From: a bacterium
Lineage (GTDB): Bacteria > Sysuimicrobiota > Sysuimicrobiia > Sysuimicrobiales > Segetimicrobiaceae
Direction: 5' to 3'
DNA length: 64,000 nucleotides
Assembly: GCA_035295165.1 (NCBI GenBank)
Contig: DATGJN010000108.1
Location: 1-64,000 of the forward strand
Shown here: positions 1 to 64,000 of the stretch, one piece after another
Numbering within the stretch: position 1 is the stretch's first letter
Layout: each line of letters begins with the position of its first letter
Translations under genes and position numbers: made by a program
Notes under the pieces: model-generated
The model's input: only the letters and a program-made list of their open reading frames with translations
What the model was told of the DNA's origin: nothing
Database searches by the model: none

Positions 1-23
1 ATCGCTAAGACTATCGTTGGCAC
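1..23 (-). CDS. Probable start of RseP-type site-2 protease (partial, runs off the window)
   Basis: Only about seven codons are visible: a GTG start at 23 followed by Pro-Thr-Ile-Val-Leu-Ala, a hydrophobic beginning like the first membrane helix of RseP/S2P metalloproteases. A purine-rich ribosome site (GGGAGG) lies about 10 bases upstream. In many bacteria rseP directly follows dxr in the cdsA-dxr-rseP run, and dxr ends here at 153. The identification rests on position and this short start; the catalytic HExxH motif would lie outside the window. Confidence 0.35.
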
Positions 24-152
24 CGCCAACCACCCTCCCTTTGCCCCCCCCGAGCGTTCGCCCAGGTGACGCGAGTCCTCGGGGACCCCGGGCACGCCGA
101 ACAGAACACGTCGCCAGCGATCGCCGCCGTCCGGGCCGCAGCGCGCGGCGCT

Positions 153-1307
153 TCACATCGCTGCATACGCCGCCGCCGCGTCCGTGCGGGCCTCCCGGTC
201 GGCCTCGAGCACGCCCTCCAGCGAATCGGCGGGACGAACGCGATGGCGATCGAGCACGCGGCGGATCACTCGCGCGATCTCGAGAAAACCGATCCGTCCG
301 TCGAGAAAGAGCTGCACGGCGGTCTCGTCGGCCGCCCCCAACGCCGCAGGGGCGGTGCCGCTGCGCGCGAGCGCCTCCCGAGCGTACCCGAGGCAGGGGA
401 ACCGGCCCGGATCGGGCGGCTCGAACCCGAGCGCTCCGAGCTGCCGCAGATCGAGCGGCGCGACCGGGCTCGTCCTGCGCGACGGGTAGGTCAGCGCGTA
501 CTGAATCGGGATCCGCATGTCGCGCGGCCCCAATTGGGCGAGCACGGCGCCGTCGGTCAGTTCCACACACGAGTGCACGATGCTCTGCGGATGGATCACG
601 ACCTCGATTCGCTCGGACGGAACGTCGAACAGCCAGTGCGCCTCGATCACCTCAAACCCCTTGTTCATGAGCGTGGCGGAGTCGATCGTCACCTTCGCCC
701 CCATCCGCCACGTGGGATGCCGCAAGGCCGCGGCGGGCGTCACCGCGTCCATCGCGTCGGCAGGGGTCCGAAGAAACGGGCCGCCCGACGCCGTCAGCCA
801 CAGCCGCGCGACATCGCGCACATCGCGACCGGCAAGACACTGGAACACCGCGGACGGCTCGCTGTCCACCGGCAGCACCCGGTGTCCCGCACGCGCCGCC
901 GCCTCCATCACGAGCGCGCCCGCTGCGACGAGCACTTCCTTCGTCGCCAGGGCGACGTCGCGGCCGGAGGCGAGCGCGGCGAGCGTCGGACGCAGACCCG
1001 CAATTCCGACGACCGCGACGAGCACGACATCGGCCATCGGTCCGGATGCCAACGCGGAGAGCGCCTCGGGACCGCGGAACACCTCTCCCCGCCATTCCGG
1101 CGCCGCGTCCCGCAGCGCGTCGACGGCCCCCGGAGTATCGACCGCGACGGCGGCAGGGCGGAACTCCCGAACCTGCGTTGCAAGCGTCGCGACATCGTGT
1201 CGCGCCGACAACCCCACGACTTCCACGTGGTCCCGCAGACGGCGGGCCACGTCGAGCGCCGCCCGCCCGATCGACCCGGTGGATCCGAGCACGATGACGC
1301 GCCGCAT
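153..1307 (-). CDS. dxr: 1-deoxy-D-xylulose 5-phosphate reductoisomerase
   Basis: This 384-residue cytosolic enzyme makes 2-C-methyl-D-erythritol 4-phosphate with NADPH and a divalent metal, the second step of the MEP isoprenoid pathway. The N-terminal Rossmann loop is GSTGSIG at residues 8-14. Metal ligands sit in VDSEPSAVFQ (Asp148, Glu150), and the substrate loop is LTASGGPF near 171-178. The conserved MNKGFEVIEAH stretch follows. The ATG at 1307 overlaps the TGA of cdsA (TGATG), which indicates translational coupling. A longer reading upstream adds 49 residues that are only cdsA read in another frame. The length is normal for the family. Confidence 0.96.
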   Translation of the reverse strand: MRRVIVLGSTGSIGRAALDVARRLRDHVEVVGLSARHDVATLATQVREFRPAAVAVDTPGAVDALRDAAPEWRGEVFRGPEALSALASGPMADVVLVAVVGIAGLRPTLAALASGRDVALATKEVLVAAGALVMEAAARAGHRVLPVDSEPSAVFQCLAGRDVRDVARLWLTASGGPFLRTPADAMDAVTPAAALRHPTWRMGAKVTIDSATLMNKGFEVIEAHWLFDVPSERIEVVIHPQSIVHSCVELTDGAVLAQLGPRDMRIPIQYALTYPSRRTSPVAPLDLRQLGALGFEPPDPGRFPCLGYAREALARSGTAPAALGAADETAVQLFLDGRIGFLEIARVIRRVLDRHRVRPADSLEGVLEADREARTDAAAAYAAM

Positions 1308-2185
1308 CAGCGTCCCGGCCACCAGGTCATTACCGCATACCCGGCGACCGCGGCCAGGAGGAGTCCGTCGAAACGATCGAGGATGCCGCCATGGCCGGGC
1401 AGCACGAACCCCGCGTCCTTCACGCCGACCTCCCGCTTGACCGCGGACTCCCACAGGTCACCGCACACGGCGGCGAGCGCGCAGACCACACCGACCACCG
1501 CCCCGACCGCAGGCGGCAGTCCGAAGATCACGGCGAACGCCGCGCCGGCGAAGGTGCCGGCGGCGACGCCTCCCGCGGCCCCTTCGAGCGACTTGCGGGG
1601 GCTGATCGTCGGCAGCAGCTTCCGCCGCCCCCACGCCAGGCCCACAAAGTACGCCGCGCTGTCGGACGCCCAGACGACACAGACGACGAGCAGCGCCGGC
1701 AGCGGCCCGGCGGCGTGCGCCGCCCCGAACGGAAGCGCGCGCAGCCGGACCAGGTAGCTGAAGAGGTAACCGACGTACAGAGCGCCGAGCAGCGTCACGC
1801 CGGCGTTGGCCAAGGCCCGGTCCGCCCGGCCGCCGCGCAACTGCACCAGCATCGTGTACACCAGCAGCGCCGGCACCAGCATCGGTTCCCACGCGGACGG
1901 ATACGCGGCCGCGGCGACGAACAGCACACCGCCCACGATCCCCGCCTCCCACACGGGATGGTAGCCGGCTCGCTCCGCCATGCGGTAGAACTCCCAGAGG
2001 CCGATCACGACGACCACGGTCACCCCGACCGGCAACCAGGGCAGTCCGAGCATGATGAGGCCGACCGTGAGCGCCCCGCCGACCAGCGCCGTAACGGTGC
2101 GGCTCAGCAGGGTGCGCTCGGGCCCGATGACGGGCACGGGCGTCGGCGGCGTCACGACACCGCCGGGGCGCGGCAGGCTATCCAA
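1307..2185 (-). CDS. cdsA: Phosphatidate cytidylyltransferase
   Basis: This 292-residue integral membrane enzyme makes CDP-diacylglycerol from phosphatidic acid and CTP, the branch point to phosphatidylglycerol and related lipids. Many hydrophobic helices run through the protein, and the C-terminal CDP-alcohol signature is visible as VKREVGVKDAG followed by LPGHGGILDRFDGL. The chosen TTG start at 2185 overlaps the last eight bases of uppS and has GGGGGC just upstream. A GTG eleven codons further in is an alternative. It lies between uppS and dxr, as in many bacteria, where undecaprenyl and phospholipid synthesis genes are clustered. Confidence 0.94.
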   Translation of the reverse strand: MDSLPRPGGVVTPPTPVPVIGPERTLLSRTVTALVGGALTVGLIMLGLPWLPVGVTVVVVIGLWEFYRMAERAGYHPVWEAGIVGGVLFVAAAAYPSAWEPMLVPALLVYTMLVQLRGGRADRALANAGVTLLGALYVGYLFSYLVRLRALPFGAAHAAGPLPALLVVCVVWASDSAAYFVGLAWGRRKLLPTISPRKSLEGAAGGVAAGTFAGAAFAVIFGLPPAVGAVVGVVCALAAVCGDLWESAVKREVGVKDAGFVLPGHGGILDRFDGLLLAAVAGYAVMTWWPGR

Positions 2186-2960
2186 GGTCGACGCCCCCGA
2201 ATCGTCGGTCCCGCCCCTGGAACTCCCGGATCGCGGCGAAGAGGTCGAGTTTGCCGAAATCCGGCCAGCGCACGTCGGTGAAGTACAGTTCCGCGTAGGC
2301 GGCCTGCCAGAGCAAGAAGTTGCTCAGCCGCTGCTCGCCACCGGTCCGGATCAGCAGATCGGGATCGGGCAGATCCGGGGCGAAGAGGCGACTCGCCATC
2401 GCGTCCTCGTCGATCGCGTCGACCGACAGGCGTCGCGCCGCCACGGCCTCGGCCAGCCGTCTCGCCGCCTCGGTCAGCTCCCGCCGTCCGCCGTAATTCA
2501 GCGCGAGGTTCAGCGTCACCGAGGTGTTGTCGCGGGTCAGAGCGATGACGCGTGCGAGCGCTCCCTGCACGTCGTCGGGCATCTCCGCAATCAACCCAGA
2601 GGCCCGGAAGCGGACCCCGTTGCGGTTGAGGCCTTCCGCCTCCAACTCCAACGTTTCGATCAACAGGCTCATCAGGGCCTGCACTTCTTCGGGCGGCCGC
2701 CGCCAATTCTCGGTGCTGAACGCGTAGAGGGTCAGGATCTCCACGCCGCACTCTCGCGCCCCCTCGAGCGTGCGCCGTATGGCCTCGCGTCCTTCTCGGT
2801 GGCCCTCCAGCCGCGGCAGACCCCGGAGCTCGGCCCAGCGTCCGTTGCCGTCCATGATGATCGCGACGTGGCGCGGGATGCGCGTTGGGTCGAGCGAGGC
2901 CCGCAAGACGTCCTCGCGCTGCTTGAGTTCCGCGGATGCCTCATGTTCGGTCGCGCGCAT
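2178..2960 (-). CDS. uppS: Isoprenyl (undecaprenyl) diphosphate synthase
   Basis: This is a 260-residue cis-prenyltransferase. It condenses isopentenyl diphosphate units onto farnesyl diphosphate to make the C55 carrier lipid of the cell wall. The catalytic Asp and pyrophosphate loop are seen in IIMDGNGRWA (Asp37). FSTENWRRP and the C-terminal DLLIRTGGEQRLSNFLLWQ motifs are intact. The ATG at 2960 is chosen because GAGGAG lies seven bases upstream; the reading frame stays open further upstream but without family similarity. About 165 bases separate it from the mini PASTA gene. Downstream it overlaps the TTG of cdsA. Confidence 0.95.
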   Translation of the reverse strand: MRATEHEASAELKQREDVLRASLDPTRIPRHVAIIMDGNGRWAELRGLPRLEGHREGREAIRRTLEGARECGVEILTLYAFSTENWRRPPEEVQALMSLLIETLELEAEGLNRNGVRFRASGLIAEMPDDVQGALARVIALTRDNTSVTLNLALNYGGRRELTEAARRLAEAVAARRLSVDAIDEDAMASRLFAPDLPDPDLLIRTGGEQRLSNFLLWQAAYAELYFTDVRWPDFGKLDLFAAIREFQGRDRRFGGVDLG

Positions 2961-3125
2961 ATCACTCCTCGCACCCGTCGCGCCGGCGGCACGGAGTCGC
3001 CGCGGGCCCTCCGGTTCGATGCAAGACGGCCCCCTCAACGTCAGGGGGCCACGTCTCCGCTCCCACACCCGCGCACCGGGGTGCCGCGTGCTCACACCTG
3101 TCGATGCCAGGCCTACCCGCGTCGG

Positions 3126-3374
3126 TCACCCGGCCGACCGCTCGCGATCACGCGCACGCTCGGGTTCATCCGACCGTTCACCGCACACCACCAACAGCAC
3201 CCGATCCCCCGTGCCGGTCCGCTGGCGCACCACACGCTGGGGCGGGTGAAGGGTCCGTTTCGGTGAGCGCGCCTCCACGACCTCGACCGCCGGCCACCCC
3301 GCCTCGGCGAGGCGCTCGCGGGCGACATCGAGCGTATAGCCGACGATATCGGGAGGACGTCGTTCCGCGCTCAT
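3126..3374 (-). CDS. Small single PASTA-like domain protein
   Basis: This predicted 82-residue protein is almost entirely one PASTA-like fold. A PPDIVGYTLDVARERLAEAG helix start is followed by a VEVVEA strand, a PP turn, and a final TGTGDRVLLVV strand, then a charged tail rich in Arg and Glu. PASTA domains normally occur in arrays on penicillin-binding proteins or Ser/Thr kinases and bind muropeptides. Here there is no membrane anchor, kinase or transpeptidase. The ATG at 3374 has GGAG about eight bases upstream. A GTG at 3482 that overlaps the frr stop would add 36 unrelated residues. It sits between frr and uppS in the rpsB-dxr operon, where I know of no conserved gene. The function is unknown. 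Confidence 0.68.
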   Translation of the reverse strand: MSAERRPPDIVGYTLDVARERLAEAGWPAVEVVEARSPKRTLHPPQRVVRQRTGTGDRVLLVVCGERSDEPERARDRERSAG

Positions 3375-3478
3375 CGTTGTGGCTCCATCGCGCCGCGCGT
3401 GGATCAGGATCGTCACCGGATCTGCGGGGCTGGTTCCGCGCGCTCGGGACCCGAGGGTCGCTGGCGCCTCGACCCGGC

Positions 3479-4033
3479 TCACACCTCGGTGATCTCCGCC
3501 TCCTTGGCGGCCAACAGGCCCTCGATCTCCTTGATGTACTGATCGGTCAGCTTCTGTAGATCCTCGACGGCGCGCCGTCCGTCATCCTCGGACAACTCGC
3601 CCTTTTTCTCCAGCCGCTCGAGCTGCTCTTTGTGGTCCCGGCGGATGTTGCGCACCGCGACCCGGGCCTCCTCGGCCTGCTTGTGAACCACTTTCACGAG
3701 ATCGCGCCGCCGGTCCCCCGTCAGCGACGGGATCGGCAGTCGTATTACGTTCCCATCGTTCGCGGGGTTCAGCCCAAGCTCGCTCTTCTGGATCGCGCGT
3801 TCGATCTCGCGGACCAGGTTCTTGTCCCACGGTTGGATGACGATCAACCGGGGATCGGGCACGGTGACCGTCGCGACCTGCGTCACCGGCGTCGGCACCC
3901 CGTAGTAGTCCACGGTGACGCGCTCAAGCAACGCGGGGCTGGCCCGGCCCGTTCGAACGCCAGCAAACTCCCGCTTGGCCGCCTCCACCGCCTTCTGCAT
4001 GTGCGACTTAGCGTCCGCGAGCACGGCGTGCAT
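3479..4033 (-). CDS. frr: Ribosome recycling factor
   Basis: The 184-residue cytosolic protein works with EF-G to split post-termination ribosomes. The length and all landmarks match the family: an N-terminal helix ending in [15 protein letters not shown], the beta domain with [13 protein letters not shown], the [14 protein letters not shown] segment, and the C-terminal three-helix bundle. The ATG at 4033 lies inside the 3' end of pyrH (26-base overlap) and has a GGAGGAGG ribosome site. This is the standard pyrH-frr pairing. Confidence 0.97.
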
Positions 4034-4784
4034 CCTCGGCCCCTCCTCCCACCAGGGTGCCGATCTCCTCTCCGAACACCGCCCGCTTCACGTTGCCGGG
4101 CCGGGCGATGTCGAACACGATGATCGGCATGCCGTTGTCCATGCACAGCGACGTCGCCGTCGCGTCCATCACCTTGAGACCCCGGTTCAGCACGTCCATA
4201 TAGTCCAGCGTGCGGAAGCGGACCGCATCCGCGCTCTCCCGCGGGTCCTTGTCGTAGACGCCGTCCACGCCCTTCTTGGCCATCAGGATGGCGTTGGCTT
4301 CGATCTCGATCGCCCGCAACGCGGCCGCCGTGTCGGTCGTGAAGTACGGGCTGCCGGTGCCGCCCGCGAAGATGACAACACGCCCCTTCTCGAGATGGCG
4401 GATCGCCCGTCGGCGGATGTAAGGTTCCGCCACCTGCCGCATCTCCACCGCGGTCTGGACCCGGGTCTCGAGCCCCTCGCGCTCCATCGCGTCCTGCAGC
4501 GCCAGCGCGTTGATTACCGTCGCGAGCAGGCCCATGTAGTCGGCGGTCACGCGCGCGACCCCCGTCTTTTCGGCCATCTGAACGCCGCGGACGATGTTGC
4601 CGCCGCCGACAACGATCGCGACGTCCACGCCAGCGTCCCTGACCGACCTCACCTCTCGCGCGACGAGGTGCAACACCTCGGAATCCACGCCCACGCTGGC
4701 CGTGCCGGCGAGCGCCTCGCCGCTGAGCTTCAACAGGATCCGCCGGTAGCCGGCGGTGGGCTCAACGGCGCCGGGCGTCGCCAT
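4008..4784 (-). CDS. pyrH: UMP kinase
   Basis: This 258-residue amino-acid-kinase-fold enzyme phosphorylates UMP to UDP for pyrimidine nucleotide synthesis. The ATP/phosphate elements are KLSGEAL near residue 19, [10 protein letters not shown], and [14 protein letters not shown]. The substrate region [19 protein letters not shown] is also intact. The ATG overlaps the TAA of tsf (TAATG), a coupled start. The C-terminus has a short Arg-rich tail that overlaps frr. Confidence 0.97.
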
Positions 4785-5380
4785 TACTCCCCCAGCCGGA
4801 ACCGGGCGAACCGGCGGATCTGGATGTTCTCACCGGTTTTCGCGATCGCTTCCTTCACCACGTCGGCGACCTTCTTGCTGTCGTCGCGGATGAACGGCTG
4901 GTCGAGCAGACACACCGTCCCGAACCACTTCTCGAGCTTCCCTTCGGCGATCCTGGGAGCGATCGCGTCCGGCTTCCCCTCGTTCTTGGCCTGGGCGAGA
5001 TAGATCTCGCGCTCCGCCGTGATCGTTTCGGCCGAGATCTCGTCACGGGAGACGTACCGAGGATCGCTCGCCGCGATCTGCATCGCCACGTCCCGCGCGA
5101 GCGCCTTGAACTCCGGTGTCCGCGCGACGAAATCTGTCTCGCAGTTGATCTCGACGAGCACGCCGAGCCGCCCTTCGCCGTGGATGTACGACGCGACGAG
5201 GCCTTCCTTCGCCACGCGACCGCTCTTCTTGTCCGCGGCCGCCAGGCCCTTGGCCCGCAGCAGCATCTGCGCCTTCTCGAGGTTGCCCCCCGCTTCGGTG
5301 AGGGCGTTCTTGCAGTCCACGATGCCGGCGCCGGTCCGGGCCCGCAACTCCTTCACCTGGTTCACGCTGATGTCAGCCAA
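4784..5380 (-). CDS. tsf: Elongation factor Ts (short form)
   Basis: EF-Ts recycles EF-Tu from its GDP state. The protein has 198 residues, the short version with one core repeat seen in Thermus and many Terrabacteria rather than the ~280-residue proteobacterial form. The N-terminal UBA-like domain ([19 protein letters not shown]) and the [13 protein letters not shown] and [11 protein letters not shown] motifs are clear. The start is TTG, chosen because AGGAGG lies six bases upstream and the protein begins as the family does ([12 protein letters not shown]). It lies 69 bases downstream of rpsB. Confidence 0.96.
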
Positions 5381-5449
5381 CCCGTGCCTCCTGTGTGTCC
5401 CTCGTGCCGAACGGACGCGCCACGCCCGCCGTGGCGGTCGGGCGGCGCG

Positions 5450-6262
5450 CTACGCCTGAACTTCCTGCTCCTCCACCGCCTCGTCGACAACCTCTTCCTC
5501 GCCTGGCAGCGCCGCCATCGGAGCGGGTTCGACCGCGTCCGCGGCCGCCGCTTCCTCTTCGAGGACCTCGGCTTTCCGGCGCTCCTCGTACCCTTCCTGC
5601 GCCGCGTTCGCGATCCGGTTGGTGATCAACCGCACGGCGCGAATCGCATCGTCGTTCCCCGGAACCGGATAGTCGGCTTCATCCGGATCGCAGTTCGTGT
5701 CGATGATCGCCACGATCGGGATGCCGAGTTTGCGCGCCTCCGCGATTGCGATGTGTTCCTTGCGCGTGTCGACGATGTAGACGGCGGTCGGCAGCGTCTT
5801 CATCTCCGAGATCCCGCCGAGGTATTTCTCCAACCGAGCCAGCTCGTCCATCAGCCCGGCCTGCTCCCGCTTCGGAAGGATCTCCAGCGTCCCGTTATCG
5901 CGGATCTCGACGAGCTCGTGCAGCCGGTCGATGCGGCTCTTGATCGTCGCGAAGTTCGTGAGCATGCCGCCGAGCCAGCGCTGGTTGACGTAGAACTGGT
6001 GCGCCCGCGTCGACTCCTCGCGGATCGCGTCCTGCGCCTGCTTCTTCGTCCCGACGAACAGCACGGTACCGCCCGAGGCGACGGTGTCCCGGACGAACCG
6101 GTAGGCCGTCTCGATCAGCGGCACGGACTTCTGCAGGTCGATGATGTGGATCCCGTTGCGCTGGGTGAAGATGAAACGGGACATCTTGGGGTTCCACCGG
6201 CGCGTCTGGTGGCCGAAGTGAACGCCCGCCTCGAGCAACTGCTTCATCGTGACAACAGCCAC
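5450..6262 (-). CDS. rpsB: 30S ribosomal protein S2
   Basis: The 270-residue small-subunit protein has the canonical start region [20 protein letters not shown], the [12 protein letters not shown] loop and [19 protein letters not shown]. The C-terminus is extended by an acidic tail rich in Glu and Ala, a common S2 variation. Start is GTG at 6262 with GGGGAGGG four bases upstream. It is the first gene after the promoter at 6406-6434, with a leader of about 135 bases, room enough for autogenous control by S2. I cannot prove such control from sequence. Confidence 0.97.
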
Positions 6263-6405
6263 GATACCCTCCCCTTTCCGGTTATGCGTCCGCCCCGTTC
6301 ATTCCGCACCGGAACCCGGACGCGCACCCCGACTCCCCGCCGGGGATCGCGACGTCGTCCGGGCACCGCCGGTCCGGTCCCTGGAGCGTGCGAAAGTCCT
6401 GACGT

Positions 6406-6434
6406 AGTATAACATAGGCCCGGAAGGGAGACAA
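6406..6434 (-). promoter_or_regulatory. Sigma-70-type promoter of the rpsB operon
   Basis: On the minus strand TTGTCT (6429-6434) and TATACT (6406-6411) are separated by exactly 17 bases, close to consensus in a very GC-rich surrounding. Transcription should begin near 6399, giving a leader of about 135 bases before the rpsB GTG. No other -10-like sequence is seen in the rpsB upstream gap. Confidence 0.8.
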
Positions 6435-6551
6435 ACGCACGGCGCGTGCACCAGCGCGCCGCGCACGTGATCAAATGTCGTGCATCGAGCGGAGCCCGTT
6501 CGTGAGGCGCGTCCTCCGCAGCGACCACCGCCCGCGGTGACGCTGACGCGG

Positions 6552-7261
6552 TTAGAGGAGCGACACGCGTCCGGTCGTCAGCTCGTAGTACGCCGCGACG
6601 ATCTTGAGCTTCCCTTCCTTGGCGAGTCCCGCGAGCACCGGGGACGAGGTCCGGAGCAGCTCCGCCTGGATCGTCGCGTTTGCCTTGATCGCGGCCTCGA
6701 GGTTGGACCCGGCCCGCTGCACCGCCGGGCGGAGGTGTGGGAAGAGACTGCTGATCTGCCCGGGCACCGCTTTGTTCGCGATCGCCGCCGACACCGCCCC
6801 GCACCGCCCATGCCCGAGCACCACGATCAGCGGCGTCCCCAGGACCGCCGCCCCGTACTCCAGACTACCGATGATCTCGGGAGTCCCGACGTTGCCGGCG
6901 ACCCGGCAAACGAACACGTGCCCGATACTCTGGTCGAACGCGATCTCCACGGGCACGCGCGAGTCCGCGCACGACAACACCGAGGCGAAGGGTTCCTGTT
7001 TCTCCGCGGTGCCCTGCTTGAGGATCGCAAGGTCCGCGTTGAACGCGGTCAGGCCGCCATTGACGTACCGGGCGTTCCCCGTCATCAGCCGCTCGAGCGC
7101 CTGGTCGGGCGAGAGCGCGCTCTGCGCCTCCGCCGGCCGCTGGGGCAACGCGGCGGCGGTCATCCCGCCCGCCAACCCGGCCGCCGCGGCCGCGGCGAGC
7201 AGATCCCTGCGGGACAGCCGCCGAGCATAATCGCCCGCCGCCGTCACGTCCACAGCCCTGG

Positions 7262-7265
<4 letters not shown>
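6552..7265 (-). CDS. Tat-exported beta-class carbonic anhydrase
   Basis: The 237-residue protein interconverts CO2 and bicarbonate. Zinc ligands of the beta class are Cys99 with Asp101 in SCADSR, and His152 and Cys155 in GHGRCG. The N-terminus is a twin-arginine signal: RRLSRRDLL followed by an Ala-rich hydrophobic stretch and an AEAQSA cleavage region near residue 48. The enzyme should therefore act outside the membrane, which is less usual for this class. The GTG start overlaps the hslU stop (GTGA), with GGAGG eight bases upstream, so translation is coupled to hslU. The C-terminus ends in the strand [14 protein letters not shown], normal for the family. Confidence 0.93.
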
Positions 7266-8689
<1,424 letters not shown>

Positions 8690-8695
8690 GGCCGG

Positions 8696-9253
8696 CTACA
8701 AAACCTCCACGGTCACCTGATCGTTCGTAAAGACGCAGATCTCGCTCGCCACGCGCAGCGCCTCCCGGGCGATTTCCTCCGCGGCGAGCGACGAGTGCCT
8801 CAGCAGCGCCCGCGCCGCCGCGAGTGCGTAGGGACCGCCGGAGCCGATCGCGGCCACCCCGTCGTCGGGTTCGATGATGTCGCCGCTGCCCGACAGCACG
8901 TACAAATGCTCGCGATCGGCGACGACCAGCAGCGCCTCGAGCCGGCGCAGAATGCGGTCCGTGCGCCAGTCCTTCGCCAACGCCACGATCGCCCGGGCCA
9001 GGTGCCCGTGGGTTTCCGCGAGCTTTTGCTCGAGGCGTTCGAAGAGGGTCAGGCCGTCTGCCGCGGATCCGGCAAAGCCCACCAACACGTTCTCGCCGAT
9101 GCGCCGGGTCTTCCGCGCGCCGTGCTTCAGCACGGTGTTGCCGATGCTGACCTGCCCGTCGCCGGCCAACGCGATCCGGCCGTCCCGCCGCACCGCCACT
9201 ACTGTCGTCGACCGGATTCGCGGGCTGGCCGGCCGGCACTGCCGTCCGGTCAC
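8696..9253 (-). CDS. hslV: HslV proteasome-like peptidase subunit
   Basis: HslV is an N-terminal-threonine peptidase forming the double ring cleaved open by HslU. The mature start is recognisable as [19 protein letters not shown], with [18 protein letters not shown]-type motifs downstream. The GTG at 9253 overlaps the topA stop (GTGA) and gives 185 residues. With that start a 15-residue propeptide precedes catalytic Thr16, instead of the single Met found in E. coli. No better start lies closer to the threonine. Confidence 0.94.
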
Positions 9254-11367
9254 GACGGGCTGCCCACCTGCTCCGGTTCGCGGGACGCCGGCGCCTCCTT
9301 GTATGTGCACGCCTTGTTGCTGCAGACCACGGGCGGCGTCGTGCCGCGCCGGGCCCGCTTCGTCACCAGGATGTGGCCGCACTCGGGACAGATCCGCCCG
9401 ACGGGCCGGTCCCAGGATGTGAACGTGCACGCCGGGTAGTTCGCGCACCCGTAGAAGATGCGCCCCTTGCGAGTTCGCCGCTCCACGATCTCCCCGTTGT
9501 CGAGCGGGCACCGCACGCCGATGCCGACCGGCCGGGTGTACGAGCACTCCGGGTACCCTGAGCAGGCGATGAACTCCCCGTAGCGACCGCGCCGCTTCAC
9601 CAGCGGCCGGCTGCAGCGAGGGCATAGCTCGCCGATCTCCTCCGGGACCATCTCGACTTCCTCGATGCTCTGCTCCGCCCGGTGGAGGACCTCCTCGAAA
9701 GGCCCGTAGAACGCGCGGATCAGGCCGACCCAATCCTCCACCCCCTCCTCGACCCGGTCCAGATCCTCCTCCATGTGCGCCGTGAACTCGACGTCGAGCA
9801 CGCTCGGAAAGTGCTCGACGAGCAAGGAGTTCACCAGCACGCCGAGATCGGTGGGGTAGAACCGCCGGTCTTCGAGCTCGACGTAGCCGCGGTGCTTGAT
9901 CGTCTCGATGATCGGCGCGTACGTGCTCGGCCGACCGATGCCGCGGTCCTCGAGCGCTCGCACGAGCGTCGCCTCGGTGTAGCGGGGCGGCGGCTGTGTA
10001 AAGTGCTGCGCGGGATCGAGCCCGAGGAGGCGCAACCGCTCCCCATCGCTGAGATCGGGGAGCCAGCCCTCCGGGGTCTCCTCGTCCCCGTTGTCCCGAC
10101 CTTCCAGATAGACCCGGAGAAATCCCGGAAACTTCACGCGAGACCCAGTCGCCCGGAACCCGTACGGCCCTGCGGTGATGTCCACGGCGAGCGTGTCCAT
10201 CACCGCGGACGCCATCTGGCTCGCGACGAAGCGTTCCCAGATCAGCTTGTACACTTTGTGCTGGTCGGCCTTCAGGAAGGGCTTGACGGACTCCGGGGTG
10301 CGCGCCACCGACGTCGGCCGGATCGCCTCGTGGGCGCCCTGCGCGCCTCGGCGGGACGTGTAGCGGCGTGGGTCCGCCGGCACGTACGGCGCGCCGTACG
10401 TCTCCGCGATGAAGGTGCGGGCCTGCTCCTGCGCTTCCGCCGCCACGTGGACCGCGTCGGTGCGCATATACGTGATCAACCCGACCGTGCCCTCGGGCCC
10501 GACGTCGAGCCCTTCGTAGAGTTGCTGGGCGACGACCATCGTGCGCGCCGCCGAGTACCCGATCTTCCGGTTTGCTTCCTGCTGGAGCGTGCTCGTCGTG
10601 AACGGCGCGGTGGGGTGCCGCTGCTGGTCACGGCGCCGCACCTCGGCCACCACATACGGCACTCGCTCCAACTCCCGGACGAGCGCGTCCGCCTCCGCCT
10701 GGTTGCCGATCGTGATCTTGTCGCCGCCCTTCGTCACGAGGCGCGCCACAAACGGCGTCTCGTCGCCGAGGCGGGTGAGGCGCGCCGCAATGGACCAGTA
10801 CTCCTGGGGCACGAACGCCTCGATTTCGCTTTCGCGCTCGCAGATCAGACGCACCGCCACCGACTGGACGCGGCCCGCGCTCAATCCCCCGCGCACCTTG
10901 CGCCACAAGAGCGGGCTCAACTTGTACCCGACGAGACGGTCCAGCACGCGGCGGGCCTGCTGCGCGTTCACACGGCTGATGTCGATGTCGCGCGGCGCCT
11001 GCAGCGCACGCCGCACCGCGTCCTTGGTCACCTCGTGAAATTCGATGCGCTTGATCTTGGGGTTGACCTGCTGGAGGATGGTCGCCAGATGCCAAGAAAT
11101 GGCTTCGCCCTCGCGGTCTGGATCGGTCGCGAGGTAGACGGCGGACGCCTTTTTGGCGGCCGACTTGAGTTCCTTGATCACCGGCCCTTTGCCCTTCGGC
11201 ACGACGTACTTGGGTGTGAACTCGTGCTCCACGTCCACCCCGAGCTGGCTCCGCGGAAGATCCTTGACGTGTCCCATCGACGCGACCACGTCGTACCGCC
11301 GGTCCAGCAGCTTCTTGAGCGTCCGCGCCTTGGTCGGCGACTCTACCACCACGAGTGATTTTGCCAC
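9250..11367 (-). CDS. topA: DNA topoisomerase I
   Basis: The 705-residue type IA enzyme relaxes negative supercoils. The Toprim start [14 protein letters not shown] and [12 protein letters not shown] metal site are seen, and the catalytic tyrosine is in GLITYMRTD. Three C-terminal four-cysteine zinc ribbons follow: CPRC...CSGYPEC, CPLD...CANYPAC and CPEC...CSNKAC. The GTG at 11367 has AGGAGG six bases upstream and overlaps the stop of the decayed dprA frame (TAGTG). It is the first intact gene after the promoter at 11964-11993 and leads hslV-hslU-carbonic anhydrase. Confidence 0.96.
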
Positions 11368-11889
11368 TACGCGCCTCCTGACTCGGAATGTCCGGCTCGG
11401 CCAGGTCCGCGCCTGGCGAGGCCCTTGCCGGCGACGTACCGCACCACTCCACGGATCTCCAGCACCGCGGGTACGGCCGTCCCCTGCGCGGCCCCGAGTC
11501 CCGACCGCGCGATCATATCGTCAATATGCACAAATTCCTCCCGAATGGTGACACCCACCGGGCCCTGCGGGGCGGCCTCGCTCGGTCCCGGCCCACTCCG
11601 CCGCTCCGATAGCACCGCGCCCCGTGCCGCGTCGCCAACATCGCTTCCATTAAAGAGCGGCGCTCTGCTGGGGACGAGCATTGTTCCCGCGCGGAGGACC
11701 GAACGGACGCGGGCGCCAGATGGGCACCTGTCCAAGGACGCCCACGGCACCGCGGCCGCGCAACGCCACCCGGCTCCTCCCGACGGCCAACGCGGCCGCC
11801 CCGGTCCCTATTCCTTCAACCGCGGCGAGCACCGATTCGGACGCCGGGAGCGCCGTGCATGTCGATCCGAACATGCGTCTCACCGACAA
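11367..11889 (-). pseudogene. dprA: Decayed dprA (DNA processing protein A) remnant
   Basis: The last frame before topA ends in a winged-helix-like segment (EEFVHIDDMIARSGLG, VLEIRGVVRY, AGKGLARR) that matches the C-terminal domain of DprA/Smf. Upstream pieces of the Rossmann core appear in two frames. One piece resembles the GIDTAAH...GRTVAVLG region (near 11740-11830), the other a PSRAPLF...ARGAVLSE region (near 11590-11690). The total is under 180 codons, against about 360 for intact DprA, and needs at least one frameshift and a deletion. dprA normally precedes topA in Bacillota and many other bacteria. The stop still overlaps the topA start. Confidence 0.6.
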
Positions 11890-11963
11890 TACGCGTCGGA
11901 CCGATGGGCGGCGCTACACGCGCCGCGATCAGGCTGCGACACTTCGGCCCGCACCGCCCATGG

Positions 11964-11993
11964 ATTCTATACCCCGATGTCTTGCATTGTCAA
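11964..11993 (-). promoter_or_regulatory. Sigma-70-type promoter of the dprA-remnant/topA operon
   Basis: A perfect TTGACA lies at 11988-11993 on the minus strand. TATAGA at 11966-11971 follows after 16 bases; TAGAAT at 11964-11969 would give 18. It points at the decayed dprA and topA, and probably serves topA-hslV-hslU-carbonic anhydrase. Confidence 0.75.
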
Positions 11994-12167
11994 ATGAACG
12001 AGGCGCGCGTGCGCGGTCGCACGAGCATGCTGACGCCGGTGGAGCCTCGCCGACCGTGGCGCCGATGGCGTGATATCAGGAGATCGAGAGGACCTCGCTC
12101 GATCGGAGCTGGAGGCGTGACAGACGCTGCGTGCAGCGACACCGCTGGTGCCCGGCGGTATCGCGTG

Positions 12168-12207
12168 GCGGCCGGCGGCGCGCGAGCCACACAACGCCGC
12201 CGGCCGC
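12168..12207. repeat. Perfect 13-bp inverted repeat, possible terminator
   Basis: Arms 12168-12180 and 12195-12207 are exactly complementary (GC only) around a 14-base loop. It lies just after the stop of the small MFS partner gene and before the topA promoter, where a transcription end is expected. No T-run follows on either strand, so it is not a canonical intrinsic terminator. Confidence 0.5.
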
Positions 12208-12228
12208 ACACAAGACGTGCGGTGGACC

Positions 12229-12435
12229 CTAGGCGACCGGCCGCTCCTTCTGCATCCAGATCCGGACGAGATAGTACAGCACGATGACCGTGTTGATCAC
12301 GTTCAGCCCGACGGCCACCGACCACAACGACCCGAAGTCCTGCATCGGGTCCGCCGGGCCCGCACCCCGCATCTTCGCCGCGGGGCCCGCAAGGGCCAGG
12401 ATTACGCTGCTGGCATGGGCGACGTGGGGTGCCAT
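12229..12435 (-). CDS. Small one-helix partner of the MFS carrier
   Basis: This 68-residue protein begins inside the last 34 bases of the MFS gene in another frame, with a strong repeated GGAGGG ribosome site upstream of the ATG at 12435. It has one clear membrane segment near residues 38-60 (LWSVAVGLNVINTVIVLYYL), followed by a charged end (MQKERPVA). Small proteins of this kind accompany some MFS carriers such as oxalate/formate-type antiporters. The tight overlap suggests an accessory subunit, but the substrate and role are not visible. Confidence 0.72.
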   Translation of the reverse strand: MAPHVAHASSVILALAGPAAKMRGAGPADPMQDFGSLWSVAVGLNVINTVIVLYYLVRIWMQKERPVA

Positions 12436-13796
12436 GTGCCCTCCCTCCCTCCGGACAAGAGGTAGCCGAGATAGGTCCGACGGACGCGCGGTTCGATCAA
12501 CGACGCGCAGCACAGGAACCCGAGAATCCCGCACGTCGCGAACATGAGGAACGCACGGTGAAAGTCGGGTCCCGCGGGCGTTTGGATAACCATCGCCGCG
12601 GTCAGCGGCTGTGCCACGGTACTCCCGAGCATGCCGCCGAGCACAACGACACCGAGCGAGCGCCCGACCGCGCCCGGCGTCAGGATCTCCGCCAGGTACG
12701 GCGCAAACAGGGTCCCGGTCGGCGTCCACGACGCGCCGAACCCGGAGATGAAGAACGCGACGTAGGCCGTCATAATCGGCACGCCCTGGCGAAACGTCGA
12801 CGCCCACCCGATCGTCACCGCCATCAGCAGGCCGCCGAGCAGCCAAATCGGCGTGCGTTTGGTCTTCAGCACGATGTCGGACAGGTACCCGCTCAGGAGG
12901 ACTCCGCAGAGCGCCCCAAGATAGACAACCGAGGACAGCGAGCCCGCGACGATGAGCGGCAGTTTGAGCTGTTGCACGCCGTAGGTCGGCAGCCACGTGG
13001 TCAGCCCCCACGACGCCAGCAGGAAGAAGAACCCCGCGCCAAACATGAGCGCGACGTTCCGGTTCGCGAAGATCTCATGGTAGGGTGTAAGGCGCTCGCC
13101 CGGAGGAAGCTCCTCGACGCGATGCGCCCGCGCCGGGTCGGAGATGTCGCCGTGGTGCGTGCGCAGTTCTTCCTCGCTGAAGATCACGTTCAGCTCCTGG
13201 TGCGTCATCTTCGGGTCGCGCTCGGGACGGTCCACGATAAACTTGTTGATCGCGGCGAGCACCGGGAGGCCGAGGAACGACACCACCATGAACGACCACC
13301 GCCACGACCCGGTCGCCTGTGCGATCGGCACGACGATGAACGGTACCAGGATCGGCGCGATCGTATAGGCGGTCTGGTGGAAGGCGAACGCCCGGCCGCG
13401 CGTGCTGGGCGGGAACCACGTCGCGGTCAGCCGCGACCCAGCCGTCACCTCGAACCCCTGCGCGATCCCGAACAGGAGGTTTCGCAGCGCCAGTTGGTGC
13501 CAGTCGCCCACAAACGCCATCGTCCACGTGAACACGGAAAACGCGCCGATGGTGACCGCGAGCATCTTTTTGGGCCCGATCAGATCCGTGAAGAAGCCGG
13601 CGAACGGTTGGACGCATGCGTACCCGAGGAAGAACCAGAACAGGACCTGCCCCGTCTCCTTCGTCGTCATGCCGAGCGAGGCGATGATCAACGGCAACAG
13701 GGCCGCCGTCTTAGTACGGTCGATATAGTTGACGAACCACGCGAGCCATGCGGTGCCGAGCACTTGGTAGCGGCGTTGCGAGAACACGCCTTCCAT
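12402..13796 (-). CDS. MFS transporter, anion:cation symporter-like
   Basis: The 464-residue inner-membrane carrier has twelve predicted helices and the loop-2 motif GFFTDLIGPKKM, typical of MFS; a cytoplasmic central loop (about residues 215-250) divides it. Features such as NYIDRTKTAALLP and GSRLTATWFPPSTRGRAFA resemble carriers for sugar acids, phthalate or other organic anions. The ATG at 13796 has AGGAGGTGG seven bases upstream. It lies 184 bases after the fumarylacetoacetase-family gene and is translationally coupled to the small helix protein. It probably imports the organic acid handled by the neighbouring enzymes. Confidence 0.85.
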   Translation of the reverse strand: MEGVFSQRRYQVLGTAWLAWFVNYIDRTKTAALLPLIIASLGMTTKETGQVLFWFFLGYACVQPFAGFFTDLIGPKKMLAVTIGAFSVFTWTMAFVGDWHQLALRNLLFGIAQGFEVTAGSRLTATWFPPSTRGRAFAFHQTAYTIAPILVPFIVVPIAQATGSWRWSFMVVSFLGLPVLAAINKFIVDRPERDPKMTHQELNVIFSEEELRTHHGDISDPARAHRVEELPPGERLTPYHEIFANRNVALMFGAGFFFLLASWGLTTWLPTYGVQQLKLPLIVAGSLSSVVYLGALCGVLLSGYLSDIVLKTKRTPIWLLGGLLMAVTIGWASTFRQGVPIMTAYVAFFISGFGASWTPTGTLFAPYLAEILTPGAVGRSLGVVVLGGMLGSTVAQPLTAAMVIQTPAGPDFHRAFLMFATCGILGFLCCASLIEPRVRRTYLGYLLSGGREGTWHPTSPMPAA

Positions 13797-13980
13797 CAGC
13801 CGACCACCTCCTGTGGGACGCGTGCGGCCACCCGGGCCCGGGAGACCTGTGCGCGGCAGTTCGCGGTTCGGTTGAGTTTTCCTGCCCGTTGCCAGGAGCT
13901 TGGAGTACGCTTAGCGCTAGCGACGCACAGACGCGCCGAACCGCGTCCGGGCCGTGCAGCGGCGCGCTCGGGACCCCGCC

Positions 13981-14955
13981 CTAGGGCCGCCGGCCGACGC
14001 CGGTCCGCGCAGTGCCGGCGCGGGCGGGGACGGACTCGGCGACCACCGGATTCTCCAGCCGGCCCAACGCCTCGATCTCAATCGCGACCGCGTCGCCGTC
14101 CCGGAGAAAGATCGGCGGCTTGCGGGCGAACCCGACCCCGGCGGGCGTTCCCGTGGCAATCAGGTCGCCCGGTTCAAGCGTCAGGATCTCGGAGATCGAC
14201 GCGATCACCTGCGGGATCCCGAAAATGAAGTTGCTGGTGTTCGAGTCCTGCAACACCCGGCCGTTGACCGTCGTGGAAAGCCGCAGCGCCTCGGGGTGCG
14301 GGACCTCGTCCGCCGTCACCAGCTCCGGCCCGACCGGCGTCGACCGGTCGAAGACCTTCCCGATCAGCCACTGGCTGGTGCGCATCTGATAGTCTCGCAC
14401 GCTGACGTCGTTGAGGATCGTGTAGCCGGCGACGTGCGCGTACGCGTCGGTCTCAGCGATGTACCGGCCGGGCCGGCCGATGACGATCGCCAGCTCGGCC
14501 TCGTAGTCCAGCTGCTCGCTCACGCGCGGCAACACGATCGGCTGGCCGGCGCCGATCAGGCACGACGTGAACTTGGAAAAGAACACCGGGTGGTCCGGGA
14601 TCTTCATCCCCGTCTCCGCGGCGTGGTCCCGATAGTTGAGCCCCACGCAGATGACCTTCGGCGGGTGTGGCACGACGGGCAGCAGGACCAGCCCGCGACG
14701 GGCCACACGGATGCCGGGGGCCGCACCGTGGCGCGAGAACGCGACCGCATCCTCCGCCCGACGTCGGGCGTCGCCCCCCTCGCTCAGAAACCGCGTCGCA
14801 TCCGCCGGCACATCGGCGCGCGCGCGCGCGTGTGCGCGCGCCGCGCCGCGGGACTCCAGCAGAGCGGCGTACGCCGCGTTCAGGTCGACCACGTGATCCC
14901 CGTCGACCGCGCCGAGCCGTGCGCCATAGCCCGTCTTGAACGTCACCAATCGCAT
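13981..14955 (-). CDS. Fumarylacetoacetate hydrolase family protein
   Basis: This 324-residue metal-dependent C-C or C-N bond hydrolase belongs to the FAH fold. The catalytic C-terminal domain begins at VICVGLNYRDHAAETG. Metal ligands lie in QLDYEAELAIVIG and NDVSVRDYQMR, and the signature LEPGDLIATGTPAGVG is present. Members act on fumarylacetoacetate, acylpyruvates, 2-keto-pentenoates or ureidoglycolate, and the exact substrate cannot be read here. The ATG at 14955 has GGAGGGAGGA upstream. Codons near 14810-14840 form a GC/GT alternating run (Ala-Arg-Ala-His), a local oddity inside the N-terminal domain. Confidence 0.88.
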   Translation of the reverse strand: MRLVTFKTGYGARLGAVDGDHVVDLNAAYAALLESRGAARAHARARADVPADATRFLSEGGDARRRAEDAVAFSRHGAAPGIRVARRGLVLLPVVPHPPKVICVGLNYRDHAAETGMKIPDHPVFFSKFTSCLIGAGQPIVLPRVSEQLDYEAELAIVIGRPGRYIAETDAYAHVAGYTILNDVSVRDYQMRTSQWLIGKVFDRSTPVGPELVTADEVPHPEALRLSTTVNGRVLQDSNTSNFIFGIPQVIASISEILTLEPGDLIATGTPAGVGFARKPPIFLRDGDAVAIEIEALGRLENPVVAESVPARAGTARTGVGRRP

Positions 14956-15095
14956 CGTATGTCCTCCCTCCGCCTCAACGCTCCACATGAGCGTGAACAG
15001 AAACCGGTTCCGAGCGGCTCTCCGCTTAAGGTACTACGCGAGGCGGTGGGCATCCCCTCCCGCGTGCGGCCCGGTCCGCCGGCGCCGGTGCTGCG

Positions 15096-15977
15096 CTACG
15101 TGCGCAGCCTCGGGTCGAGCGTGTCGCGCAGCCAGTCGCCCGTGAGGTTCACGCCGAGCGCCGTGAGCGCGAGGGCTGCCCCCGGAAACGCCGTGAGCCA
15201 CCACGCGAAGAAGATGTAGTTCCGTCCGTCGCTCACCATGCCACCCCACGCAGCGGTCGGCGGCTGTATCCCGAATCCGAGGAAGCTGATCGTCGCCTCG
15301 GCGATGATGAACTGTGAGACCTGCAGCGTGCTGACCACGATGATCGGGGTGGCGACGTTCGGCAGCACGTGCTGCCACATCACGCGCCCGTTGCGCGCGC
15401 CGGTCGCGATGGCTGCCTGCACGTACTCCCGGTGCCGGAGCGCGAGGATCTCGCCACGCACCACCCGGACGTACAGCGGCCACCCGGCCACGACCAGGCT
15501 CAGCATGATCGTCTGCAGTCCCGCGCCGATGACGGCGTTAATGGTCAGCGCGAGCAGGATGAACGGAAAGCTGAGCTGCACGTCGGCGAGCCGCATCACC
15601 GCCGCGTCGAGCCAGCCGCCGAGGTATCCGGAGAGCATCCCCAGCGCGCAGCCGACGAACCCCGAGATGAGCACGGTCACGCCGCCCACGAGCAGCGAGA
15701 TCCGAGCGCCGAAGATGACGCGCGACAGTACGTCGCGGCCCAGTTGGTCCGTGCCGAACGGGTGCGCGGCGCTGGGAGGTCGGAGCGTGGTCGAGAACTG
15801 TGCCGCGGTCGGGTTGTAGGGAGCCAGCACGGGTGCCAGCGCCGCGCACAGGACGGCCACCGCGACGATCGCGACGCCGAGCGTGCCGGTTCGGCTCCGC
15901 CACAACCCGGGAAGCCCCCTGCCGCCTCGCCGAAGCGCGCCCGTCCTTGGAACGAGCCACCGGGCGGACTCAGCCAT
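15096..15977 (-). CDS. Dipeptide/oligopeptide-type ABC transporter permease (DppC family)
   Basis: This 293-residue inner-membrane permease has an N-terminal helix and five core helices. The family start PFGTDQLGRDVLSRVIFGARISL is present. The coupling loop EYVQAAIATGARNGRVMWQHVLPN contacts the ATPase. It overlaps dppB by eight bases and forms the second half of the channel. The cluster lacks DppD/DppF ATPases, which must come from elsewhere. The 140-base gap to the following FAH-family gene holds nothing recognisable. Confidence 0.92.
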   Translation of the reverse strand: MAESARWLVPRTGALRRGGRGLPGLWRSRTGTLGVAIVAVAVLCAALAPVLAPYNPTAAQFSTTLRPPSAAHPFGTDQLGRDVLSRVIFGARISLLVGGVTVLISGFVGCALGMLSGYLGGWLDAAVMRLADVQLSFPFILLALTINAVIGAGLQTIMLSLVVAGWPLYVRVVRGEILALRHREYVQAAIATGARNGRVMWQHVLPNVATPIIVVSTLQVSQFIIAEATISFLGFGIQPPTAAWGGMVSDGRNYIFFAWWLTAFPGAALALTALGVNLTGDWLRDTLDPRLRT

Positions 15978-16887
15978 ACCGCACCTGGGGATTCAGCCAG
16001 ACGTACGAGAGGTCGACGAGAAAATTCACGAGAATGTAGATCGCCGACGTCAGGAAGACGCCCACCATCACGACCGGAAAGTCGCGGCCGCGCAACGCGT
16101 TGAGGATGTACTGTCCGATCCCGGGCCAGGCGAAGATCGTCTCCGTGACGACGGCCCCGCCGAGCAACTGCCCGGCGTTGAGACCGAACACCGTGACGAT
16201 CGGGATCGCCGCGTTCTTGAGCACGTGTCGTGCGAGCACGCCCCGCTCGTGGATCCCCTTCGCGCGCGCGGTCCGAACGTAGTCCTGGCCGAGCGCGTCG
16301 AGAACCGACGATCGTGTGATCCGTGCGATCTGGGCCGCGTAGAACGCGGTCAGGGTCAGACTCGGCAGGACGAAGTGCGTCCATCCGCCGTACCCGGCGA
16401 CCGGCAGCCAGCGTAGCCAGACCCCAAACACCCAGATCAGCATGAGGCCCAACCAGAATCCCGGAACCGCCTGTCCCGCCGCGGTGGCGGCGATCCCGAT
16501 GTTGTCCACGAACGTGCCCCGTCGGGCGGCGGAGGCGATCCCCACGGGCACGGCCGCGCACGCCACCATCGCGAGCGAGGTGGCCGCTAGCTGAAATGTC
16601 GCCGGGAGCCGGGAGACCACGAGCGAAAGCGCCGGGGTCCGATATCGCAACGATCGCCCGAAGTCTCCGTGCACGGCCCCGCCAAGAAACGACAGGTACT
16701 GCTGCCAGACCGGTCGGTCGAACCCGAGCAGGTGGCGAAAGTACACGATGTCCTTCGGCTGCACATCCTGCGGGAGGAACAGGATCACGGGATCGCCGGT
16801 GATCCGCACGAGGAAAAAGACGACGGTCAACGCCAGAAAGATCGCCAGCACCGCTTGGCCGGCGCGGCCGAGGAGATACCGAGACAT
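15970..16887 (-). CDS. Dipeptide/oligopeptide-type ABC transporter permease (DppB family)
   Basis: The 305-residue membrane protein has the family N-terminus MSRYLLGRAGQAVLAIFLAL and six helices. The coupling motif is YVRTARAKGIHERGVLARHVLKNA, and VVTETIFAWPGIGQ is also typical. It forms a heterodimer with the overlapping DppC-type protein. The gene follows its binding protein by 64 bases. Confidence 0.93.
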   Translation of the reverse strand: MSRYLLGRAGQAVLAIFLALTVVFFLVRITGDPVILFLPQDVQPKDIVYFRHLLGFDRPVWQQYLSFLGGAVHGDFGRSLRYRTPALSLVVSRLPATFQLAATSLAMVACAAVPVGIASAARRGTFVDNIGIAATAAGQAVPGFWLGLMLIWVFGVWLRWLPVAGYGGWTHFVLPSLTLTAFYAAQIARITRSSVLDALGQDYVRTARAKGIHERGVLARHVLKNAAIPIVTVFGLNAGQLLGGAVVTETIFAWPGIGQYILNALRGRDFPVVMVGVFLTSAIYILVNFLVDLSYVWLNPQVRYG

Positions 16888-16951
16888 CTGGGGACCGTCC
16901 CCTACCCGGGGTGGACGGGGTTCATCTCATCCACCCCGCCGGCGGCGTTCC

Positions 16952-18538
16952 CTACTTCGCCTTCGCTTCCCACATCCAAACCTTCTCGTCGGGACGCGGC
17001 GCCCAGGCGATCCAGTTCGCCACACCGTAGAGGTCATGCTGGTTCCACAGCGGGACCCACGGCGCCATCGGATGCAGCGCCTCCTGGATCTTCCGAAACG
17101 CGGCGTTCCGTGCAGCGGGGTCCACGATCTGTACGGACTTGTTGATCATGGCGTCGGTCTGCGGATCGTCGAATCCGCTGTACGTTTGCGTGCCGACGAA
17201 GAGCTGATCCACGGTGCCGATCGGCTGGAGATCCGGGCCCCATCCCAGAAAGAACATGTCGCCGGCCTTGCGGTTGATGACCTTGTCGAGGTGATCCCGC
17301 CACTCGTTGACCTGGACGTGCACGGTGATCCCGAGCTTGTTGAGCTGCGCGGCGATCGCCTCGGAGACTTCTTTGTCGAGCGGATACCGCCCGCTCGGGG
17401 TATCCAGCGTCAGGGTGAGCTTCGCCGGATCGTACCCGGCCTCCCGGAGCAGTTGTTCCGCCTTCTTGGTGTCGTAATCGTAACATTTGATCGCCGGGTC
17501 GTAGGCCGAATCATACCGGCCGACGTAGCCGCAAATACGTGTGGCCATGCCGCCGAGCACCGACGTGCGCAGCTCGTCCACGTTGATGGCGTAGTTGATC
17601 GCCTGCCGCACCTTGGCGTTCTGCGTCGGGCCGGGGTGCAGCGTCTCGAACGCCAGGTAGTCGATCCGCGAGCTGACCGTGGTGCGAACCGTCGCCCGGC
17701 CACTCCGATTGACCGTGTCCACCGCCTGCGGCGGCACGTCCTTCATGATATCGATCTGGCCAGAAAGCAATGCGGCGAGGCGCGCGCTGAACTCCGGGAT
17801 CACCGAGAACACGACGGCGTCGATTGCCGGGGCGCCGGCCCAATAGGAGGGGGTCTTCGCCAGCGTCAGCGACTGTCCGCGCGCCCACTCCTTAAACGTA
17901 TAGGGACCGGTGCCGATCGGGTGCGCCGCGGCGTAGTCGATACCGACCTTCTGCACGTACTCGGGCGCCAGCATGAACGGGCCCGGCAGCGAGACGTTGT
18001 CGAGGAATGCGGGGAACGGCTCCGAGGTGTGCACCCGCACCGTGTAGTCGTTCACGATCTCGACGCCCGACACCGACTTGAATCGGGGCAGGTAGTGGGT
18101 CTTGTTCTTCGGATCGAGGAGGTAGTCGAACGTAAACTTGACGGCTTTAGCGGTAAACGGCTCGCGGTTGTGGAACCGCACGTCTTTGCGGAGCGTGAGC
18201 TCCCAGGTCTTGTCGTCGAGGATCCTGTACCCGGTCGCCAGCCACGGGATGATCTTCTCCGTCTTCGGGTCCCGCGTAAACAGCAGATCGTAAATGTTTT
18301 CGAGCTGCGCGTTGGTCGTCCAATCGACGATCGTTGCCCCCATCAGGGTCAGCGGCTCGCTGCCGATGCCGATCGTGATCTGGTTGTGCGCCTGGGCGTC
18401 GGCGGCCGTGGAGGCCGGCCCAGGACCGAGCCCACCCACGGCCATCCCGGCCCCGGCGGCGATCCTGAGAAACGTTCGGCGCGTGACGTGGCGACCCCAC
18501 TGGCACCTCGGTGGGCGTGCAGCGCGCTCGGCCGTCAT
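16952..18538 (-). CDS. Tat-exported peptide/organic-substrate binding protein (SBP family 5)
   Basis: The 528-residue extracytoplasmic receptor delivers substrate to the DppBC-type permeases. The N-terminus has a Tat signal (TRRTFLRIAAGAG and a hydrophobic segment, cleavage near the Ala-rich region before HNQITIG). The mature protein shows SBP5 features: NIYDLLFTRDPKTEKIIPWLA, WELTLRKDVRFHNREPFTAK, and AHPIGTGPYTFKEW. The ATG at 18538 is preferred over one seven codons upstream because GGGAGGGGG precedes it. The ligand is not deducible; family members bind peptides, nickel, opines or sugars. Confidence 0.92.
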   Translation of the reverse strand: MTAERAARPPRCQWGRHVTRRTFLRIAAGAGMAVGGLGPGPASTAADAQAHNQITIGIGSEPLTLMGATIVDWTTNAQLENIYDLLFTRDPKTEKIIPWLATGYRILDDKTWELTLRKDVRFHNREPFTAKAVKFTFDYLLDPKNKTHYLPRFKSVSGVEIVNDYTVRVHTSEPFPAFLDNVSLPGPFMLAPEYVQKVGIDYAAAHPIGTGPYTFKEWARGQSLTLAKTPSYWAGAPAIDAVVFSVIPEFSARLAALLSGQIDIMKDVPPQAVDTVNRSGRATVRTTVSSRIDYLAFETLHPGPTQNAKVRQAINYAINVDELRTSVLGGMATRICGYVGRYDSAYDPAIKCYDYDTKKAEQLLREAGYDPAKLTLTLDTPSGRYPLDKEVSEAIAAQLNKLGITVHVQVNEWRDHLDKVINRKAGDMFFLGWGPDLQPIGTVDQLFVGTQTYSGFDDPQTDAMINKSVQIVDPAARNAAFRKIQEALHPMAPWVPLWNQHDLYGVANWIAWAPRPDEKVWMWEAKAK

Positions 18539-18578
18539 GGAGCGGTCACCCCCTCCCATACGATGCCGCCGAGACGGT

Positions 18579-19781
18579 TCACCGTCGTACGGCGGCGACG
18601 GTCTGGGACTCCAGGTCTCGCGGGAACTTGGTCGTGACCTCGGGCCGGCCCTGCTTCACGATCACCGTGTCGTCGTGCCGGAACCCCCCGACGCCGTACA
18701 GATAGATCCCGGGCTCGCAACTAAACACTTCGTTCTCGACGAGCGGCCGGAAGTTGAACGCGATGTCGTCGGGGAACTCGTGCCCCGCGAGGCCGATACC
18801 GTGTCCCGTCCGGTGGACGATCCGATCGCCGTAGCCATGCTGCTCAAACACCCGCTGGGCCGCCGCGTCGGCATCGGCCATCGTCGCGCCGGCCACAAAC
18901 GCGGCGGCAGACGCGTCCTGCGCCTCGTACGCCGCTTGAAACGCCGCGGCCTGCTCCTTGCTCGGGGTGCCGACGAAAAACGTCCGTTCGTTCTCGCAGA
19001 CGTACCCGTTGAGGCGCGGGATGATCACGTTCACGATGCCGTGTCCGCGTTCGATCACCTGCCCGTAGTTCCCGCTGATCCCGTGCGGGCACGCGGAGTT
19101 GGGGCCGGTGAGCCCCGCGACCCGGATCTCCACCTTGTAGTCGGGCCAGCGCCGAATCGCTTCGGTGCAGATCTCGTGCGCGACGAGCGTGTCCACTTCC
19201 GCGAGCGGCCGGCCCGGCGCGAGGTGCTCGCGATACCGCTGCTGTCCCCAGTCGCTCAACTCGGCGCCCTGACGGATGAGCGTGAGCTCCTCCTCGTCCT
19301 TGACCTCGCGCATCTCTCGCAGAAGACGCCCGGCCGCGACGAGTTCAACGCCGGGCAGGAGCGACGGCACCTGGCCGATTGGGCCGGCGGTGCTGTCCAC
19401 CCCGAGCCGGCCCCGGCGGATCCCCTTGCGCCGCAGGAGATCGGCCACCATCTGGGGCCACTGCGGCGTCAGGTACGTGCGGTGCTGCATCCGGTAGTGC
19501 TCGGCGTAGAAGTGCACCTCGGGAATCCACATCGATTTGTGCTCGGTCGCGTACCGGACATGGTTCGTCGATAGCTCGTGCATAACCAGGAACGGGTCCG
19601 CGTCGCGCGGGATGATCGCCGCCACCGGGCGTTCCCACGGCTGGACGTCGAGGAAGTATCCGGACACGTACAGGAAGTTCTCGGGAGTCAGCACGACGAG
19701 GGCGGCCAGATCCGCGTCGAGGAGCTCCTTGCGAATGCGGGTCAGCCGGTCCTGATACACGCGGCGGCTCAGGTATCCCAT
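18579..19781 (-). CDS. Creatinase/M24-family hydrolase with altered metal site
   Basis: The 400-residue protein has the two-domain pita-bread fold: a creatinase N-domain (residues 8-155) and an M24 C-domain (about 165-385). His327 in RTGHGIG and Glu356 in SCEPGIY are kept. The first two metal Asp positions read Ile/Asn around residues 251-265 (NVIIPRLNGYVCENERTF), and the last Glu is Asp370. Such loss is known in metal-independent creatinase-like enzymes. It leads an importer operon, so it may cleave an imported C-N bonded compound. The ATG at 19781 has GGAGGTG upstream. Confidence 0.85.
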   Translation of the reverse strand: MGYLSRRVYQDRLTRIRKELLDADLAALVVLTPENFLYVSGYFLDVQPWERPVAAIIPRDADPFLVMHELSTNHVRYATEHKSMWIPEVHFYAEHYRMQHRTYLTPQWPQMVADLLRRKGIRRGRLGVDSTAGPIGQVPSLLPGVELVAAGRLLREMREVKDEEELTLIRQGAELSDWGQQRYREHLAPGRPLAEVDTLVAHEICTEAIRRWPDYKVEIRVAGLTGPNSACPHGISGNYGQVIERGHGIVNVIIPRLNGYVCENERTFFVGTPSKEQAAAFQAAYEAQDASAAAFVAGATMADADAAAQRVFEQHGYGDRIVHRTGHGIGLAGHEFPDDIAFNFRPLVENEVFSCEPGIYLYGVGGFRHDDTVIVKQGRPEVTTKFPRDLESQTVAAVRR

Positions 19782-19999
19782 CGATTCACCTCCGGAGAGT
19801 CGGCGCGGCGGCCGCGGGCGCACCGCGACGGACGCGGACGGCCCCGCGGGCACCCGCGAGGCATGCGCAACGCCGAGGAGTTCCGCGTCCCGGCGATCGT
19901 GTCCTTCGTCCGGGGCCGTCCCGCCGCGCGATCGTGGGGGCCCGGCGGTGGTGCCGCAGCCGGCAGGGAAGCGCACCCTCGCAGCGAAACGGGTCGACC

Positions 20000-20515
20000 A
20001 TGAGCACATCCACCGTGGATCTGGCGCACTACTTCGACTACCTGTGCAAGGCGCGGGAACGGCTGCTGGGCTGGGTGCGGAGCCAGCCCGCGGAAACATA
20101 CACACGCGCGTTTCCGTTTGGCATGGGCTCGATCCGCGCGACGCTCGTCCACACCGCCGCCGCGCAGTACAGCTACACCCAGCGGCTGGGCGGCAAGGAG
20201 TTTTCGCCCGCGGACAACCCGTTCAGCGGGGACAAGCTGCCTGAGCTTGAACCGTTCGTCGCCGCGTGGTCGCGGCTCAACCCGCAGACTCGGCAGGCGT
20301 TGGCTGATCTCGGGGACGGGACGCGGCCGATCGAGTTCACGAACCGGATGTTCACCCCTCCGAGACGCATGCGGGCGACGGCCGGGGGCATCGCCGGGCA
20401 GCTGTTCTTTCACGAGGTGCATCACCGCGCGCAGGTCATGGCCATGCTGCGGCAACTCGGGGTCGCGGCGCAAGACCTCGACTACAGCGTGGTCATGTTC
20501 GAACGCCTCGAATGA
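20000..20515 (+). CDS. DinB-family putative metal-binding protein
   Basis: This 171-residue four-helix-bundle protein belongs to the DinB/YfiT superfamily. Candidate metal histidines are in the TLVHTAAAQYSY segment and in HEVHHRAQVMAML. Members include thiol-dependent transferases and proteins of unknown function. The ATG at 20000 is chosen because the family begins with a DLAHYFDYL helix. It is divergent from the M24 gene, sharing a 218-base upstream region. Confidence 0.82.
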   Translation: MSTSTVDLAHYFDYLCKARERLLGWVRSQPAETYTRAFPFGMGSIRATLVHTAAAQYSYTQRLGGKEFSPADNPFSGDKLPELEPFVAAWSRLNPQTRQALADLGDGTRPIEFTNRMFTPPRRMRATAGGIAGQLFFHEVHHRAQVMAMLRQLGVAAQDLDYSVVMFERLE

Positions 20516-20652
20516 ACCGACGAGAAACGCCAGCCCCCGAAGCATTCTGGCCGCGGGGTCGCTCGCACGCATCCCGCGAACGGGGCACGCCGGTGACGGG
20601 GGAACGTGCCCGCGGTGCTGACGCGGACCGCCCCGCCCTGATGCCGCGCAAG

Positions 20653-20865
20653 CTATCGGGTAAGTTGCTGGGCTTCTTGCTCTAGCCACTCCTCCACTGC
20701 GGCACGAACGATCTCATACGTCGAGCCCCGTCCCTGCCCGATGACCGGGCCGGAGGGCGATCGTCTGGCGATCCACAGCCAACCGCCGCCGCGGACGCGG
20801 GCGTAGGCAACCACCACCCGGACCGTCCCTTGTGGAGTCTCGCGCCTGATCAGCTCGTCGCGCAT
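20653..20865 (-). CDS. Small hypothetical protein, partner of the next gene
   Basis: This 70-residue basic protein is not recognised. It starts with a strand-rich half (TVRVVVAYARVRGGGWLWIARR) and ends in an acidic helix (EIVRAAVEEWLEQEAQQ). It lies 20 bases after the other small gene and was probably co-transcribed with it. Its ribosome site is weak, so translation may be coupled. Confidence 0.5.
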   Translation of the reverse strand: MRDELIRRETPQGTVRVVVAYARVRGGGWLWIARRSPSGPVIGQGRGSTYEIVRAAVEEWLEQEAQQLTR

Positions 20866-20885
20866 CGCCGCCGCCAGGAACCCGA

Positions 20886-21110
20886 CTACCCGACGCGGCG
20901 CAGGTGCGATCGCGACGCCGGCAGCGCGAGGTCAATGTCCGCCCCGAGGCTGTAGAATAGCTCGACGACCTCTCGGGTGAACGCGGGGTCTCCGGGGATC
21001 CGGTCGAGCCGCACGCGGCGTACGCGCCCGGCTTCGACGTCTTCGATCGTCTGGATCAGGGAAAGCGCGCCACGGGATAGGAGCGTGGTAACGATCTGCT
21101 CGCGGTTCAT
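20886..21110 (-). CDS. Small hypothetical protein
   Basis: This 74-residue protein is not recognised. It is predicted mostly helical with an N-terminal REQIVTTLLSRGALSLIQTIEDVEAG segment and a basic C-terminus. GGAGG lies four bases before the ATG at 21110, so translation looks real. It sits downstream of the second peptide importer, 122 bases beyond the dppC-type stop, and in front of a second small gene. Confidence 0.55.
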   Translation of the reverse strand: MNREQIVTTLLSRGALSLIQTIEDVEAGRVRRVRLDRIPGDPAFTREVVELFYSLGADIDLALPASRSHLRRVG

Positions 21111-21231
21111 ACGGCCTCCGCTTCTGCGTCGAATGCTGTGATGAAAGGCGCGTGCGATGTCCGGCTGCGACGATGCTGCGATTACCGCGCGTTGGTTGTT
21201 CTGCCCCCCGGCCCAAACTCCTTCTTTGCCG

Positions 21232-22113
21232 TCACGCTTTTCGCAGACGCGGATCCAGCGCGTCCCGTAGGCTGTCCCCCACCACGTTCAGCGCGACCAC
21301 GAGCGTCAGGATGGCCAGCCCCGGAAACGTGGCGATCCACCACTGGTCAAGGTAGTCGCGGCCGGCGGCGATCTCCGAACCCCATTCCGGAATCTGGGGC
21401 GGTGGACCGAGCCCGAGGAAACTCAGCGACGCGAACGTCAGGATCGCCCGCCCCACATCGAGCGTGCTGAGGATGACGATCGGCGACAGGATGTTCAGGA
21501 GGACATGCCGGACGAACACCCGAAGAGGCGACGCTCCCACGGCGCGGGCCGCCTCCACGTACTCCCGATCGCGCGCTCCGAGCACGAGGCCGCGGGCAAA
21601 CCGCGCATACGTCGGCCACCACGCGACCATGATCGCGATGATCGCATTCCGGATCCCCGCCCCCAGCGCGGCCGAAATGATCATCGCGAGGATCACCGTG
21701 GGAAACGCGAGCATCAGGTCGGTCAGACGCATGATCGCCTCGTCCACCGTGCCCCCCACGACGCCCGCGACGCTGCCGATCAGCGTGCCGAGCACGACGG
21801 CGAGCCCGACGGCCGCGATGCCGACCGGAATGGACAGACGCGCGCCGTACAGCACCCGACTCAGGATGTCCCGGCCGAGCGGGTCGGTGCCGAACCAGTG
21901 GGCCGGGCCCGGCGGAGCGAGCCGCCCCGCGATGTCCTGCGCCAGCGGTCCATACGGAGCGATCACCGGGGACGCCGCGGCCACGGCGAGCCACCCCGCG
22001 ACCACAACGATCGACGCGATCGCGAGCGGCGAGCGCACAAACGCTTTCGGCACAGCACCGGACAACACGCCGCGTCGCCGCGCCGCGCCGCGCAGGGCCG
22101 TGTCGGCCGCCAT
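21232..22113 (-). CDS. Peptide-type ABC transporter permease (DppC family), second cluster
   Basis: The 293-residue permease has the N-terminal helix, the HWFGTDPLGRDILSRVLYGARLSI motif and six helices. The coupling loop is EYVEAARAVGASPLRVFVRHVLLN. It follows the DppB-type gene by three bases. As in the first cluster, no ATPase genes are adjacent. It pairs with two alternative binding proteins upstream. Confidence 0.92.
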   Translation of the reverse strand: MAADTALRGAARRRGVLSGAVPKAFVRSPLAIASIVVVAGWLAVAAASPVIAPYGPLAQDIAGRLAPPGPAHWFGTDPLGRDILSRVLYGARLSIPVGIAAVGLAVVLGTLIGSVAGVVGGTVDEAIMRLTDLMLAFPTVILAMIISAALGAGIRNAIIAIMVAWWPTYARFARGLVLGARDREYVEAARAVGASPLRVFVRHVLLNILSPIVILSTLDVGRAILTFASLSFLGLGPPPQIPEWGSEIAAGRDYLDQWWIATFPGLAILTLVVALNVVGDSLRDALDPRLRKA

Positions 22114-22116
22114 CGC

Positions 22117-23136
22117 TCAGCCCATCCGGATGCGCGGGTCGACGATCGCATACGCGATGTCGACCAGCAGGTTGACGAGGATGTAGACCGTCGCGACGAC
22201 GATCCCGACGCCCATGATCGCGGGGAAGTCAAGCGAGGTCGCACTCTGGAACGCGTACGAACCCAGCCCGGGCCACGCGAACACCGTCTCCGTCACCACC
22301 GCCCCCGAGAGCAGGCCCCCGAAGCTGAGACCGATCACCGTGATCACCGGCAAGAGCGCGTTCCGCGCCGCGTGCCGTATCGTGATCCGTCGCGGAGCGA
22401 GCCCCTTCGCGCGCGCGGTGCGCACATAGTCCTCGCCAAGCACCTCGAGCATGCTGCCGCGCATCATGCGGGTGATGATGCCCACAGCCGACGACGCCAG
22501 CACAAGCGCGGGCAGCGTCAGATGCGAAAGCGCATCCACCGCCACGTCCGTCTGTCCGGCGAGCAGCGCGTCGATCACGACGAACCCGGTCGTAAACGGC
22601 GGCAGCGCGAGGCGGGGGCTCAGCTGTCCGGCGGAGGGCGCCCAACCCAGGCGGGCGTAAAACAGGAACAGCGCCACCAACCCCAACCAGAACACGGGCA
22701 TCGACACGCCGATAAGCGATCCGCCGCGTCCGATCTGGTCGATCACGGAGTCCCGCCGGATCGCCGACACGATCCCGAGTGGAATCCCAAACACAAGGCT
22801 GATCACCATCGCGGCGGTCGCGAGTTCGATCGTCGCGGGCAGATGCTGCGACAGATCTTGCACCACCGGCTGGTGCGTGGAGATCGACACGCCCATGTCG
22901 CCGCGCACGAGCCTGCCGAGGTAGATGAGATACTGCTCCGGCAGCGGCCGGTCGAGCCCCCAGCGGTGCTTGAACGCGGCGACGACCGCCGGGTCGGCGG
23001 CCGCCTGATCACCGAGATTCGCCGCGATGGGGTCGGACGGAACCGCGTGCGACAACACGAACGTGAGGAGCGTGATTCCAAGAATCATCAGCGGCAGCAC
23101 GAGCACTCTCCGACCCACGTAGGCCTGAAGATTCAC
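22117..23136 (-). CDS. Peptide-type ABC transporter permease (DppB family), second cluster
   Basis: The 339-residue inner-membrane subunit is longer than its counterpart at 15970 because of an extended loop near residues 165-205. The family features VGRRVLVLPLMILGITLLTF, YVRTARAKGLAPRRITIRHAARNA and VVTETVFAWPGLGSYAF are present. It lies 39 bases after a binding-protein gene. Confidence 0.93.
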   Translation of the reverse strand: MNLQAYVGRRVLVLPLMILGITLLTFVLSHAVPSDPIAANLGDQAAADPAVVAAFKHRWGLDRPLPEQYLIYLGRLVRGDMGVSISTHQPVVQDLSQHLPATIELATAAMVISLVFGIPLGIVSAIRRDSVIDQIGRGGSLIGVSMPVFWLGLVALFLFYARLGWAPSAGQLSPRLALPPFTTGFVVIDALLAGQTDVAVDALSHLTLPALVLASSAVGIITRMMRGSMLEVLGEDYVRTARAKGLAPRRITIRHAARNALLPVITVIGLSFGGLLSGAVVTETVFAWPGLGSYAFQSATSLDFPAIMGVGIVVATVYILVNLLVDIAYAIVDPRIRMG

Positions 23137-23175
23137 GTCGCGCTCCCGCTGGACACCGCGTCCGGTCGGCCCGGC

Positions 23176-24831
23176 CTACCCGCGGCGGATCGTGTAGAAG
23201 TCGACCTCCCACACGCTGTTGTACGTCACGCCCCGCACGTCCGATCGGAAGCCGAACGGGAGCGCGGGCGTGAACAGCGGTGCGTAGGGCCCGATCTCCA
23301 GGAGGCGCCGTTGGGCCTTCTGGAGGAGCGCGACCCGCGCCTTGGGATCGGCTTCCTGGGTCGCCTGGTCGCCCCACTGGGCGAGTTCCTGGGCGGCCGG
23401 GCTCGCGCTCGCCGGCCAGTTCATCCGTTTGCCGACGAGTTGGCCGGGCAGGTACACGAGGAAATCCGTCGCGTCGGGATAGTCGGCTGCGTACCCGCCG
23501 AACAGCGCCGGCGCCTTCCCTGCGCGGTACTGCCCGAGTTCGATCGTCCCCGGCAGGCCGTCCAAGTCGATCGTGATGCCCACGGACGCAAGGTCGGATT
23601 GGATCTTCTGCGCGAGCAGCGAGTACTGGATCCCGTAGGAGGTCGCGTCACTCGCGAACATCAGCCGGCCCTTCGCCGCGGACAGACCGGCGTCCTTGAG
23701 CAGGGCCTTCGCCTTATTCTTGTCGGTCTTGACCGCCTCACGCGGGTCGAGCGCTCCCGGCAGATCGTTCGGGATCACCCCAGCCATGCGCTGGGCGCCC
23801 GGTCCCGCGATTTGGAGAATGCCGTCGTAATCGAGCGCGTACCGGATCGCCTGCAACACCTTGGGGTTCGCGAGCTGCCCGGACAGCGACGGATCCATGT
23901 TCACCATCATCACAAACGATGTCGCGACGACGCTCGACTGGATGGTCACGGACGACAGGCGGCGCAACGTCGCGAGGTTTTCCTGTCCGAGGCTCATTGC
24001 GAGATCAAGATCCCCGCGTTCGAGTTGCAGCGCCTGCGTGGAGGACTCCGGCACGCTGCGAAGCACGATGCGATCCATCTTCGCCGGCGCTCGCCAGTGA
24101 TTGGGATTCCGCGCGAGCACGAGCTCCTGGGTGGGTGTGTAGCTTTGAATCATGAACGCGCCGCTGCCGGCGGAATGCGACTGGAGCCACGCCTCGGCGT
24201 GGTCCTTGGTCTTGGCGTCGACGCTCGCGTCCCCGCCCTGCGACGTCACGAGCTTGCTGTCCATGATGCCGAGCGCCCCGTTCGACAGAATCGGCAGAAT
24301 CGACGGTTGAGGGGCTTTCAGACGCAGCACGATCGTCTGCGGATCCGGCGCTTGGACCTCGTCGACGTTGGCGAGGAAGAACGCCGGGTTCGACTGAAGA
24401 TTGATCACCCGGTCGAACGACCATTTCACGTCGGCTGATGTCAGCGGATTGCCGCTCGCGAATCGAATCCCCTGGCGCAGCGTGAACGTGTAGAGCCGGC
24501 CGCCTCCGGAGACCTTCCACGAGGTGGCAACGTGCGGCTTCGGTGTGGACAGGTCCGCCCCGTCGAACGTCACGAGCGCGTCATAGCACGCGTGCGTGAC
24601 CATCTCGCCGTCCGGTTCCAGCGTGTGCCCCGGGTCCAGGCTCCGGATGACGAAGTTCGGCGCCATGATGAGCGTGTTCGGAGTCGGCGCGGTCGCCGCG
24701 GCGGCCGTCCGGTCCCGTCCCAATCGTCCCGCGACCGCGAGCCCGGCCGCCCCGCCCGTTCCCTTGAGCAGCGTCCGGCGGCTCAGTCGGCCTGTTGCGG
24801 TGGACCCCACCAGTGCTCCCGTTCGTGTCAT
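23176..24831 (-). CDS. Tat-exported peptide-type binding protein (SBP family 5), copy A
   Basis: The 551-residue receptor has a twin-arginine signal (LSRRTLLKGTGGAAGLAVAG). The mature protein has the SBP5 fold: YDALVTFDGADLSTPKPHVA, the IRFASGNPLTSADVKWSFDR segment, and AGSGAFMIQSYTPTQELVLARN. It is clearly paralogous to the next upstream gene over the full length, and both end with a VRGVTYNSVW segment. It lies directly in front of the dppB-type gene. The ligand is unknown. Confidence 0.92.
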   Translation of the reverse strand: MTRTGALVGSTATGRLSRRTLLKGTGGAAGLAVAGRLGRDRTAAAATAPTPNTLIMAPNFVIRSLDPGHTLEPDGEMVTHACYDALVTFDGADLSTPKPHVATSWKVSGGGRLYTFTLRQGIRFASGNPLTSADVKWSFDRVINLQSNPAFFLANVDEVQAPDPQTIVLRLKAPQPSILPILSNGALGIMDSKLVTSQGGDASVDAKTKDHAEAWLQSHSAGSGAFMIQSYTPTQELVLARNPNHWRAPAKMDRIVLRSVPESSTQALQLERGDLDLAMSLGQENLATLRRLSSVTIQSSVVATSFVMMVNMDPSLSGQLANPKVLQAIRYALDYDGILQIAGPGAQRMAGVIPNDLPGALDPREAVKTDKNKAKALLKDAGLSAAKGRLMFASDATSYGIQYSLLAQKIQSDLASVGITIDLDGLPGTIELGQYRAGKAPALFGGYAADYPDATDFLVYLPGQLVGKRMNWPASASPAAQELAQWGDQATQEADPKARVALLQKAQRRLLEIGPYAPLFTPALPFGFRSDVRGVTYNSVWEVDFYTIRRG

Positions 24832-24912
24832 GCGCGGCCCCCCTTTTCGAGACTGACGCCCCAGGGAACACCGGCGTCGGCGCCGTGCTCCCTGGGGCGG
24901 GTGTGGCGTCGT

Positions 24913-26583
24913 CTACGCGGTCTTGCTAATCGTGTACAGGTCCATAGCCCACACGCTGTTGTACGTCACCCCCCGCACGTTGGACCGGAATGCGTACGGG
25001 ATCGCAGGTTGGAACAGCGGCGCGTACGGGCCGACCTGGGCGAGCATCCGCTCCCACTGCTGGAGCAACGCGACACGCTTCTTTGGGTCGACCTCCGCCT
25101 CCGCCGCATCGGCCATCGTCGCGAGCTTCTGCGCGTCGGCCGACGCCGACGGCAGCCAGCCGGCACGCTTCCCGACCACGCGCCCGGGCGCGTAGACGAG
25201 AAAGTCGGTGGCGTCCGGATAGTCGGCCGCCCAGCCCCAGACGCCGAACTGGTCCTTTCCGCCGCGGTAGAGCGCGAGCGATGTCACGGTGGGCAGGCCG
25301 TCGAGCTTGAGCTGGATCCCGACGGCTGCGAGATCAGACTGAATCTTCTGGGCCAACAGCGCGGTCGGGATGCCGAACTGGATCGCGTCGCTCGAGTACG
25401 AGAACGTCCCGCTGACCGTACTCAGCCCGGACTCCTTCAGGAGGCTCTTGGCCTTCTCAGGGTCGGTCTTCGTCGCCGCGCTACTCGGGAGCGAGCCTGG
25501 CAACAGGGTCGGAATGACCCCGGCGAGCCGCACGGCTCCCGGCCCGGCGATCTTCAAGATGCCGTCGTAGTCGAGCGCATATCGGACCGCCTGCTGGACC
25601 TTGGGGTTCGCGAACGCGCCGCCGACCTCGGGGGTGTTGTTCATCAGGACGTAGAACGTGGTCGCCGACGGGCTCGTCTGGACCACGACGTTCGGCGCGC
25701 GGCGGAGCGATGGAATTTGATCGGGTCCGATGTTGGCCGCGACATCGAGGTCCCCCCGCACGACTTGGAGCGCCTGGGTGACCGGGTCCGGCACATTTCG
25801 GATGACGATGCGCTCCAACTTCGGACGACTCCCCCAGAAGTTGGGGTTGCGCACGAGCACGAGCTCCTGGCCGGCCGTGTAGTTTTGCGTCATAAACGGA
25901 CCGCTTCCGGCGGAGTGCGCCAGCAGATACGGTTCCGCGTGGTCCGCGTTGTTGGCGTTCGGCCCAGCATCCCCACCGTTCTGGATGACGAGTTTGCTGT
26001 CGAGAATCCCCAGGCCGGGGTGGGAAAGGATCGGGATCAACGGCAACAACGGGTCCTTCGTGCGGAGGACGACGGTCTTCGGGTCGGGCGCTTCGACGCT
26101 GCTCACGCCGTCGAACAAGAAGGACGTGTTCGCCTTGAGGTTGAGAATCCGGTCGTAGGTCCACTTCACGTCGGCCGAGGTCAGGGGGTTGCCGCTCGCA
26201 AACTTCACGCCCTGCCGCAGCGTGAACGTGAACGTCTTCGCGTCCGAGCTCACGGTCCAGCCGGTCGCCAGATGCGGCCGCGGCGTGCGCAGGTCTTCAC
26301 CGGCGAACGTTAACAGGGTGTCATAGGTGACCTTCTCGACCATCATGCCGGTGACTTCGATGGTACGGCCGGGATCGAGGGTCTTGATTCCCGCAAAATC
26401 GATCGCAAACAGCAGCGATCCCATGTCGGCGCTCGCCGCCTCGGCCCGCGGGGTCCATGGCGAGGGTTTCAGCAGGCCCGCTGCGGCTAACCCCACCCCG
26501 GCCCCCGCCGTCCGAAGAAATGTCCGCCGGCTAACCCGCCGCGTGCTACTGCTCGTCCCGAGCCGCCGCTTTCCTTGGCCCAT
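24913..26583 (-). CDS. Tat-exported peptide-type binding protein (SBP family 5), copy B
   Basis: This is a 556-residue paralogue of the gene at 23176-24831, with a Tat signal (VSRRTFLRTAGAGVGLAAAG). Shared landmarks are VKFASGNPLTSADVKWTYDR, AADYPDATDFLVYAPGRVVGKR and the C-terminal VRGVTYNSVW. It is the first large gene of the second importer operon. The ATG at 26583 has GGAGGGGGATGAGGA upstream. Two receptors sharing one permease pair would widen the ligand range. Confidence 0.92.
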   Translation of the reverse strand: MGQGKRRLGTSSSTRRVSRRTFLRTAGAGVGLAAAGLLKPSPWTPRAEAASADMGSLLFAIDFAGIKTLDPGRTIEVTGMMVEKVTYDTLLTFAGEDLRTPRPHLATGWTVSSDAKTFTFTLRQGVKFASGNPLTSADVKWTYDRILNLKANTSFLFDGVSSVEAPDPKTVVLRTKDPLLPLIPILSHPGLGILDSKLVIQNGGDAGPNANNADHAEPYLLAHSAGSGPFMTQNYTAGQELVLVRNPNFWGSRPKLERIVIRNVPDPVTQALQVVRGDLDVAANIGPDQIPSLRRAPNVVVQTSPSATTFYVLMNNTPEVGGAFANPKVQQAVRYALDYDGILKIAGPGAVRLAGVIPTLLPGSLPSSAATKTDPEKAKSLLKESGLSTVSGTFSYSSDAIQFGIPTALLAQKIQSDLAAVGIQLKLDGLPTVTSLALYRGGKDQFGVWGWAADYPDATDFLVYAPGRVVGKRAGWLPSASADAQKLATMADAAEAEVDPKKRVALLQQWERMLAQVGPYAPLFQPAIPYAFRSNVRGVTYNSVWAMDLYTISKTA

Positions 26584-27030
26584 TCCTCATCCCCCTCCAG
26601 GCGCCAATCTGCGCCGAGAACGCTCCGGCGGGCGGGAATCGCGTACCGCCGCTATCCCGCGCCCCGTCCCTCCGCAGCCCGGACCGTCTCGGTCTCGGCC
26701 ACGGCCTGCGTAACGGCTTTGCTTCGTCCCATCATACGATCTCTCCTGTTTTCGTACACACATCGGCCGGGACGGGATTCCGATCATCCCTGCTGCCCGC
26801 GGTGAAGACGTTGAGAAGGACGTGCGCCCCTCGATGCTCCCGGGCTTCGTTGCAAACAACGGCCAGCCTCTTGATCGCTTGGTTCGACTTCAGCCGAGCC
26901 GTGGACTTCGCCTTGGCGCCACGATTCGCGTACTCATCATGCACGCCAACGCGGTGGTCGTACACCCGCCGCACGTCCAGTCGACCTGCCACACCACGCG
27001 CCCGTCCCACCCGTGGCGATCATGCCCCGT
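26584..27030. other. 447-base stretch between copy-B binding protein and rnhB
   Basis: I see no convincing gene here. On the minus strand a 27-codon reading frame (26652-26735) has an AGGAGAGA ribosome site. A GTG-started frame at 26732-27010 shows no reliable family match. No clear promoter or terminator is visible, though the promoter of the importer operon should lie here. Confidence 0.5.
26652..26735 (-). CDS. Possible 27-residue leader peptide upstream of the importer operon
   Basis: Two consecutive ATGs at 26735 and 26732 lie five bases after a good AGGAGA ribosome site. The peptide begins MMGRSKAVTQAVAETET and ends with a Gly/Arg-rich tail, 68 bases before the binding-protein ATG. It may be a leader peptide, or a chance frame next to a strong purine run. 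Confidence 0.25.
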   Translation of the reverse strand: MMGRSKAVTQAVAETETVRAAEGRGAG

Positions 27031-27867
27031 TCACCGCGCCCCCCCGCCTCCCGCGCTCCCTAGGTGCGCCGATTGAGACGGCTCGCACTCGAACAACGAG
27101 AGTTGGTCCTCGGGGAGAAACGCACGGCGGTGCGCAAGACACGGCCCGTGGCGGGCGAGGGCCGCGAGGTGTTCCGCCGTCGCGTATCCCTTGTGCCGGG
27201 CAAACCCGTATCCGGGGAACACCTCGTCGAGCGCCCGCATCGTCCGATCGCGCGCGACTTTCGCCACGATCGAGGCCGCCGCGATCGAGGCGCAGGTCGC
27301 GTCCCCGTCGATCACCGTGGCCTGAGCCACCTGCGCGGGCAATCGATCCCGACCGTCGATCAACAGGTAATCGGGGGGCGGCGTCAGCGCCGCGACCGCT
27401 CGACGCATCGCGAGGCGCGTTGCGCCGAGAATATTCCAGCGGTCGATCTCCTCGACCGAAGCTTCACCGATCCCCACGGCGAGCGCGCAGGCGCGGATCT
27501 CGGCGTCGAGTACCTCGCGCGCCTCGGGGGTGAGCCGTTTGCTGTCGTCGAGGCCGGTCAGCACGACCGCCGAGCCCAAGATGACCGCGCCGGCGAACAC
27601 CGGGCCGGCGAGCGGACCCCGGCCTGCCTCGTCGACGCCGGCCACGAGCCGCCCCAACGGTGTGCGCCGTCGGTCTTCTCGGTACAGGGCACGCAGCCTC
27701 GCGCGCTCCCGCCGCTCGGCGGCCCGGATCGCCTGATACCGGCCGACCAAGGCGGCCACCGAAGCGCGGGGGTCACCCGCGAGACGCCTGAACACCTCTT
27801 CGGGCACTCGGCGAGCCGACGCCAGATAGGCGGCGATTTGGGGAACGGTCAGTCGCGCGGGGTCCAT
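27031..27867 (-). CDS. rnhB: Ribonuclease HII
   Basis: The 278-residue enzyme removes ribonucleotides and RNA primers from DNA. Active-site acids are Asp/Glu in AGVDEAGRGPLAGPV, Asp in GLDDSKRLT, and the later acids in VIDGDATCASIAAASIVAKVARDR. An N-terminal extension of about 70 residues (helical, Arg-rich) resembles that of Bacillus RnhB. The C-terminus adds a Gly-rich tail. The ribosome site is weak. It follows lepB by 81 bases, as in the rplS-lepB-rnhB order of Bacillota. Confidence 0.95.
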   Translation of the reverse strand: MDPARLTVPQIAAYLASARRVPEEVFRRLAGDPRASVAALVGRYQAIRAAERRERARLRALYREDRRRTPLGRLVAGVDEAGRGPLAGPVFAGAVILGSAVVLTGLDDSKRLTPEAREVLDAEIRACALAVGIGEASVEEIDRWNILGATRLAMRRAVAALTPPPDYLLIDGRDRLPAQVAQATVIDGDATCASIAAASIVAKVARDRTMRALDEVFPGYGFARHKGYATAEHLAALARHGPCLAHRRAFLPEDQLSLFECEPSQSAHLGSAGGGGAR

Positions 27868-27948
27868 CGGACACCCGGCAAGACCGCAGCCCGGACGACG
27901 GACGCCGCGGCACGGGTCACACCCGCCCCGCCACGTCCCGGGCCCAGG

Positions 27949-28557
27949 TTAACGCACGAAGCCAATCCGCTGGGGCGGCCAGTAGATGAAGACCGCCCGA
28001 CCAATGATGTTCGCACGAGGCACATAGCCGAAGAACCGGCTGTCCTCGCTGTTGTTCCGGTTGTCGCCGAGCACAAAGTACTCATTCGGCGGCACCGTAA
28101 TTGGTCCGTAGTTGCCGAAGTCCGGGCGGATCGTGTAGCCTTTCTCCGAGACGCGGGCCCCGTCGACGTAAACGACGCCTTCCTTCAGTTGCACGTGCTG
28201 GCCCGGGAGTCCGATCACGCGCTTCACGAAGTCGCGGGACGGGTTCAGCGGGTAGCGAAACACGATCACGTCGCCCCGCTGGACCGGCTCGAACCGGTAG
28301 AGAAACTTCGCGACGAGGATGCGATCGTCCACCATCAGCGTCGGCTCCATCGAGCCGGACGGGATGTAGAACGCCTGCACCACAAACGTGATGATGACGA
28401 GACTGAGAACCGCGGCGAAGATGCACGCGTCGAGCGTCTCGATGATCGAACTGCGCGCGGCCTGCGGAATTTGGGCCGCCCGCTTGATGATGATACGGGA
28501 CGCCACGAGCAGCGCGGAGATCCCGAGGATGACGGTGGGGATGCTGAGGGTGCCCAC
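27949..28557 (-). CDS. lepB: Signal peptidase I
   Basis: This 202-residue membrane-bound serine protease removes Sec signal peptides. Two N-terminal hydrophobic segments (SIPTVILGISALLVASRIII and the one ending QAFYIPSGSM) precede the catalytic domain. The Ser nucleophile lies in IPSGSMEPTL, the Lys base in SRDFVKRVIGLPG, and the box E motif is YFVLGDNRNNSEDSRFFG. The start is placed at GTG 28557, ten bases after the rplS stop; the frame is open further upstream only through rplS. Confidence 0.94.
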   Translation of the reverse strand: MGTLSIPTVILGISALLVASRIIIKRAAQIPQAARSSIIETLDACIFAAVLSLVIITFVVQAFYIPSGSMEPTLMVDDRILVAKFLYRFEPVQRGDVIVFRYPLNPSRDFVKRVIGLPGQHVQLKEGVVYVDGARVSEKGYTIRPDFGNYGPITVPPNEYFVLGDNRNNSEDSRFFGYVPRANIIGRAVFIYWPPQRIGFVR

Positions 28558-28567
28558 GGCCCCGACG

Positions 28568-28909
28568 CTACCGCTTTTCCTTAATACGGCTCTCCTTGCC
28601 GATCTTCTCCCGAAGATAGTACAGCTTCGCGCGGCGCACGCGCCCCTTCCGGAGGATCTCGATCTTCTCGACGCGGGGCGAGTGCAACGGGAACGTGCGC
28701 TCGACGCCGACGCCGTGGGAGACGCGGCGGACCGTAAACGCCTCCCGGATCCCCCCACCGCGACGCGCGATCACGACGCCCTCGAACGCCTGCAGGCGCT
28801 CGCGCCCACCCTCGGCGACTTTCATATGGACTCGAACGGTGTCGCCGGCGCCAAAGGACGGCAGGCCGGGCTTGAGCTGCTGCCGCTCGATGGCCATGAG
28901 CTTCTCCAT
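28568..28909 (-). CDS. rplS: 50S ribosomal protein L19
   Basis: The 113-residue protein has the typical [20 protein letters not shown] core, [20 protein letters not shown], and the [27 protein letters not shown] ending. It lies at the interface of the subunits. The ATG at 28909 follows a GGGGGA ribosome site. A strong promoter at 28942-28971 starts this gene about 25 bases upstream, separating it from trmD. Confidence 0.97.
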
Positions 28910-28941
28910 TCCATGTCCCCCTTCTGCACTCGTGACAGCGC

Positions 28942-28971
28942 ATTATAGCATGCGTTTCGTCACGGTCACAA
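28942..28971 (-). promoter_or_regulatory. Strong sigma-70 promoter of rplS-lepB-rnhB
   Basis: On the minus strand a perfect TATAAT (28942-28947) is preceded by TGC, an extended -10. TTGTGA (28966-28971) lies 18 bases upstream. It is the best -10 in the window and gives rplS its own start within the trmD-rplS gap. Confidence 0.85.
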
Positions 28972-28985
28972 GCCGGATGCGACGT

Positions 28986-29726
28986 CTACGTCGGACGCTG
29001 CCGCAGCTCCGCGAGCAGGACCCGCGCCTCCTCGTCGAGCGCGGCGGCGTCGATCAGGTCTGGCCGACGGCGAAGCGTGCGTTCGAGCGCCTCGCGCTTC
29101 CGCCACCGCCGGATCTGTTCATGATGTCCGCTCAGCAGCACCTCGGGCACCGGCAGGCCATGGTACTCCACGGGCCGGGTGTACTGGGGGAAATCGAGGA
29201 GGCCCGTCGAGAACGAGTCTCCGGCGACCGAGGCCTCGTCCTTGACGGCGCCGGGCAGCAGCCGCCCCACCGCCTCGACAATCACCATCGCCGCGAGCTC
29301 GCCGCCCGTCAACACATAGTCGCCGATGCTGATCTCTTCGGCCCCCAGCAGCGCCGCGACGCGCTCGTCCACGCCTTCGTATCGACCGCACACCAGCACG
29401 AGATGCGGGATGGCAGCATACGCGCGCACCCGCGCCTGAGTTAGCACCTTACCCTGGGGGCTGGTCAGGAGCACGGTCGGCTGTCCGCCCGGGTGGACGG
29501 CGCGAATGGCGTCGACGGCCCGGACGATCGGCTCCACTTTCATGACCATGCCCACGCCCCCGCCGTACGGCGCGTCGTCCACGGTGCGATGCCGGTCATC
29601 GGTGAACGCCCGAAGGTCCCACACCACCAGATCGAGCAGGCCGCGCTCACGGGCCCGGCCGAGGATGCCCACACCGAGCGGCCCCGGAAAGATCTCGGGA
29701 AAGATGGTAACGACGTCGATCCGCAT
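28986..29726 (-). CDS. trmD: tRNA (guanine37-N1)-methyltransferase
   Basis: The 246-residue SPOUT-fold enzyme methylates G37 of tRNAs, including the tRNA-Pro present in this window. The start [13 protein letters not shown], the knot sequences [13 protein letters not shown] and [16 protein letters not shown], and [25 protein letters not shown] are all typical. The ATG at 29726 overlaps the stop of rimM (TGATG). A GTG three codons upstream is also possible. Confidence 0.96.
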
Positions 29727-30343
29727 CACAGCCACTCGGGGAGGCGCGCGACGATCTCCCCTGCCGCCACGTCGATGGTCTCGATGACGCCCTCGACGGC
29801 CGGCACCAGCGTGTCGCGACCGCCGGCCGAGCGCACCACATATACGTCGTTGCTGCCCGTGCGCAACACGTCCGTGACTTCGCCGACCGGCTGTCCCTCC
29901 GGGGTCTTGACCCGGAGCCCCACGATCTGAAACACGTAGTACTGCCCCGCGGGGAGCGGCCGGACCTCGGAGGCGGCGATCCGGAGCGTCGCGCCACGCA
30001 GCGCCTCGGCCGCCTCCGGCGTGTCGACCCCGGCGAGCTTCATGACGACGAATCGCCCCGCGGCCTGCGCCGACTCGACCGACGCGGTCCGGGCACCGTG
30101 GTCGTCCACGACCACGACCTCCGCGAGCGCGACCAGATGGTCGGGGAAGTCCGTCACCGGTACGACCCGCACCGCTCCCCGCAGCCCATGCGGGCGAGTT
30201 ACTTCCCCAACGATCACGAGATCCCGGGGATCGGACACCTCGATCGGTCGACGCGGGAACGGGCGCGGCCCGCGGCCATCTCGGGGTGGCCGAGAGCCCC
30301 GCTCCACCTCGCGCGACGCCGACCGAGGGCGCGGCAAAGTCAC
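29726..30343 (-). CDS. rimM: Ribosome maturation factor RimM
   Basis: RimM assists 30S assembly by binding S19. The N-terminal beta barrel begins at [19 protein letters not shown], and the PRC-barrel domain has [14 protein letters not shown] and [20 protein letters not shown]. The family start fits a GTG at 30238. The frame runs on to a GTG at 30343, five bases after ylqD, adding 35 Arg/Pro-rich residues with no known counterpart. Neither start has a clear ribosome site, and I give the longer form. Confidence 0.92.
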
Positions 30344-30347
30344 GCGG

Positions 30348-30806
30348 CTACCGCGTCGCGGGCGTGATGATCCCGCCGGACTGAGGTACCATGGACGGAG
30401 CCGCCTCTCGAATCTCCAAGACGATGCCGTCCTTGACGATGATCTCGGTGCGGGAGATCTTGTCGAACAGATTGTCCCCGACGGCGACCTCCACGGTCCC
30501 CTCGATGGTGCCCTGCGTGAACTCGGAGTTCAGCTCCAACTCCTGGGCCTCGCGCAGTCTCGCCTGCAACTCCATGCGGGTCGCGTCCTGGCGGGCCCGC
30601 TCCAACTCGAGTTGCTGCCGGATCGCCCTCGACTGCGGGTTCACCTGGCGTTCCAACTCGAACCGGCGGAACTGCACATCGATCTGCTGGACGATCGCGT
30701 CCACCCGCTTGATCGCATCCTCGAGGTCCGCGACGTACAGACGCTTGAAACTCTCGGTGACGATCGCCTTAATGACGACCGGCCGCTGCACCGTAATCGA
30801 CGCCAT
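30348..30806 (-). CDS. ylqD: YlqD-family coiled-coil protein
   Basis: The 152-residue protein begins SITVQRPVVIKAIVTESFK, followed by an amphipathic coiled coil (about residues 25-90, rich in Gln, Arg and Glu). A small beta domain EGTVEVAVGDNLFDKISRTEIIVKDGIV follows. YlqD occurs between the KH protein and RimM in Bacillota and relatives. Its biochemical role is unknown, though the position suggests ribosome work. GAGGAG precedes the ATG at 30806. Confidence 0.88.
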   Translation of the reverse strand: MASITVQRPVVIKAIVTESFKRLYVADLEDAIKRVDAIVQQIDVQFRRFELERQVNPQSRAIRQQLELERARQDATRMELQARLREAQELELNSEFTQGTIEGTVEVAVGDNLFDKISRTEIIVKDGIVLEIREAAPSMVPQSGGIITPATR

Positions 30807-30870
30807 CTCAACTCCTCCTCTGTCGTGCTCCCGCCAACTGGACCGAACCGGTCCCGCGCGCCTGCGAGAC

Positions 30871-31104
30871 CTATGGGCGGAGCACTTCAACGTTGACCCG
30901 CTTGCCGCTGCGCGTCGCCGCGGCGCGCGCGAGCGTCCGGATCGCCTTGATCACGCGGCCGCCACGGCCGATCACCTTACCGACATCCTCCGCCGCGACC
31001 TGCACCTCGATCACGGTCTCCTGCGGACCGTCCACAACGCGCACGGCGACCGCCTCCGGGCGCTCCACGAGGGATCGTGCCACGAGTTCGACGAGCGCCT
31101 TCAC
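30871..31104 (-). CDS. khpA: KH-domain RNA-binding protein (KhpA/YlqC)
   Basis: The 77-residue protein is a single KH domain with the GxxG loop seen in VIGRGGRVIKAIRTLARAAA. KhpA binds RNA, often with KhpB, and affects cell size and translation. The GTG start at 31104 overlaps the rpsP stop (GTGA). Confidence 0.92.
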   Translation of the reverse strand: MKALVELVARSLVERPEAVAVRVVDGPQETVIEVQVAAEDVGKVIGRGGRVIKAIRTLARAAATRSGKRVNVEVLRP

Positions 31105-31379
31105 CGCGCCGCCTTCGCCCGGGACTCCTCCCACTGCCGGAGCACCCCGGTCTTCTCGAGCACCACGCGCGCGGCGTCGGACGGCCGCGCCCCCTTCCGG
31201 AGCCACGCGATCACCTTCTCCGCGTTGACCGTCATCGTCGACGGTTCCGTTCTCGGGTTGTAGAACCCCACGGTTTCGATGTAGCGCCCGCTTCGGGGGC
31301 TCCGAGAATCGGCGACGACCAGCCGGTAGAACGGCTGCCCCTTGGCGCCCCGGCGCATCAGTCGGATCTTGACGCTCAT
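31101..31379 (-). CDS. rpsP: 30S ribosomal protein S16
   Basis: The 92-residue protein has the full family signature from MSVKIRLMRRGAKGQPFYRLVVADSR, through GRYIETVGFYNP, to WLRKGARPSDAARVVLEKTGV. The ATG at 31379 with AAGGAGGG upstream is chosen. It lies 54 bases after ffh. Confidence 0.97.
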   Translation of the reverse strand: MSVKIRLMRRGAKGQPFYRLVVADSRSPRSGRYIETVGFYNPRTEPSTMTVNAEKVIAWLRKGARPSDAARVVLEKTGVLRQWEESRAKAAR

Positions 31380-31433
31380 TCTCTTCCCTCCTTGCGATCT
31401 CGCCGGCATCGGGCCGGCTCCGGTCGTGCGTCT

Positions 31434-32762
31434 CTAGGACTGAAAGGGGAGCGGCAGCTTGCCCTTACGTCGCCCCATGCCCTCGATCTGCTTCAGCATC
31501 TTGCGGGCTTCGCCGAACTGACGCAACAGGCGGTTCACCTCCTGCACCGAGGTTCCGCTTCCTCGGGCGATGCGCCGCCGCCGGCTGCCATCGATCGTCT
31601 CAGGGTGGCGTCGCTCCCCCGGGGTCATCGAGCCGATCATCGCCTCGATCCGCTTGAGCTCACCCTCGTCCATCTGCGCCCCCCGGAGCTTCGCGCCCAT
31701 GCCCGGAATCATGGAGAGCACCTGGTCCAGCGGCCCCATCGCGCGGACCTGGCGGATCTGCTGGGTGAAGTCCTCAAGCGTGAACTCGGCGCGCCGGAGC
31801 TTTCGCTCGAGCTCCTTGGCCTGGTCGACGGTGACCTGCTCCTGTGCACGCTCGATCAGCGTGAGCACGTCGCCCATGCCCAGGATCCGCGAGGCCACCC
31901 GGTCGGGGTGAAACGCCTCGAGCGCATCCATTCGCTCGCCGGTCCCGATGAAGAAGATCGGCCGTTCCAGGGTCGCGACGACGGACAACGCGGCGCCGCC
32001 TCGGGCGTCGCCGTCCAGCTTGGTCAGGATCAGCCCGTCCAGCGGCACAGCGGCGTGGAACCCCTCCGCCATCCGCACGGCGTCCTGCCCGGCCATGGCG
32101 TCCAGGACGAGCAGCGTGTAGTGCGGCGACACCGTCTCCCGCACGCGCACCAACTCGGCCACAAGGTCGTCGTCGATGTGCAGCCGGCCGGCGCTGTCCA
32201 CGATCAGCGTGTCGGCGGCGAGCTCGCGACACCGGGTCAACGCCCGACGAGCGAGGGCAACCGCATCCTCGCCGCCGTCCGGGACCACAACCGTCGCCCC
32301 CGCCTGCTGGCCCACGATCTCCAGCTGGCGGACGGCGGCCGGGCGCGACAGATCCGCCGCCGCGAGCACCGGCGTGCGCCCGCGCTTCTTCAGATAGGCC
32401 GCGAGCTTTCCGGCGGTCGTCGTCTTCCCGGTGCCGTGCAGGCCCACCAGCAGGATCACGGTCGGGGGCTGCGGCGCGGGCGAGATCGAGTGATTCGCAG
32501 ACCCCAACAGGCGCGTCAGCTCCGCATACACGATCTGCACGACCTGCTGGCCTGGGCTCAGGCTCGTCCACACTTCCTGCCCGACCGCGGCCTCGCGCAC
32601 CCGCGAGATGAACGTGCGCGCCACCCCGACGTTCACGTCCGCCTCCAGCAACGCGAGCCGGATCTCCCGGAGCGCCGCCTCGACGTCGTCCGCCGAGAGG
32701 GTGCCCCGTCCCCGCAGCCGAGTCAGGATATCGCCGAGCTTGGTTTGCAGCTGCTCAAACAT
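31434..32762 (-). CDS. ffh: Signal recognition particle protein Ffh
   Basis: The 442-residue GTPase binds SRP RNA and signal sequences and docks with FtsY. The N domain covers about 1-90 and the G domain follows with P-loop GLHGTGKTTT (usually GLQGSGKTTT), DSAGRLH in G3, and LTKLDGDARGGAALS. The Met-rich M domain begins near 310 and has MIPGMGAK and the RRRRIARGSGTSVQEVNRLLRQF helix. The start overlaps the methyltransferase gene by eight bases. No ffs RNA gene was recognised in the window. Confidence 0.97.
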   Translation of the reverse strand: MFEQLQTKLGDILTRLRGRGTLSADDVEAALREIRLALLEADVNVGVARTFISRVREAAVGQEVWTSLSPGQQVVQIVYAELTRLLGSANHSISPAPQPPTVILLVGLHGTGKTTTAGKLAAYLKKRGRTPVLAAADLSRPAAVRQLEIVGQQAGATVVVPDGGEDAVALARRALTRCRELAADTLIVDSAGRLHIDDDLVAELVRVRETVSPHYTLLVLDAMAGQDAVRMAEGFHAAVPLDGLILTKLDGDARGGAALSVVATLERPIFFIGTGERMDALEAFHPDRVASRILGMGDVLTLIERAQEQVTVDQAKELERKLRRAEFTLEDFTQQIRQVRAMGPLDQVLSMIPGMGAKLRGAQMDEGELKRIEAMIGSMTPGERRHPETIDGSRRRRIARGSGTSVQEVNRLLRQFGEARKMLKQIEGMGRRKGKLPLPFQS

Positions 32763-33363
32763 GAGTTGCCTCGTAGACCCGGAAGCCGCCGCCCCGCTCG
32801 ATCTCGGCGACCCGCGTGAACATCTCCCCCATCAATCGCCCCAGCGTCTGCGCGCCCTGACTCGTCCGTGCCACCAGGTACAACCGCCCCGACGGCGCCA
32901 GGCAGTCGCGCGCTTCCCGGAGGAGCCGCAGCACAACCGCCCGCCCGGCGCGGATCGGCGGATTCATCGCGATGACGTCGAACGTCCGTCCTGCGACCGG
33001 CGCGTATCCGTCGCCGCAGAGCGCCTCCGCGTTCGGCACGTCGTTCAGCCGGATATTCTCGACCGCGAGCGCGACCGCACGCGGGTTCACGTCCACAAGG
33101 GTGACCCGGGCGTCGGGAGCACGATGCGCCAGCACGATCCCCACGACGCCGTACCCGCATCCGAGATCGAGGATGGCGCTCGCGCCGCGGACGTCCGCGG
33201 CCTCCAAGAGGAGGCGTGTGCCCCGGTCCACGCTGCTCCGCGAGAACACCCCGGCGGCGGTGCGGAACCCGAACTCGTGGTCTCCGTCGAGCCACCGGAT
33301 GAGCCGCGATCGCAGTTCGGTCGCCGGCAGCGGCGTGAAGTATTGCGGAGCCGAGCCGCTCAC
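32755..33363 (-). CDS. RsmC-like class I SAM-dependent methyltransferase
   Basis: This 202-residue methyltransferase binds SAM through AILDLGCGYGVVGIVLA (motif I) and VTLVDVNPRAV. The NPPIRAG motif is typical of enzymes that methylate guanine or adenine amino groups, as in RsmC-type 16S rRNA m2G methyltransferases. The N-terminal duplicated domain of RsmC is absent, leaving one domain plus a short lead-in with FSRSSVDRGTRLLLE. It starts with GTG overlapping the ylxM stop and ends inside ffh, so it is embedded in the SRP operon. RNA modification is likely; the exact target is not known. Confidence 0.85.
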   Translation of the reverse strand: MSGSAPQYFTPLPATELRSRLIRWLDGDHEFGFRTAAGVFSRSSVDRGTRLLLEAADVRGASAILDLGCGYGVVGIVLAHRAPDARVTLVDVNPRAVALAVENIRLNDVPNAEALCGDGYAPVAGRTFDVIAMNPPIRAGRAVVLRLLREARDCLAPSGRLYLVARTSQGAQTLGRLMGEMFTRVAEIERGGGFRVYEATHV

Positions 33364-33770
33364 AGGCTGTCCCGGAGCGCCCCGAGCACCCGGCGCAACG
33401 ACGCAACGTCTGCGCCGTTGTGCGCGCCGAGGCGCGCGAGCCCGTGCTCCAGCGCCGCGAGATGCGCGTCCGCCTCCGCGCGCGCCCGCGCCGCCCGCTC
33501 ACGGCCGGCCGCCACGCCGAGGTGGCCTTCGAGACGCTGCATCTCGGCGACGGCCCTTCGCAGCGCGTCGAACACGGCCTGCCTCGTGATCCGGCGGCGC
33601 TCGGCGATCTCCCCGAGCGAGAGGTCGTCGTGGTAGTACATGCGCACGAGTACGCGCTGCCGTTCCGTCAGCAGATCGGCGTACGCATCGAACAATCCGA
33701 TGACGACGGTGCGCTCTGCGAGGGTGCGCGTACGTCCGTTGGGTGAAGAAGGTGATCTCTGTAAAGTCAT
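33360..33770 (-). CDS. ylxM: YlxM/UPF0122 HTH protein
   Basis: The 136-residue protein carries the sigma-70 region-4-like HTH typical of YlxM, seen in RVLVRMYYHDDLSLGEIAERRRITRQAVFDALRRA. An Ala/Arg-rich helical tail follows. YlxM acts with the SRP components in Bacillota and Streptococcus. The ATG at 33770 lies 14 bases after a TATACT -10 box with no ribosome site, so the transcript leader would be about seven bases. Confidence 0.9.
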   Translation of the reverse strand: MTLQRSPSSPNGRTRTLAERTVVIGLFDAYADLLTERQRVLVRMYYHDDLSLGEIAERRRITRQAVFDALRRAVAEMQRLEGHLGVAAGRERAARARAEADAHLAALEHGLARLGAHNGADVASLRRVLGALRDSL

Positions 33771-33784
33771 AATACTTGACAGCG

Positions 33785-33793
33785 AGTATATCA
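33785..33793 (-). promoter_or_regulatory. Extended -10 promoter of the ylxM-ffh operon
   Basis: TGATATACT on the minus strand (TATACT at 33785-33790 preceded by TGA) fits an extended -10. A -35 is not convincing. It lies in the 106-base gap between ftsY and ylxM and would start transcription seven to nine bases before the ylxM ATG. Confidence 0.65.
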
Positions 33794-33876
33794 TACCGCA
33801 GGGGCGGATGGAAGATCCGGGAGAATCCGCGCACACCCCGTGCCGCGCCCAGGCACGCGCGGGGACGAGCCGGCGG

Positions 33877-34827
33877 TCAGGCGTCGTCGCGCGGCGTGCC
33901 GGACGAGGCTTCCGCGCCGGACGCGAGCAAGCCCTCGATGAACGCACTGGGATCGAACGGCTGCAGGTCCTCGATCCCCTCGCCGAGCCCGACCAGCTTC
34001 ACGGGCAGGCCGAGCTCCTGTGTGATCGCCACGACGATCCCGCCCCGGGCGGTCCCGTCCAGCTTCGTGAGCACGACCCCGGTGACGGGCAGCGCCGCCT
34101 TGAACTGGCGCGCCTGTGCGATGCCGTTCTGCCCGGTCGTCGCGTCGAGCACGAGGAGCGCTTCAATTGGCGCACCGGGAAGCTCCCGCCGCACCACGCG
34201 ATCCATCTTCTTCAGCTCCTCAACCAGGTTGGTCTTGGTGTGCAAGCGCCCCGCAGTGTCCACGATGAGCACGTCCACGTGCCGGGCGCGCGTGGCCTGG
34301 GCCGCATCGTACACGACCGCTGCGGGGTCGGCGCCCTCGCGGTGGCGGATCAGATCCACGCTCGCGCGCGCCGCCCACACCTCGAGTTGATCGGCCGCCG
34401 CGGCGCGAAACGTGTCCGCGGCCGCGAGGAGCACCTTGCGACCGTCCCCGCGCAGGCGGTGCGCCAGCTTGCCGATCGTGGTCGTCTTCCCGGCGCCGTT
34501 CACGCCGAGCACCAAGACGACGGCCGGCGGTGGTTCGAGCAGGAGCGGAACACCGGCGCCGAGGGAAGCGGCGAGGATCTCCCGGAGCGCCTGTCGCGCG
34601 GCGTCCGGCGTCCGCGCCCCGGCCCGCGCCTGCTCCTTGAGCCGCGCGATCACGGCGTCGGTTGTGCTGACCCCGAGATCCGCCTGAAGCAGCGTCTCCT
34701 CGAGTTCCTCGTAGAACGCGGGATCGAGCTCGCGGCCGAGCAGGTCGTCGAGACGCGTGGAGAGCGCCTGGCGCGTGCGGGCGAGTCCTTCTCGAAACCG
34801 GCCGAACCACCCGCCGGCGCTAGCCAA
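33877..34827 (-). CDS. ftsY: SRP receptor FtsY
   Basis: The 316-residue GTPase docks SRP at the membrane. It has only a short basic/aromatic N-terminal helix (GGWFGRFREGLARTRQAL) in place of the acidic A domain of E. coli FtsY, as in Gram-positives. G-domain motifs are LGVNGAGKTTTIGKLA, ADTFRAAAADQL, VDTAGRLHTKTNLVEELKK, and LTKLDGTARGG. The TTG start overlaps the last eight bases of smc, in the same arrangement as uppS-cdsA. Confidence 0.96.
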   Translation of the reverse strand: MASAGGWFGRFREGLARTRQALSTRLDDLLGRELDPAFYEELEETLLQADLGVSTTDAVIARLKEQARAGARTPDAARQALREILAASLGAGVPLLLEPPPAVVLVLGVNGAGKTTTIGKLAHRLRGDGRKVLLAAADTFRAAAADQLEVWAARASVDLIRHREGADPAAVVYDAAQATRARHVDVLIVDTAGRLHTKTNLVEELKKMDRVVRRELPGAPIEALLVLDATTGQNGIAQARQFKAALPVTGVVLTKLDGTARGGIVVAITQELGLPVKLVGLGEGIEDLQPFDPSAFIEGLLASGAEASSGTPRDDA

Positions 34828-37800
34828 CCGGCTGTCCCGCCTCGATCTGCTCGCGGTCTTGGAGCCGCATCGATACCATGTGGGAAATCCCCGGCTCCTC
34901 CATCGTCACGCCGAACATCACGTCGCAGACCTCCATCGTCGCCTTGTTGTGCGTGATGATGATGATCTGCGACCGCTCGGAGATCTCGCAGAGCACCTGC
35001 GCGATCTTGCGGGTGTTGGTCTCGTCGAGGGCGGCCTCCACTTCGTCGAACACGCAGAACGGGCTCGGACGGACGCGCAGCATCGCGAAGATCAGCGCCA
35101 GCGCGACCATCACCCGCTCGCCGCCGGAGAGCGCGCTCAGGCTGCGGAGCGCCTTGCCGGGCGGCTGCACCGCGATATCCACACCGGGCTCGTCGCTCCC
35201 CTCGACCTCCACCAACTCGAGACCGGCCCGGCCGCCCCCGAACAACCGCACGAACAGCGCCGAAAACTCCGCGTTCACCGCCCGAAACGTCTCGTCGAAC
35301 CGCTCCCGGATCACTGTCTCCAGATCGGCGATCGTCGCTCGGAGCGCCAGCAGCGCGCCTTGGACGTCCCCGAGCTGCGCGCGCAGCGCTTCCGCGCGCG
35401 CGGCCGCCTGGCGGTGTTCCTCGATCGCGATCAGGTTGACGGGGCCAAGGGCGGCGATCAACCCGCGGAGCGCCTCGATCCGGCCGAGCGTCTCGTCGCG
35501 GCCCAGCGCCTCCGCCACGCCCTCGGCGGCGCGCTCGAACGGCTGTCCAAATTCCTCCTCGATGCGGCGCCGCGCGCTGCCCATCTCCGCATCCACCTGG
35601 GCTTGGCGCAGCTCCACGCGGTGCGCGTCCTCCGCGAGCGCGTCGACCCGGACCGCCGCTTCCCGATGTTCGCCGTCGAGCGCGGTGCGCCGCGTCGCAA
35701 CGACGGTCCGCTCGGCATCGAGCTGCTGCATCGCCTGCTCGAGGTCGGACGCCTCGTGCGCGAGCACCTCGCACCGGGCCCGCGCGACCGCCTCGTCGGC
35801 GTCGAGGCGCGCCGCGTCCGCGTCGAGCTGCGCGGCTTCCTCGTCTAACGCGGCGCGGCGTGTCGCGGCCTGCGCCGCCGCGCGCGTCACCTCGTCCGCC
35901 CGCAGCCGGAGCGACGCGCCCCGGCCGGCGATTTCGGTGAGCGCCACCTTGATCTCGAGGATTTGGTCGCGTGCCTCGCGCGCCGCCGCGGCCTGGTCGC
36001 GAAGGAGGGTACCCAACGACGCCGCTTCGGCCTCGAGCCCGGCGAGGCGCGCGTCGAGCGCCTCCGCCTGCGTGCGTAACCCCTCGCAGAGCGTCTCCTG
36101 GGCCACCGCCTCGCGGTGGGCGGCCTCCTGTTCCGCCGCCCGGCCGGCGGCTTCTTCGCCGATCCGCGCGGCCTCCGCGTCAAGCAGCGTGAGGCGCCGC
36201 TCGGCCTCGGCCCGTCGCTCCGCCGCGCCGACGATCGCGCCGTCGGCGTCGGCAATTGCGGCGTCGATCTCACGCAGCCGGGTGGCCGCGTACTCGACCT
36301 TCCCTCCCTGCTCCCGCGTGGCACGCTCCACGCGCGCGAGCGCCGCCCTCGCCTCCTCGATCTCCTCCACGCGGCCGACCACGGTCCCGCGCGCTGCGGC
36401 GCCGCGTCCGGTCGTGAGCATGCCCTCACGCGACAGCAGGTCGCCCGCCACCGTCACGATCGCGCCAGGATAGCCGGTCACGCGCGCCCGCAGCGCCGCG
36501 TCCAGATCCTCCACCACGAGCACGTCCGCGAGCAGCGCGCTCACCACCTCGGGGTGAGGCCCGGAGACCCGTACGATGTCGAGCGCGCGCCCGCGGACGC
36601 CGGGGTCGGCGGCCACGGCGGGAACGAGCGGTTCCGGTGTCCGGCGCTGCGCCAGCGGGACCGGCACGAACGTAACGGCGCCGAGGTCCGGCGCGCCCCA
36701 CGCCTCCCGAAGGGCGCGCACGTCGTCCACGGACTTCACGATCAGCGCCGACAACGCGGGGCCGAGCGCGACCTCGATCGCCACGCGGGCCTCGCGCGGG
36801 ACCCCGAGGGCCTCGACGACGGCGCCCTGAATCGCCGCGAACGCGTCCGGGTCTCGCTGGCGGGCGAGGAGCAGCTCGCGCGCGCCCGCGTCGTATCCGC
36901 GATACTGGGCGTGGGCGTCCTCGAGATGCCGGAGGTGTGAGCGGGCCGTCTCCTGCTCGACCTCGACCCGATGCAGCCCCGCGCGCAACTCTTCGCGCGC
37001 CGCGGACTCCCGGACGTGCGCTTCGCGAAGGACCCCCAGGCGCTCCCGGATCGCCGCGAGGTCGGCGGCCGCGCGATCGAGCGACGCCGAAAGCTCCAGG
37101 CGGCGCTCGTCCAATGCGGCCCGTTGCGCGTCCAGGTACGCCCTGCGCTCGATCAGCGACGCGATCCGGTCGCGATGGCCCGCCGCGCGGGCCTCGGCGG
37201 CCGCAAGCGCGTTGCGCGCCCGGCTGCGCGCCTCGGCCACGGCCCGCGCTTCGTCGCGCCCCGCGTCGAGACGATGCTCGGCCTCGGCGGCTTCGCGCTC
37301 CACGGCCGCGAGGTGCGCCTCGGCGGCCGTCACCGTGGCCTGCGCCCGGTCCCGCTCAAGGGCGAGCGAGTGCTCCGCCTCATCGAGCGTGGCGCGCTCC
37401 CGCTCGAGCGCCGTCCCTTCGTCGTCGTACCGCTCGGCTTCACGGACGATCCGGTCCCGCTGCACCTGGAGCCCGCGGCGTCGTTCCGCGAACAGCCGCA
37501 GACCGGCCTCCTCCGCGGTGCGCCGCTCTGTCAGGCGGACGAGCGCGCGCTGCGCCTCGTCCCACTCACGCCCGGCTTCTGCGGCGCGGTGGTCGAGCGT
37601 CTCCCGCTCCGACTCGAGCGCGCGCAACACCCCGTCGACCTCGCGCCGGCGCGCGGCGACCTGCTCAAGTTGCTCGCGCACCCGGCGGTGGGCGCGGGCG
37701 AGACGGCGCACCTCCTCGACCTGCAGCGCGAGCTCCTTCTCACGGAGCTCCTGAGTGTACGCCTGGTACTGCTGGGCCGCGTCGGCCTGAGCGGCGAGCT

Positions 37801-38449
37801 GCGCGACGTGGCCTTCCTGTTCGCCGAGGATGTCGGTAACGCGGAGGAGCAACTGATCCGCCGCGGCCATGCGGCGTTCGGCGTCCCGGCGGCGCCGCTT
37901 GTACTTGGCTACCCCCGCCGCTTCCTCGAGGATCATCCGCCGCTCTTCCGGGGTCGCGTCGAGCGTGTGGTCGACCTCGCCCTGGGTGATCAGCGCGTAC
38001 GAATGCCCGCCGAGGCCGGTCCCGAGAAACATCGTTTGGATGTCGCGCAGCCGGCACGGCAGCGAGTTGATCAGATACTGGCTGTCCGCCCCGCGCAGCG
38101 CACGGCGGGTCACGGTGACCTCGGCGAAGGCCAGCGGCGTAGGCGGCGCATCGTCGTCGCTCGCCGCCGGCAGGGTGAGGGTTCCGTCCGCGTTATCCAG
38201 TGTCAGCGTCACCTCGGCCATCCCGAGCTGACGCCGGTGCTCGCTCCCGGCAAAGATCACGTCTTCGTTGCGGACCCCGCGCAGCGATCGCAGGCTCCCT
38301 TCGCCCAGTGCCCACCGGATCGCATCGAAGATGTTGCTCTTCCCGCTGCCGTTCGGTCCGACGATCGCCGTGATTCTCGGCGAAAACTCCAGCGGCGTTC
38401 GCTCCGCAAAGGTTTTGAATCCCGCCAATTCCAGTCGCCTGAGACGCAC
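34820..38449 (-). CDS. smc: Chromosome partition protein SMC
   Basis: This 1209-residue ATPase condenses and segregates chromosomes with ScpA and ScpB. The head has Walker A GPNGSGKSNIFDAIRWALGE (residues 31-50). Long coiled coils flank a hinge at about 505-660, seen in FAAIQGAVVEALGVPREAR and GAIVTVAGDLLSREG. The C-terminal head has the signature LSALSGGERVMVALALIFAM and Walker B FCVFDEVEAALDE. The GTG at 38449 has GGGAGG six bases upstream. It lies 16 bases after the glycosyltransferase gene, not behind rnc/acpP as in Bacillus. Confidence 0.97.
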   Translation of the reverse strand: MRLRRLELAGFKTFAERTPLEFSPRITAIVGPNGSGKSNIFDAIRWALGEGSLRSLRGVRNEDVIFAGSEHRRQLGMAEVTLTLDNADGTLTLPAASDDDAPPTPLAFAEVTVTRRALRGADSQYLINSLPCRLRDIQTMFLGTGLGGHSYALITQGEVDHTLDATPEERRMILEEAAGVAKYKRRRRDAERRMAAADQLLLRVTDILGEQEGHVAQLAAQADAAQQYQAYTQELREKELALQVEEVRRLARAHRRVREQLEQVAARRREVDGVLRALESERETLDHRAAEAGREWDEAQRALVRLTERRTAEEAGLRLFAERRRGLQVQRDRIVREAERYDDEGTALERERATLDEAEHSLALERDRAQATVTAAEAHLAAVEREAAEAEHRLDAGRDEARAVAEARSRARNALAAAEARAAGHRDRIASLIERRAYLDAQRAALDERRLELSASLDRAAADLAAIRERLGVLREAHVRESAAREELRAGLHRVEVEQETARSHLRHLEDAHAQYRGYDAGARELLLARQRDPDAFAAIQGAVVEALGVPREARVAIEVALGPALSALIVKSVDDVRALREAWGAPDLGAVTFVPVPLAQRRTPEPLVPAVAADPGVRGRALDIVRVSGPHPEVVSALLADVLVVEDLDAALRARVTGYPGAIVTVAGDLLSREGMLTTGRGAAARGTVVGRVEEIEEARAALARVERATREQGGKVEYAATRLREIDAAIADADGAIVGAAERRAEAERRLTLLDAEAARIGEEAAGRAAEQEAAHREAVAQETLCEGLRTQAEALDARLAGLEAEAASLGTLLRDQAAAAREARDQILEIKVALTEIAGRGASLRLRADEVTRAAAQAATRRAALDEEAAQLDADAARLDADEAVARARCEVLAHEASDLEQAMQQLDAERTVVATRRTALDGEHREAAVRVDALAEDAHRVELRQAQVDAEMGSARRRIEEEFGQPFERAAEGVAEALGRDETLGRIEALRGLIAALGPVNLIAIEEHRQAAARAEALRAQLGDVQGALLALRATIADLETVIRERFDETFRAVNAEFSALFVRLFGGGRAGLELVEVEGSDEPGVDIAVQPPGKALRSLSALSGGERVMVALALIFAMLRVRPSPFCVFDEVEAALDETNTRKIAQVLCEISERSQIIIITHNKATMEVCDVMFGVTMEEPGISHMVSMRLQDREQIEAGQPVG

Positions 38450-38465
38450 GTGATGCCTCCCGAAG

Positions 38466-39632
38466 TCAGCTCGTTGGATGCGACGCGGGTACGACGTGTT
38501 CCGCGATGAGCGTCTCGTACAGCGTCACCAGTCGGTCGATGATCCGATCCTGCGTGTACGCGGCCGACTCGACCTGCCCACGCCGGCCCATCTCCGCCCG
38601 CCGCGCGGGGTCGCCCAGCAGCGCGCGGACCGCGTCCGCGAACGACGCCGGGTCCGCCGGTACCAGACGGCCCGTGTCGCCGTCGCGCACGATGTCGGCC
38701 GATGCTCCGGCGCGCACGGCGACCACGGCCAGCCCAGCCGCCATCGCCTCGACCAGGGCGAGCCCGAGCGTCTCCGTCTGGGACGGAAACACAAACAGGT
38801 CGGCCGCGCGCAGGATCTCCACCACCTGCGCGTGGGGTTGGCCGCCAACGAAGAGCACGCGGCCGGACAGGCCGAGACGGCCGGCGTGCTCCACGAGCGC
38901 CGCCCGCTCGGGACCGTCGCCCACGAGCAGGAGCCGCGCGTCCACCGGGGCCGCGGCGAACGCGTCCAGCAGCAGCGGTACGTCTTTCTCCTTGGCCAGC
39001 CGCCCGACGAATACCAGCAGCGGCGCGCTGTCCGGCACGCCGAACGCCGCGCGGACGCCGCGCGCGGGCGGGCCCGCGAAGGTGTCGGGCTCGATCCCGA
39101 CGCTCGGGATGACTTCGATGCGCGCCCGGACACCGTAGCGTCCCAACAGCCGCGCGAGCGACGGCACCGACGCGAGCACGAGGTCGCATCGGTTGCAGTA
39201 CGCCGTCGTGTACGCCGCCACGAGCGGCCGCGTCAGATCCCCGACGATCGGCGCGTAGTGCGCGTACTCGGCGTACAACGTGTGATAGGTGAAGGCCACC
39301 GGCACGTGCCGGAGCGTCCGCGCGATCCACAACCCCACCCCGCCCAGCAGAAACGGCGAGTGGGTGTGCACCACGTCGAGCCCCAGGTCGCGGATCTCGC
39401 GCAGCTGGGATGCGGAATAGGGAACCGCGAGCGGGAAGTCCGGATGGCCCGGGGGGGCCAGGGACGGCACTCGGTGCACATCCGGGTCCTCGTCCACGTA
39501 GCCGGGATACGCCGGCGCGATCACCGACACGCGATGGCCGCGGCGCCGCAGGTGGCGGCCCGCCGCCTCGACCGCTTGGACGACACCGCTCCGTCGCGGC
39601 AGATAGCTGTCGGTGAAGAGCCCGATGTGCAC
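38466..39632 (-). CDS. GT4-family glycosyltransferase
   Basis: The 388-residue GT-B enzyme resembles diacylglycerol or phosphatidylinositol glycosyltransferases of the PimB/MgdA type. The N-domain begins with IGLFTDSYLPRRSGVV and carries VVHTHSPFLLGG. The C-domain has VFVGRLAKEKDVPLLLDAF and the donor-binding EX7E-like motif FVFPSQTETLGLALVEAMAAG. No signal peptide or membrane segment is seen. It probably glycosylates a membrane lipid or envelope acceptor from the cytosolic side. The GTG start lies four bases after the HTH gene stop. Its position in front of smc is unusual. Confidence 0.9.
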   Translation of the reverse strand: MHIGLFTDSYLPRRSGVVQAVEAAGRHLRRRGHRVSVIAPAYPGYVDEDPDVHRVPSLAPPGHPDFPLAVPYSASQLREIRDLGLDVVHTHSPFLLGGVGLWIARTLRHVPVAFTYHTLYAEYAHYAPIVGDLTRPLVAAYTTAYCNRCDLVLASVPSLARLLGRYGVRARIEVIPSVGIEPDTFAGPPARGVRAAFGVPDSAPLLVFVGRLAKEKDVPLLLDAFAAAPVDARLLLVGDGPERAALVEHAGRLGLSGRVLFVGGQPHAQVVEILRAADLFVFPSQTETLGLALVEAMAAGLAVVAVRAGASADIVRDGDTGRLVPADPASFADAVRALLGDPARRAEMGRRGQVESAAYTQDRIIDRLVTLYETLIAEHVVPASHPTS

Positions 39633-39636
39633 CCGG

Positions 39637-40155
39637 CTATTCGTCTCCTTCCGCCGTCTGGCGGTCGAGGAACGCCAGCAGCGTCGACAGGCGAAACCGG
39701 CGCTGTCCCCCGTGGGTCCGGAGGCACACCAGTTTGCCCTGATCTGTGTAGCGGCGCACCGTGGCCTTGGAGAGGTTCAGCACCGCCGCGGCCTCGTGCA
39801 ACGTGAGCTCTGGATCCAGCAGTCGGCGGATGATCTCCTCGCGCGTCTCGGTGATTGGACGCCGCCCCCCTCGCCGCCTCGGGTCGGGTGACCGTGGCCC
39901 GACCGGCAACACCCGCGGCGGGTGCGCGCCCGCCACGGCGCCCGGCGGTGCGGCGAGCCGCGCCCGGGCCGGACGAACCACCGACCCCGGCGATTCTGAC
40001 AGGATACCCCCGCGGGGCGTACCATTTCGAGGAAGATCCTGAAGGACGTCGCCCCCGCGTCGGTACCCGGGAGGCACATCGGGCGGCCCTTCCGGCAGAG
40101 AAACGTGCATTTGCTGCTCGAGATAGCGATACCAGTCCTGCAGTCGCTGTCGCAT
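39637..40155 (-). CDS. MerR/excisionase-type HTH protein
   Basis: The 172-residue protein has a C-terminal DNA-binding domain (about residues 103-168). The helix-turn-helix is in TLHEAAAVLNLSKATVRRYTDQGKL and the wing in THGGQRRFRLSTLLAFL. The middle (30-100) is Pro/Arg/Gly-rich and probably disordered. The N-terminus LQDWYRYLEQQMHVSLPEG is helical. ATG at 40155 with GGAG seven bases upstream is preferred; the frame is open further upstream. It is coupled to the GT4 and smc genes and may regulate them or bind DNA with SMC; this is an inference from position. Confidence 0.8.
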   Translation of the reverse strand: MRQRLQDWYRYLEQQMHVSLPEGPPDVPPGYRRGGDVLQDLPRNGTPRGGILSESPGSVVRPARARLAAPPGAVAGAHPPRVLPVGPRSPDPRRRGGRRPITETREEIIRRLLDPELTLHEAAAVLNLSKATVRRYTDQGKLVCLRTHGGQRRFRLSTLLAFLDRQTAEGDE

Positions 40156-40292
40156 ATGCTGCTCCGATGAATGCTGCGTAGGTTTTTCGATGTTAAGTTT
40201 GGGGCGTAGTTCGAGAATACTGAGAAAAATCCTGCCGTCGCCTACCTCAAACGTGCGAACACCTGCGCGTACGCCCCCGAACATCGTGACAG

Positions 40293-41540
40293 TCACCGGC
40301 CGCCGTCGCGGTGTTGCCTCGAAGGCACGCCGCCACGTACCGGTTCCCCCACGACCCGTGCGTCGTGCAGGCGCGCGATCTCGTCGGGACCGTACCCCGC
40401 GTCCCGGAGCACTTCGTCCGTATGCTCGCCGAGGAGCGGCGGGACACGCCGAATCCGCCCCGGCGTCTCCGACAGCTTCACGGGCAGGCCGAGCATCTTC
40501 ACGGTGCCGTGCACCGGGTGCGGCATCTCGACGAGCATCTCCTGGTGCCGGATTTGCGGATCGTTGAAGACCTCGGCCAGATTGTAGATCGGCCCGCACG
40601 CAACGCCACGCTCGTTGAGGTACGTCACCCACTCCGACGCGGTCCGAGCCTGCAGCGCCGCCGTCAGGATTTGATTGAGCTCTTCACGATGGGCCACCCG
40701 GTCGTTCACCGTCGCGAATCGCGAATCGGCGGGCAGTTCGGGGCGGCCGACCGCCTCGCACAACCGCTTCCAGATCACCTCATTGCCGGCGCACAGGTTA
40801 AACGGTCCATCCTTCGCCTGGTACACGCCGAACGGCGAGGACAACGGGTGGTGGTTCCCGGCCACGCCCGGCGGCGTGCCGGTCTCGAAGTACATCCCGG
40901 CGCTCCACGTGAGCAGCGCCACCATCGAATCCACGATCGCGACATACACTTCCTGACCGCGGCCGGTGCGCTCCCGCGCGAGCAGCGCGTAGAGCACGCC
41001 GCGGCACGCCGTCGTGGCGCACGTGAGGTCGGCGAGCGCGATCCCGGCGCGCGTCGGCCCGGTGGCCTCCTGACCCGTGATGCTCATGAACCCCGACATC
41101 CCCTGCGCGACCTGATCGAAGCCGGGGCGCGTCCGGTACGGACCGGTTGGTCCGAATCCGGACACGCCGCAATAGATCAACCGCGGGTTTGCCTCGCGCA
41201 GGCGCTGCGCGCCGAGCCCCAGGCGTTCCATCACGCCCGGCCGGAAGTTCTCGATCACGACGTCCGCGCTGCGGGCAAGCCGCAGCACGATCTCCCGACC
41301 GTCATCGGTCGTCAGATCCACGGTGATGCTGCGTTTGTTGCGGTTTGCGGCCGCGAAGAAGTAGCTGTTGCCGACGAGATCGGGCCGGAGGGTCTGGGAT
41401 CGGGAGTGATCGCCCTCGAGGGGCTCGATCTTGATCACATCAGCGCCGTAGTCCCCCAACTCCATCGTGCAGTACGGCCCGGCGAGAAACCGTGTCAGGT
41501 CAACGATCTTGATCCCGTCCAGGGGAAACATGCCGTCCAC
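40293..41540 (-). CDS. CaiB/BaiF-family CoA-transferase
   Basis: This 415-residue class III CoA-transferase moves CoA between acids through a covalent Asp. The family start PLDGIKIVDLTRFLAGPYCTM and the ADVIKIEPLEGDHSR motif are clear. Asp171 in GIALADLTCATTACRG fits the catalytic residue, and the C-terminal VKLSETPGRIRRVPPLLGEHTDEVL completes the family pattern. It follows a crotonase gene by 56 bases, forming an acid activation and beta-oxidation-like pair. GTG at 41540 or ATG at 41531 can serve as start; both lie behind GAGGAGG. Confidence 0.92.
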   Translation of the reverse strand: MDGMFPLDGIKIVDLTRFLAGPYCTMELGDYGADVIKIEPLEGDHSRSQTLRPDLVGNSYFFAAANRNKRSITVDLTTDDGREIVLRLARSADVVIENFRPGVMERLGLGAQRLREANPRLIYCGVSGFGPTGPYRTRPGFDQVAQGMSGFMSITGQEATGPTRAGIALADLTCATTACRGVLYALLARERTGRGQEVYVAIVDSMVALLTWSAGMYFETGTPPGVAGNHHPLSSPFGVYQAKDGPFNLCAGNEVIWKRLCEAVGRPELPADSRFATVNDRVAHREELNQILTAALQARTASEWVTYLNERGVACGPIYNLAEVFNDPQIRHQEMLVEMPHPVHGTVKMLGLPVKLSETPGRIRRVPPLLGEHTDEVLRDAGYGPDEIARLHDARVVGEPVRGGVPSRQHRDGGR

Positions 41541-41596
41541 TCGCCTCCTCGCGATGCCGCGGCGACGCTCGCCGGCGGCGCAGGCACCGACCTCGT

Positions 41597-42376
41597 CTAT
41601 TCTCCTCGGAACGTCGGTGCCCGCCGTTCGAGAAACGCCCGGACGCCCTCGCGGTAGTCCGCGCTCTCATACGCCCGGTCCACGATCTCCGCGAGTTCAT
41701 CCTGCGTGAGTTCGCCCTCGCCCGGCCAGTGTTGCAGCATGAGCTTCGCGCCTCGCTGCGACAACGGCGCCTGCTGCGCGAGCCCCCACGCGTACTCGTA
41801 CGCGTCGGGTTCCAGCCGGTCCGAGGCGCAGACGCGGTTGACGAGGCCCATCGCCAAGGCGGCGTCCGCGTCGACGAGCCGGCCGCTGTACAGCAGATCC
41901 CGCGCGTGGGCCGGTCCGACGATACTCGTGAGGCGGCGGGTGGCTTCAACGCTGTACACGATCCCCAGGCGTGCCGCGGTGACGCCAAGCCTGGCGCTCT
42001 GGGCCGCCCAGCGCAGGTCGCACGCCAGCGCGAGTTCCAACCCCCCGCCCACGCAGAACCCGTGGATCATCGCGATCGTCGGCCTGGGAAAGTTCGCGAG
42101 GGCCCGCTCCGCCCCGGCCACGGTCGCGCTGTAGGTGCGCGCCGCGTGCACGTCCGAGCGCTCGCGCTCGAACTCCGAGATATCGGCGCCCGACGCAAAC
42201 GCCTCTTCGCCGGCGCCGCGGACGACGAGCACCCGGATGGACGGATCGTGTTCCAGTCCGCGCAGCGCACCCGGAATCGTCCGCCACATCTCGATCGTGA
42301 TCGCGTTGTGCTTGTTCGGTCGGTTCAGCACCAGTGTCGCGATCGGTCCGTCACGCACGATGCGCAGATCGTCCAT
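41597..42376 (-). CDS. Enoyl-CoA hydratase/isomerase (crotonase) family protein
   Basis: This 259-residue crotonase has LNRPNKHNAITIEMW, the oxyanion-hole segments FASGADISEF and HGFCVGGGLELALACDLRWA, and a C-terminal trimerisation helix. At the place of the first catalytic Glu of classical hydratases the sequence reads VTAARLGIVYSVEATRRL, so that Glu is Ala. The same pattern occurs in a known crotonase subfamily of uncertain chemistry. The substrate is unknown. ATG at 42376 has GGAGG seven bases upstream. It precedes the CoA-transferase. Confidence 0.9.
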   Translation of the reverse strand: MDDLRIVRDGPIATLVLNRPNKHNAITIEMWRTIPGALRGLEHDPSIRVLVVRGAGEEAFASGADISEFERERSDVHAARTYSATVAGAERALANFPRPTIAMIHGFCVGGGLELALACDLRWAAQSARLGVTAARLGIVYSVEATRRLTSIVGPAHARDLLYSGRLVDADAALAMGLVNRVCASDRLEPDAYEYAWGLAQQAPLSQRGAKLMLQHWPGEGELTQDELAEIVDRAYESADYREGVRAFLERRAPTFRGE

Positions 42377-42486
42377 CCGACCGCCTCCGGTGCGACGTCC
42401 GAGTCGTTGCACCCTTATTTCGCTACCGCGGCGCGGATTCCCGGGGTCCCCGCATCATACCGCGAGCGATGCGGGGTGACTCGCGA

Positions 42487-43449
42487 CTACGTTTCGCCGG
42501 ATCGGGAGACGTCCGCGGCCGGCCTTGCACGGCGTCCTGACCCGGCGTGCAACAGGAACACCGCCCCGAGAATGCACGCGCCACCGGCCACCTGCACGGG
42601 TGCCAGGCGCTCACCGAGGACCGCCGCGGCCAGCGCCAGCGTCACGACCGGCTCGACCGTGCTCAGGATCGCAGCGCGCGACGCGCCGACGCGTTCGAGT
42701 CCCGCGAAGAACGCACCGATCGCCAGCACGGTCGACACGACGGCCATCCCGGCAATCGCGGCGTAGGCCGGAATCGACATCGAAAGCCGCAGCGTTCCCG
42801 ACGCCGCGCCGTAGATCCCGAACGTCGTTCCCGCAGCCGCGATCACGATCGCAGAGGCTGCCACCGGCGGGACGCTGCGAAGCAGGACGCGCGCCGCGAT
42901 GATATACGCCGAGTAGGACGCGGACGCGACGAGCGCGAGCACGACCCCGACGCCGCGCACCGCCCCCGTACCGATGCCCAGCACGAGCATGAGCCCGAGC
43001 GCCGCCGCAGCCAGGGCCAGGCACTTACGCCCGTCCAATCCCTCGCGCAGCAAGATGAACGCGAGCAGGGTCACGACCGGCGGATACGTGTACAGCACGA
43101 GCGACGCGAGCGAGGCCGGCACGTACTCCAACGCAGAGAAGAATGCCAGCGACATCGCCGCGTACCCGATCGCCCCCAGGGCGACGCATACGAGGACCTG
43201 CCGGGCCGACAGCCCAAAGCGCACGCGCCCTGTGGCGGCGAGCCCGCCCCAGAGCAGAACCGACGCCAGCAGAAAACGGAGGAAGAGCGTCGTGGGCACG
43301 TTCGCGCCGGCGGCGTACGCGGTCTTCGCGAAGATCGACATCGTCCCGAAGCCGACGGCGGAAATCAGGACGAGCGCGGTGCCCTGCGTGGCCGCAGGCA
43401 GGTTCACGGCGAAGGTCCCGCGGCGGGAGAGGGACGACTGAAGTGACAT
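42487..43449 (-). CDS. EamA/DMT-superfamily transporter
   Basis: The 320-residue membrane protein has ten hydrophobic segments arranged as two EamA repeats. The first contains LISAVGFGTMSIFAKTAYAAG and LASLVLYTYPPVVTLLAFILLREGL; the second has ASRAAILSTVEPVVTLALAAAVLGERL. Such proteins export amino acids and metabolites. ATG at 43449 is chosen; the ribosome site is weak. It is 103 bases from the tRNA gene, which points the other way. Confidence 0.88.
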   Translation of the reverse strand: MSLQSSLSRRGTFAVNLPAATQGTALVLISAVGFGTMSIFAKTAYAAGANVPTTLFLRFLLASVLLWGGLAATGRVRFGLSARQVLVCVALGAIGYAAMSLAFFSALEYVPASLASLVLYTYPPVVTLLAFILLREGLDGRKCLALAAAALGLMLVLGIGTGAVRGVGVVLALVASASYSAYIIAARVLLRSVPPVAASAIVIAAAGTTFGIYGAASGTLRLSMSIPAYAAIAGMAVVSTVLAIGAFFAGLERVGASRAAILSTVEPVVTLALAAAVLGERLAPVQVAGGACILGAVFLLHAGSGRRARPAADVSRSGET

Positions 43450-43514
43450 GGTGCTCAATACGCCGCCGGCGCGGAGGCGTCCTGGGCTTCGCCCGCCGAC
43501 GCCGGGGGCCTTGA

Positions 43515-43543
43515 TTGTCAGCGTCCGGACCCGATGCTACAAT
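43515..43543 (+). promoter_or_regulatory. Promoter of tRNA-Pro
   Basis: TTGTCA (43515-43520), 17 bases, then TACAAT (43538-43543), ending nine bases before the mature tRNA 5' end. It is close to consensus and rightly oriented. Confidence 0.8.
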
Positions 43544-43552
43544 GAACGGCGC

Positions 43553-43629
43553 CGGGGAGTGGCGCAGCTTGGTAGCGCGCAGCGTTCGGGACGCTGAGGC
43601 CGGGGGTTCAAGTCCCCCCTCCCCGACCA
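43553..43629 (+). tRNA. tRNA-Pro (anticodon CGG)
   Basis: A complete cloverleaf can be folded. The acceptor stem pairs 43553-43559 with 43619-43625. The D-stem is GCGC/GCGC, and the anticodon stem CAGCG/CGCTG encloses loop TTCGGGA with anticodon CGG at 43587-43589. The T-stem is GGGGG/CCCCC with loop TTCAAGT. G37 is present, as in tRNAs modified by TrmD. The CCA end is encoded. It reads the CCG proline codon, abundant in this GC-rich genome. Confidence 0.95.
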
Positions 43630-43834
43630 TCTGCACCTCCTCTATATCAAGAAGATGTTCCGGGCGGCGCCTCCGATTGTCCCGCCTTCGCTCCTCTGTC
43701 ATCCCGGCTTGCCCTCCGTGCGCTTCTCGACCCTGCCCAGGCAAGCTTGGGGCGCCGCGATGCGGGCGGCTCAAGGAAACAGGACAGGCGCCGACGAACC
43801 CGATGTCACGACCGTATGAGTGTAGGAGCGCACG

Positions 43835-44059
43835 ATGGCGTCCAGTCCCTCGCACCTCTATACTGCGCAGTTCGTGGTGTGGTCCGCCACCGCCGACCGG
43901 GTCGAGGCGGACATCCTGACGAAACACATCGAGGCTGCAGGTTGGGCTGATGCCCGGCGGAAAGTTCAATGGACGGCCACCGCGTTCAACCGGAGGAACC
44001 AGCACCATCACATTCAACCGATCTCAATCGCTCGATCCGGCAGACACGAGGTCGCGTAG
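43835..44059 (+). CDS. Small hypothetical protein after tRNA-Pro
   Basis: This 74-residue candidate starts at ATG 43835, seven bases after an AGGAG ribosome site. The sequence begins ASSPSHLYTAQFVVWSATADRVEADILTK-like and ends in a His/Arg-rich tail; I recognise no family. An 11-bp inverted repeat begins 18 bases after its stop, which supports a short transcription unit. Coding status is uncertain. Confidence 0.4.
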   Translation: MASSPSHLYTAQFVVWSATADRVEADILTKHIEAAGWADARRKVQWTATAFNRRNQHHHIQPISIARSGRHEVA

Positions 44060-44077
44060 CGGAAACTCCCAGAAGAA

Positions 44078-44115
44078 GGAGCGTAGCCGTCGGGGGGACG
44101 AGCAGGCTACGCTCC
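44078..44115. repeat. Perfect 11-bp inverted repeat, possible terminator
   Basis: GGAGCGTAGCC (44078-44088) and GGCTACGCTCC (44105-44115) are exact complements around a 16-base loop. No T-run follows. It could end the small transcript upstream. Confidence 0.5.
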
Positions 44116-44387
44116 ATCACGCACGTACATTCCACATAACGGATGTCGGCGCGCCAATGTTCCTCGAGCCTATTCACGGGAATGGCCGAGGGCGGCGACG
44201 CGTCAACACCGGGGACACGATCCGGGAAGCGTGCGCGTCGTTCGACATGCCATCGAGACCGCCCGTTGCCTGATCGTTACCGCAGAGAATCCATCAGCTC
44301 CGAGTTCACCGTATCCAGTCGTGGTGGAGGGCGAGCCCCACGGTACTACGCGGACTCACGTTTTGCGACCTCTTGGGGGGGTGCCGG

Positions 44388-45272
44388 CTATGCGCCCTGG
44401 CCTTTCCAGCCCGGTTCCACGCGGCGCAACCGGGCGTAGCGTCCCGGCGTGACACCGAAGGCGGATCTGAACATGCGCGTGAAGTGCGCCTGGTCGACAA
44501 AACCGGCCGCCAATGCCAACTCGGCTAACGGCGTCCCGCTGCCCAGCCGGTTCCGCGCGAACTCGAGCCGTCGCATGAGCGAATAGCGGTACGGGCTGAT
44601 CGCATACGAGATCCGGAACTGACGCGCGAGTTCGTAGCGGCTCAGTCCGGTGACCGCCTCGAGTTCGGCCGACCGTACGATGGCGCGCCGGCTATCGAGG
44701 AATGCGCGGGCCCGCTCGATTGCCGCGTGGTCGAAGCGGCGGGGCGGACCAGCAGTGCGGCTGGTGGGATCCCCTTCGACCAGGCCTTCCGCCAGGCGCA
44801 GGACCAGGGCGTCGAGCGCCAACGGCTCCGGGGCAGGCTGAAATGCGGCCGCAACCGCCCGCGCGAGCGTTGGGTTGTGGGACACGGGCTCGCGCACAAA
44901 CGGCAGTGACGCCGGTCGTTCTCTGATCGCGCCCAGGGCGGCGGCGATGCGCGCGGGATCGACATAGACGATCCGGTAGCTGAACCCGACCTCGGTTCCG
45001 GCGCGGCCGTCGTGCATTTCGTCGGGATGGAGCACGATGACCTGGCCCGGCGTGCTGCGTTCGACCCTGCCACGATAGTCGAACATCTGCACGCCGACGT
45101 CGGTGACACCGATGGCGTAGGTGTCGTGGCGATGCTTGCCGAAGGCGCGCCCTCTGAACCAGGCGCGCAGCAGCCCGACGCCCTCCCCCGGCTCGGACGT
45201 GTACACCCAGTCTCCGCCGTCGCACGAACATACAAGATCCTCGCCGCGGGGCCCCGCTAAGATAGATGCCAT
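44388..45272 (-). CDS. AraC-family transcriptional regulator
   Basis: The 294-residue regulator has an AraC cupin-like N-domain (RGRAFGKHRHDTYAIGVTDVGVQMFDYRG and HPDEMHDGRAG). Two C-terminal HTH motifs follow: RSAELEAVTGLSRYELARQFR and PLAELALAAGFVDQAHFTRMFRSAFGVTPGRYA. The type is common next to LysE exporters, where it controls the divergent gene. The ATG at 45272 is six bases after a TATACT box and has no ribosome site, so the mRNA is probably leaderless. Confidence 0.92.
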   Translation of the reverse strand: MASILAGPRGEDLVCSCDGGDWVYTSEPGEGVGLLRAWFRGRAFGKHRHDTYAIGVTDVGVQMFDYRGRVERSTPGQVIVLHPDEMHDGRAGTEVGFSYRIVYVDPARIAAALGAIRERPASLPFVREPVSHNPTLARAVAAAFQPAPEPLALDALVLRLAEGLVEGDPTSRTAGPPRRFDHAAIERARAFLDSRRAIVRSAELEAVTGLSRYELARQFRISYAISPYRYSLMRRLEFARNRLGSGTPLAELALAAGFVDQAHFTRMFRSAFGVTPGRYARLRRVEPGWKGQGA

Positions 45273-45278
45273 GCCGGT

Positions 45279-45284
45279 AGTATA
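45279..45284 (-). promoter_or_regulatory. -10 box of the AraC-family gene
   Basis: TATACT on the minus strand ends six bases before the ATG. The expected transcription start then falls on the A of ATG. A -35 is weak (TTCAAG with 18 bases, or TTTCAA with 19). The 36-base gap to the divergent LysE gene must hold both control regions. Confidence 0.6.
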
Positions 45285-45308
45285 CCCGAGACGCGGAGGC
45301 CGCTTGAA

Positions 45309-45905
45309 ATGACGCGGGAGCAAGCCATCGCCTTCTTCGTGTTCTCGGTCGCCGCCGCCGGCACGCCCGGGCCCAGTAACGTTCTGCTAACCGCCACGGG
45401 GGCCAGTGTCGGTGTGCTGCGCGGCCTTTCCAGCCTCTTGGGGGTCGCGATCGGGATGGCGTGGATGATGTTCATCGTGGCGTTCGGCCTCGGCAGCGCG
45501 ATCCTCAACAATCCCTTCGTCCTCAAGGGTGTCAAATGGTGCGGCGCCGCGGTGCTCTGCTGGCTCGCGTGGAAGATCGCGACGGCCCGCCGTGCCGGCG
45601 CGGCGACCGACGGCAAACCGATCGGCTTGATCGGCGCGGCGGCCTTTCAATGGGTCAACCCAAAGTCGTGGCTTGTGTGTGCCAGCGCCGCCGCCACCTT
45701 TCTCCACGAGGGACCGGGCAGCGCGCTGGGGCAGTCCGCCGCACTCGGGCTCGTTTTCTTCCTTGCGTGCTTGCCCAGCTGTTTTCCCTGGCTCGCCTTC
45801 GGCGCGGTCTTGCTGCGCGCCCTGCGATCCGAACGTGCGTTCCGTCTGTTCAGTGTCGCCATGGGCGCGCTGCTTGCCTCGTCTGTGATCCTGTTCATCT
45901 CGTAG
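45309..45905 (+). CDS. LysE/RhtB-family amino-acid exporter
   Basis: The 198-residue membrane protein has six hydrophobic segments and the family start AAAGTPGPSNVLLTATGASVGV. The internal motif AFQWVNPKSWLVCASAA is also typical. It exports amino acids or derivatives. ATG at 45309 has GGAGG nine bases upstream. The divergent AraC regulator probably controls it. Confidence 0.9.
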   Translation: MTREQAIAFFVFSVAAAGTPGPSNVLLTATGASVGVLRGLSSLLGVAIGMAWMMFIVAFGLGSAILNNPFVLKGVKWCGAAVLCWLAWKIATARRAGAATDGKPIGLIGAAAFQWVNPKSWLVCASAAATFLHEGPGSALGQSAALGLVFFLACLPSCFPWLAFGAVLLRALRSERAFRLFSVAMGALLASSVILFIS

Positions 45906-46697
45906 CGTCGCGGTGGATGAGCGGCGCGTCGCCGGATCCGTCCTCGGCGTCAGGCTCTATGGACCATCCCGTCGACGCCCGCGCCGCGAACTCAGCTTCG
46001 GTGTCGCCCCCGAGGAACCGCCGCGCGTCCTCTTGCCGCCACCCATGGCTGCTCAAGTGCGTGCACAGAAACGGGGCGCCCCGCCGGTGATGTCCGCTGG
46101 CATGGGAGAAGATGATCAACGGGTAGGTGCCGGGCCGCGCGGCGGCGTTGCGGACAGCCATCTGGCTACGTGGTGTGGCGCGTGCCGGCGCGGTGAAGAC
46201 GTCCTGGGTCCCTGGTGTAAGATCCTGGCCCGCATGTTGCGCCGCGGCAGGATACCAGATTTCAACCGGGAACAGACGGTCCCGTTGGGTATCAAGCGCC
46301 TGGCCCGTACGCACACCAACGGGAAATCGACCCCGGGCGAAGGGATCGTACTCGCCCGTCCGGGGCGCGACCGGAGCACGCGGGTTCATAGGCTTGACGT
46401 GTTCGCCGGTCATTCGGAATGCCTGCCGCTCTCCCTGCACGTCTGCCTTGAGATGCGCGGCCGCTGTCCTCTCACCCGTCGTTCGGCCACCACAAAAGAG
46501 GAGTGGCCGGCCGCCGCTCGCTTCCAGCTCATGGACGGTATCGCGACGACGCTACGCGTGCATCCCGGGGGCGTGATCGCCGTCGCGACGCCCCGCTCCA
46601 GGAGCCGTAGGCGCACGATGCCCAGGACGTTGAACGATTGTCCCAGATCGTCCCCCTGCGTGACGTGGGCCCAGCCCTCCTAGTTCTCTACGCGGCG
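45906..46697. other. 790-base stretch with a hydrolase fragment but no intact gene
   Basis: Between the LysE-type gene and hyuB I see only the broken alpha/beta-hydrolase on the minus strand (46039-46389). The remaining 46390-46697 has open frames on both strands but no family pattern. Confidence 0.5.
46039..46389 (-). pseudogene. N-terminal fragment of an alpha/beta-hydrolase (PAF-acetylhydrolase/dienelactone-hydrolase type)
   Basis: The frame resembles the N-terminus of these hydrolases: GRFPVGVRTGQALDTQR, LFPVEIWYPA, TYPLIIFSHASGHHRRGAPFLCTHLSSHGW. Similarity stops right there. The expected VVAA continuation appears for a few codons in a neighbouring frame, then ends at a stop. The GxSxG nucleophile and His regions are missing, so this looks like a decayed gene. 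The frame itself stays open to 45895 with unrelated residues. Confidence 0.65.
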
Positions 46698-48740
46698 TCA
46701 CCTCGCCGGCGTCGGAACCACCGACTCGGGCCGGTATCCCAGCTGAGCCAACAGCCGCTCGAGGAGCGCCGGCAGCTCCGTCCGTGCAGGCGGCCGTCCG
46801 TCGCCCGCAACCGCCTCATCCACCAACCGGCACAGGCGTTCCCGCAGCAACGTCCGGAGACGCGGAGGATACGGCGAAAGGCTACGGTTGAGTTCGGTCA
46901 CGAACGCATCGGACCAGATCTCCTCGTAGCGTTCGCGCTCCGGACCAAAGTCAAAGTCGCGGGCCGGGCCGCGGGCGGCCGCCAGTGCCTCACGCCGCCG
47001 GCGCGTCTCGGTCCCGTCGATCGTGAGGTCTTCGTTTACGACGACGCCGTACTCGCGAGCCGCGTGAGGTCGGGTCAGCACGCTCTTGCGGATATCCTGC
47101 ACCACGGCGTCGGGATCGCGCTCGAGCGGGTCGCCGTACCCGGCGCCGCCGGGGGTGCCGATGCGCAGCACGTCGCCGTAGTTCAGGTGGAGCACGTCGA
47201 TCTTCCCGATGTTCGTCTCCGACGGGGTGCCGGGGTTCAGCACGGTGTAGCCGCAGGCGCCGGGACGACCGCCGAGCCGACCCCACGGTCGGAACGAGTA
47301 GCGGTCCATCGCGCGCGAGGTGACGGTGGCTTCCGGGGCCAGCAGCTTCATCTCAATCTCCAAGCCGGCGCCGCCGCGGGTTCGTCCCGCCCCTCCGGAG
47401 TCGGGCCGCAGGGCATACCGGCGGATGCGCACCGGCATATCGGCCTCGATCGACTCCACGGGGATGTTGCGTAAGAAGCCGATCGAGAATTCGATCCCGT
47501 CGATGCCGTCCTTGTTTGGCCGGCCGCCAGACCCCCCGCAGAGTGGTTGGATGACGCTGACCTTGCTTTGTCCGGTTTCCATGTCGGGCACGCGCAGGAG
47601 AAAGATCGACCCCTGCCCCGCGCCGGCGGCCGGCACCGTCTCCGGACGGGCCTGCGCGAGCGCGCCCATCAGCACGTCGACGAGACGAATCTGCGTGGCG
47701 GACCGGTTGCCGACCGCGACGCCGGGTTCCGGGTTCAACACGCTCCCGCGTGGAATGGTGATCGCAATCGGGCGCGCCAGGCCCGAGTTGTACGTGATGC
47801 CCTTGCGGACCGACCGCAGATACCCGATCAACGAGAACACAAACTGCCAGTGGCCGCGTCGCGAATGCGACGGCAGGTTGTACGATTGCCGAGTCTGCGG
47901 ATCGGTGTCGGAGAAATCGAGCGTCATGCTGCTGCCCTCGACCGTCATCCGCACCTTGAGCCGAATCGCTCGTCCCCCGCCGGAATCACCTTCGAGATAG
48001 TCCCAGAACACGTAGGTCCCGTCCGGGATCTTCTCGATCTCTTCCCGCGCCTGCTCTTCCGCGTAGTCCAGCACATCCAGAATGCCGCGACGCACGGCGT
48101 CGATGCCGTAGCGGGCGATCAGCGTGCCGATGCGCTGCTCGGCGCGCGAGAGCCCCGAGACCATGGCCTTGATGTCGCCCCAATTCTGGTCGGGGATGCG
48201 ACAGTTCGCCATGATCACGCCGAGCAACTCCCGGTTCAGCGCCCCGCGGCGAAACAGCTTGGAGACGGGGATGCGCAGCCCTTCTTGATAGATCTCGTGG
48301 CTCGACGGCGCAATGCTGCCCGGGACGATCCCGCCGACGTCCGAAGAGTGCACGAACGCCCACGCGTAGCAGACGACCTGCCCGTCGTGAAAGATCGGTC
48401 TCCACACATAGATGTCGGGAAGATGGGTCGCCATGCCCCCGGTGTTCCACACGTCGTTGGACACGAACACGTCGCCGTCTTCGACCCCGAGCTCGTTGGA
48501 GTGCCGGATCGCAACGTCGCACGGGACGCCGACCATCAGCGCGATTCCCGTGTTGATCGGCGCCGCCACGACCTCGCCGTCCGGCGAGACCAACGCCGCC
48601 CCGAAATCGGCGGTCTCCTTCACCAACACGGTGTGGCCGGCGCGGAGAACGAGGGAAGCCATCTCTTCTGCGATCGCCTGAAACCGGTTCCGGAGCACTT
48701 CCAGCAGGACGGGATTCGTCGCGCGTCCGTTGGTCGTCAT
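46698..48740 (-). CDS. hyuB: Hydantoinase B/oxoprolinase family protein
   Basis: The 680-residue subunit has the family start LLEVLRNRFQAIAEEMASLVLRAGHTVLVKE. FVSNDVWNTGGMATHLPDI, FHDGQVVCYAWAFVHSSDVGG and GGAGYGDPLERDPDAVVQDI follow. With HyuA it hydrolyses cyclic amides such as hydantoins or 5-oxoproline-like rings, or carboxylates ketones in related complexes. The ATG at 48740 overlaps the hyuA stop (ATGA). The C-terminus has an extra Arg/Pro-rich end. Confidence 0.93.
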   Translation of the reverse strand: MTTNGRATNPVLLEVLRNRFQAIAEEMASLVLRAGHTVLVKETADFGAALVSPDGEVVAAPINTGIALMVGVPCDVAIRHSNELGVEDGDVFVSNDVWNTGGMATHLPDIYVWRPIFHDGQVVCYAWAFVHSSDVGGIVPGSIAPSSHEIYQEGLRIPVSKLFRRGALNRELLGVIMANCRIPDQNWGDIKAMVSGLSRAEQRIGTLIARYGIDAVRRGILDVLDYAEEQAREEIEKIPDGTYVFWDYLEGDSGGGRAIRLKVRMTVEGSSMTLDFSDTDPQTRQSYNLPSHSRRGHWQFVFSLIGYLRSVRKGITYNSGLARPIAITIPRGSVLNPEPGVAVGNRSATQIRLVDVLMGALAQARPETVPAAGAGQGSIFLLRVPDMETGQSKVSVIQPLCGGSGGRPNKDGIDGIEFSIGFLRNIPVESIEADMPVRIRRYALRPDSGGAGRTRGGAGLEIEMKLLAPEATVTSRAMDRYSFRPWGRLGGRPGACGYTVLNPGTPSETNIGKIDVLHLNYGDVLRIGTPGGAGYGDPLERDPDAVVQDIRKSVLTRPHAAREYGVVVNEDLTIDGTETRRRREALAAARGPARDFDFGPERERYEEIWSDAFVTELNRSLSPYPPRLRTLLRERLCRLVDEAVAGDGRPPARTELPALLERLLAQLGYRPESVVPTPAR

Positions 48741-50785
48741 TTGCGTCCCTCCGCGATCACGTTGAGCTGGTCGTCGACGCGCACCGCAAACCCGGACGGG
48801 ATCACGGTCGTCGTGTCATCCTGCTCGATCACCGCGGGCCCCGTCAAGCGATCCCCGGACCGCAGGGCCGAGCGCTCATGCACGCTCGCCTCCACATGGC
48901 GGCCCGCCCAGTAGATGGTGCGCGTCTTGGCCGGGGGCCGGTGCTCCTGATCGGACGCGCCGCCGCTGCGGCGCGCGGTCGGCTGAGGCTTCGGGGTGAC
49001 GCCGACGACCTGGACGCGCAGGTCGACGATCTCGACCGGCGCCTCATGGTCGACGTACCCGTAGACGTCTTGGTAGACGCCGTAGAACGCATCGAGCACC
49101 GGCGCCAGCGAACTTGTAATGCGGTCGGGCAACGGCGCCGTCAGCTCGAACGACTGGCCGACGTAGCGCATGTCCGCGGAACGCTCGAAGCGGCACGCCG
49201 TGACGGGCAGCGCCTCTCGATCCAGCCACATGCGTGCCTCCGCTTCGAGCTCACGGAACTGACGTTCCAGGACGTCCGGCTCGAGTGCCTGACACCGCGC
49301 GCCGAACACGCGCACAAAGTCCGCTCGAAGATCGGCGACCAGGCACCCCATCGCGCAGAGCGCGCCGGGGACCTGGGGGATGAGCACGCGAGGCAGGCCA
49401 AGCTCCTGCGCGAGCAGGCAGACGTGCGTCGGGCCGGCGCCGCCGTAGGCCACGACGGCATACTCCTCGGCGTCCACGCCGCGACTGGTCAGAAACGGCG
49501 TGAACTGCGCGTACATGTTCGCGGTGGCCACCTCCACGATCGCCCACGCGACCGCTTCGATGCCCATCCCCAGGCGATCCCCAAGGCGCGCCAACGCGCT
49601 CGCCGCTGCGGCCCGGTCGAGCGCGACACCGCCGCCTGCGAACCGCTCGGGGTTCAACCACCCCAACACGAGATACGCGTCGGTGATCGTGGGTTCGGTG
49701 CCGCCGCGAGCGTAGCAGGCCGGGCCCGGTTCGGACCCCGCGCTCTGGGGCCCAACCTTCAACACTCCGCTGCGGTCGATCCAAGCGATCGACCCGCCGC
49801 CCGCCCCTACGGACTTGACGTCGATTGACGGCATCAAGATCGGAAAATCTCCCGCTTGCGCCTCGGTCGAGTACGACGGCCGCTCCGTGACAATCGACAC
49901 GTCCGCGCTGGTGCCGCCCATGTCGAACGTGATCACCCGCGGAAACCCCGCGTGCGTCGCGATCCAGTGTGCGCCGATCACGCCGGACGCCGGGCCGGAA
50001 AACAGCGTCTCGACCGACCGCTCGCCGGCGGTGCGCGCGGTCATCACCCCGCCGTTGGATTTCGTGGACAGGATCGGCGCGCGCACCCCGAGATCGCGCA
50101 GATCGCGTTCCAGCGCGCGAAAGTATTCGCGCATCCGTTCGCCGACGTGTGCGTTGATCACGGTGAGCAGGGCCCGTTCGTACTCGCGGCGCTGCGGCCA
50201 TACCTCGCTCGACGCGCACACATACAGACCAGGAAATCGCGCGGCGATGCGAGCCTTGACCTCCTTCTCGTGCCGATCGTTCGCGTAGGCGTGGAGAAAG
50301 CAGATCGCGAGCGCGTTACAGCCCGAGGCGACGAGCGAGGCCGCTTCCGCCTCGGCGTGGTCGAGATCCACCGGCCGCTCGACCGCGCCGTTCGGCGCCA
50401 GGCGTTCGTCGATGCCGCGCACGGCCGAGCGCGGCACCAGCGGCGTCGGAGGATCCGTGAAGAAATTCTGCGGATCGGGCAGGCGCAACCGGCGGATCTC
50501 CAGGATATCCTCGAGGCCCGTCGTCACGAACAGGCCGGCCGAGCTTCCGGAACGTTCGATGAGCGTGTTGACCGCGAGCGTCGTCCCATGCACGAAATAG
50601 CGGATCGCGGCCGGATCGATCCGCACCCCGGCCGCGAGCGACTTGATGCCGCGGGTCACCGCCGTCGCGGGCGCACGCGGGGTGGTGGGGATCTTCAGAA
50701 TGCTCACGGCGCCGGTCGACTCGTTGAGCAGCACGAAATCGGTGAACGTGCCGCCGATGTCCACACCCAGGCGAAATGCGTCCAA
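48737..50785 (-). CDS. hyuA: Hydantoinase A/oxoprolinase family protein
   Basis: The 682-residue ATP-binding subunit has the ASKHA-type start FRLGVDIGGTFTDFVLL. NTLIERSGSSAGLFVTTGLEDILEI, VITFDMGGTSADVSIV and GAGGGSIAWIDRSG are further family motifs. It works with the overlapping HyuB. The TTG at 50785 is chosen because GGAGG stands eight bases upstream and the family begins a few residues later; the frame stays open further upstream. The 364-base gap to PGI may hold its promoter. Confidence 0.93.
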   Translation of the reverse strand: MDAFRLGVDIGGTFTDFVLLNESTGAVSILKIPTTPRAPATAVTRGIKSLAAGVRIDPAAIRYFVHGTTLAVNTLIERSGSSAGLFVTTGLEDILEIRRLRLPDPQNFFTDPPTPLVPRSAVRGIDERLAPNGAVERPVDLDHAEAEAASLVASGCNALAICFLHAYANDRHEKEVKARIAARFPGLYVCASSEVWPQRREYERALLTVINAHVGERMREYFRALERDLRDLGVRAPILSTKSNGGVMTARTAGERSVETLFSGPASGVIGAHWIATHAGFPRVITFDMGGTSADVSIVTERPSYSTEAQAGDFPILMPSIDVKSVGAGGGSIAWIDRSGVLKVGPQSAGSEPGPACYARGGTEPTITDAYLVLGWLNPERFAGGGVALDRAAAASALARLGDRLGMGIEAVAWAIVEVATANMYAQFTPFLTSRGVDAEEYAVVAYGGAGPTHVCLLAQELGLPRVLIPQVPGALCAMGCLVADLRADFVRVFGARCQALEPDVLERQFRELEAEARMWLDREALPVTACRFERSADMRYVGQSFELTAPLPDRITSSLAPVLDAFYGVYQDVYGYVDHEAPVEIVDLRVQVVGVTPKPQPTARRSGGASDQEHRPPAKTRTIYWAGRHVEASVHERSALRSGDRLTGPAVIEQDDTTTVIPSGFAVRVDDQLNVIAEGRK

Positions 50786-51149
50786 CGTGTTGGCCTCCGG
50801 GAAGTCGATGTGCTGCGACACGGATCTCGCGTGCGCACGGACACGTCGCGCCGGCACACGTCCGCCGGAACGCTGGTCTCCGATGTGTCTCAGTATTTCC
50901 TTTGCGCCACGCCGTTTCCTTGGGGGGCGCGCCGCACGCACACGGACGCGCTCACGCGGGACCGTTGGGCGGCTGCGCGACCCTGGTTGCGGCGCGGTGT
51001 CTGCGTCGAATCTCCATCCTCGCGGGGACCCGCGCGATACGCGAACACACCGCGGGCAGGCGTCGTACGTTCCGCGACCGCGGCGGTCCGCTCGGTCAGC
51101 GCGCCGCGATGCGTCGTGGGCTGTCAGCGCGGGTGGTCGGGCGCTCGCA
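50786..51149. other. 364-base gap between PGI and hyuA
   Basis: No gene, tRNA or firm promoter is visible. AT-richer bases occur near 50895-50915 (AAAGGAAATACT on the minus strand), which could be a weak -10 for hyuA. Confidence 0.4.
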
Positions 51150-52787
<1,638 letters not shown>

Positions 52788-53008
52788 CGCGGTTCCTTTC
52801 TGCCTCGCGCTCTCGGCAGCGAATACGACTACGGTGAGCGGTCCTCCTGCGCCCCATTCACCGGAGCCCCGGGCGGGCCCACACGACGCGCAGGAGACGC
52901 TCCCGGTTGATGTGCCGCCGGCCAGACGCGCATCGGTGCTCAGCTTCGGGGGACGGCGGCCGGACCGCGGTGGTCGGGCCGACTCGCGAGCGCCGCTCTC
53001 CCGTCGGT

Positions 53009-53944
53009 CTAGGTCCGAAACACCGCGAGCGGCAACAGCGCGCTTACGATGTACTGGCCGGCGTCCACAATCTCCGAGATCTTGAGGTCCACGCACAGGC
53101 TGGACAAGAGGTAAGCGTCCTCTCCGGACAGGCGGTAGGTCCCGGACAGGTGGGCGACCATCGCCCGCACCGCATCCTGCGCCGCCCTGTAGAGGTCCGG
53201 CCCCACCCCGGTCGTCCCGTACCATCCCTTGTGGCCGACGCGGGGCGTGAGCGGCCCGGGGGTGGCAAACTGCGGCGCCGGGATCTTTCGACCCTTGAGC
53301 AGGGTGAAGCGCAGCGCGGCGTACATCGGCGCCTCGATCCCCGTCACGCAGACCTCGCCATCGCCTTGAGCGCCGTGCGCATCCCCGCACCCAAATAGCG
53401 CCCCCTCGACCTGCACCGGAAGGTAGAGCGTCGAGCCGCGGACCAGCTGTCGGGTATCCATGTTACCGCCGAACGTGCCGGGCGGCATCACGGCTTGGTT
53501 CGAGGCCCCGGCTGGGCAGACACCCATCGTCCCGAAGAACGGCTCGATCGGAATCGCGATGTCATCGCGCAGGTACGCGGTGTCGGCGTCGCTGAGATCG
53601 AAGATTCTGAGGTACGGCGTCTTGAAGTCGTCGGCCAAGAGACCGAGCCCGGGTAGAATCGCGGTCCAGCCCCATCCCTGGGTGTGAATATCCAGGACCT
53701 CCACCGCAAGCGTGTCGCCCGGCCGCGCGCCGGCCATGGCGATCGGTCCGGCGAGCGGGTAGACACGCTGCCAGTCGAGACCGGGCAGATCGGCGGTCGT
53801 GGACTCCGGCGTGATCTGATTGTCGCTCACGTCGCGCGTGTGTACGACCACGACGTCGCCGCTGTCGATCGTCATCGCGGGCGGATGGCTAACATCCCAG
53901 GTGAACCGCACGCTGTCTTCGGGCAGGTACCGCGTCACCGGCAT
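53009..53944 (-). CDS. Acetamidase/formamidase family protein
   Basis: The 311-residue FmdA/AmdA-type enzyme hydrolyses short amides to acid and ammonia. Landmarks are [63 protein letters not shown], and the [19 protein letters not shown] core that contains the family Cys, Asp and His residues. It lies 105 bases after the aspartate-dehydrogenase-like gene. Confidence 0.92.
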
Positions 53945-54049
53945 CCTCAGGCCCCCGTTCCTCGTGGTATCGTCCAGACGCTCACCCTTTCCGCAGGCCG
54001 CGGCACGCTCCTCCCCGTGGGAACCCGCACGCCGCCGCGCGCGCCGAGC

Positions 54050-54865
54050 CTACCCACCCACGCGCAATGGGCCCGTGAGTCGCCGAATCGTTGCGATCAC
54101 GGACAGCGCGGTCAGCACACCGCTCCGCGGATTCGCGGAGGGACGGTTTTCGATGTGCACCGCGAACCGACCGAACTCGCCCGTGACCTCCACATCGTGG
54201 ATGTTCCGGTCGAGGGCGGGATCGGCGACAATGCGCAGACGGGTCCGGTCGGGCCCGATTCCCGCGAGGCTCACCGCCGCGGACACATTGACGTTGGCGG
54301 GGAAGCCTTGCCACGCTTCTCGGGCGCTGCCCTCGAACACGACGCGGGGACCACTTAGATCCGTCAGATCGATACCGTGCGCCGCAAGATACGGTGCGCC
54401 GGCGAGCCCTTGAGGGGGCTTGCGAGTAGTCATCGTTACCGACTCGACGGCACCGACTGCCGCCGCGGCGATCGCATCGAGCCCGCCGATCGCCCCGGAC
54501 GCCACGCGGATCACGCCGCCGTGACGCCGCGCCAACGCGACGTACGCGTCGTGTGCGTCGAGCAGCGCGCCCACCGTGAGCACGAGCAGCTCCTTGCCGG
54601 CGGCGAGGGTGGCGCGCGCGATCTCTGGGAATGCCGCGGCCGGCGCCGCCTCGACGACAAGATCCGACCGCGCCACCGCGTCCGCCAGCGTGACGACGGG
54701 CGGGGGCCGGCGCAGCAGCCGTTCGGCGTGTCGCCGGGCGGCGTCGAGGTCCCGGCTCGTGATCGCCGCGAGCGCCGCGCCCGGCACGCCCCGATCCATC
54801 GCGGCCGCGATCTGCTGTCCGACCGCGCCGAAGCCCACGATGCCGACCCGCATCACCCCGTCCAC
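54050..54865 (-). CDS. Aspartate dehydrogenase-like NAD(P)-dependent oxidoreductase
   Basis: The 271-residue protein has an N-terminal Rossmann domain MRVGIVGFGAVGQQIAAAMD. VVEAAPAAAFPEIARATLAAGKELLVLTVGALLD and SGAIGGLDAIAAAAVGAVESVTMTTRKPP match L-aspartate dehydrogenase (NadX). FPANVNVSAAVSLAGIGPDRTRLRIVADP is also typical. No nadA or nadC is adjacent, so a catabolic role is more likely than NAD synthesis. The GTG at 54865 has a GGGGGGGAA ribosome site; ATG at 54853 is the alternative. Confidence 0.88.
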   Translation of the reverse strand: MDGVMRVGIVGFGAVGQQIAAAMDRGVPGAALAAITSRDLDAARRHAERLLRRPPPVVTLADAVARSDLVVEAAPAAAFPEIARATLAAGKELLVLTVGALLDAHDAYVALARRHGGVIRVASGAIGGLDAIAAAAVGAVESVTMTTRKPPQGLAGAPYLAAHGIDLTDLSGPRVVFEGSAREAWQGFPANVNVSAAVSLAGIGPDRTRLRIVADPALDRNIHDVEVTGEFGRFAVHIENRPSANPRSGVLTALSVIATIRRLTGPLRVGG

Positions 54866-54929
54866 CGCGTTCCCCCCCGACCCGCGCCTCGACCCGTTCG
54901 GCCCGCCCCGCGGCCGGCTTGTGGGTCGT

Positions 54930-56054
54930 TCACCACGCCTCCTGGACGACCGCGCCGGCCCGCACCGTGCACGCGGGTACCAGATCGACGTTCCCCTGCT
55001 CGGTCACGCCGTGACTGTCGGTGTATGCGATCGGCCCTTCCGTCACGCGGAACACGGTCACGTCCGCGCACGCGCCCGGGCGCAGCGTGCCGAAGTCGTC
55101 CGCACGGCCGACGATGGACGCCGGCCCCACGGTCACGAGGCGCACAACGTCCGGAAGCGCAAGACCGAGGTGCAGGAACTTCGCCATCGTGCGGCCGAGC
55201 GTGTACACGGGGCCCTTGACGCTCAAGCCGTGCAGATCGGTCGAGATCGAGTGAATCGGAAACGCCGCGGCAAGTGCCTGCCTCGCCGCCGTGAAGCAGA
55301 AACTGCCAGACCCGTGGCCGACATCGAACCGCACCCCGCGGCTCGCGGCGGCCCACGCCTCCGCGAGCGGGAACCCGCGCCGGCTCATCAGGCCGCCCGG
55401 GAACCCCTTCAGGCAGTGCGTCACGACGTCGCCCGGACCGAGCAGGTTCAGGACGTCCTGGATCACCGGCGGCGCCACCCCGATGTGGACCATCAACCCC
55501 GTGCGGGCCTCGCGGGACGCCTGCGCGGCGAGTTGGACCGGGATGATGCCGAGGTTGCCGCAGTGTCGCTGCGAGGCGAGCACCTTGATGCCGACGATCA
55601 GGTCCCGGTGGGCTTCCGCAGCCGCGATCGTGCGCGCCTGGTCGAACGCCTGCCAGTCTCCGTGAATGGGCGAGCCTCGCGTCGCGGACACGTTGAGGTA
55701 GCCGAGCACGCGCGTCCGCGCGCGCCGGGCGACATCCAGGAACAGCGGAAGCCCGTCGGCGCCGATCGAACCGGTGTCCACGATCGTCGTAACGCCGGTG
55801 GCCACCCCGGCGTCGCGGTCGGGGTCGACGCCGCCCACGCTCGGGCCCTCGACACAGTGCACGTGCAGATCGATCCAACCCGCCGACGCGACGAGCCCGC
55901 GCGCGTCGATCACGCGCGCGGCCTGGGCGCCGGCGAGATCTCCCACTCGCGCGATACGGCCGCCGGCGACGGCGATGTCGGCCGGCCCGTCAAGCGCCAG
56001 CGATGCGTCGATGACCCTGGCGCCGCGAACGATGATGTCGTAGCGCTCCGCCAT
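54930..56054 (-). CDS. Amidohydrolase family protein (dihydroorotase-like)
   Basis: The 374-residue TIM-barrel metal hydrolase has His64 and His66 in DLHVH. Lys157 in GIKVLAS is a likely carboxylated bridge. His190, His213 in VTHCLKG, and Asp273 in STDLHG complete the site. The family resembles D-aminoacylase-like and EF_0837-type amidohydrolases. It likely opens a cyclic amide or removes an acyl group. The ATG at 56054 has GGAGGAGG four bases upstream and lies 35 bases after the PrpD-like gene. Confidence 0.88.
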   Translation of the reverse strand: MAERYDIIVRGARVIDASLALDGPADIAVAGGRIARVGDLAGAQAARVIDARGLVASAGWIDLHVHCVEGPSVGGVDPDRDAGVATGVTTIVDTGSIGADGLPLFLDVARRARTRVLGYLNVSATRGSPIHGDWQAFDQARTIAAAEAHRDLIVGIKVLASQRHCGNLGIIPVQLAAQASREARTGLMVHIGVAPPVIQDVLNLLGPGDVVTHCLKGFPGGLMSRRGFPLAEAWAAASRGVRFDVGHGSGSFCFTAARQALAAAFPIHSISTDLHGLSVKGPVYTLGRTMAKFLHLGLALPDVVRLVTVGPASIVGRADDFGTLRPGACADVTVFRVTEGPIAYTDSHGVTEQGNVDLVPACTVRAGAVVQEAW

Positions 56055-56089
56055 GCTCCTCCTCCGCCCGGCGCCGGCCGGCGTCCGCC

Positions 56090-57472
56090 CTACCGCAGTG
56101 CCCGGATCGCGTCGCCGAGCGCGCGCACGTCGTCCACCGCCTCCAGGCGCAGCGCGAGATCGGCGATCGTGCGCACCGGCGCCGCGTCGGCGGCGCCCGC
56201 CGTCATCGCGCGGTACTTCGCGACGACCTCGTCGTGTGTCATGCGGTTCTGCGGCGTGCCCTTCGCGTGGTCCACGCGCGCCTCATGCCGGCACCCATCG
56301 GCCGTCGCGACCGACACCACGGTGCTGTACTCCGCAGGATACCGGGCGTCCAGCACATCGTCGTGGACGACCCGCACGCTGCGGGCCAACCGGGCGATCT
56401 CGGGGTCCTCGCGCTGGTCCGCGAGGATGTCGTCGATCGTGATCGCGCGGCGCACCGCGGCGACCGCGAGGATGTACTGCGCGTTATGGGACCGGAGCTC
56501 GTTGTTGTCGATCACGGACGCGCCTGACCGCGGGAAGCGAAAGTCGATCGAGGTGATCTCGCCCGCGGTGACCCCGTACCGGTCCAGGATCTCCGTCAGG
56601 GCGTCCAGCCCGGGGTGCAGGAACGCGCAGCACGAATACCGCTTGACGGCGAGCGCCGACGTCGCGTAGCGGACGCCGAGGCCGTCGGTGAGCCGCGCCG
56701 GCCGTCGGACGCCGGAGAACGCAGTGAAGAGGTCGTACTTCCCTTCCAACACCGCGGTCGGTCCGCCGAACCCGAGGGCCGCGAGGCTCGCCGCCGTGAC
56801 GCCGTTTCGCGCCGCGATCCCGATGTTGAACGGGCGCGACTGTTCGCTGTGGTCGCTGGTCCAGCTTAGCAGCCCCGACGCCTGGAGCGACGCCAACCCG
56901 AGCGCGTTCCGCCATTGGACCTGGTCCAGGTCGAGCAGACATCCGGCCGCGACCGCGGCGCCGAACGCGCCGGCGACGGCCGACGGGTGGAACCCGCGGG
57001 CGTACAGGGCGCGCGGGTCCAGCGCCTCGCTGAGGCGGCACGCCACATCCACGCCGATGACCGTCGCGGTCAGGACAGCCCGCCCGCCCCTGGCGGCGGC
57101 TTCGCCGACGGCGAATGCTGCGGGAAACACCGCGGCGAGCGCGTGCATGACGGACGCGGGGTGATGCGGTTCGACGTCGCAGTAGTAGCCAAGGGTGCCG
57201 TTCACGAGCGCGGCGTTCGCGAGCGACGTCCGCTGCGGCCGGCCGAACACGCTCGCACGCGGCGCCCCGCCCTCGGCATCCACGAACGCTCCCAGCAGCC
57301 TCCCCGCGGCGTACCGCGGCGACGACGCGACCACACATGCCCCGATGAGATCCAGGATCATGTGCGTCGCCTCCGTGTCGACCGCCGGATCCAGGCGCGT
57401 GGAACCCGCACCAACAAGATAGTCGACCAACGTCCCCGTCAGATCCTCGGTCCGTGCCGTCGCCTCGCTCAT
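56090..57472 (-). CDS. MmgE/PrpD family protein
   Basis: The 460-residue protein has the 2-methylcitrate/cis-aconitate-type dehydratase fold. The N-terminus ILDLIGACVVASSPRYAAGRLL is followed by ANAALVNGTLGYYCDVEPHHPASVMHALAAVFPAAFA, FHPSAVAGAFGAAVAAGCLL and KRYSCCAFLHPGLDAL. Family members dehydrate hydroxy-acids or isomerise cis-trans acids. ATG at 57472 has GGAGG six bases upstream. Confidence 0.92.
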   Translation of the reverse strand: MSEATARTEDLTGTLVDYLVGAGSTRLDPAVDTEATHMILDLIGACVVASSPRYAAGRLLGAFVDAEGGAPRASVFGRPQRTSLANAALVNGTLGYYCDVEPHHPASVMHALAAVFPAAFAVGEAAARGGRAVLTATVIGVDVACRLSEALDPRALYARGFHPSAVAGAFGAAVAAGCLLDLDQVQWRNALGLASLQASGLLSWTSDHSEQSRPFNIGIAARNGVTAASLAALGFGGPTAVLEGKYDLFTAFSGVRRPARLTDGLGVRYATSALAVKRYSCCAFLHPGLDALTEILDRYGVTAGEITSIDFRFPRSGASVIDNNELRSHNAQYILAVAAVRRAITIDDILADQREDPEIARLARSVRVVHDDVLDARYPAEYSTVVSVATADGCRHEARVDHAKGTPQNRMTHDEVVAKYRAMTAGAADAAPVRTIADLALRLEAVDDVRALGDAIRALR

Positions 57473-57634
57473 CGATCGCCTCCGTTGTGTCCCCTCAGTG
57501 TGTACGCATCGCCGAACTCCGCGAGCGCCTGGCCGTGCCCCGCCCACCCATCGTGAGTCTCCGCCCGCACGCTGCGGAGCGCCGGGAGGTCCGCAACGGG
57601 ATTCCCGTCGGCCAGTCCCGGTGCCGGCACGCAC

Positions 57635-59125
57635 TCACCGCCCACGCCGATACGCTTCAGGGGCGGGCGTAAACGTCACGTCGTCGTCGAGCGGGAACAT
57701 CGGGCGTCGGCAGATGTGGTGCCCGAGCGATCGCAGATCGGCGCTCGTAGACCCGGGCACATCGACGTTGAAATCCTTCTCCGCCCACTCGTCGAACATG
57801 TGCGGCTCGCAGTACGGCGACTTGACGACGGTGAGGTGGTAGTGTCTGGGGTCGCGCCCGTGCGCGAGAAACATCGCCCGGTCGAACAGGCTGACCGACC
57901 GCGTCATCGCCACGATCGTAACGTTCCCGGCGATGAGCACCGCGGTCGGACCGGCATCGAGCGCGCTCCGGCTGTTTTCCAACGCGGCGCGCCCGCGCGA
58001 GAGCATGTCGACGTCGACGGTCAGCTCCACCGGGGCAAAGCGCGGGTCGAGAGCGCCCCCGAGGCGCACCCGGAGCGTCGCGCCCACCCCAGCCCGGAAC
58101 GCGGCGGCGACCGCGGGAGGATCAACGATCGGCGCGAGCACGGGCTTCTCGTAGCCGGCGCGCAGCAACCCGGCCAGGATTGCGTTGCTGTCTCCGGTCG
58201 CGCCGGACGAGGTTGCGTCCGCGGCGTCGGTGAAGATCACCGGCCCGGCCATGGTGCGCGCCTGAGCGATCGCGCGGTCGAGCGCGATCAGCTTGGCCTG
58301 CATCCGGAAGCGGTTCGGCCAGAACTCCTCGGCGAGGCGAAGGGCGTCCGCCGAGGCCGTCTCCGGATCCTCCGCGACCACGACGGCCTGGCTGCCCAGC
58401 TCCGGGACATCGGTAAACGGGTTGCCGATCATCACCGCCGCGGCGAGGGCGCGTTCCTCGCGTTCGAGGCGCTGCGCCTCGCGAATCACATCCCCGTAGC
58501 AGCCCGACTTGGTGATCAGTTCGTCGCCGCGCACGAGCGCCGGGATCGCCACCCGTGCGATCGCCGGAACGACCTGCCCGTCGAGGATGCGCAGCAACAG
58601 GCGCGCCGCCCGCGCCCCCGTGTCCGCGAAGTCCACGTGCGGATACGTATGGTACACGGCCAGGCCGTCGATCGCGCGCAGCATCCTCGCGGTGAGGATG
58701 CCGTGGAGATCCAGTGAGACCACGATCGGCACGCGGTCGCCGAGCAGCCGTCGCGTCTCCGTGAGCAGCGTCCCCTCGGGATCCAGGTCACCGTCGGCGC
58801 CCATCGCGCCGTGCATCGAGAAGTAAACGCCGTCGATGTCCCGGGCGCGCTCTGCGATCGCGTCCAGCAGTTCGCGTGACAGCCGTTGCCACCCCGCCGC
58901 GGACAAGAGCCCCGCGCTCCCCGCCCGCGCGCTGTACGTCGGCACCAGCTCCACGTTCCCGCGCGCGGCAAACACCGCCTCCGCACCGCCCACGGCGGCG
59001 TTGCGCCCGCGCTGATCGGCGAGGATCGCGTCCCCGCGCCGCACGGAGAAGTTGTGATACTCGCTCGGCACCGGGTTGAACGACGAGATCTCCTGCATGC
59101 ACTCGGCGACCAGAATTCTGGGCAC
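57635..59125 (-). CDS. M81 family metallopeptidase (MlrC-like)
   Basis: The 496-residue protein resembles MlrC, the last peptidase of microcystin breakdown. The N-terminal M81 domain shows ILVAECMQEISSFNP, GVYFSMHGAMGADGDLDPEG and VSLDLHGILTARML. YHTYPHVDFADTG and the C-terminal MlrC domain with FTDAADATSSGATGDSNAIL follow. Metal ligands are probably His and Asp/Glu in these motifs. It begins the long minus-strand degradative run. GTG at 59125 sits after a G-rich site. Confidence 0.92.
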   Translation of the reverse strand: MPRILVAECMQEISSFNPVPSEYHNFSVRRGDAILADQRGRNAAVGGAEAVFAARGNVELVPTYSARAGSAGLLSAAGWQRLSRELLDAIAERARDIDGVYFSMHGAMGADGDLDPEGTLLTETRRLLGDRVPIVVSLDLHGILTARMLRAIDGLAVYHTYPHVDFADTGARAARLLLRILDGQVVPAIARVAIPALVRGDELITKSGCYGDVIREAQRLEREERALAAAVMIGNPFTDVPELGSQAVVVAEDPETASADALRLAEEFWPNRFRMQAKLIALDRAIAQARTMAGPVIFTDAADATSSGATGDSNAILAGLLRAGYEKPVLAPIVDPPAVAAAFRAGVGATLRVRLGGALDPRFAPVELTVDVDMLSRGRAALENSRSALDAGPTAVLIAGNVTIVAMTRSVSLFDRAMFLAHGRDPRHYHLTVVKSPYCEPHMFDEWAEKDFNVDVPGSTSADLRSLGHHICRRPMFPLDDDVTFTPAPEAYRRGR

Positions 59126-59299
59126 CCCACCACCCCCACTCCCGGCACACCGCTCGCGGCGCGCCGCTGCTCAGTTCTCGACCGCCGACCGGCGGTCCCG
59201 CCGCCCGCTGGAGGCTCGCAACCGGAGAATCGACGCGCCGCCGAGAAGGAAGAGGCGTGGGACTTCAGGCCCCACTCATCACGGGAGGAGTGACAGCAC

Positions 59300-59728
59300 A
59301 TGACGGCAGATTCGAATCCGATGGTCCGGCGGATCAACCACATCGGCGTGATCGTCGATGATCTCGCGGAGGCGCGGCGGTGGCTCGTGGAGGTGTTCGG
59401 GATGCCGCTGCGCAGGACGGTGGACCTGCCGGAGGGACAGATCCACGGCGAGTTCTTCGGGGGCGGGGACGTCGACATCGAGGTGCTCACGATCGGCGAC
59501 CCGGCGATGCGGCAGAAGCGCCTTGGGAACGCGAAGGCGCGGATCGAGCACATCGCGGTCGAAGTGAAGGACCTGCCGGCGGTCTTCGATCGTCTCACGG
59601 CGCTCGGTGTGAAATTCACAACACCCGCGCCCCGCCGAGTCGGTACGACCCTGAACGCCTGGACCGTCGAGGAGACGACCGGCGGCATCTCCTTCCAATT
59701 GACGGAGCGAGTCCCGGACGGCGCCTAG
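59300..59728 (+). CDS. VOC-superfamily (glyoxalase-like) protein
   Basis: The 142-residue protein has two beta-alpha-beta-beta-beta modules. The first has INHIGVIVDDLAEARRWLVEVFG, the second IEHIAVEVKDLPAVFDRLTALG with the C-terminal TTGGISFQLTERV. Metal ligand candidates are His14, Glu-rich GEFFGGG, His86 and the late Glu/Gln. It may be a methylmalonyl-CoA epimerase-like or lyase enzyme. GGAGGAG precedes ATG 59300. It is divergent from the M81 gene. Confidence 0.85.
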   Translation: MTADSNPMVRRINHIGVIVDDLAEARRWLVEVFGMPLRRTVDLPEGQIHGEFFGGGDVDIEVLTIGDPAMRQKRLGNAKARIEHIAVEVKDLPAVFDRLTALGVKFTTPAPRRVGTTLNAWTVEETTGGISFQLTERVPDGA

Positions 59729-59844
59729 CGCGTCGTCCCGGACGCCGCAGCCTGATCGCCGCGTAACGAGCGTGCAACCGCGGCAGGGACGCACGTCCCG
59801 GGGAGTGAACCTTCCCGCACGTCGAGTGAAGGACTCCCCAAGCC

Positions 59845-60816
59845 ATGACGTTCCTCTGGCCGGTGTTCCTGTGGGGGCTCATCGCCGTGCCGGTGTGCTT
59901 CGCGGCGCTGGTCGCCGCGCTGCGGCGCCGCCGCCGGCCCGGGGTCACGTTTTCACGACTCGACGCGGTCGCCGAGGCGACGCGCCAGACGCGGGGGGTC
60001 CGCCGCTACGCGGCGACCGCCGTGTTTCTCTGCGCGCTCATCCTCGTGCCCGTTGCGCTCGCGCGGCCGGTCATCCTCCTCCCCGTGCCGTCCGATCAGG
60101 CCGCGGTGATGCTGGCGATCGACGTGAGCGGCAGCATGATGTCGCAGGACGTCAAGCCGTCGCGGCTGCGGGCGGCGCAGGAAGCGGCCAAGTCGTTCGT
60201 CCTCGGGCTGCCCAGCCACGTCCGTGTCGGCCTCGTCACGTTCGCGGGGTACGCCACGGTGCTGGCGCCGCCGACCACGGAGCACGCCCAGGTCGCGCAC
60301 ACGATCGACGGGATCACCGTCCAGCACCGTACCGCGATCGGGGACGGCCTGATGGAGGCGGTCGCCGCCCTGCCCGGCCGGGTGCGCCCGGGGCCGGACG
60401 GGACCCTGCCGCCGATGCCGCCCGGCTCTCGGCCCCCCGGCTTCGTCGTGCTCTTGTCCGACGGTCAGAACAACGCGGGCATGGATCCGATGCGGGCCGC
60501 CGATCTGGCGCGGCGCGAGTCGGTCACAGTCTACACCGTGGGCATCGGTAAGGATGCGGTCTCGGACAGCGGCGTGTTCATGATCGGCGGGGCGCTCGAC
60601 GAGACCACGCTGCGCGACATCGCACACCACACCGGCGGGCTGTACTATCATCCGCAGTCGGGGCAGGAGCTGCGCGACATCTACCACCGGCTCGCCCAGG
60701 CCATCGGGTGGCAGCAACGGCCGACGGAGATCACGGGTGCCGCCGCCGTCGTCGTCGCGGGCCTGCTCGTCGCAGCCCTGCTCGTTTCGGTGCTGACGAA
60801 ACCGATCATCGCCTAA
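59845..60816 (+). CDS. VWA-domain membrane protein (BatA-like)
   Basis: The 323-residue protein has an N-terminal membrane segment (residues 4-26), a second near 55-72, a periplasmic VWA domain, and a last helix near 298-318. The metal-ion-dependent adhesion site is AIDVSGSMM near 91-98, with the Thr in FAGYATVLAPP and Asp in LLSDGQNNAG. Bat proteins cooperate with MoxR ATPases, but no moxR is adjacent. The gene stands with its own weak context after VOC. Confidence 0.86.
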   Translation: MTFLWPVFLWGLIAVPVCFAALVAALRRRRRPGVTFSRLDAVAEATRQTRGVRRYAATAVFLCALILVPVALARPVILLPVPSDQAAVMLAIDVSGSMMSQDVKPSRLRAAQEAAKSFVLGLPSHVRVGLVTFAGYATVLAPPTTEHAQVAHTIDGITVQHRTAIGDGLMEAVAALPGRVRPGPDGTLPPMPPGSRPPGFVVLLSDGQNNAGMDPMRAADLARRESVTVYTVGIGKDAVSDSGVFMIGGALDETTLRDIAHHTGGLYYHPQSGQELRDIYHRLAQAIGWQQRPTEITGAAAVVVAGLLVAALLVSVLTKPIIA

Positions 60817-60944
60817 CCGGACCGGGGGACGGGCGGGATCGGACCGCCCCCGCATCGCAGGAGAGCGCCGGGCCGCCGCGAACCCCCTCGACGCGCGCGT
60901 GTCCACGGCTCGCACGACCCGCCGTGCCACCGGCGGGGTCGTGA

Positions 60945-61796
60945 ATGCCATCTGTCTTCATCCTCATCTCGGCGTTCCTCTATGGAGTCTCGCCGATCCT
61001 GGCGAAGATCGCGTATGCGTCCGGGGTCACGCCGCTCACCCTGCTCGCGATTCGCGCGACGCTCGGCGCCGCGTTTGTATGGATCGGACTCGGGGTCACG
61101 CGAGGGGCCACGATACCAGGGCCCCCCCTGCTCGCCCCACTCATCGCGCTCGGCGTCACGGTGCTGCCCATCCAGGTCTTCGCCTACTTTTACGCGCTGA
61201 CGATCCTCCCGGCATCGTCCGCGTCGGTCATCGCCAACACGGCGCCGGTGCACGTGGCGTGGATGGGCCGGCTCTTTCTCGGGGAGGTCCTGAAGCGCGC
61301 CGACGTGGCCATCCTTGTGGTGATCGTCTCCGGCGCGATGCTGGTCGCGGGGCAGACGCCGCAGGGCGGGCACACGCTCGGGTTCGTCGTGCTCGGGCTG
61401 TCCACGCTCGTCTCCGCGTTTTACCTCGTGACGCAGCGGCGGCTCGTGCGAAACACGCACCCGTTGAGCGTGTTGGCCGTCGTGCTTCCGTGCTCCGCCG
61501 CGGTGTACTGGATCGCCGGCCTCGCCACGAACCAGATTCACCTCGCGATGCCGCTGCCCGGCCTCCTGGCGGTCGCCGGGGCCACCGTCGCCGCCGCCGC
61601 GGCGTCTCTGCTGGTGCTCCTGGCGCTGCGGGCGCTGCTCGTCACACGCGCCGCGATGCTGGGGATGCTGGAACCGGTGGTCGCCGTGGTGTGCAGCGTC
61701 TTACTGCTCGGCGACGCGATGACGTGGCTGCGCGCGGTCGGGATCGTCACCGTGGTGGGCGGGATCGCGGCGCTGCAGTGGCGGCGCGCCGCGTAG
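60945..61796 (+). CDS. EamA-family transporter
   Basis: The 283-residue protein has ten hydrophobic segments in two repeats. The first begins VFILISAFLYGVSPILAKIAYASGV and the second contains TRAAMLGMLEPVVAVVCSVLLLGDAM. It is only distantly like the DMT protein at 42487. The substrate is unknown. ATG at 60945 has no strong ribosome site. Confidence 0.88.
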   Translation: MPSVFILISAFLYGVSPILAKIAYASGVTPLTLLAIRATLGAAFVWIGLGVTRGATIPGPPLLAPLIALGVTVLPIQVFAYFYALTILPASSASVIANTAPVHVAWMGRLFLGEVLKRADVAILVVIVSGAMLVAGQTPQGGHTLGFVVLGLSTLVSAFYLVTQRRLVRNTHPLSVLAVVLPCSAAVYWIAGLATNQIHLAMPLPGLLAVAGATVAAAAASLLVLLALRALLVTRAAMLGMLEPVVAVVCSVLLLGDAMTWLRAVGIVTVVGGIAALQWRRAA

Positions 61797-61899
61797 CGCC
61801 GCGCGGGGCGGATCCGCCGCGCACATGCGGCGCCACCGGTCCCGCCCAAGCCGCCGGCGAACCGGACCCCGAAGCTCCGTCCGTCCGGCGCTCCCGACC

Positions 61900-62532
61900 C
61901 TATCGCGGCTCGAGCGCCAGCCGCGCGCCAAACCCGATGAACACACAGCCGGTGACCCGGCGGGCGATCGTCCAGATCCCGGGGCGGCGCACCAGCAGAG
62001 ATCGCACGTGGGTGGAGGTCATCACGATCGCCGCCAACGAGCACGTGGCGAACACCACGAAGATAGCGCCGAGCAGGAACAGCTGCGTGGTGACGCGCCC
62101 TGCGCCGACGTCGACGAACTGCGGCAGGATGGAGACGTAGAACATCGCCGTCTTCGGGTTGAGCAGCTCGGTGGCGATCCCGCCGAGATAGTGCCGCCGC
62201 GACGACGGACGCGGCCCGTCCCTGCGGGCGCGCGTGAGGTCGTCGGCTCCGGCAAGAAAGGTACGGACGCCGAGGTACGTGAGGTAGAGCGCCCCGGCGA
62301 TCTTGAGGGCCTCGTAGGCCACCCCCGACGCCTGCAACACGACCGTGAGACCCAGCGCGGCGCTCGCCTGCAGCAGACAGGTCCCGGAGAGCAGCCCCGC
62401 CGCGGTCACCAGGCCGGCCCGCCGGCCAAACGACAGCGACCGGTTGAGCGTAAGCAGGATGGCGGGACCGGGGGTGAGCACCATCAGCAACACCGCGGGA
62501 ATGTAGAGGGCGAGGGTGCCGAACGAGACCAT
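61900..62532 (-). CDS. LysE-family translocator
   Basis: The 210-residue membrane protein has the family start YIPAVLLMVLTPGPAILLTLNRSLSFG. GGIATELLNPKTAMFYVSILPQF and the C-terminal RRVTGCVFIGFGARLALE complete it. It exports amino acids or small polar compounds. It starts eight bases after the aquaporin stop. The ribosome site is weak, perhaps coupled. Convergent with the EamA gene; the 103-base gap has only a GGCGGATCCGCC palindrome. Confidence 0.9.
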   Translation of the reverse strand: MVSFGTLALYIPAVLLMVLTPGPAILLTLNRSLSFGRRAGLVTAAGLLSGTCLLQASAALGLTVVLQASGVAYEALKIAGALYLTYLGVRTFLAGADDLTRARRDGPRPSSRRHYLGGIATELLNPKTAMFYVSILPQFVDVGAGRVTTQLFLLGAIFVVFATCSLAAIVMTSTHVRSLLVRRPGIWTIARRVTGCVFIGFGARLALEPR

Positions 62533-62540
62533 ACGCGGGG

Positions 62541-63290
<750 letters not shown>

Positions 63291-64000
63291 TTAGACCTTC
63301 GGCGTCTTCGCCATCTCCACGATCTCCGTCGTCATCACGTCCGTCGCCGGCACCGCCTGCGGGATCTGCTTGAGCCCGTAGTAGGTGTCGCTGATCGCCG
63401 TCCACACCTTGGGGTCCATCGCGCCCCACCCTGCCTGCTTCGTCAGCGGCGAGAACATGTAGGGGATCTCGTTCTTCCATGTCTGGAGCTCGAGCGTCCG
63501 GTCGAGCCCGGTCGTGCTCTTGATGACGATGTCCGCCGCCTCATCGGGGTGCTGGGCGGCGTACAACCAGCCTTTCGCGCTCGCGGCCGTGAACCGCACC
63601 AGCGCGTCCTTGCGCTCGCTCAGCATCTTGTCGGTCGTGAAGTACGTGTAGGCGTACAGTCGGATGCCGAGATCCCAGAGTGGGAAGTAGCTGTAGCTCC
63701 CCGCCTGCCGCACGGCCGCGATCTGCGGCGCGTCGATGATCCACCCGGTGATGACGTCCACCTGCCCGGTCACTAGGGGATGCGTGTCGCCGCCCACGAA
63801 CAGCACCTTCACCTTGTCCGGCGGGATCTGATACTTGGCCAGCACGGCCTCGAGCAGGGGGCGCGCCGTGGCCTGGATCCCGATCGTCTTACCGGCAAAA
63901 TCGCGTGGCGTGCGGATCCCGGACTTCGTGAGGAAGATGAAAGCGAACGGGTGCTTCTGCAGGGCCGTCGCGAACGCTTTGACCGGCAGCCCGTGGCTGC
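63291..64000 (-). CDS. NMT1/SsuA-type ABC substrate-binding protein (5' end outside the window)
   Basis: At least 236 residues of a periplasmic binding protein for nitrate, sulfonate, taurine or pyrimidine-precursor type substrates are seen. The frame runs out of the window. Visible parts are FAFIFLTKSGIRTPRDFAGKTIGIQ, the segment VKVLFVGGDTHPLVTGQVDVITGW, and FTTDKMLSERKDALVRFTAASAKGW. The signal peptide must lie upstream. No permease or ATPase is visible here; they may be further right or elsewhere. A start at 63845 would cut the domain in half and is not accepted. Confidence 0.9.
   Translation of the reverse strand, partial: SHGLPVKAFATALQKHPFAFIFLTKSGIRTPRDFAGKTIGIQATARPLLEAVLAKYQIPPDKVKVLFVGGDTHPLVTGQVDVITGWIIDAPQIAAVRQAGSYSYFPLWDLGIRLYAYTYFTTDKMLSERKDALVRFTAASAKGWLYAAQHPDEAADIVIKSTTGLDRTLELQTWKNEIPYMFSPLTKQAGWGAMDPKVWTAISDTYYGLKQIPQAVPATDVMTTEIVEMAKTPKV

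Follow-up and report, generated by a model that had tools for sequence, protein, structure and literature searches.

The M24B protein encoded on the minus strand at positions 18579..19781 of the window (the whole 64,000-nucleotide stretch analysed here) has a predicted creatinase-type active site, and judging from its sequence there is an even chance that it is a creatinase-type hydrolase of C-N bonds in a small imported zwitterion. This reading is favoured because E265 and R51 accompany it. It further draws on the match of R51, H233, E265 and E356 to creatinase residues, on the invariance of the site in 23/23 subfamily sequences, on the tree made from all alignment columns, on the co-inheritance of a solute-binding protein (SBP) and on the neighbours of the homologues. 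Opening of a small nitrogen compound brought in by the importer is a more likely role for the protein than peptide cleavage. Creatine itself is not indicated as the substrate by the present data.

The M24 gene (protein P0001, 400 aa) starts with an ATG at 19781 and ends with a stop at 18579, giving 400 codons. The start codon is backed by aligned homologues with a matching N-terminal start. Pfam identifies the Peptidase_M24 (PF00557, 1.6e-37) and Creatinase_N (PF01321, 4.1e-13) domains in the protein, and an NCBIfam profile search of it found no equivalog near cut-off. The gene leads an importer operon, as the earlier note had proposed. It heads a tight minus-strand run that continues with an SBP_bac_5 solute-binding protein of the peptide/nickel/opine class (16952..18559; PF00496, 1.1e-89) and, by profile match, an OppB/DppB/NikB-type permease (15970..16887) and an OppC/DppC/NikC-type permease (15096..15977). 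The gap between M24 and SBP is 19 bp, that between SBP and oppB is 64 bp, and oppB and oppC overlap by 8 bp. A gene for a FAH-family enzyme (13981..14955, ORF possibly from 14988; PF01557, 3.4e-74) and one for an MFS transporter (12402..13796; PF07690, 5.4e-48) follow more loosely on the same strand, after gaps of 107–140 bp and 184 bp, respectively. The promoter scan of the sequence found no promoter-like site, and the terminator scan found 8 terminator-like sites versus 4.1 (sd 2.2) in shuffles, none of which is used for the operon call. Thus, the operon structure rests on spacing.

The active site was compared in an alignment of the M24 protein, its relatives, the other M24 proteins of the genome, DoeA-type proteins and Pseudomonas putida creatinase, for which the sequence of PDB 1chm_A was used (match 401/401 residues). 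The canonical M24 ligands D, D, H, E and E correspond to V252, E263, H327, E356 and D370 in our protein, and to N249, A260, H324, E358 and H376 in creatinase. His327 (codon 18801..18803, minus strand as for all codons given here) and Glu356 (18714..18716) are the two retained metal ligands, as the earlier note had read them, and Asp370 (18672..18674) indeed replaces the last metal Glu. The other two identities given in that note need correction. For the first metal Asp it had Ile/Asn, which is close: Val252 occupies the position and an invariant Asn251 stands just before it (19026..19031). At the second metal Asp it had Asn/Glu; the Asn is the next residue, 264, so that the note was off by one residue at both Asp sites. 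The position itself holds Glu263, and Glu265, the counterpart of creatinase Glu262, comes after Asn264 (18987..18995 for the three residues). The idea that the protein lacks most metal ligands is overstated, because in two of the three replacements one acid takes the place of another, which that note passed over, and only one of the five positions, the first Asp (now V252), loses a metal-capable side chain.

Outside the ligand positions, Arg51 in the N-terminal domain (19629..19631) aligns with creatinase Arg64, and His233 (19083..19085) aligns with creatinase His232, whose role we take to be catalytic. Arg64 and Arg335 of creatinase are presumably the arginines that hold the substrate carboxylate. 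The roles of Arg64, His232, Glu262, Arg335 and Glu358 are reportedly set out by Coll et al. 1990. Creatinase Arg335 aligns to D338 of our protein in a gapped stretch beside an insertion, where the alignment is unsure. This apparent difference, together with that of His376 to D370, would make the pocket unlike that of creatinase and argues against the creatinase-type reading. An AlphaFold model built on a six-row alignment is poor (mean pLDDT 44.8).

The subfamily set used for conservation has 23 sequences, 15 from genomes of the phylum, Sysuimicrobiota, and 8 from Proteobacterial plasmids, with a minimum pairwise identity of 43%. Across this set 84 of the 400 positions do not vary; they include R51, H233, N251, E263, N264, E265, H327, E356, D370 and D371. 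At position 252 the residue is V, I or L. The altered active site is thus fixed and not a product of chance or decay, since N251, E263, H327, E356 and D370 are the same in all 23. A decayed pseudogene is ruled out by this invariance and by the dN/dS of the M24 gene, which is 0.094 between the window and genome G001 (0.097–0.104 for the importer genes). That the protein is a pseudoenzyme without catalysis, serving in binding or as a scaffold, is very improbable. Its canonical ligands are changed and M24 pseudoenzymes do exist, for example a relative of Ebp1 (PMC3888471), but acidic and histidine residues are kept at the altered positions in all 23 sequences, and the importer linkage is as expected for catabolism.

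The main rival of the creatinase-type reading is that of a one-metal M24 hydrolase or peptidase, in which loss of the first Asp would abolish the weak metal site and E263, H327, E356 and D370 would keep the metal of the tight site. This metal would then carry out the catalysis, the substrate being peptide-like or an amide. We consider it the less likely of the two. Four of the five ligand positions are metal-capable and all four are invariant; judging by their side chains, these residues could together still hold one metal. In human prolidase (PMC8438212) the Mn near His370 is tightly bound and that near Asp276 weakly, the latter being the type of position that is lost here. The importer belongs to the peptide class, and a full-ligand M24 protein of the same genome also adjoins such an importer. 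On the other hand, the E-for-D and D-for-E swaps alter the reach of the side chain at both positions, where E-R-T relatives and creatinase retain still fewer ligands (E or A at the one, S or H at the other), and our protein retains creatinase Glu262, which the full-ligand M24 sequences lack.

Four acids (E263, E265, E356 and D370), two histidines (H233 and H327) and R51 would lie in the pocket. Such a pocket suits a cationic or ureido nitrogen group together with a carboxylate, as creatinase accommodates, or one metal ion. Under the creatinase-type reading, the imported compound would carry a carboxylate as well as a C-N group of cationic or ureido nature. R51 would hold the carboxylate of this substrate, and the acidic cluster E263/E265/E356/D370 would hold its nitrogen end. 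H233 would activate a water molecule, and hydrolysis of the C-N bond would, as with creatinase, need no di-metal centre.

The link between the M24 protein and the importer is strongly supported. Members of the subfamily (at least 49% identity) occur in 14 of the 43 genomes of the phylum. An orthologue of the SBP (E <= 1e-110) is present in 12 of these 43 genomes, and every one of the 12 belongs to the 14 that have the M24 protein. The oppC gene shares a gene run with M24 in 12 of the 14 genomes, the exceptions being G009 and G002. In G009 the M24 contig is 4 kb long and the genome has no SBP. G002 retains M24, FAH and MFS beside a remnant of SBP and OppC. The gene order is M24-SBP-oppB-oppC in family f1 and SBP-oppB-oppC-M24 in family f6, and two genomes (G029 and G035) have the SBP gene on a contig other than that of M24. 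As a control, 2 of 12 other M24 regions in the window's genome lie no more than about 5 kb from an Opp-type importer, one of them adjoining a full-ligand M24 gene. Such a neighbour alone therefore says little, and co-inheritance says more.

Two side observations concern these loci. In G002 (L045, about 10100–10425) SBP-oppB-oppC is reduced to a direct SBP/OppC codon joint between M24 and FAH, which may be a natural loss of the importer or an assembly fault. In family f6 (L052, 3213–5874) the importer cluster has an M81 (MlrC-type) gene and a further M24 gene beside it.

FAH and MFS, which the earlier note had counted among the operon partners, do not share this distribution. They adjoin M24 only in genus g1 (G000, G001 and G002), an 81% relative of FAH is present in G005, and relatives of MFS are present in G008 (80%) and G010 (73%), all three being genomes without M24. 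The two genes are thus rejected as conserved pathway partners. The idea of FAH as a partner in the pathway is weak, because its adjacency is at the genus level and it is found in a genome without M24; the MFS carrier is likewise a neighbour only within the genus.

Two trees bear on the relation to creatinase. The main tree has 51 sequences and uses all columns, and in the second tree the active-site columns are masked. Near-duplicates, one MetAP and one stop-containing sequence were removed before tree building, and the second tree is additionally without two long branches (L068_1 and L072_1). The all-column tree separates creatinase, our subfamily and part of the E-R-T class from DoeA and the full-ligand M24 proteins with support of 98/98, and our subfamily itself has 100/99. 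Creatinase is a long branch in this tree, and the ligand-poor L071_1 is also on its side. With the active-site columns masked, the creatinase grouping is a single clade in 16% of bootstrap trees, which counts against the creatinase-type reading. With the same columns masked, the grouping has an AU p of 0.537 and a likelihood slightly above that of the free tree, and a grouping of our protein with DoeA (AU p 0.305) is also not rejected. A Sinorhizobium M24 protein (L078, 4001–5161) still pairs with creatinase in the masked tree (98/89). Also against the creatinase-type reading, our protein matches prolidases (best 3.9e-31) better than creatinase (1.1e-12) in a phmmer search. Full-length orthology with creatinase was not found, the match being 1.1e-12 and the masked-column tree leaving the grouping open. 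The description of the protein as creatinase-like is supported: residues matching Arg64, His232, Glu262 and Glu358 and the all-column tree bear it out, although the grouping has no firm support without the active-site columns.

Creatinase (1chm, 7yto) shares with our protein the M24B class, the positions Arg64, His232, Glu262, His324 and Glu358 and the loss of the first metal Asp. It differs at Asn249 (V252), Ala260 (E263), His376 (D370) and apparently Arg335 (D338), and the overall match is weak (1.1e-12). Prolidases or Xaa-Pro dipeptidases (1pv9, 3q6d, 4ege) are the best sequence matches and share the PH, GHG, HE and EPG motifs, but their Asp-Asp-His-Glu-Glu ligand set is not kept and E265 is absent from full-ligand sequences. 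Of the features of an M24 metallopeptidase, our protein thus has the M24 and Creatinase_N domains and lacks the D-D-H-E-E set. Ectoine hydrolase DoeA/EutD (6twj) is also an M24B protein with altered metal ligands. Unlike our protein, the DoeA sequences have neither the E-R-T glutamate nor the GHG or EPG motif. Membership in the DoeA family is rejected, as our protein scores 54.5 bits versus the NCBIfam TIGR02993 cut-off of 613 and the motifs differ.

The M24 fold is also used for chemistry other than peptide cleavage, as in the DMSP lyase DddP, and our protein might by analogy be a lyase or another small-molecule enzyme that is not a hydrolase. The precedent of DddP (PMC4108388) and the diversity of importers beside the relatives (Pot, Opp, Liv and TRAP) are in line with this, but we consider it improbable. 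DddP keeps its metal ligands (Asp295/297/307, His371 and Glu406/421), whereas our protein has lost the first Asp and shows E/D swaps.

The neighbourhoods of the homologues vary. The window's genome holds an additional paralogue of the M24 protein (73%), with an asparaginase-family gene 30 bp downstream. Divergent to it are an ABC importer (binding protein, ATPase and two permeases), M20, HyuA and HyuB; the top profile for the latter two is that of caprolactamase subunits, below cut-off. The best ten homologues in the plasmid collection have 44–47% identity, and eight of these ten loci were examined. A divergent ABC importer is present at 5 of 5 Rhizobium loci examined, which are closely related and count as one observation; the one Rhizobium binding protein profiled is weakly PotD-like. 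In Rhizobium tropici CIAT 899 the region has, besides the homologue, EutB and EutC (above cut-off) and an M20 amidohydrolase. DoeA-like genes share this cluster, and because the two DoeA-like M24 proteins score 407 and 559 bits versus the DoeA cut-off of 613, the substrate of the eut-like cluster may be an ectoine relative. Sarcosine oxidase genes lie near the Terrarubrum homologue, a LysR gene beside that of Burkholderia arboris and a TctC-type protein beside that of Cupriavidus. The Burkholderia, Cupriavidus and Terrarubrum homologues have no adjacent importer of the Opp kind, and this variation of neighbours by lineage counts against the creatinase-type reading. The suggestion of a creatine-, ectoine- or opine-like substrate fits the eutB/eutC, DoeA-like, sarcosine oxidase, hydantoinase-type and N-carbamoyl-amidohydrolase-type neighbours, but no single substrate follows from them.

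E-R-T M24 proteins without the first metal Asp are found in Deinococcus, a haloarchaeon, Cytobacillus, Sinorhizobium, Leisingera, Neorhizobium and elsewhere in the phylum, and all of these except Neorhizobium have an Arg64-like arginine. For example, the order in Deinococcus psychrotolerans is SBP-permease-permease-M24-S10-M20, where the M20 protein scores 321.7 bits, above the hydantoinase/carbamoylase family cut-off of 204 bits. Scans of viral contigs for further relatives found none. It is conceivable, and we put it forward tentatively, that our protein is a branch of a large creatinase-type M24 class of dedicated hydrolases for imported nitrogen compounds in bacteria and archaea. Such a class might be marked by the E-R-T signature, the Arg64-like arginine, the absence of the first metal Asp and the change of the last Glu to D, S or H; our branch might have a distinct N-E-H-E-D site that is not yet described.

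The fold and its precedents, creatinase and DoeA, are already known. No paper on this M24 subfamily, and no description of its active-site set and importer partnership, was found in the literature searched, most subscription journals being outside its scope. Proteins of the E-R-T type and of our type are annotated as Xaa-Pro peptidases, though their active sites depart from the peptidase pattern in a fixed manner. Should they be small-molecule hydrolases, many of the catabolic operons of soil bacteria and haloarchaea carry a wrong annotation. In that case, prolidase, our protein, the E-R-T group and creatinase would form a natural series from a di-metal peptidase site to a metal-free amidine/ureide hydrolase.

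Several further observations were made. There are 19 M24 matches in the window's genome, two of which by eye have Glu for the first Asp; five of the 19 by eye lack the canonical ligand set, namely our protein, its paralogue, L003, L069_1 (DoeA-like) and L071_1. The Sinorhizobium M24 gene at L078 4001–5161 lies beside a Liv-type importer and is annotated only as an Xaa-Pro peptidase. The eut-like cluster on R. tropici plasmid b (L064, 9505–26125) contains EutB, EutC and three M24 genes. Beside the M24 gene of the window is a divergent ORF at ~19994–20515 that is DinB-like by eye. Just upstream, at 21232–26583 and on the same strand as the M24 operon, there is a second Opp/Dpp-type importer (two permeases and two solute-binding-protein genes), which is kept beside the M24 operon in G001 and G002.
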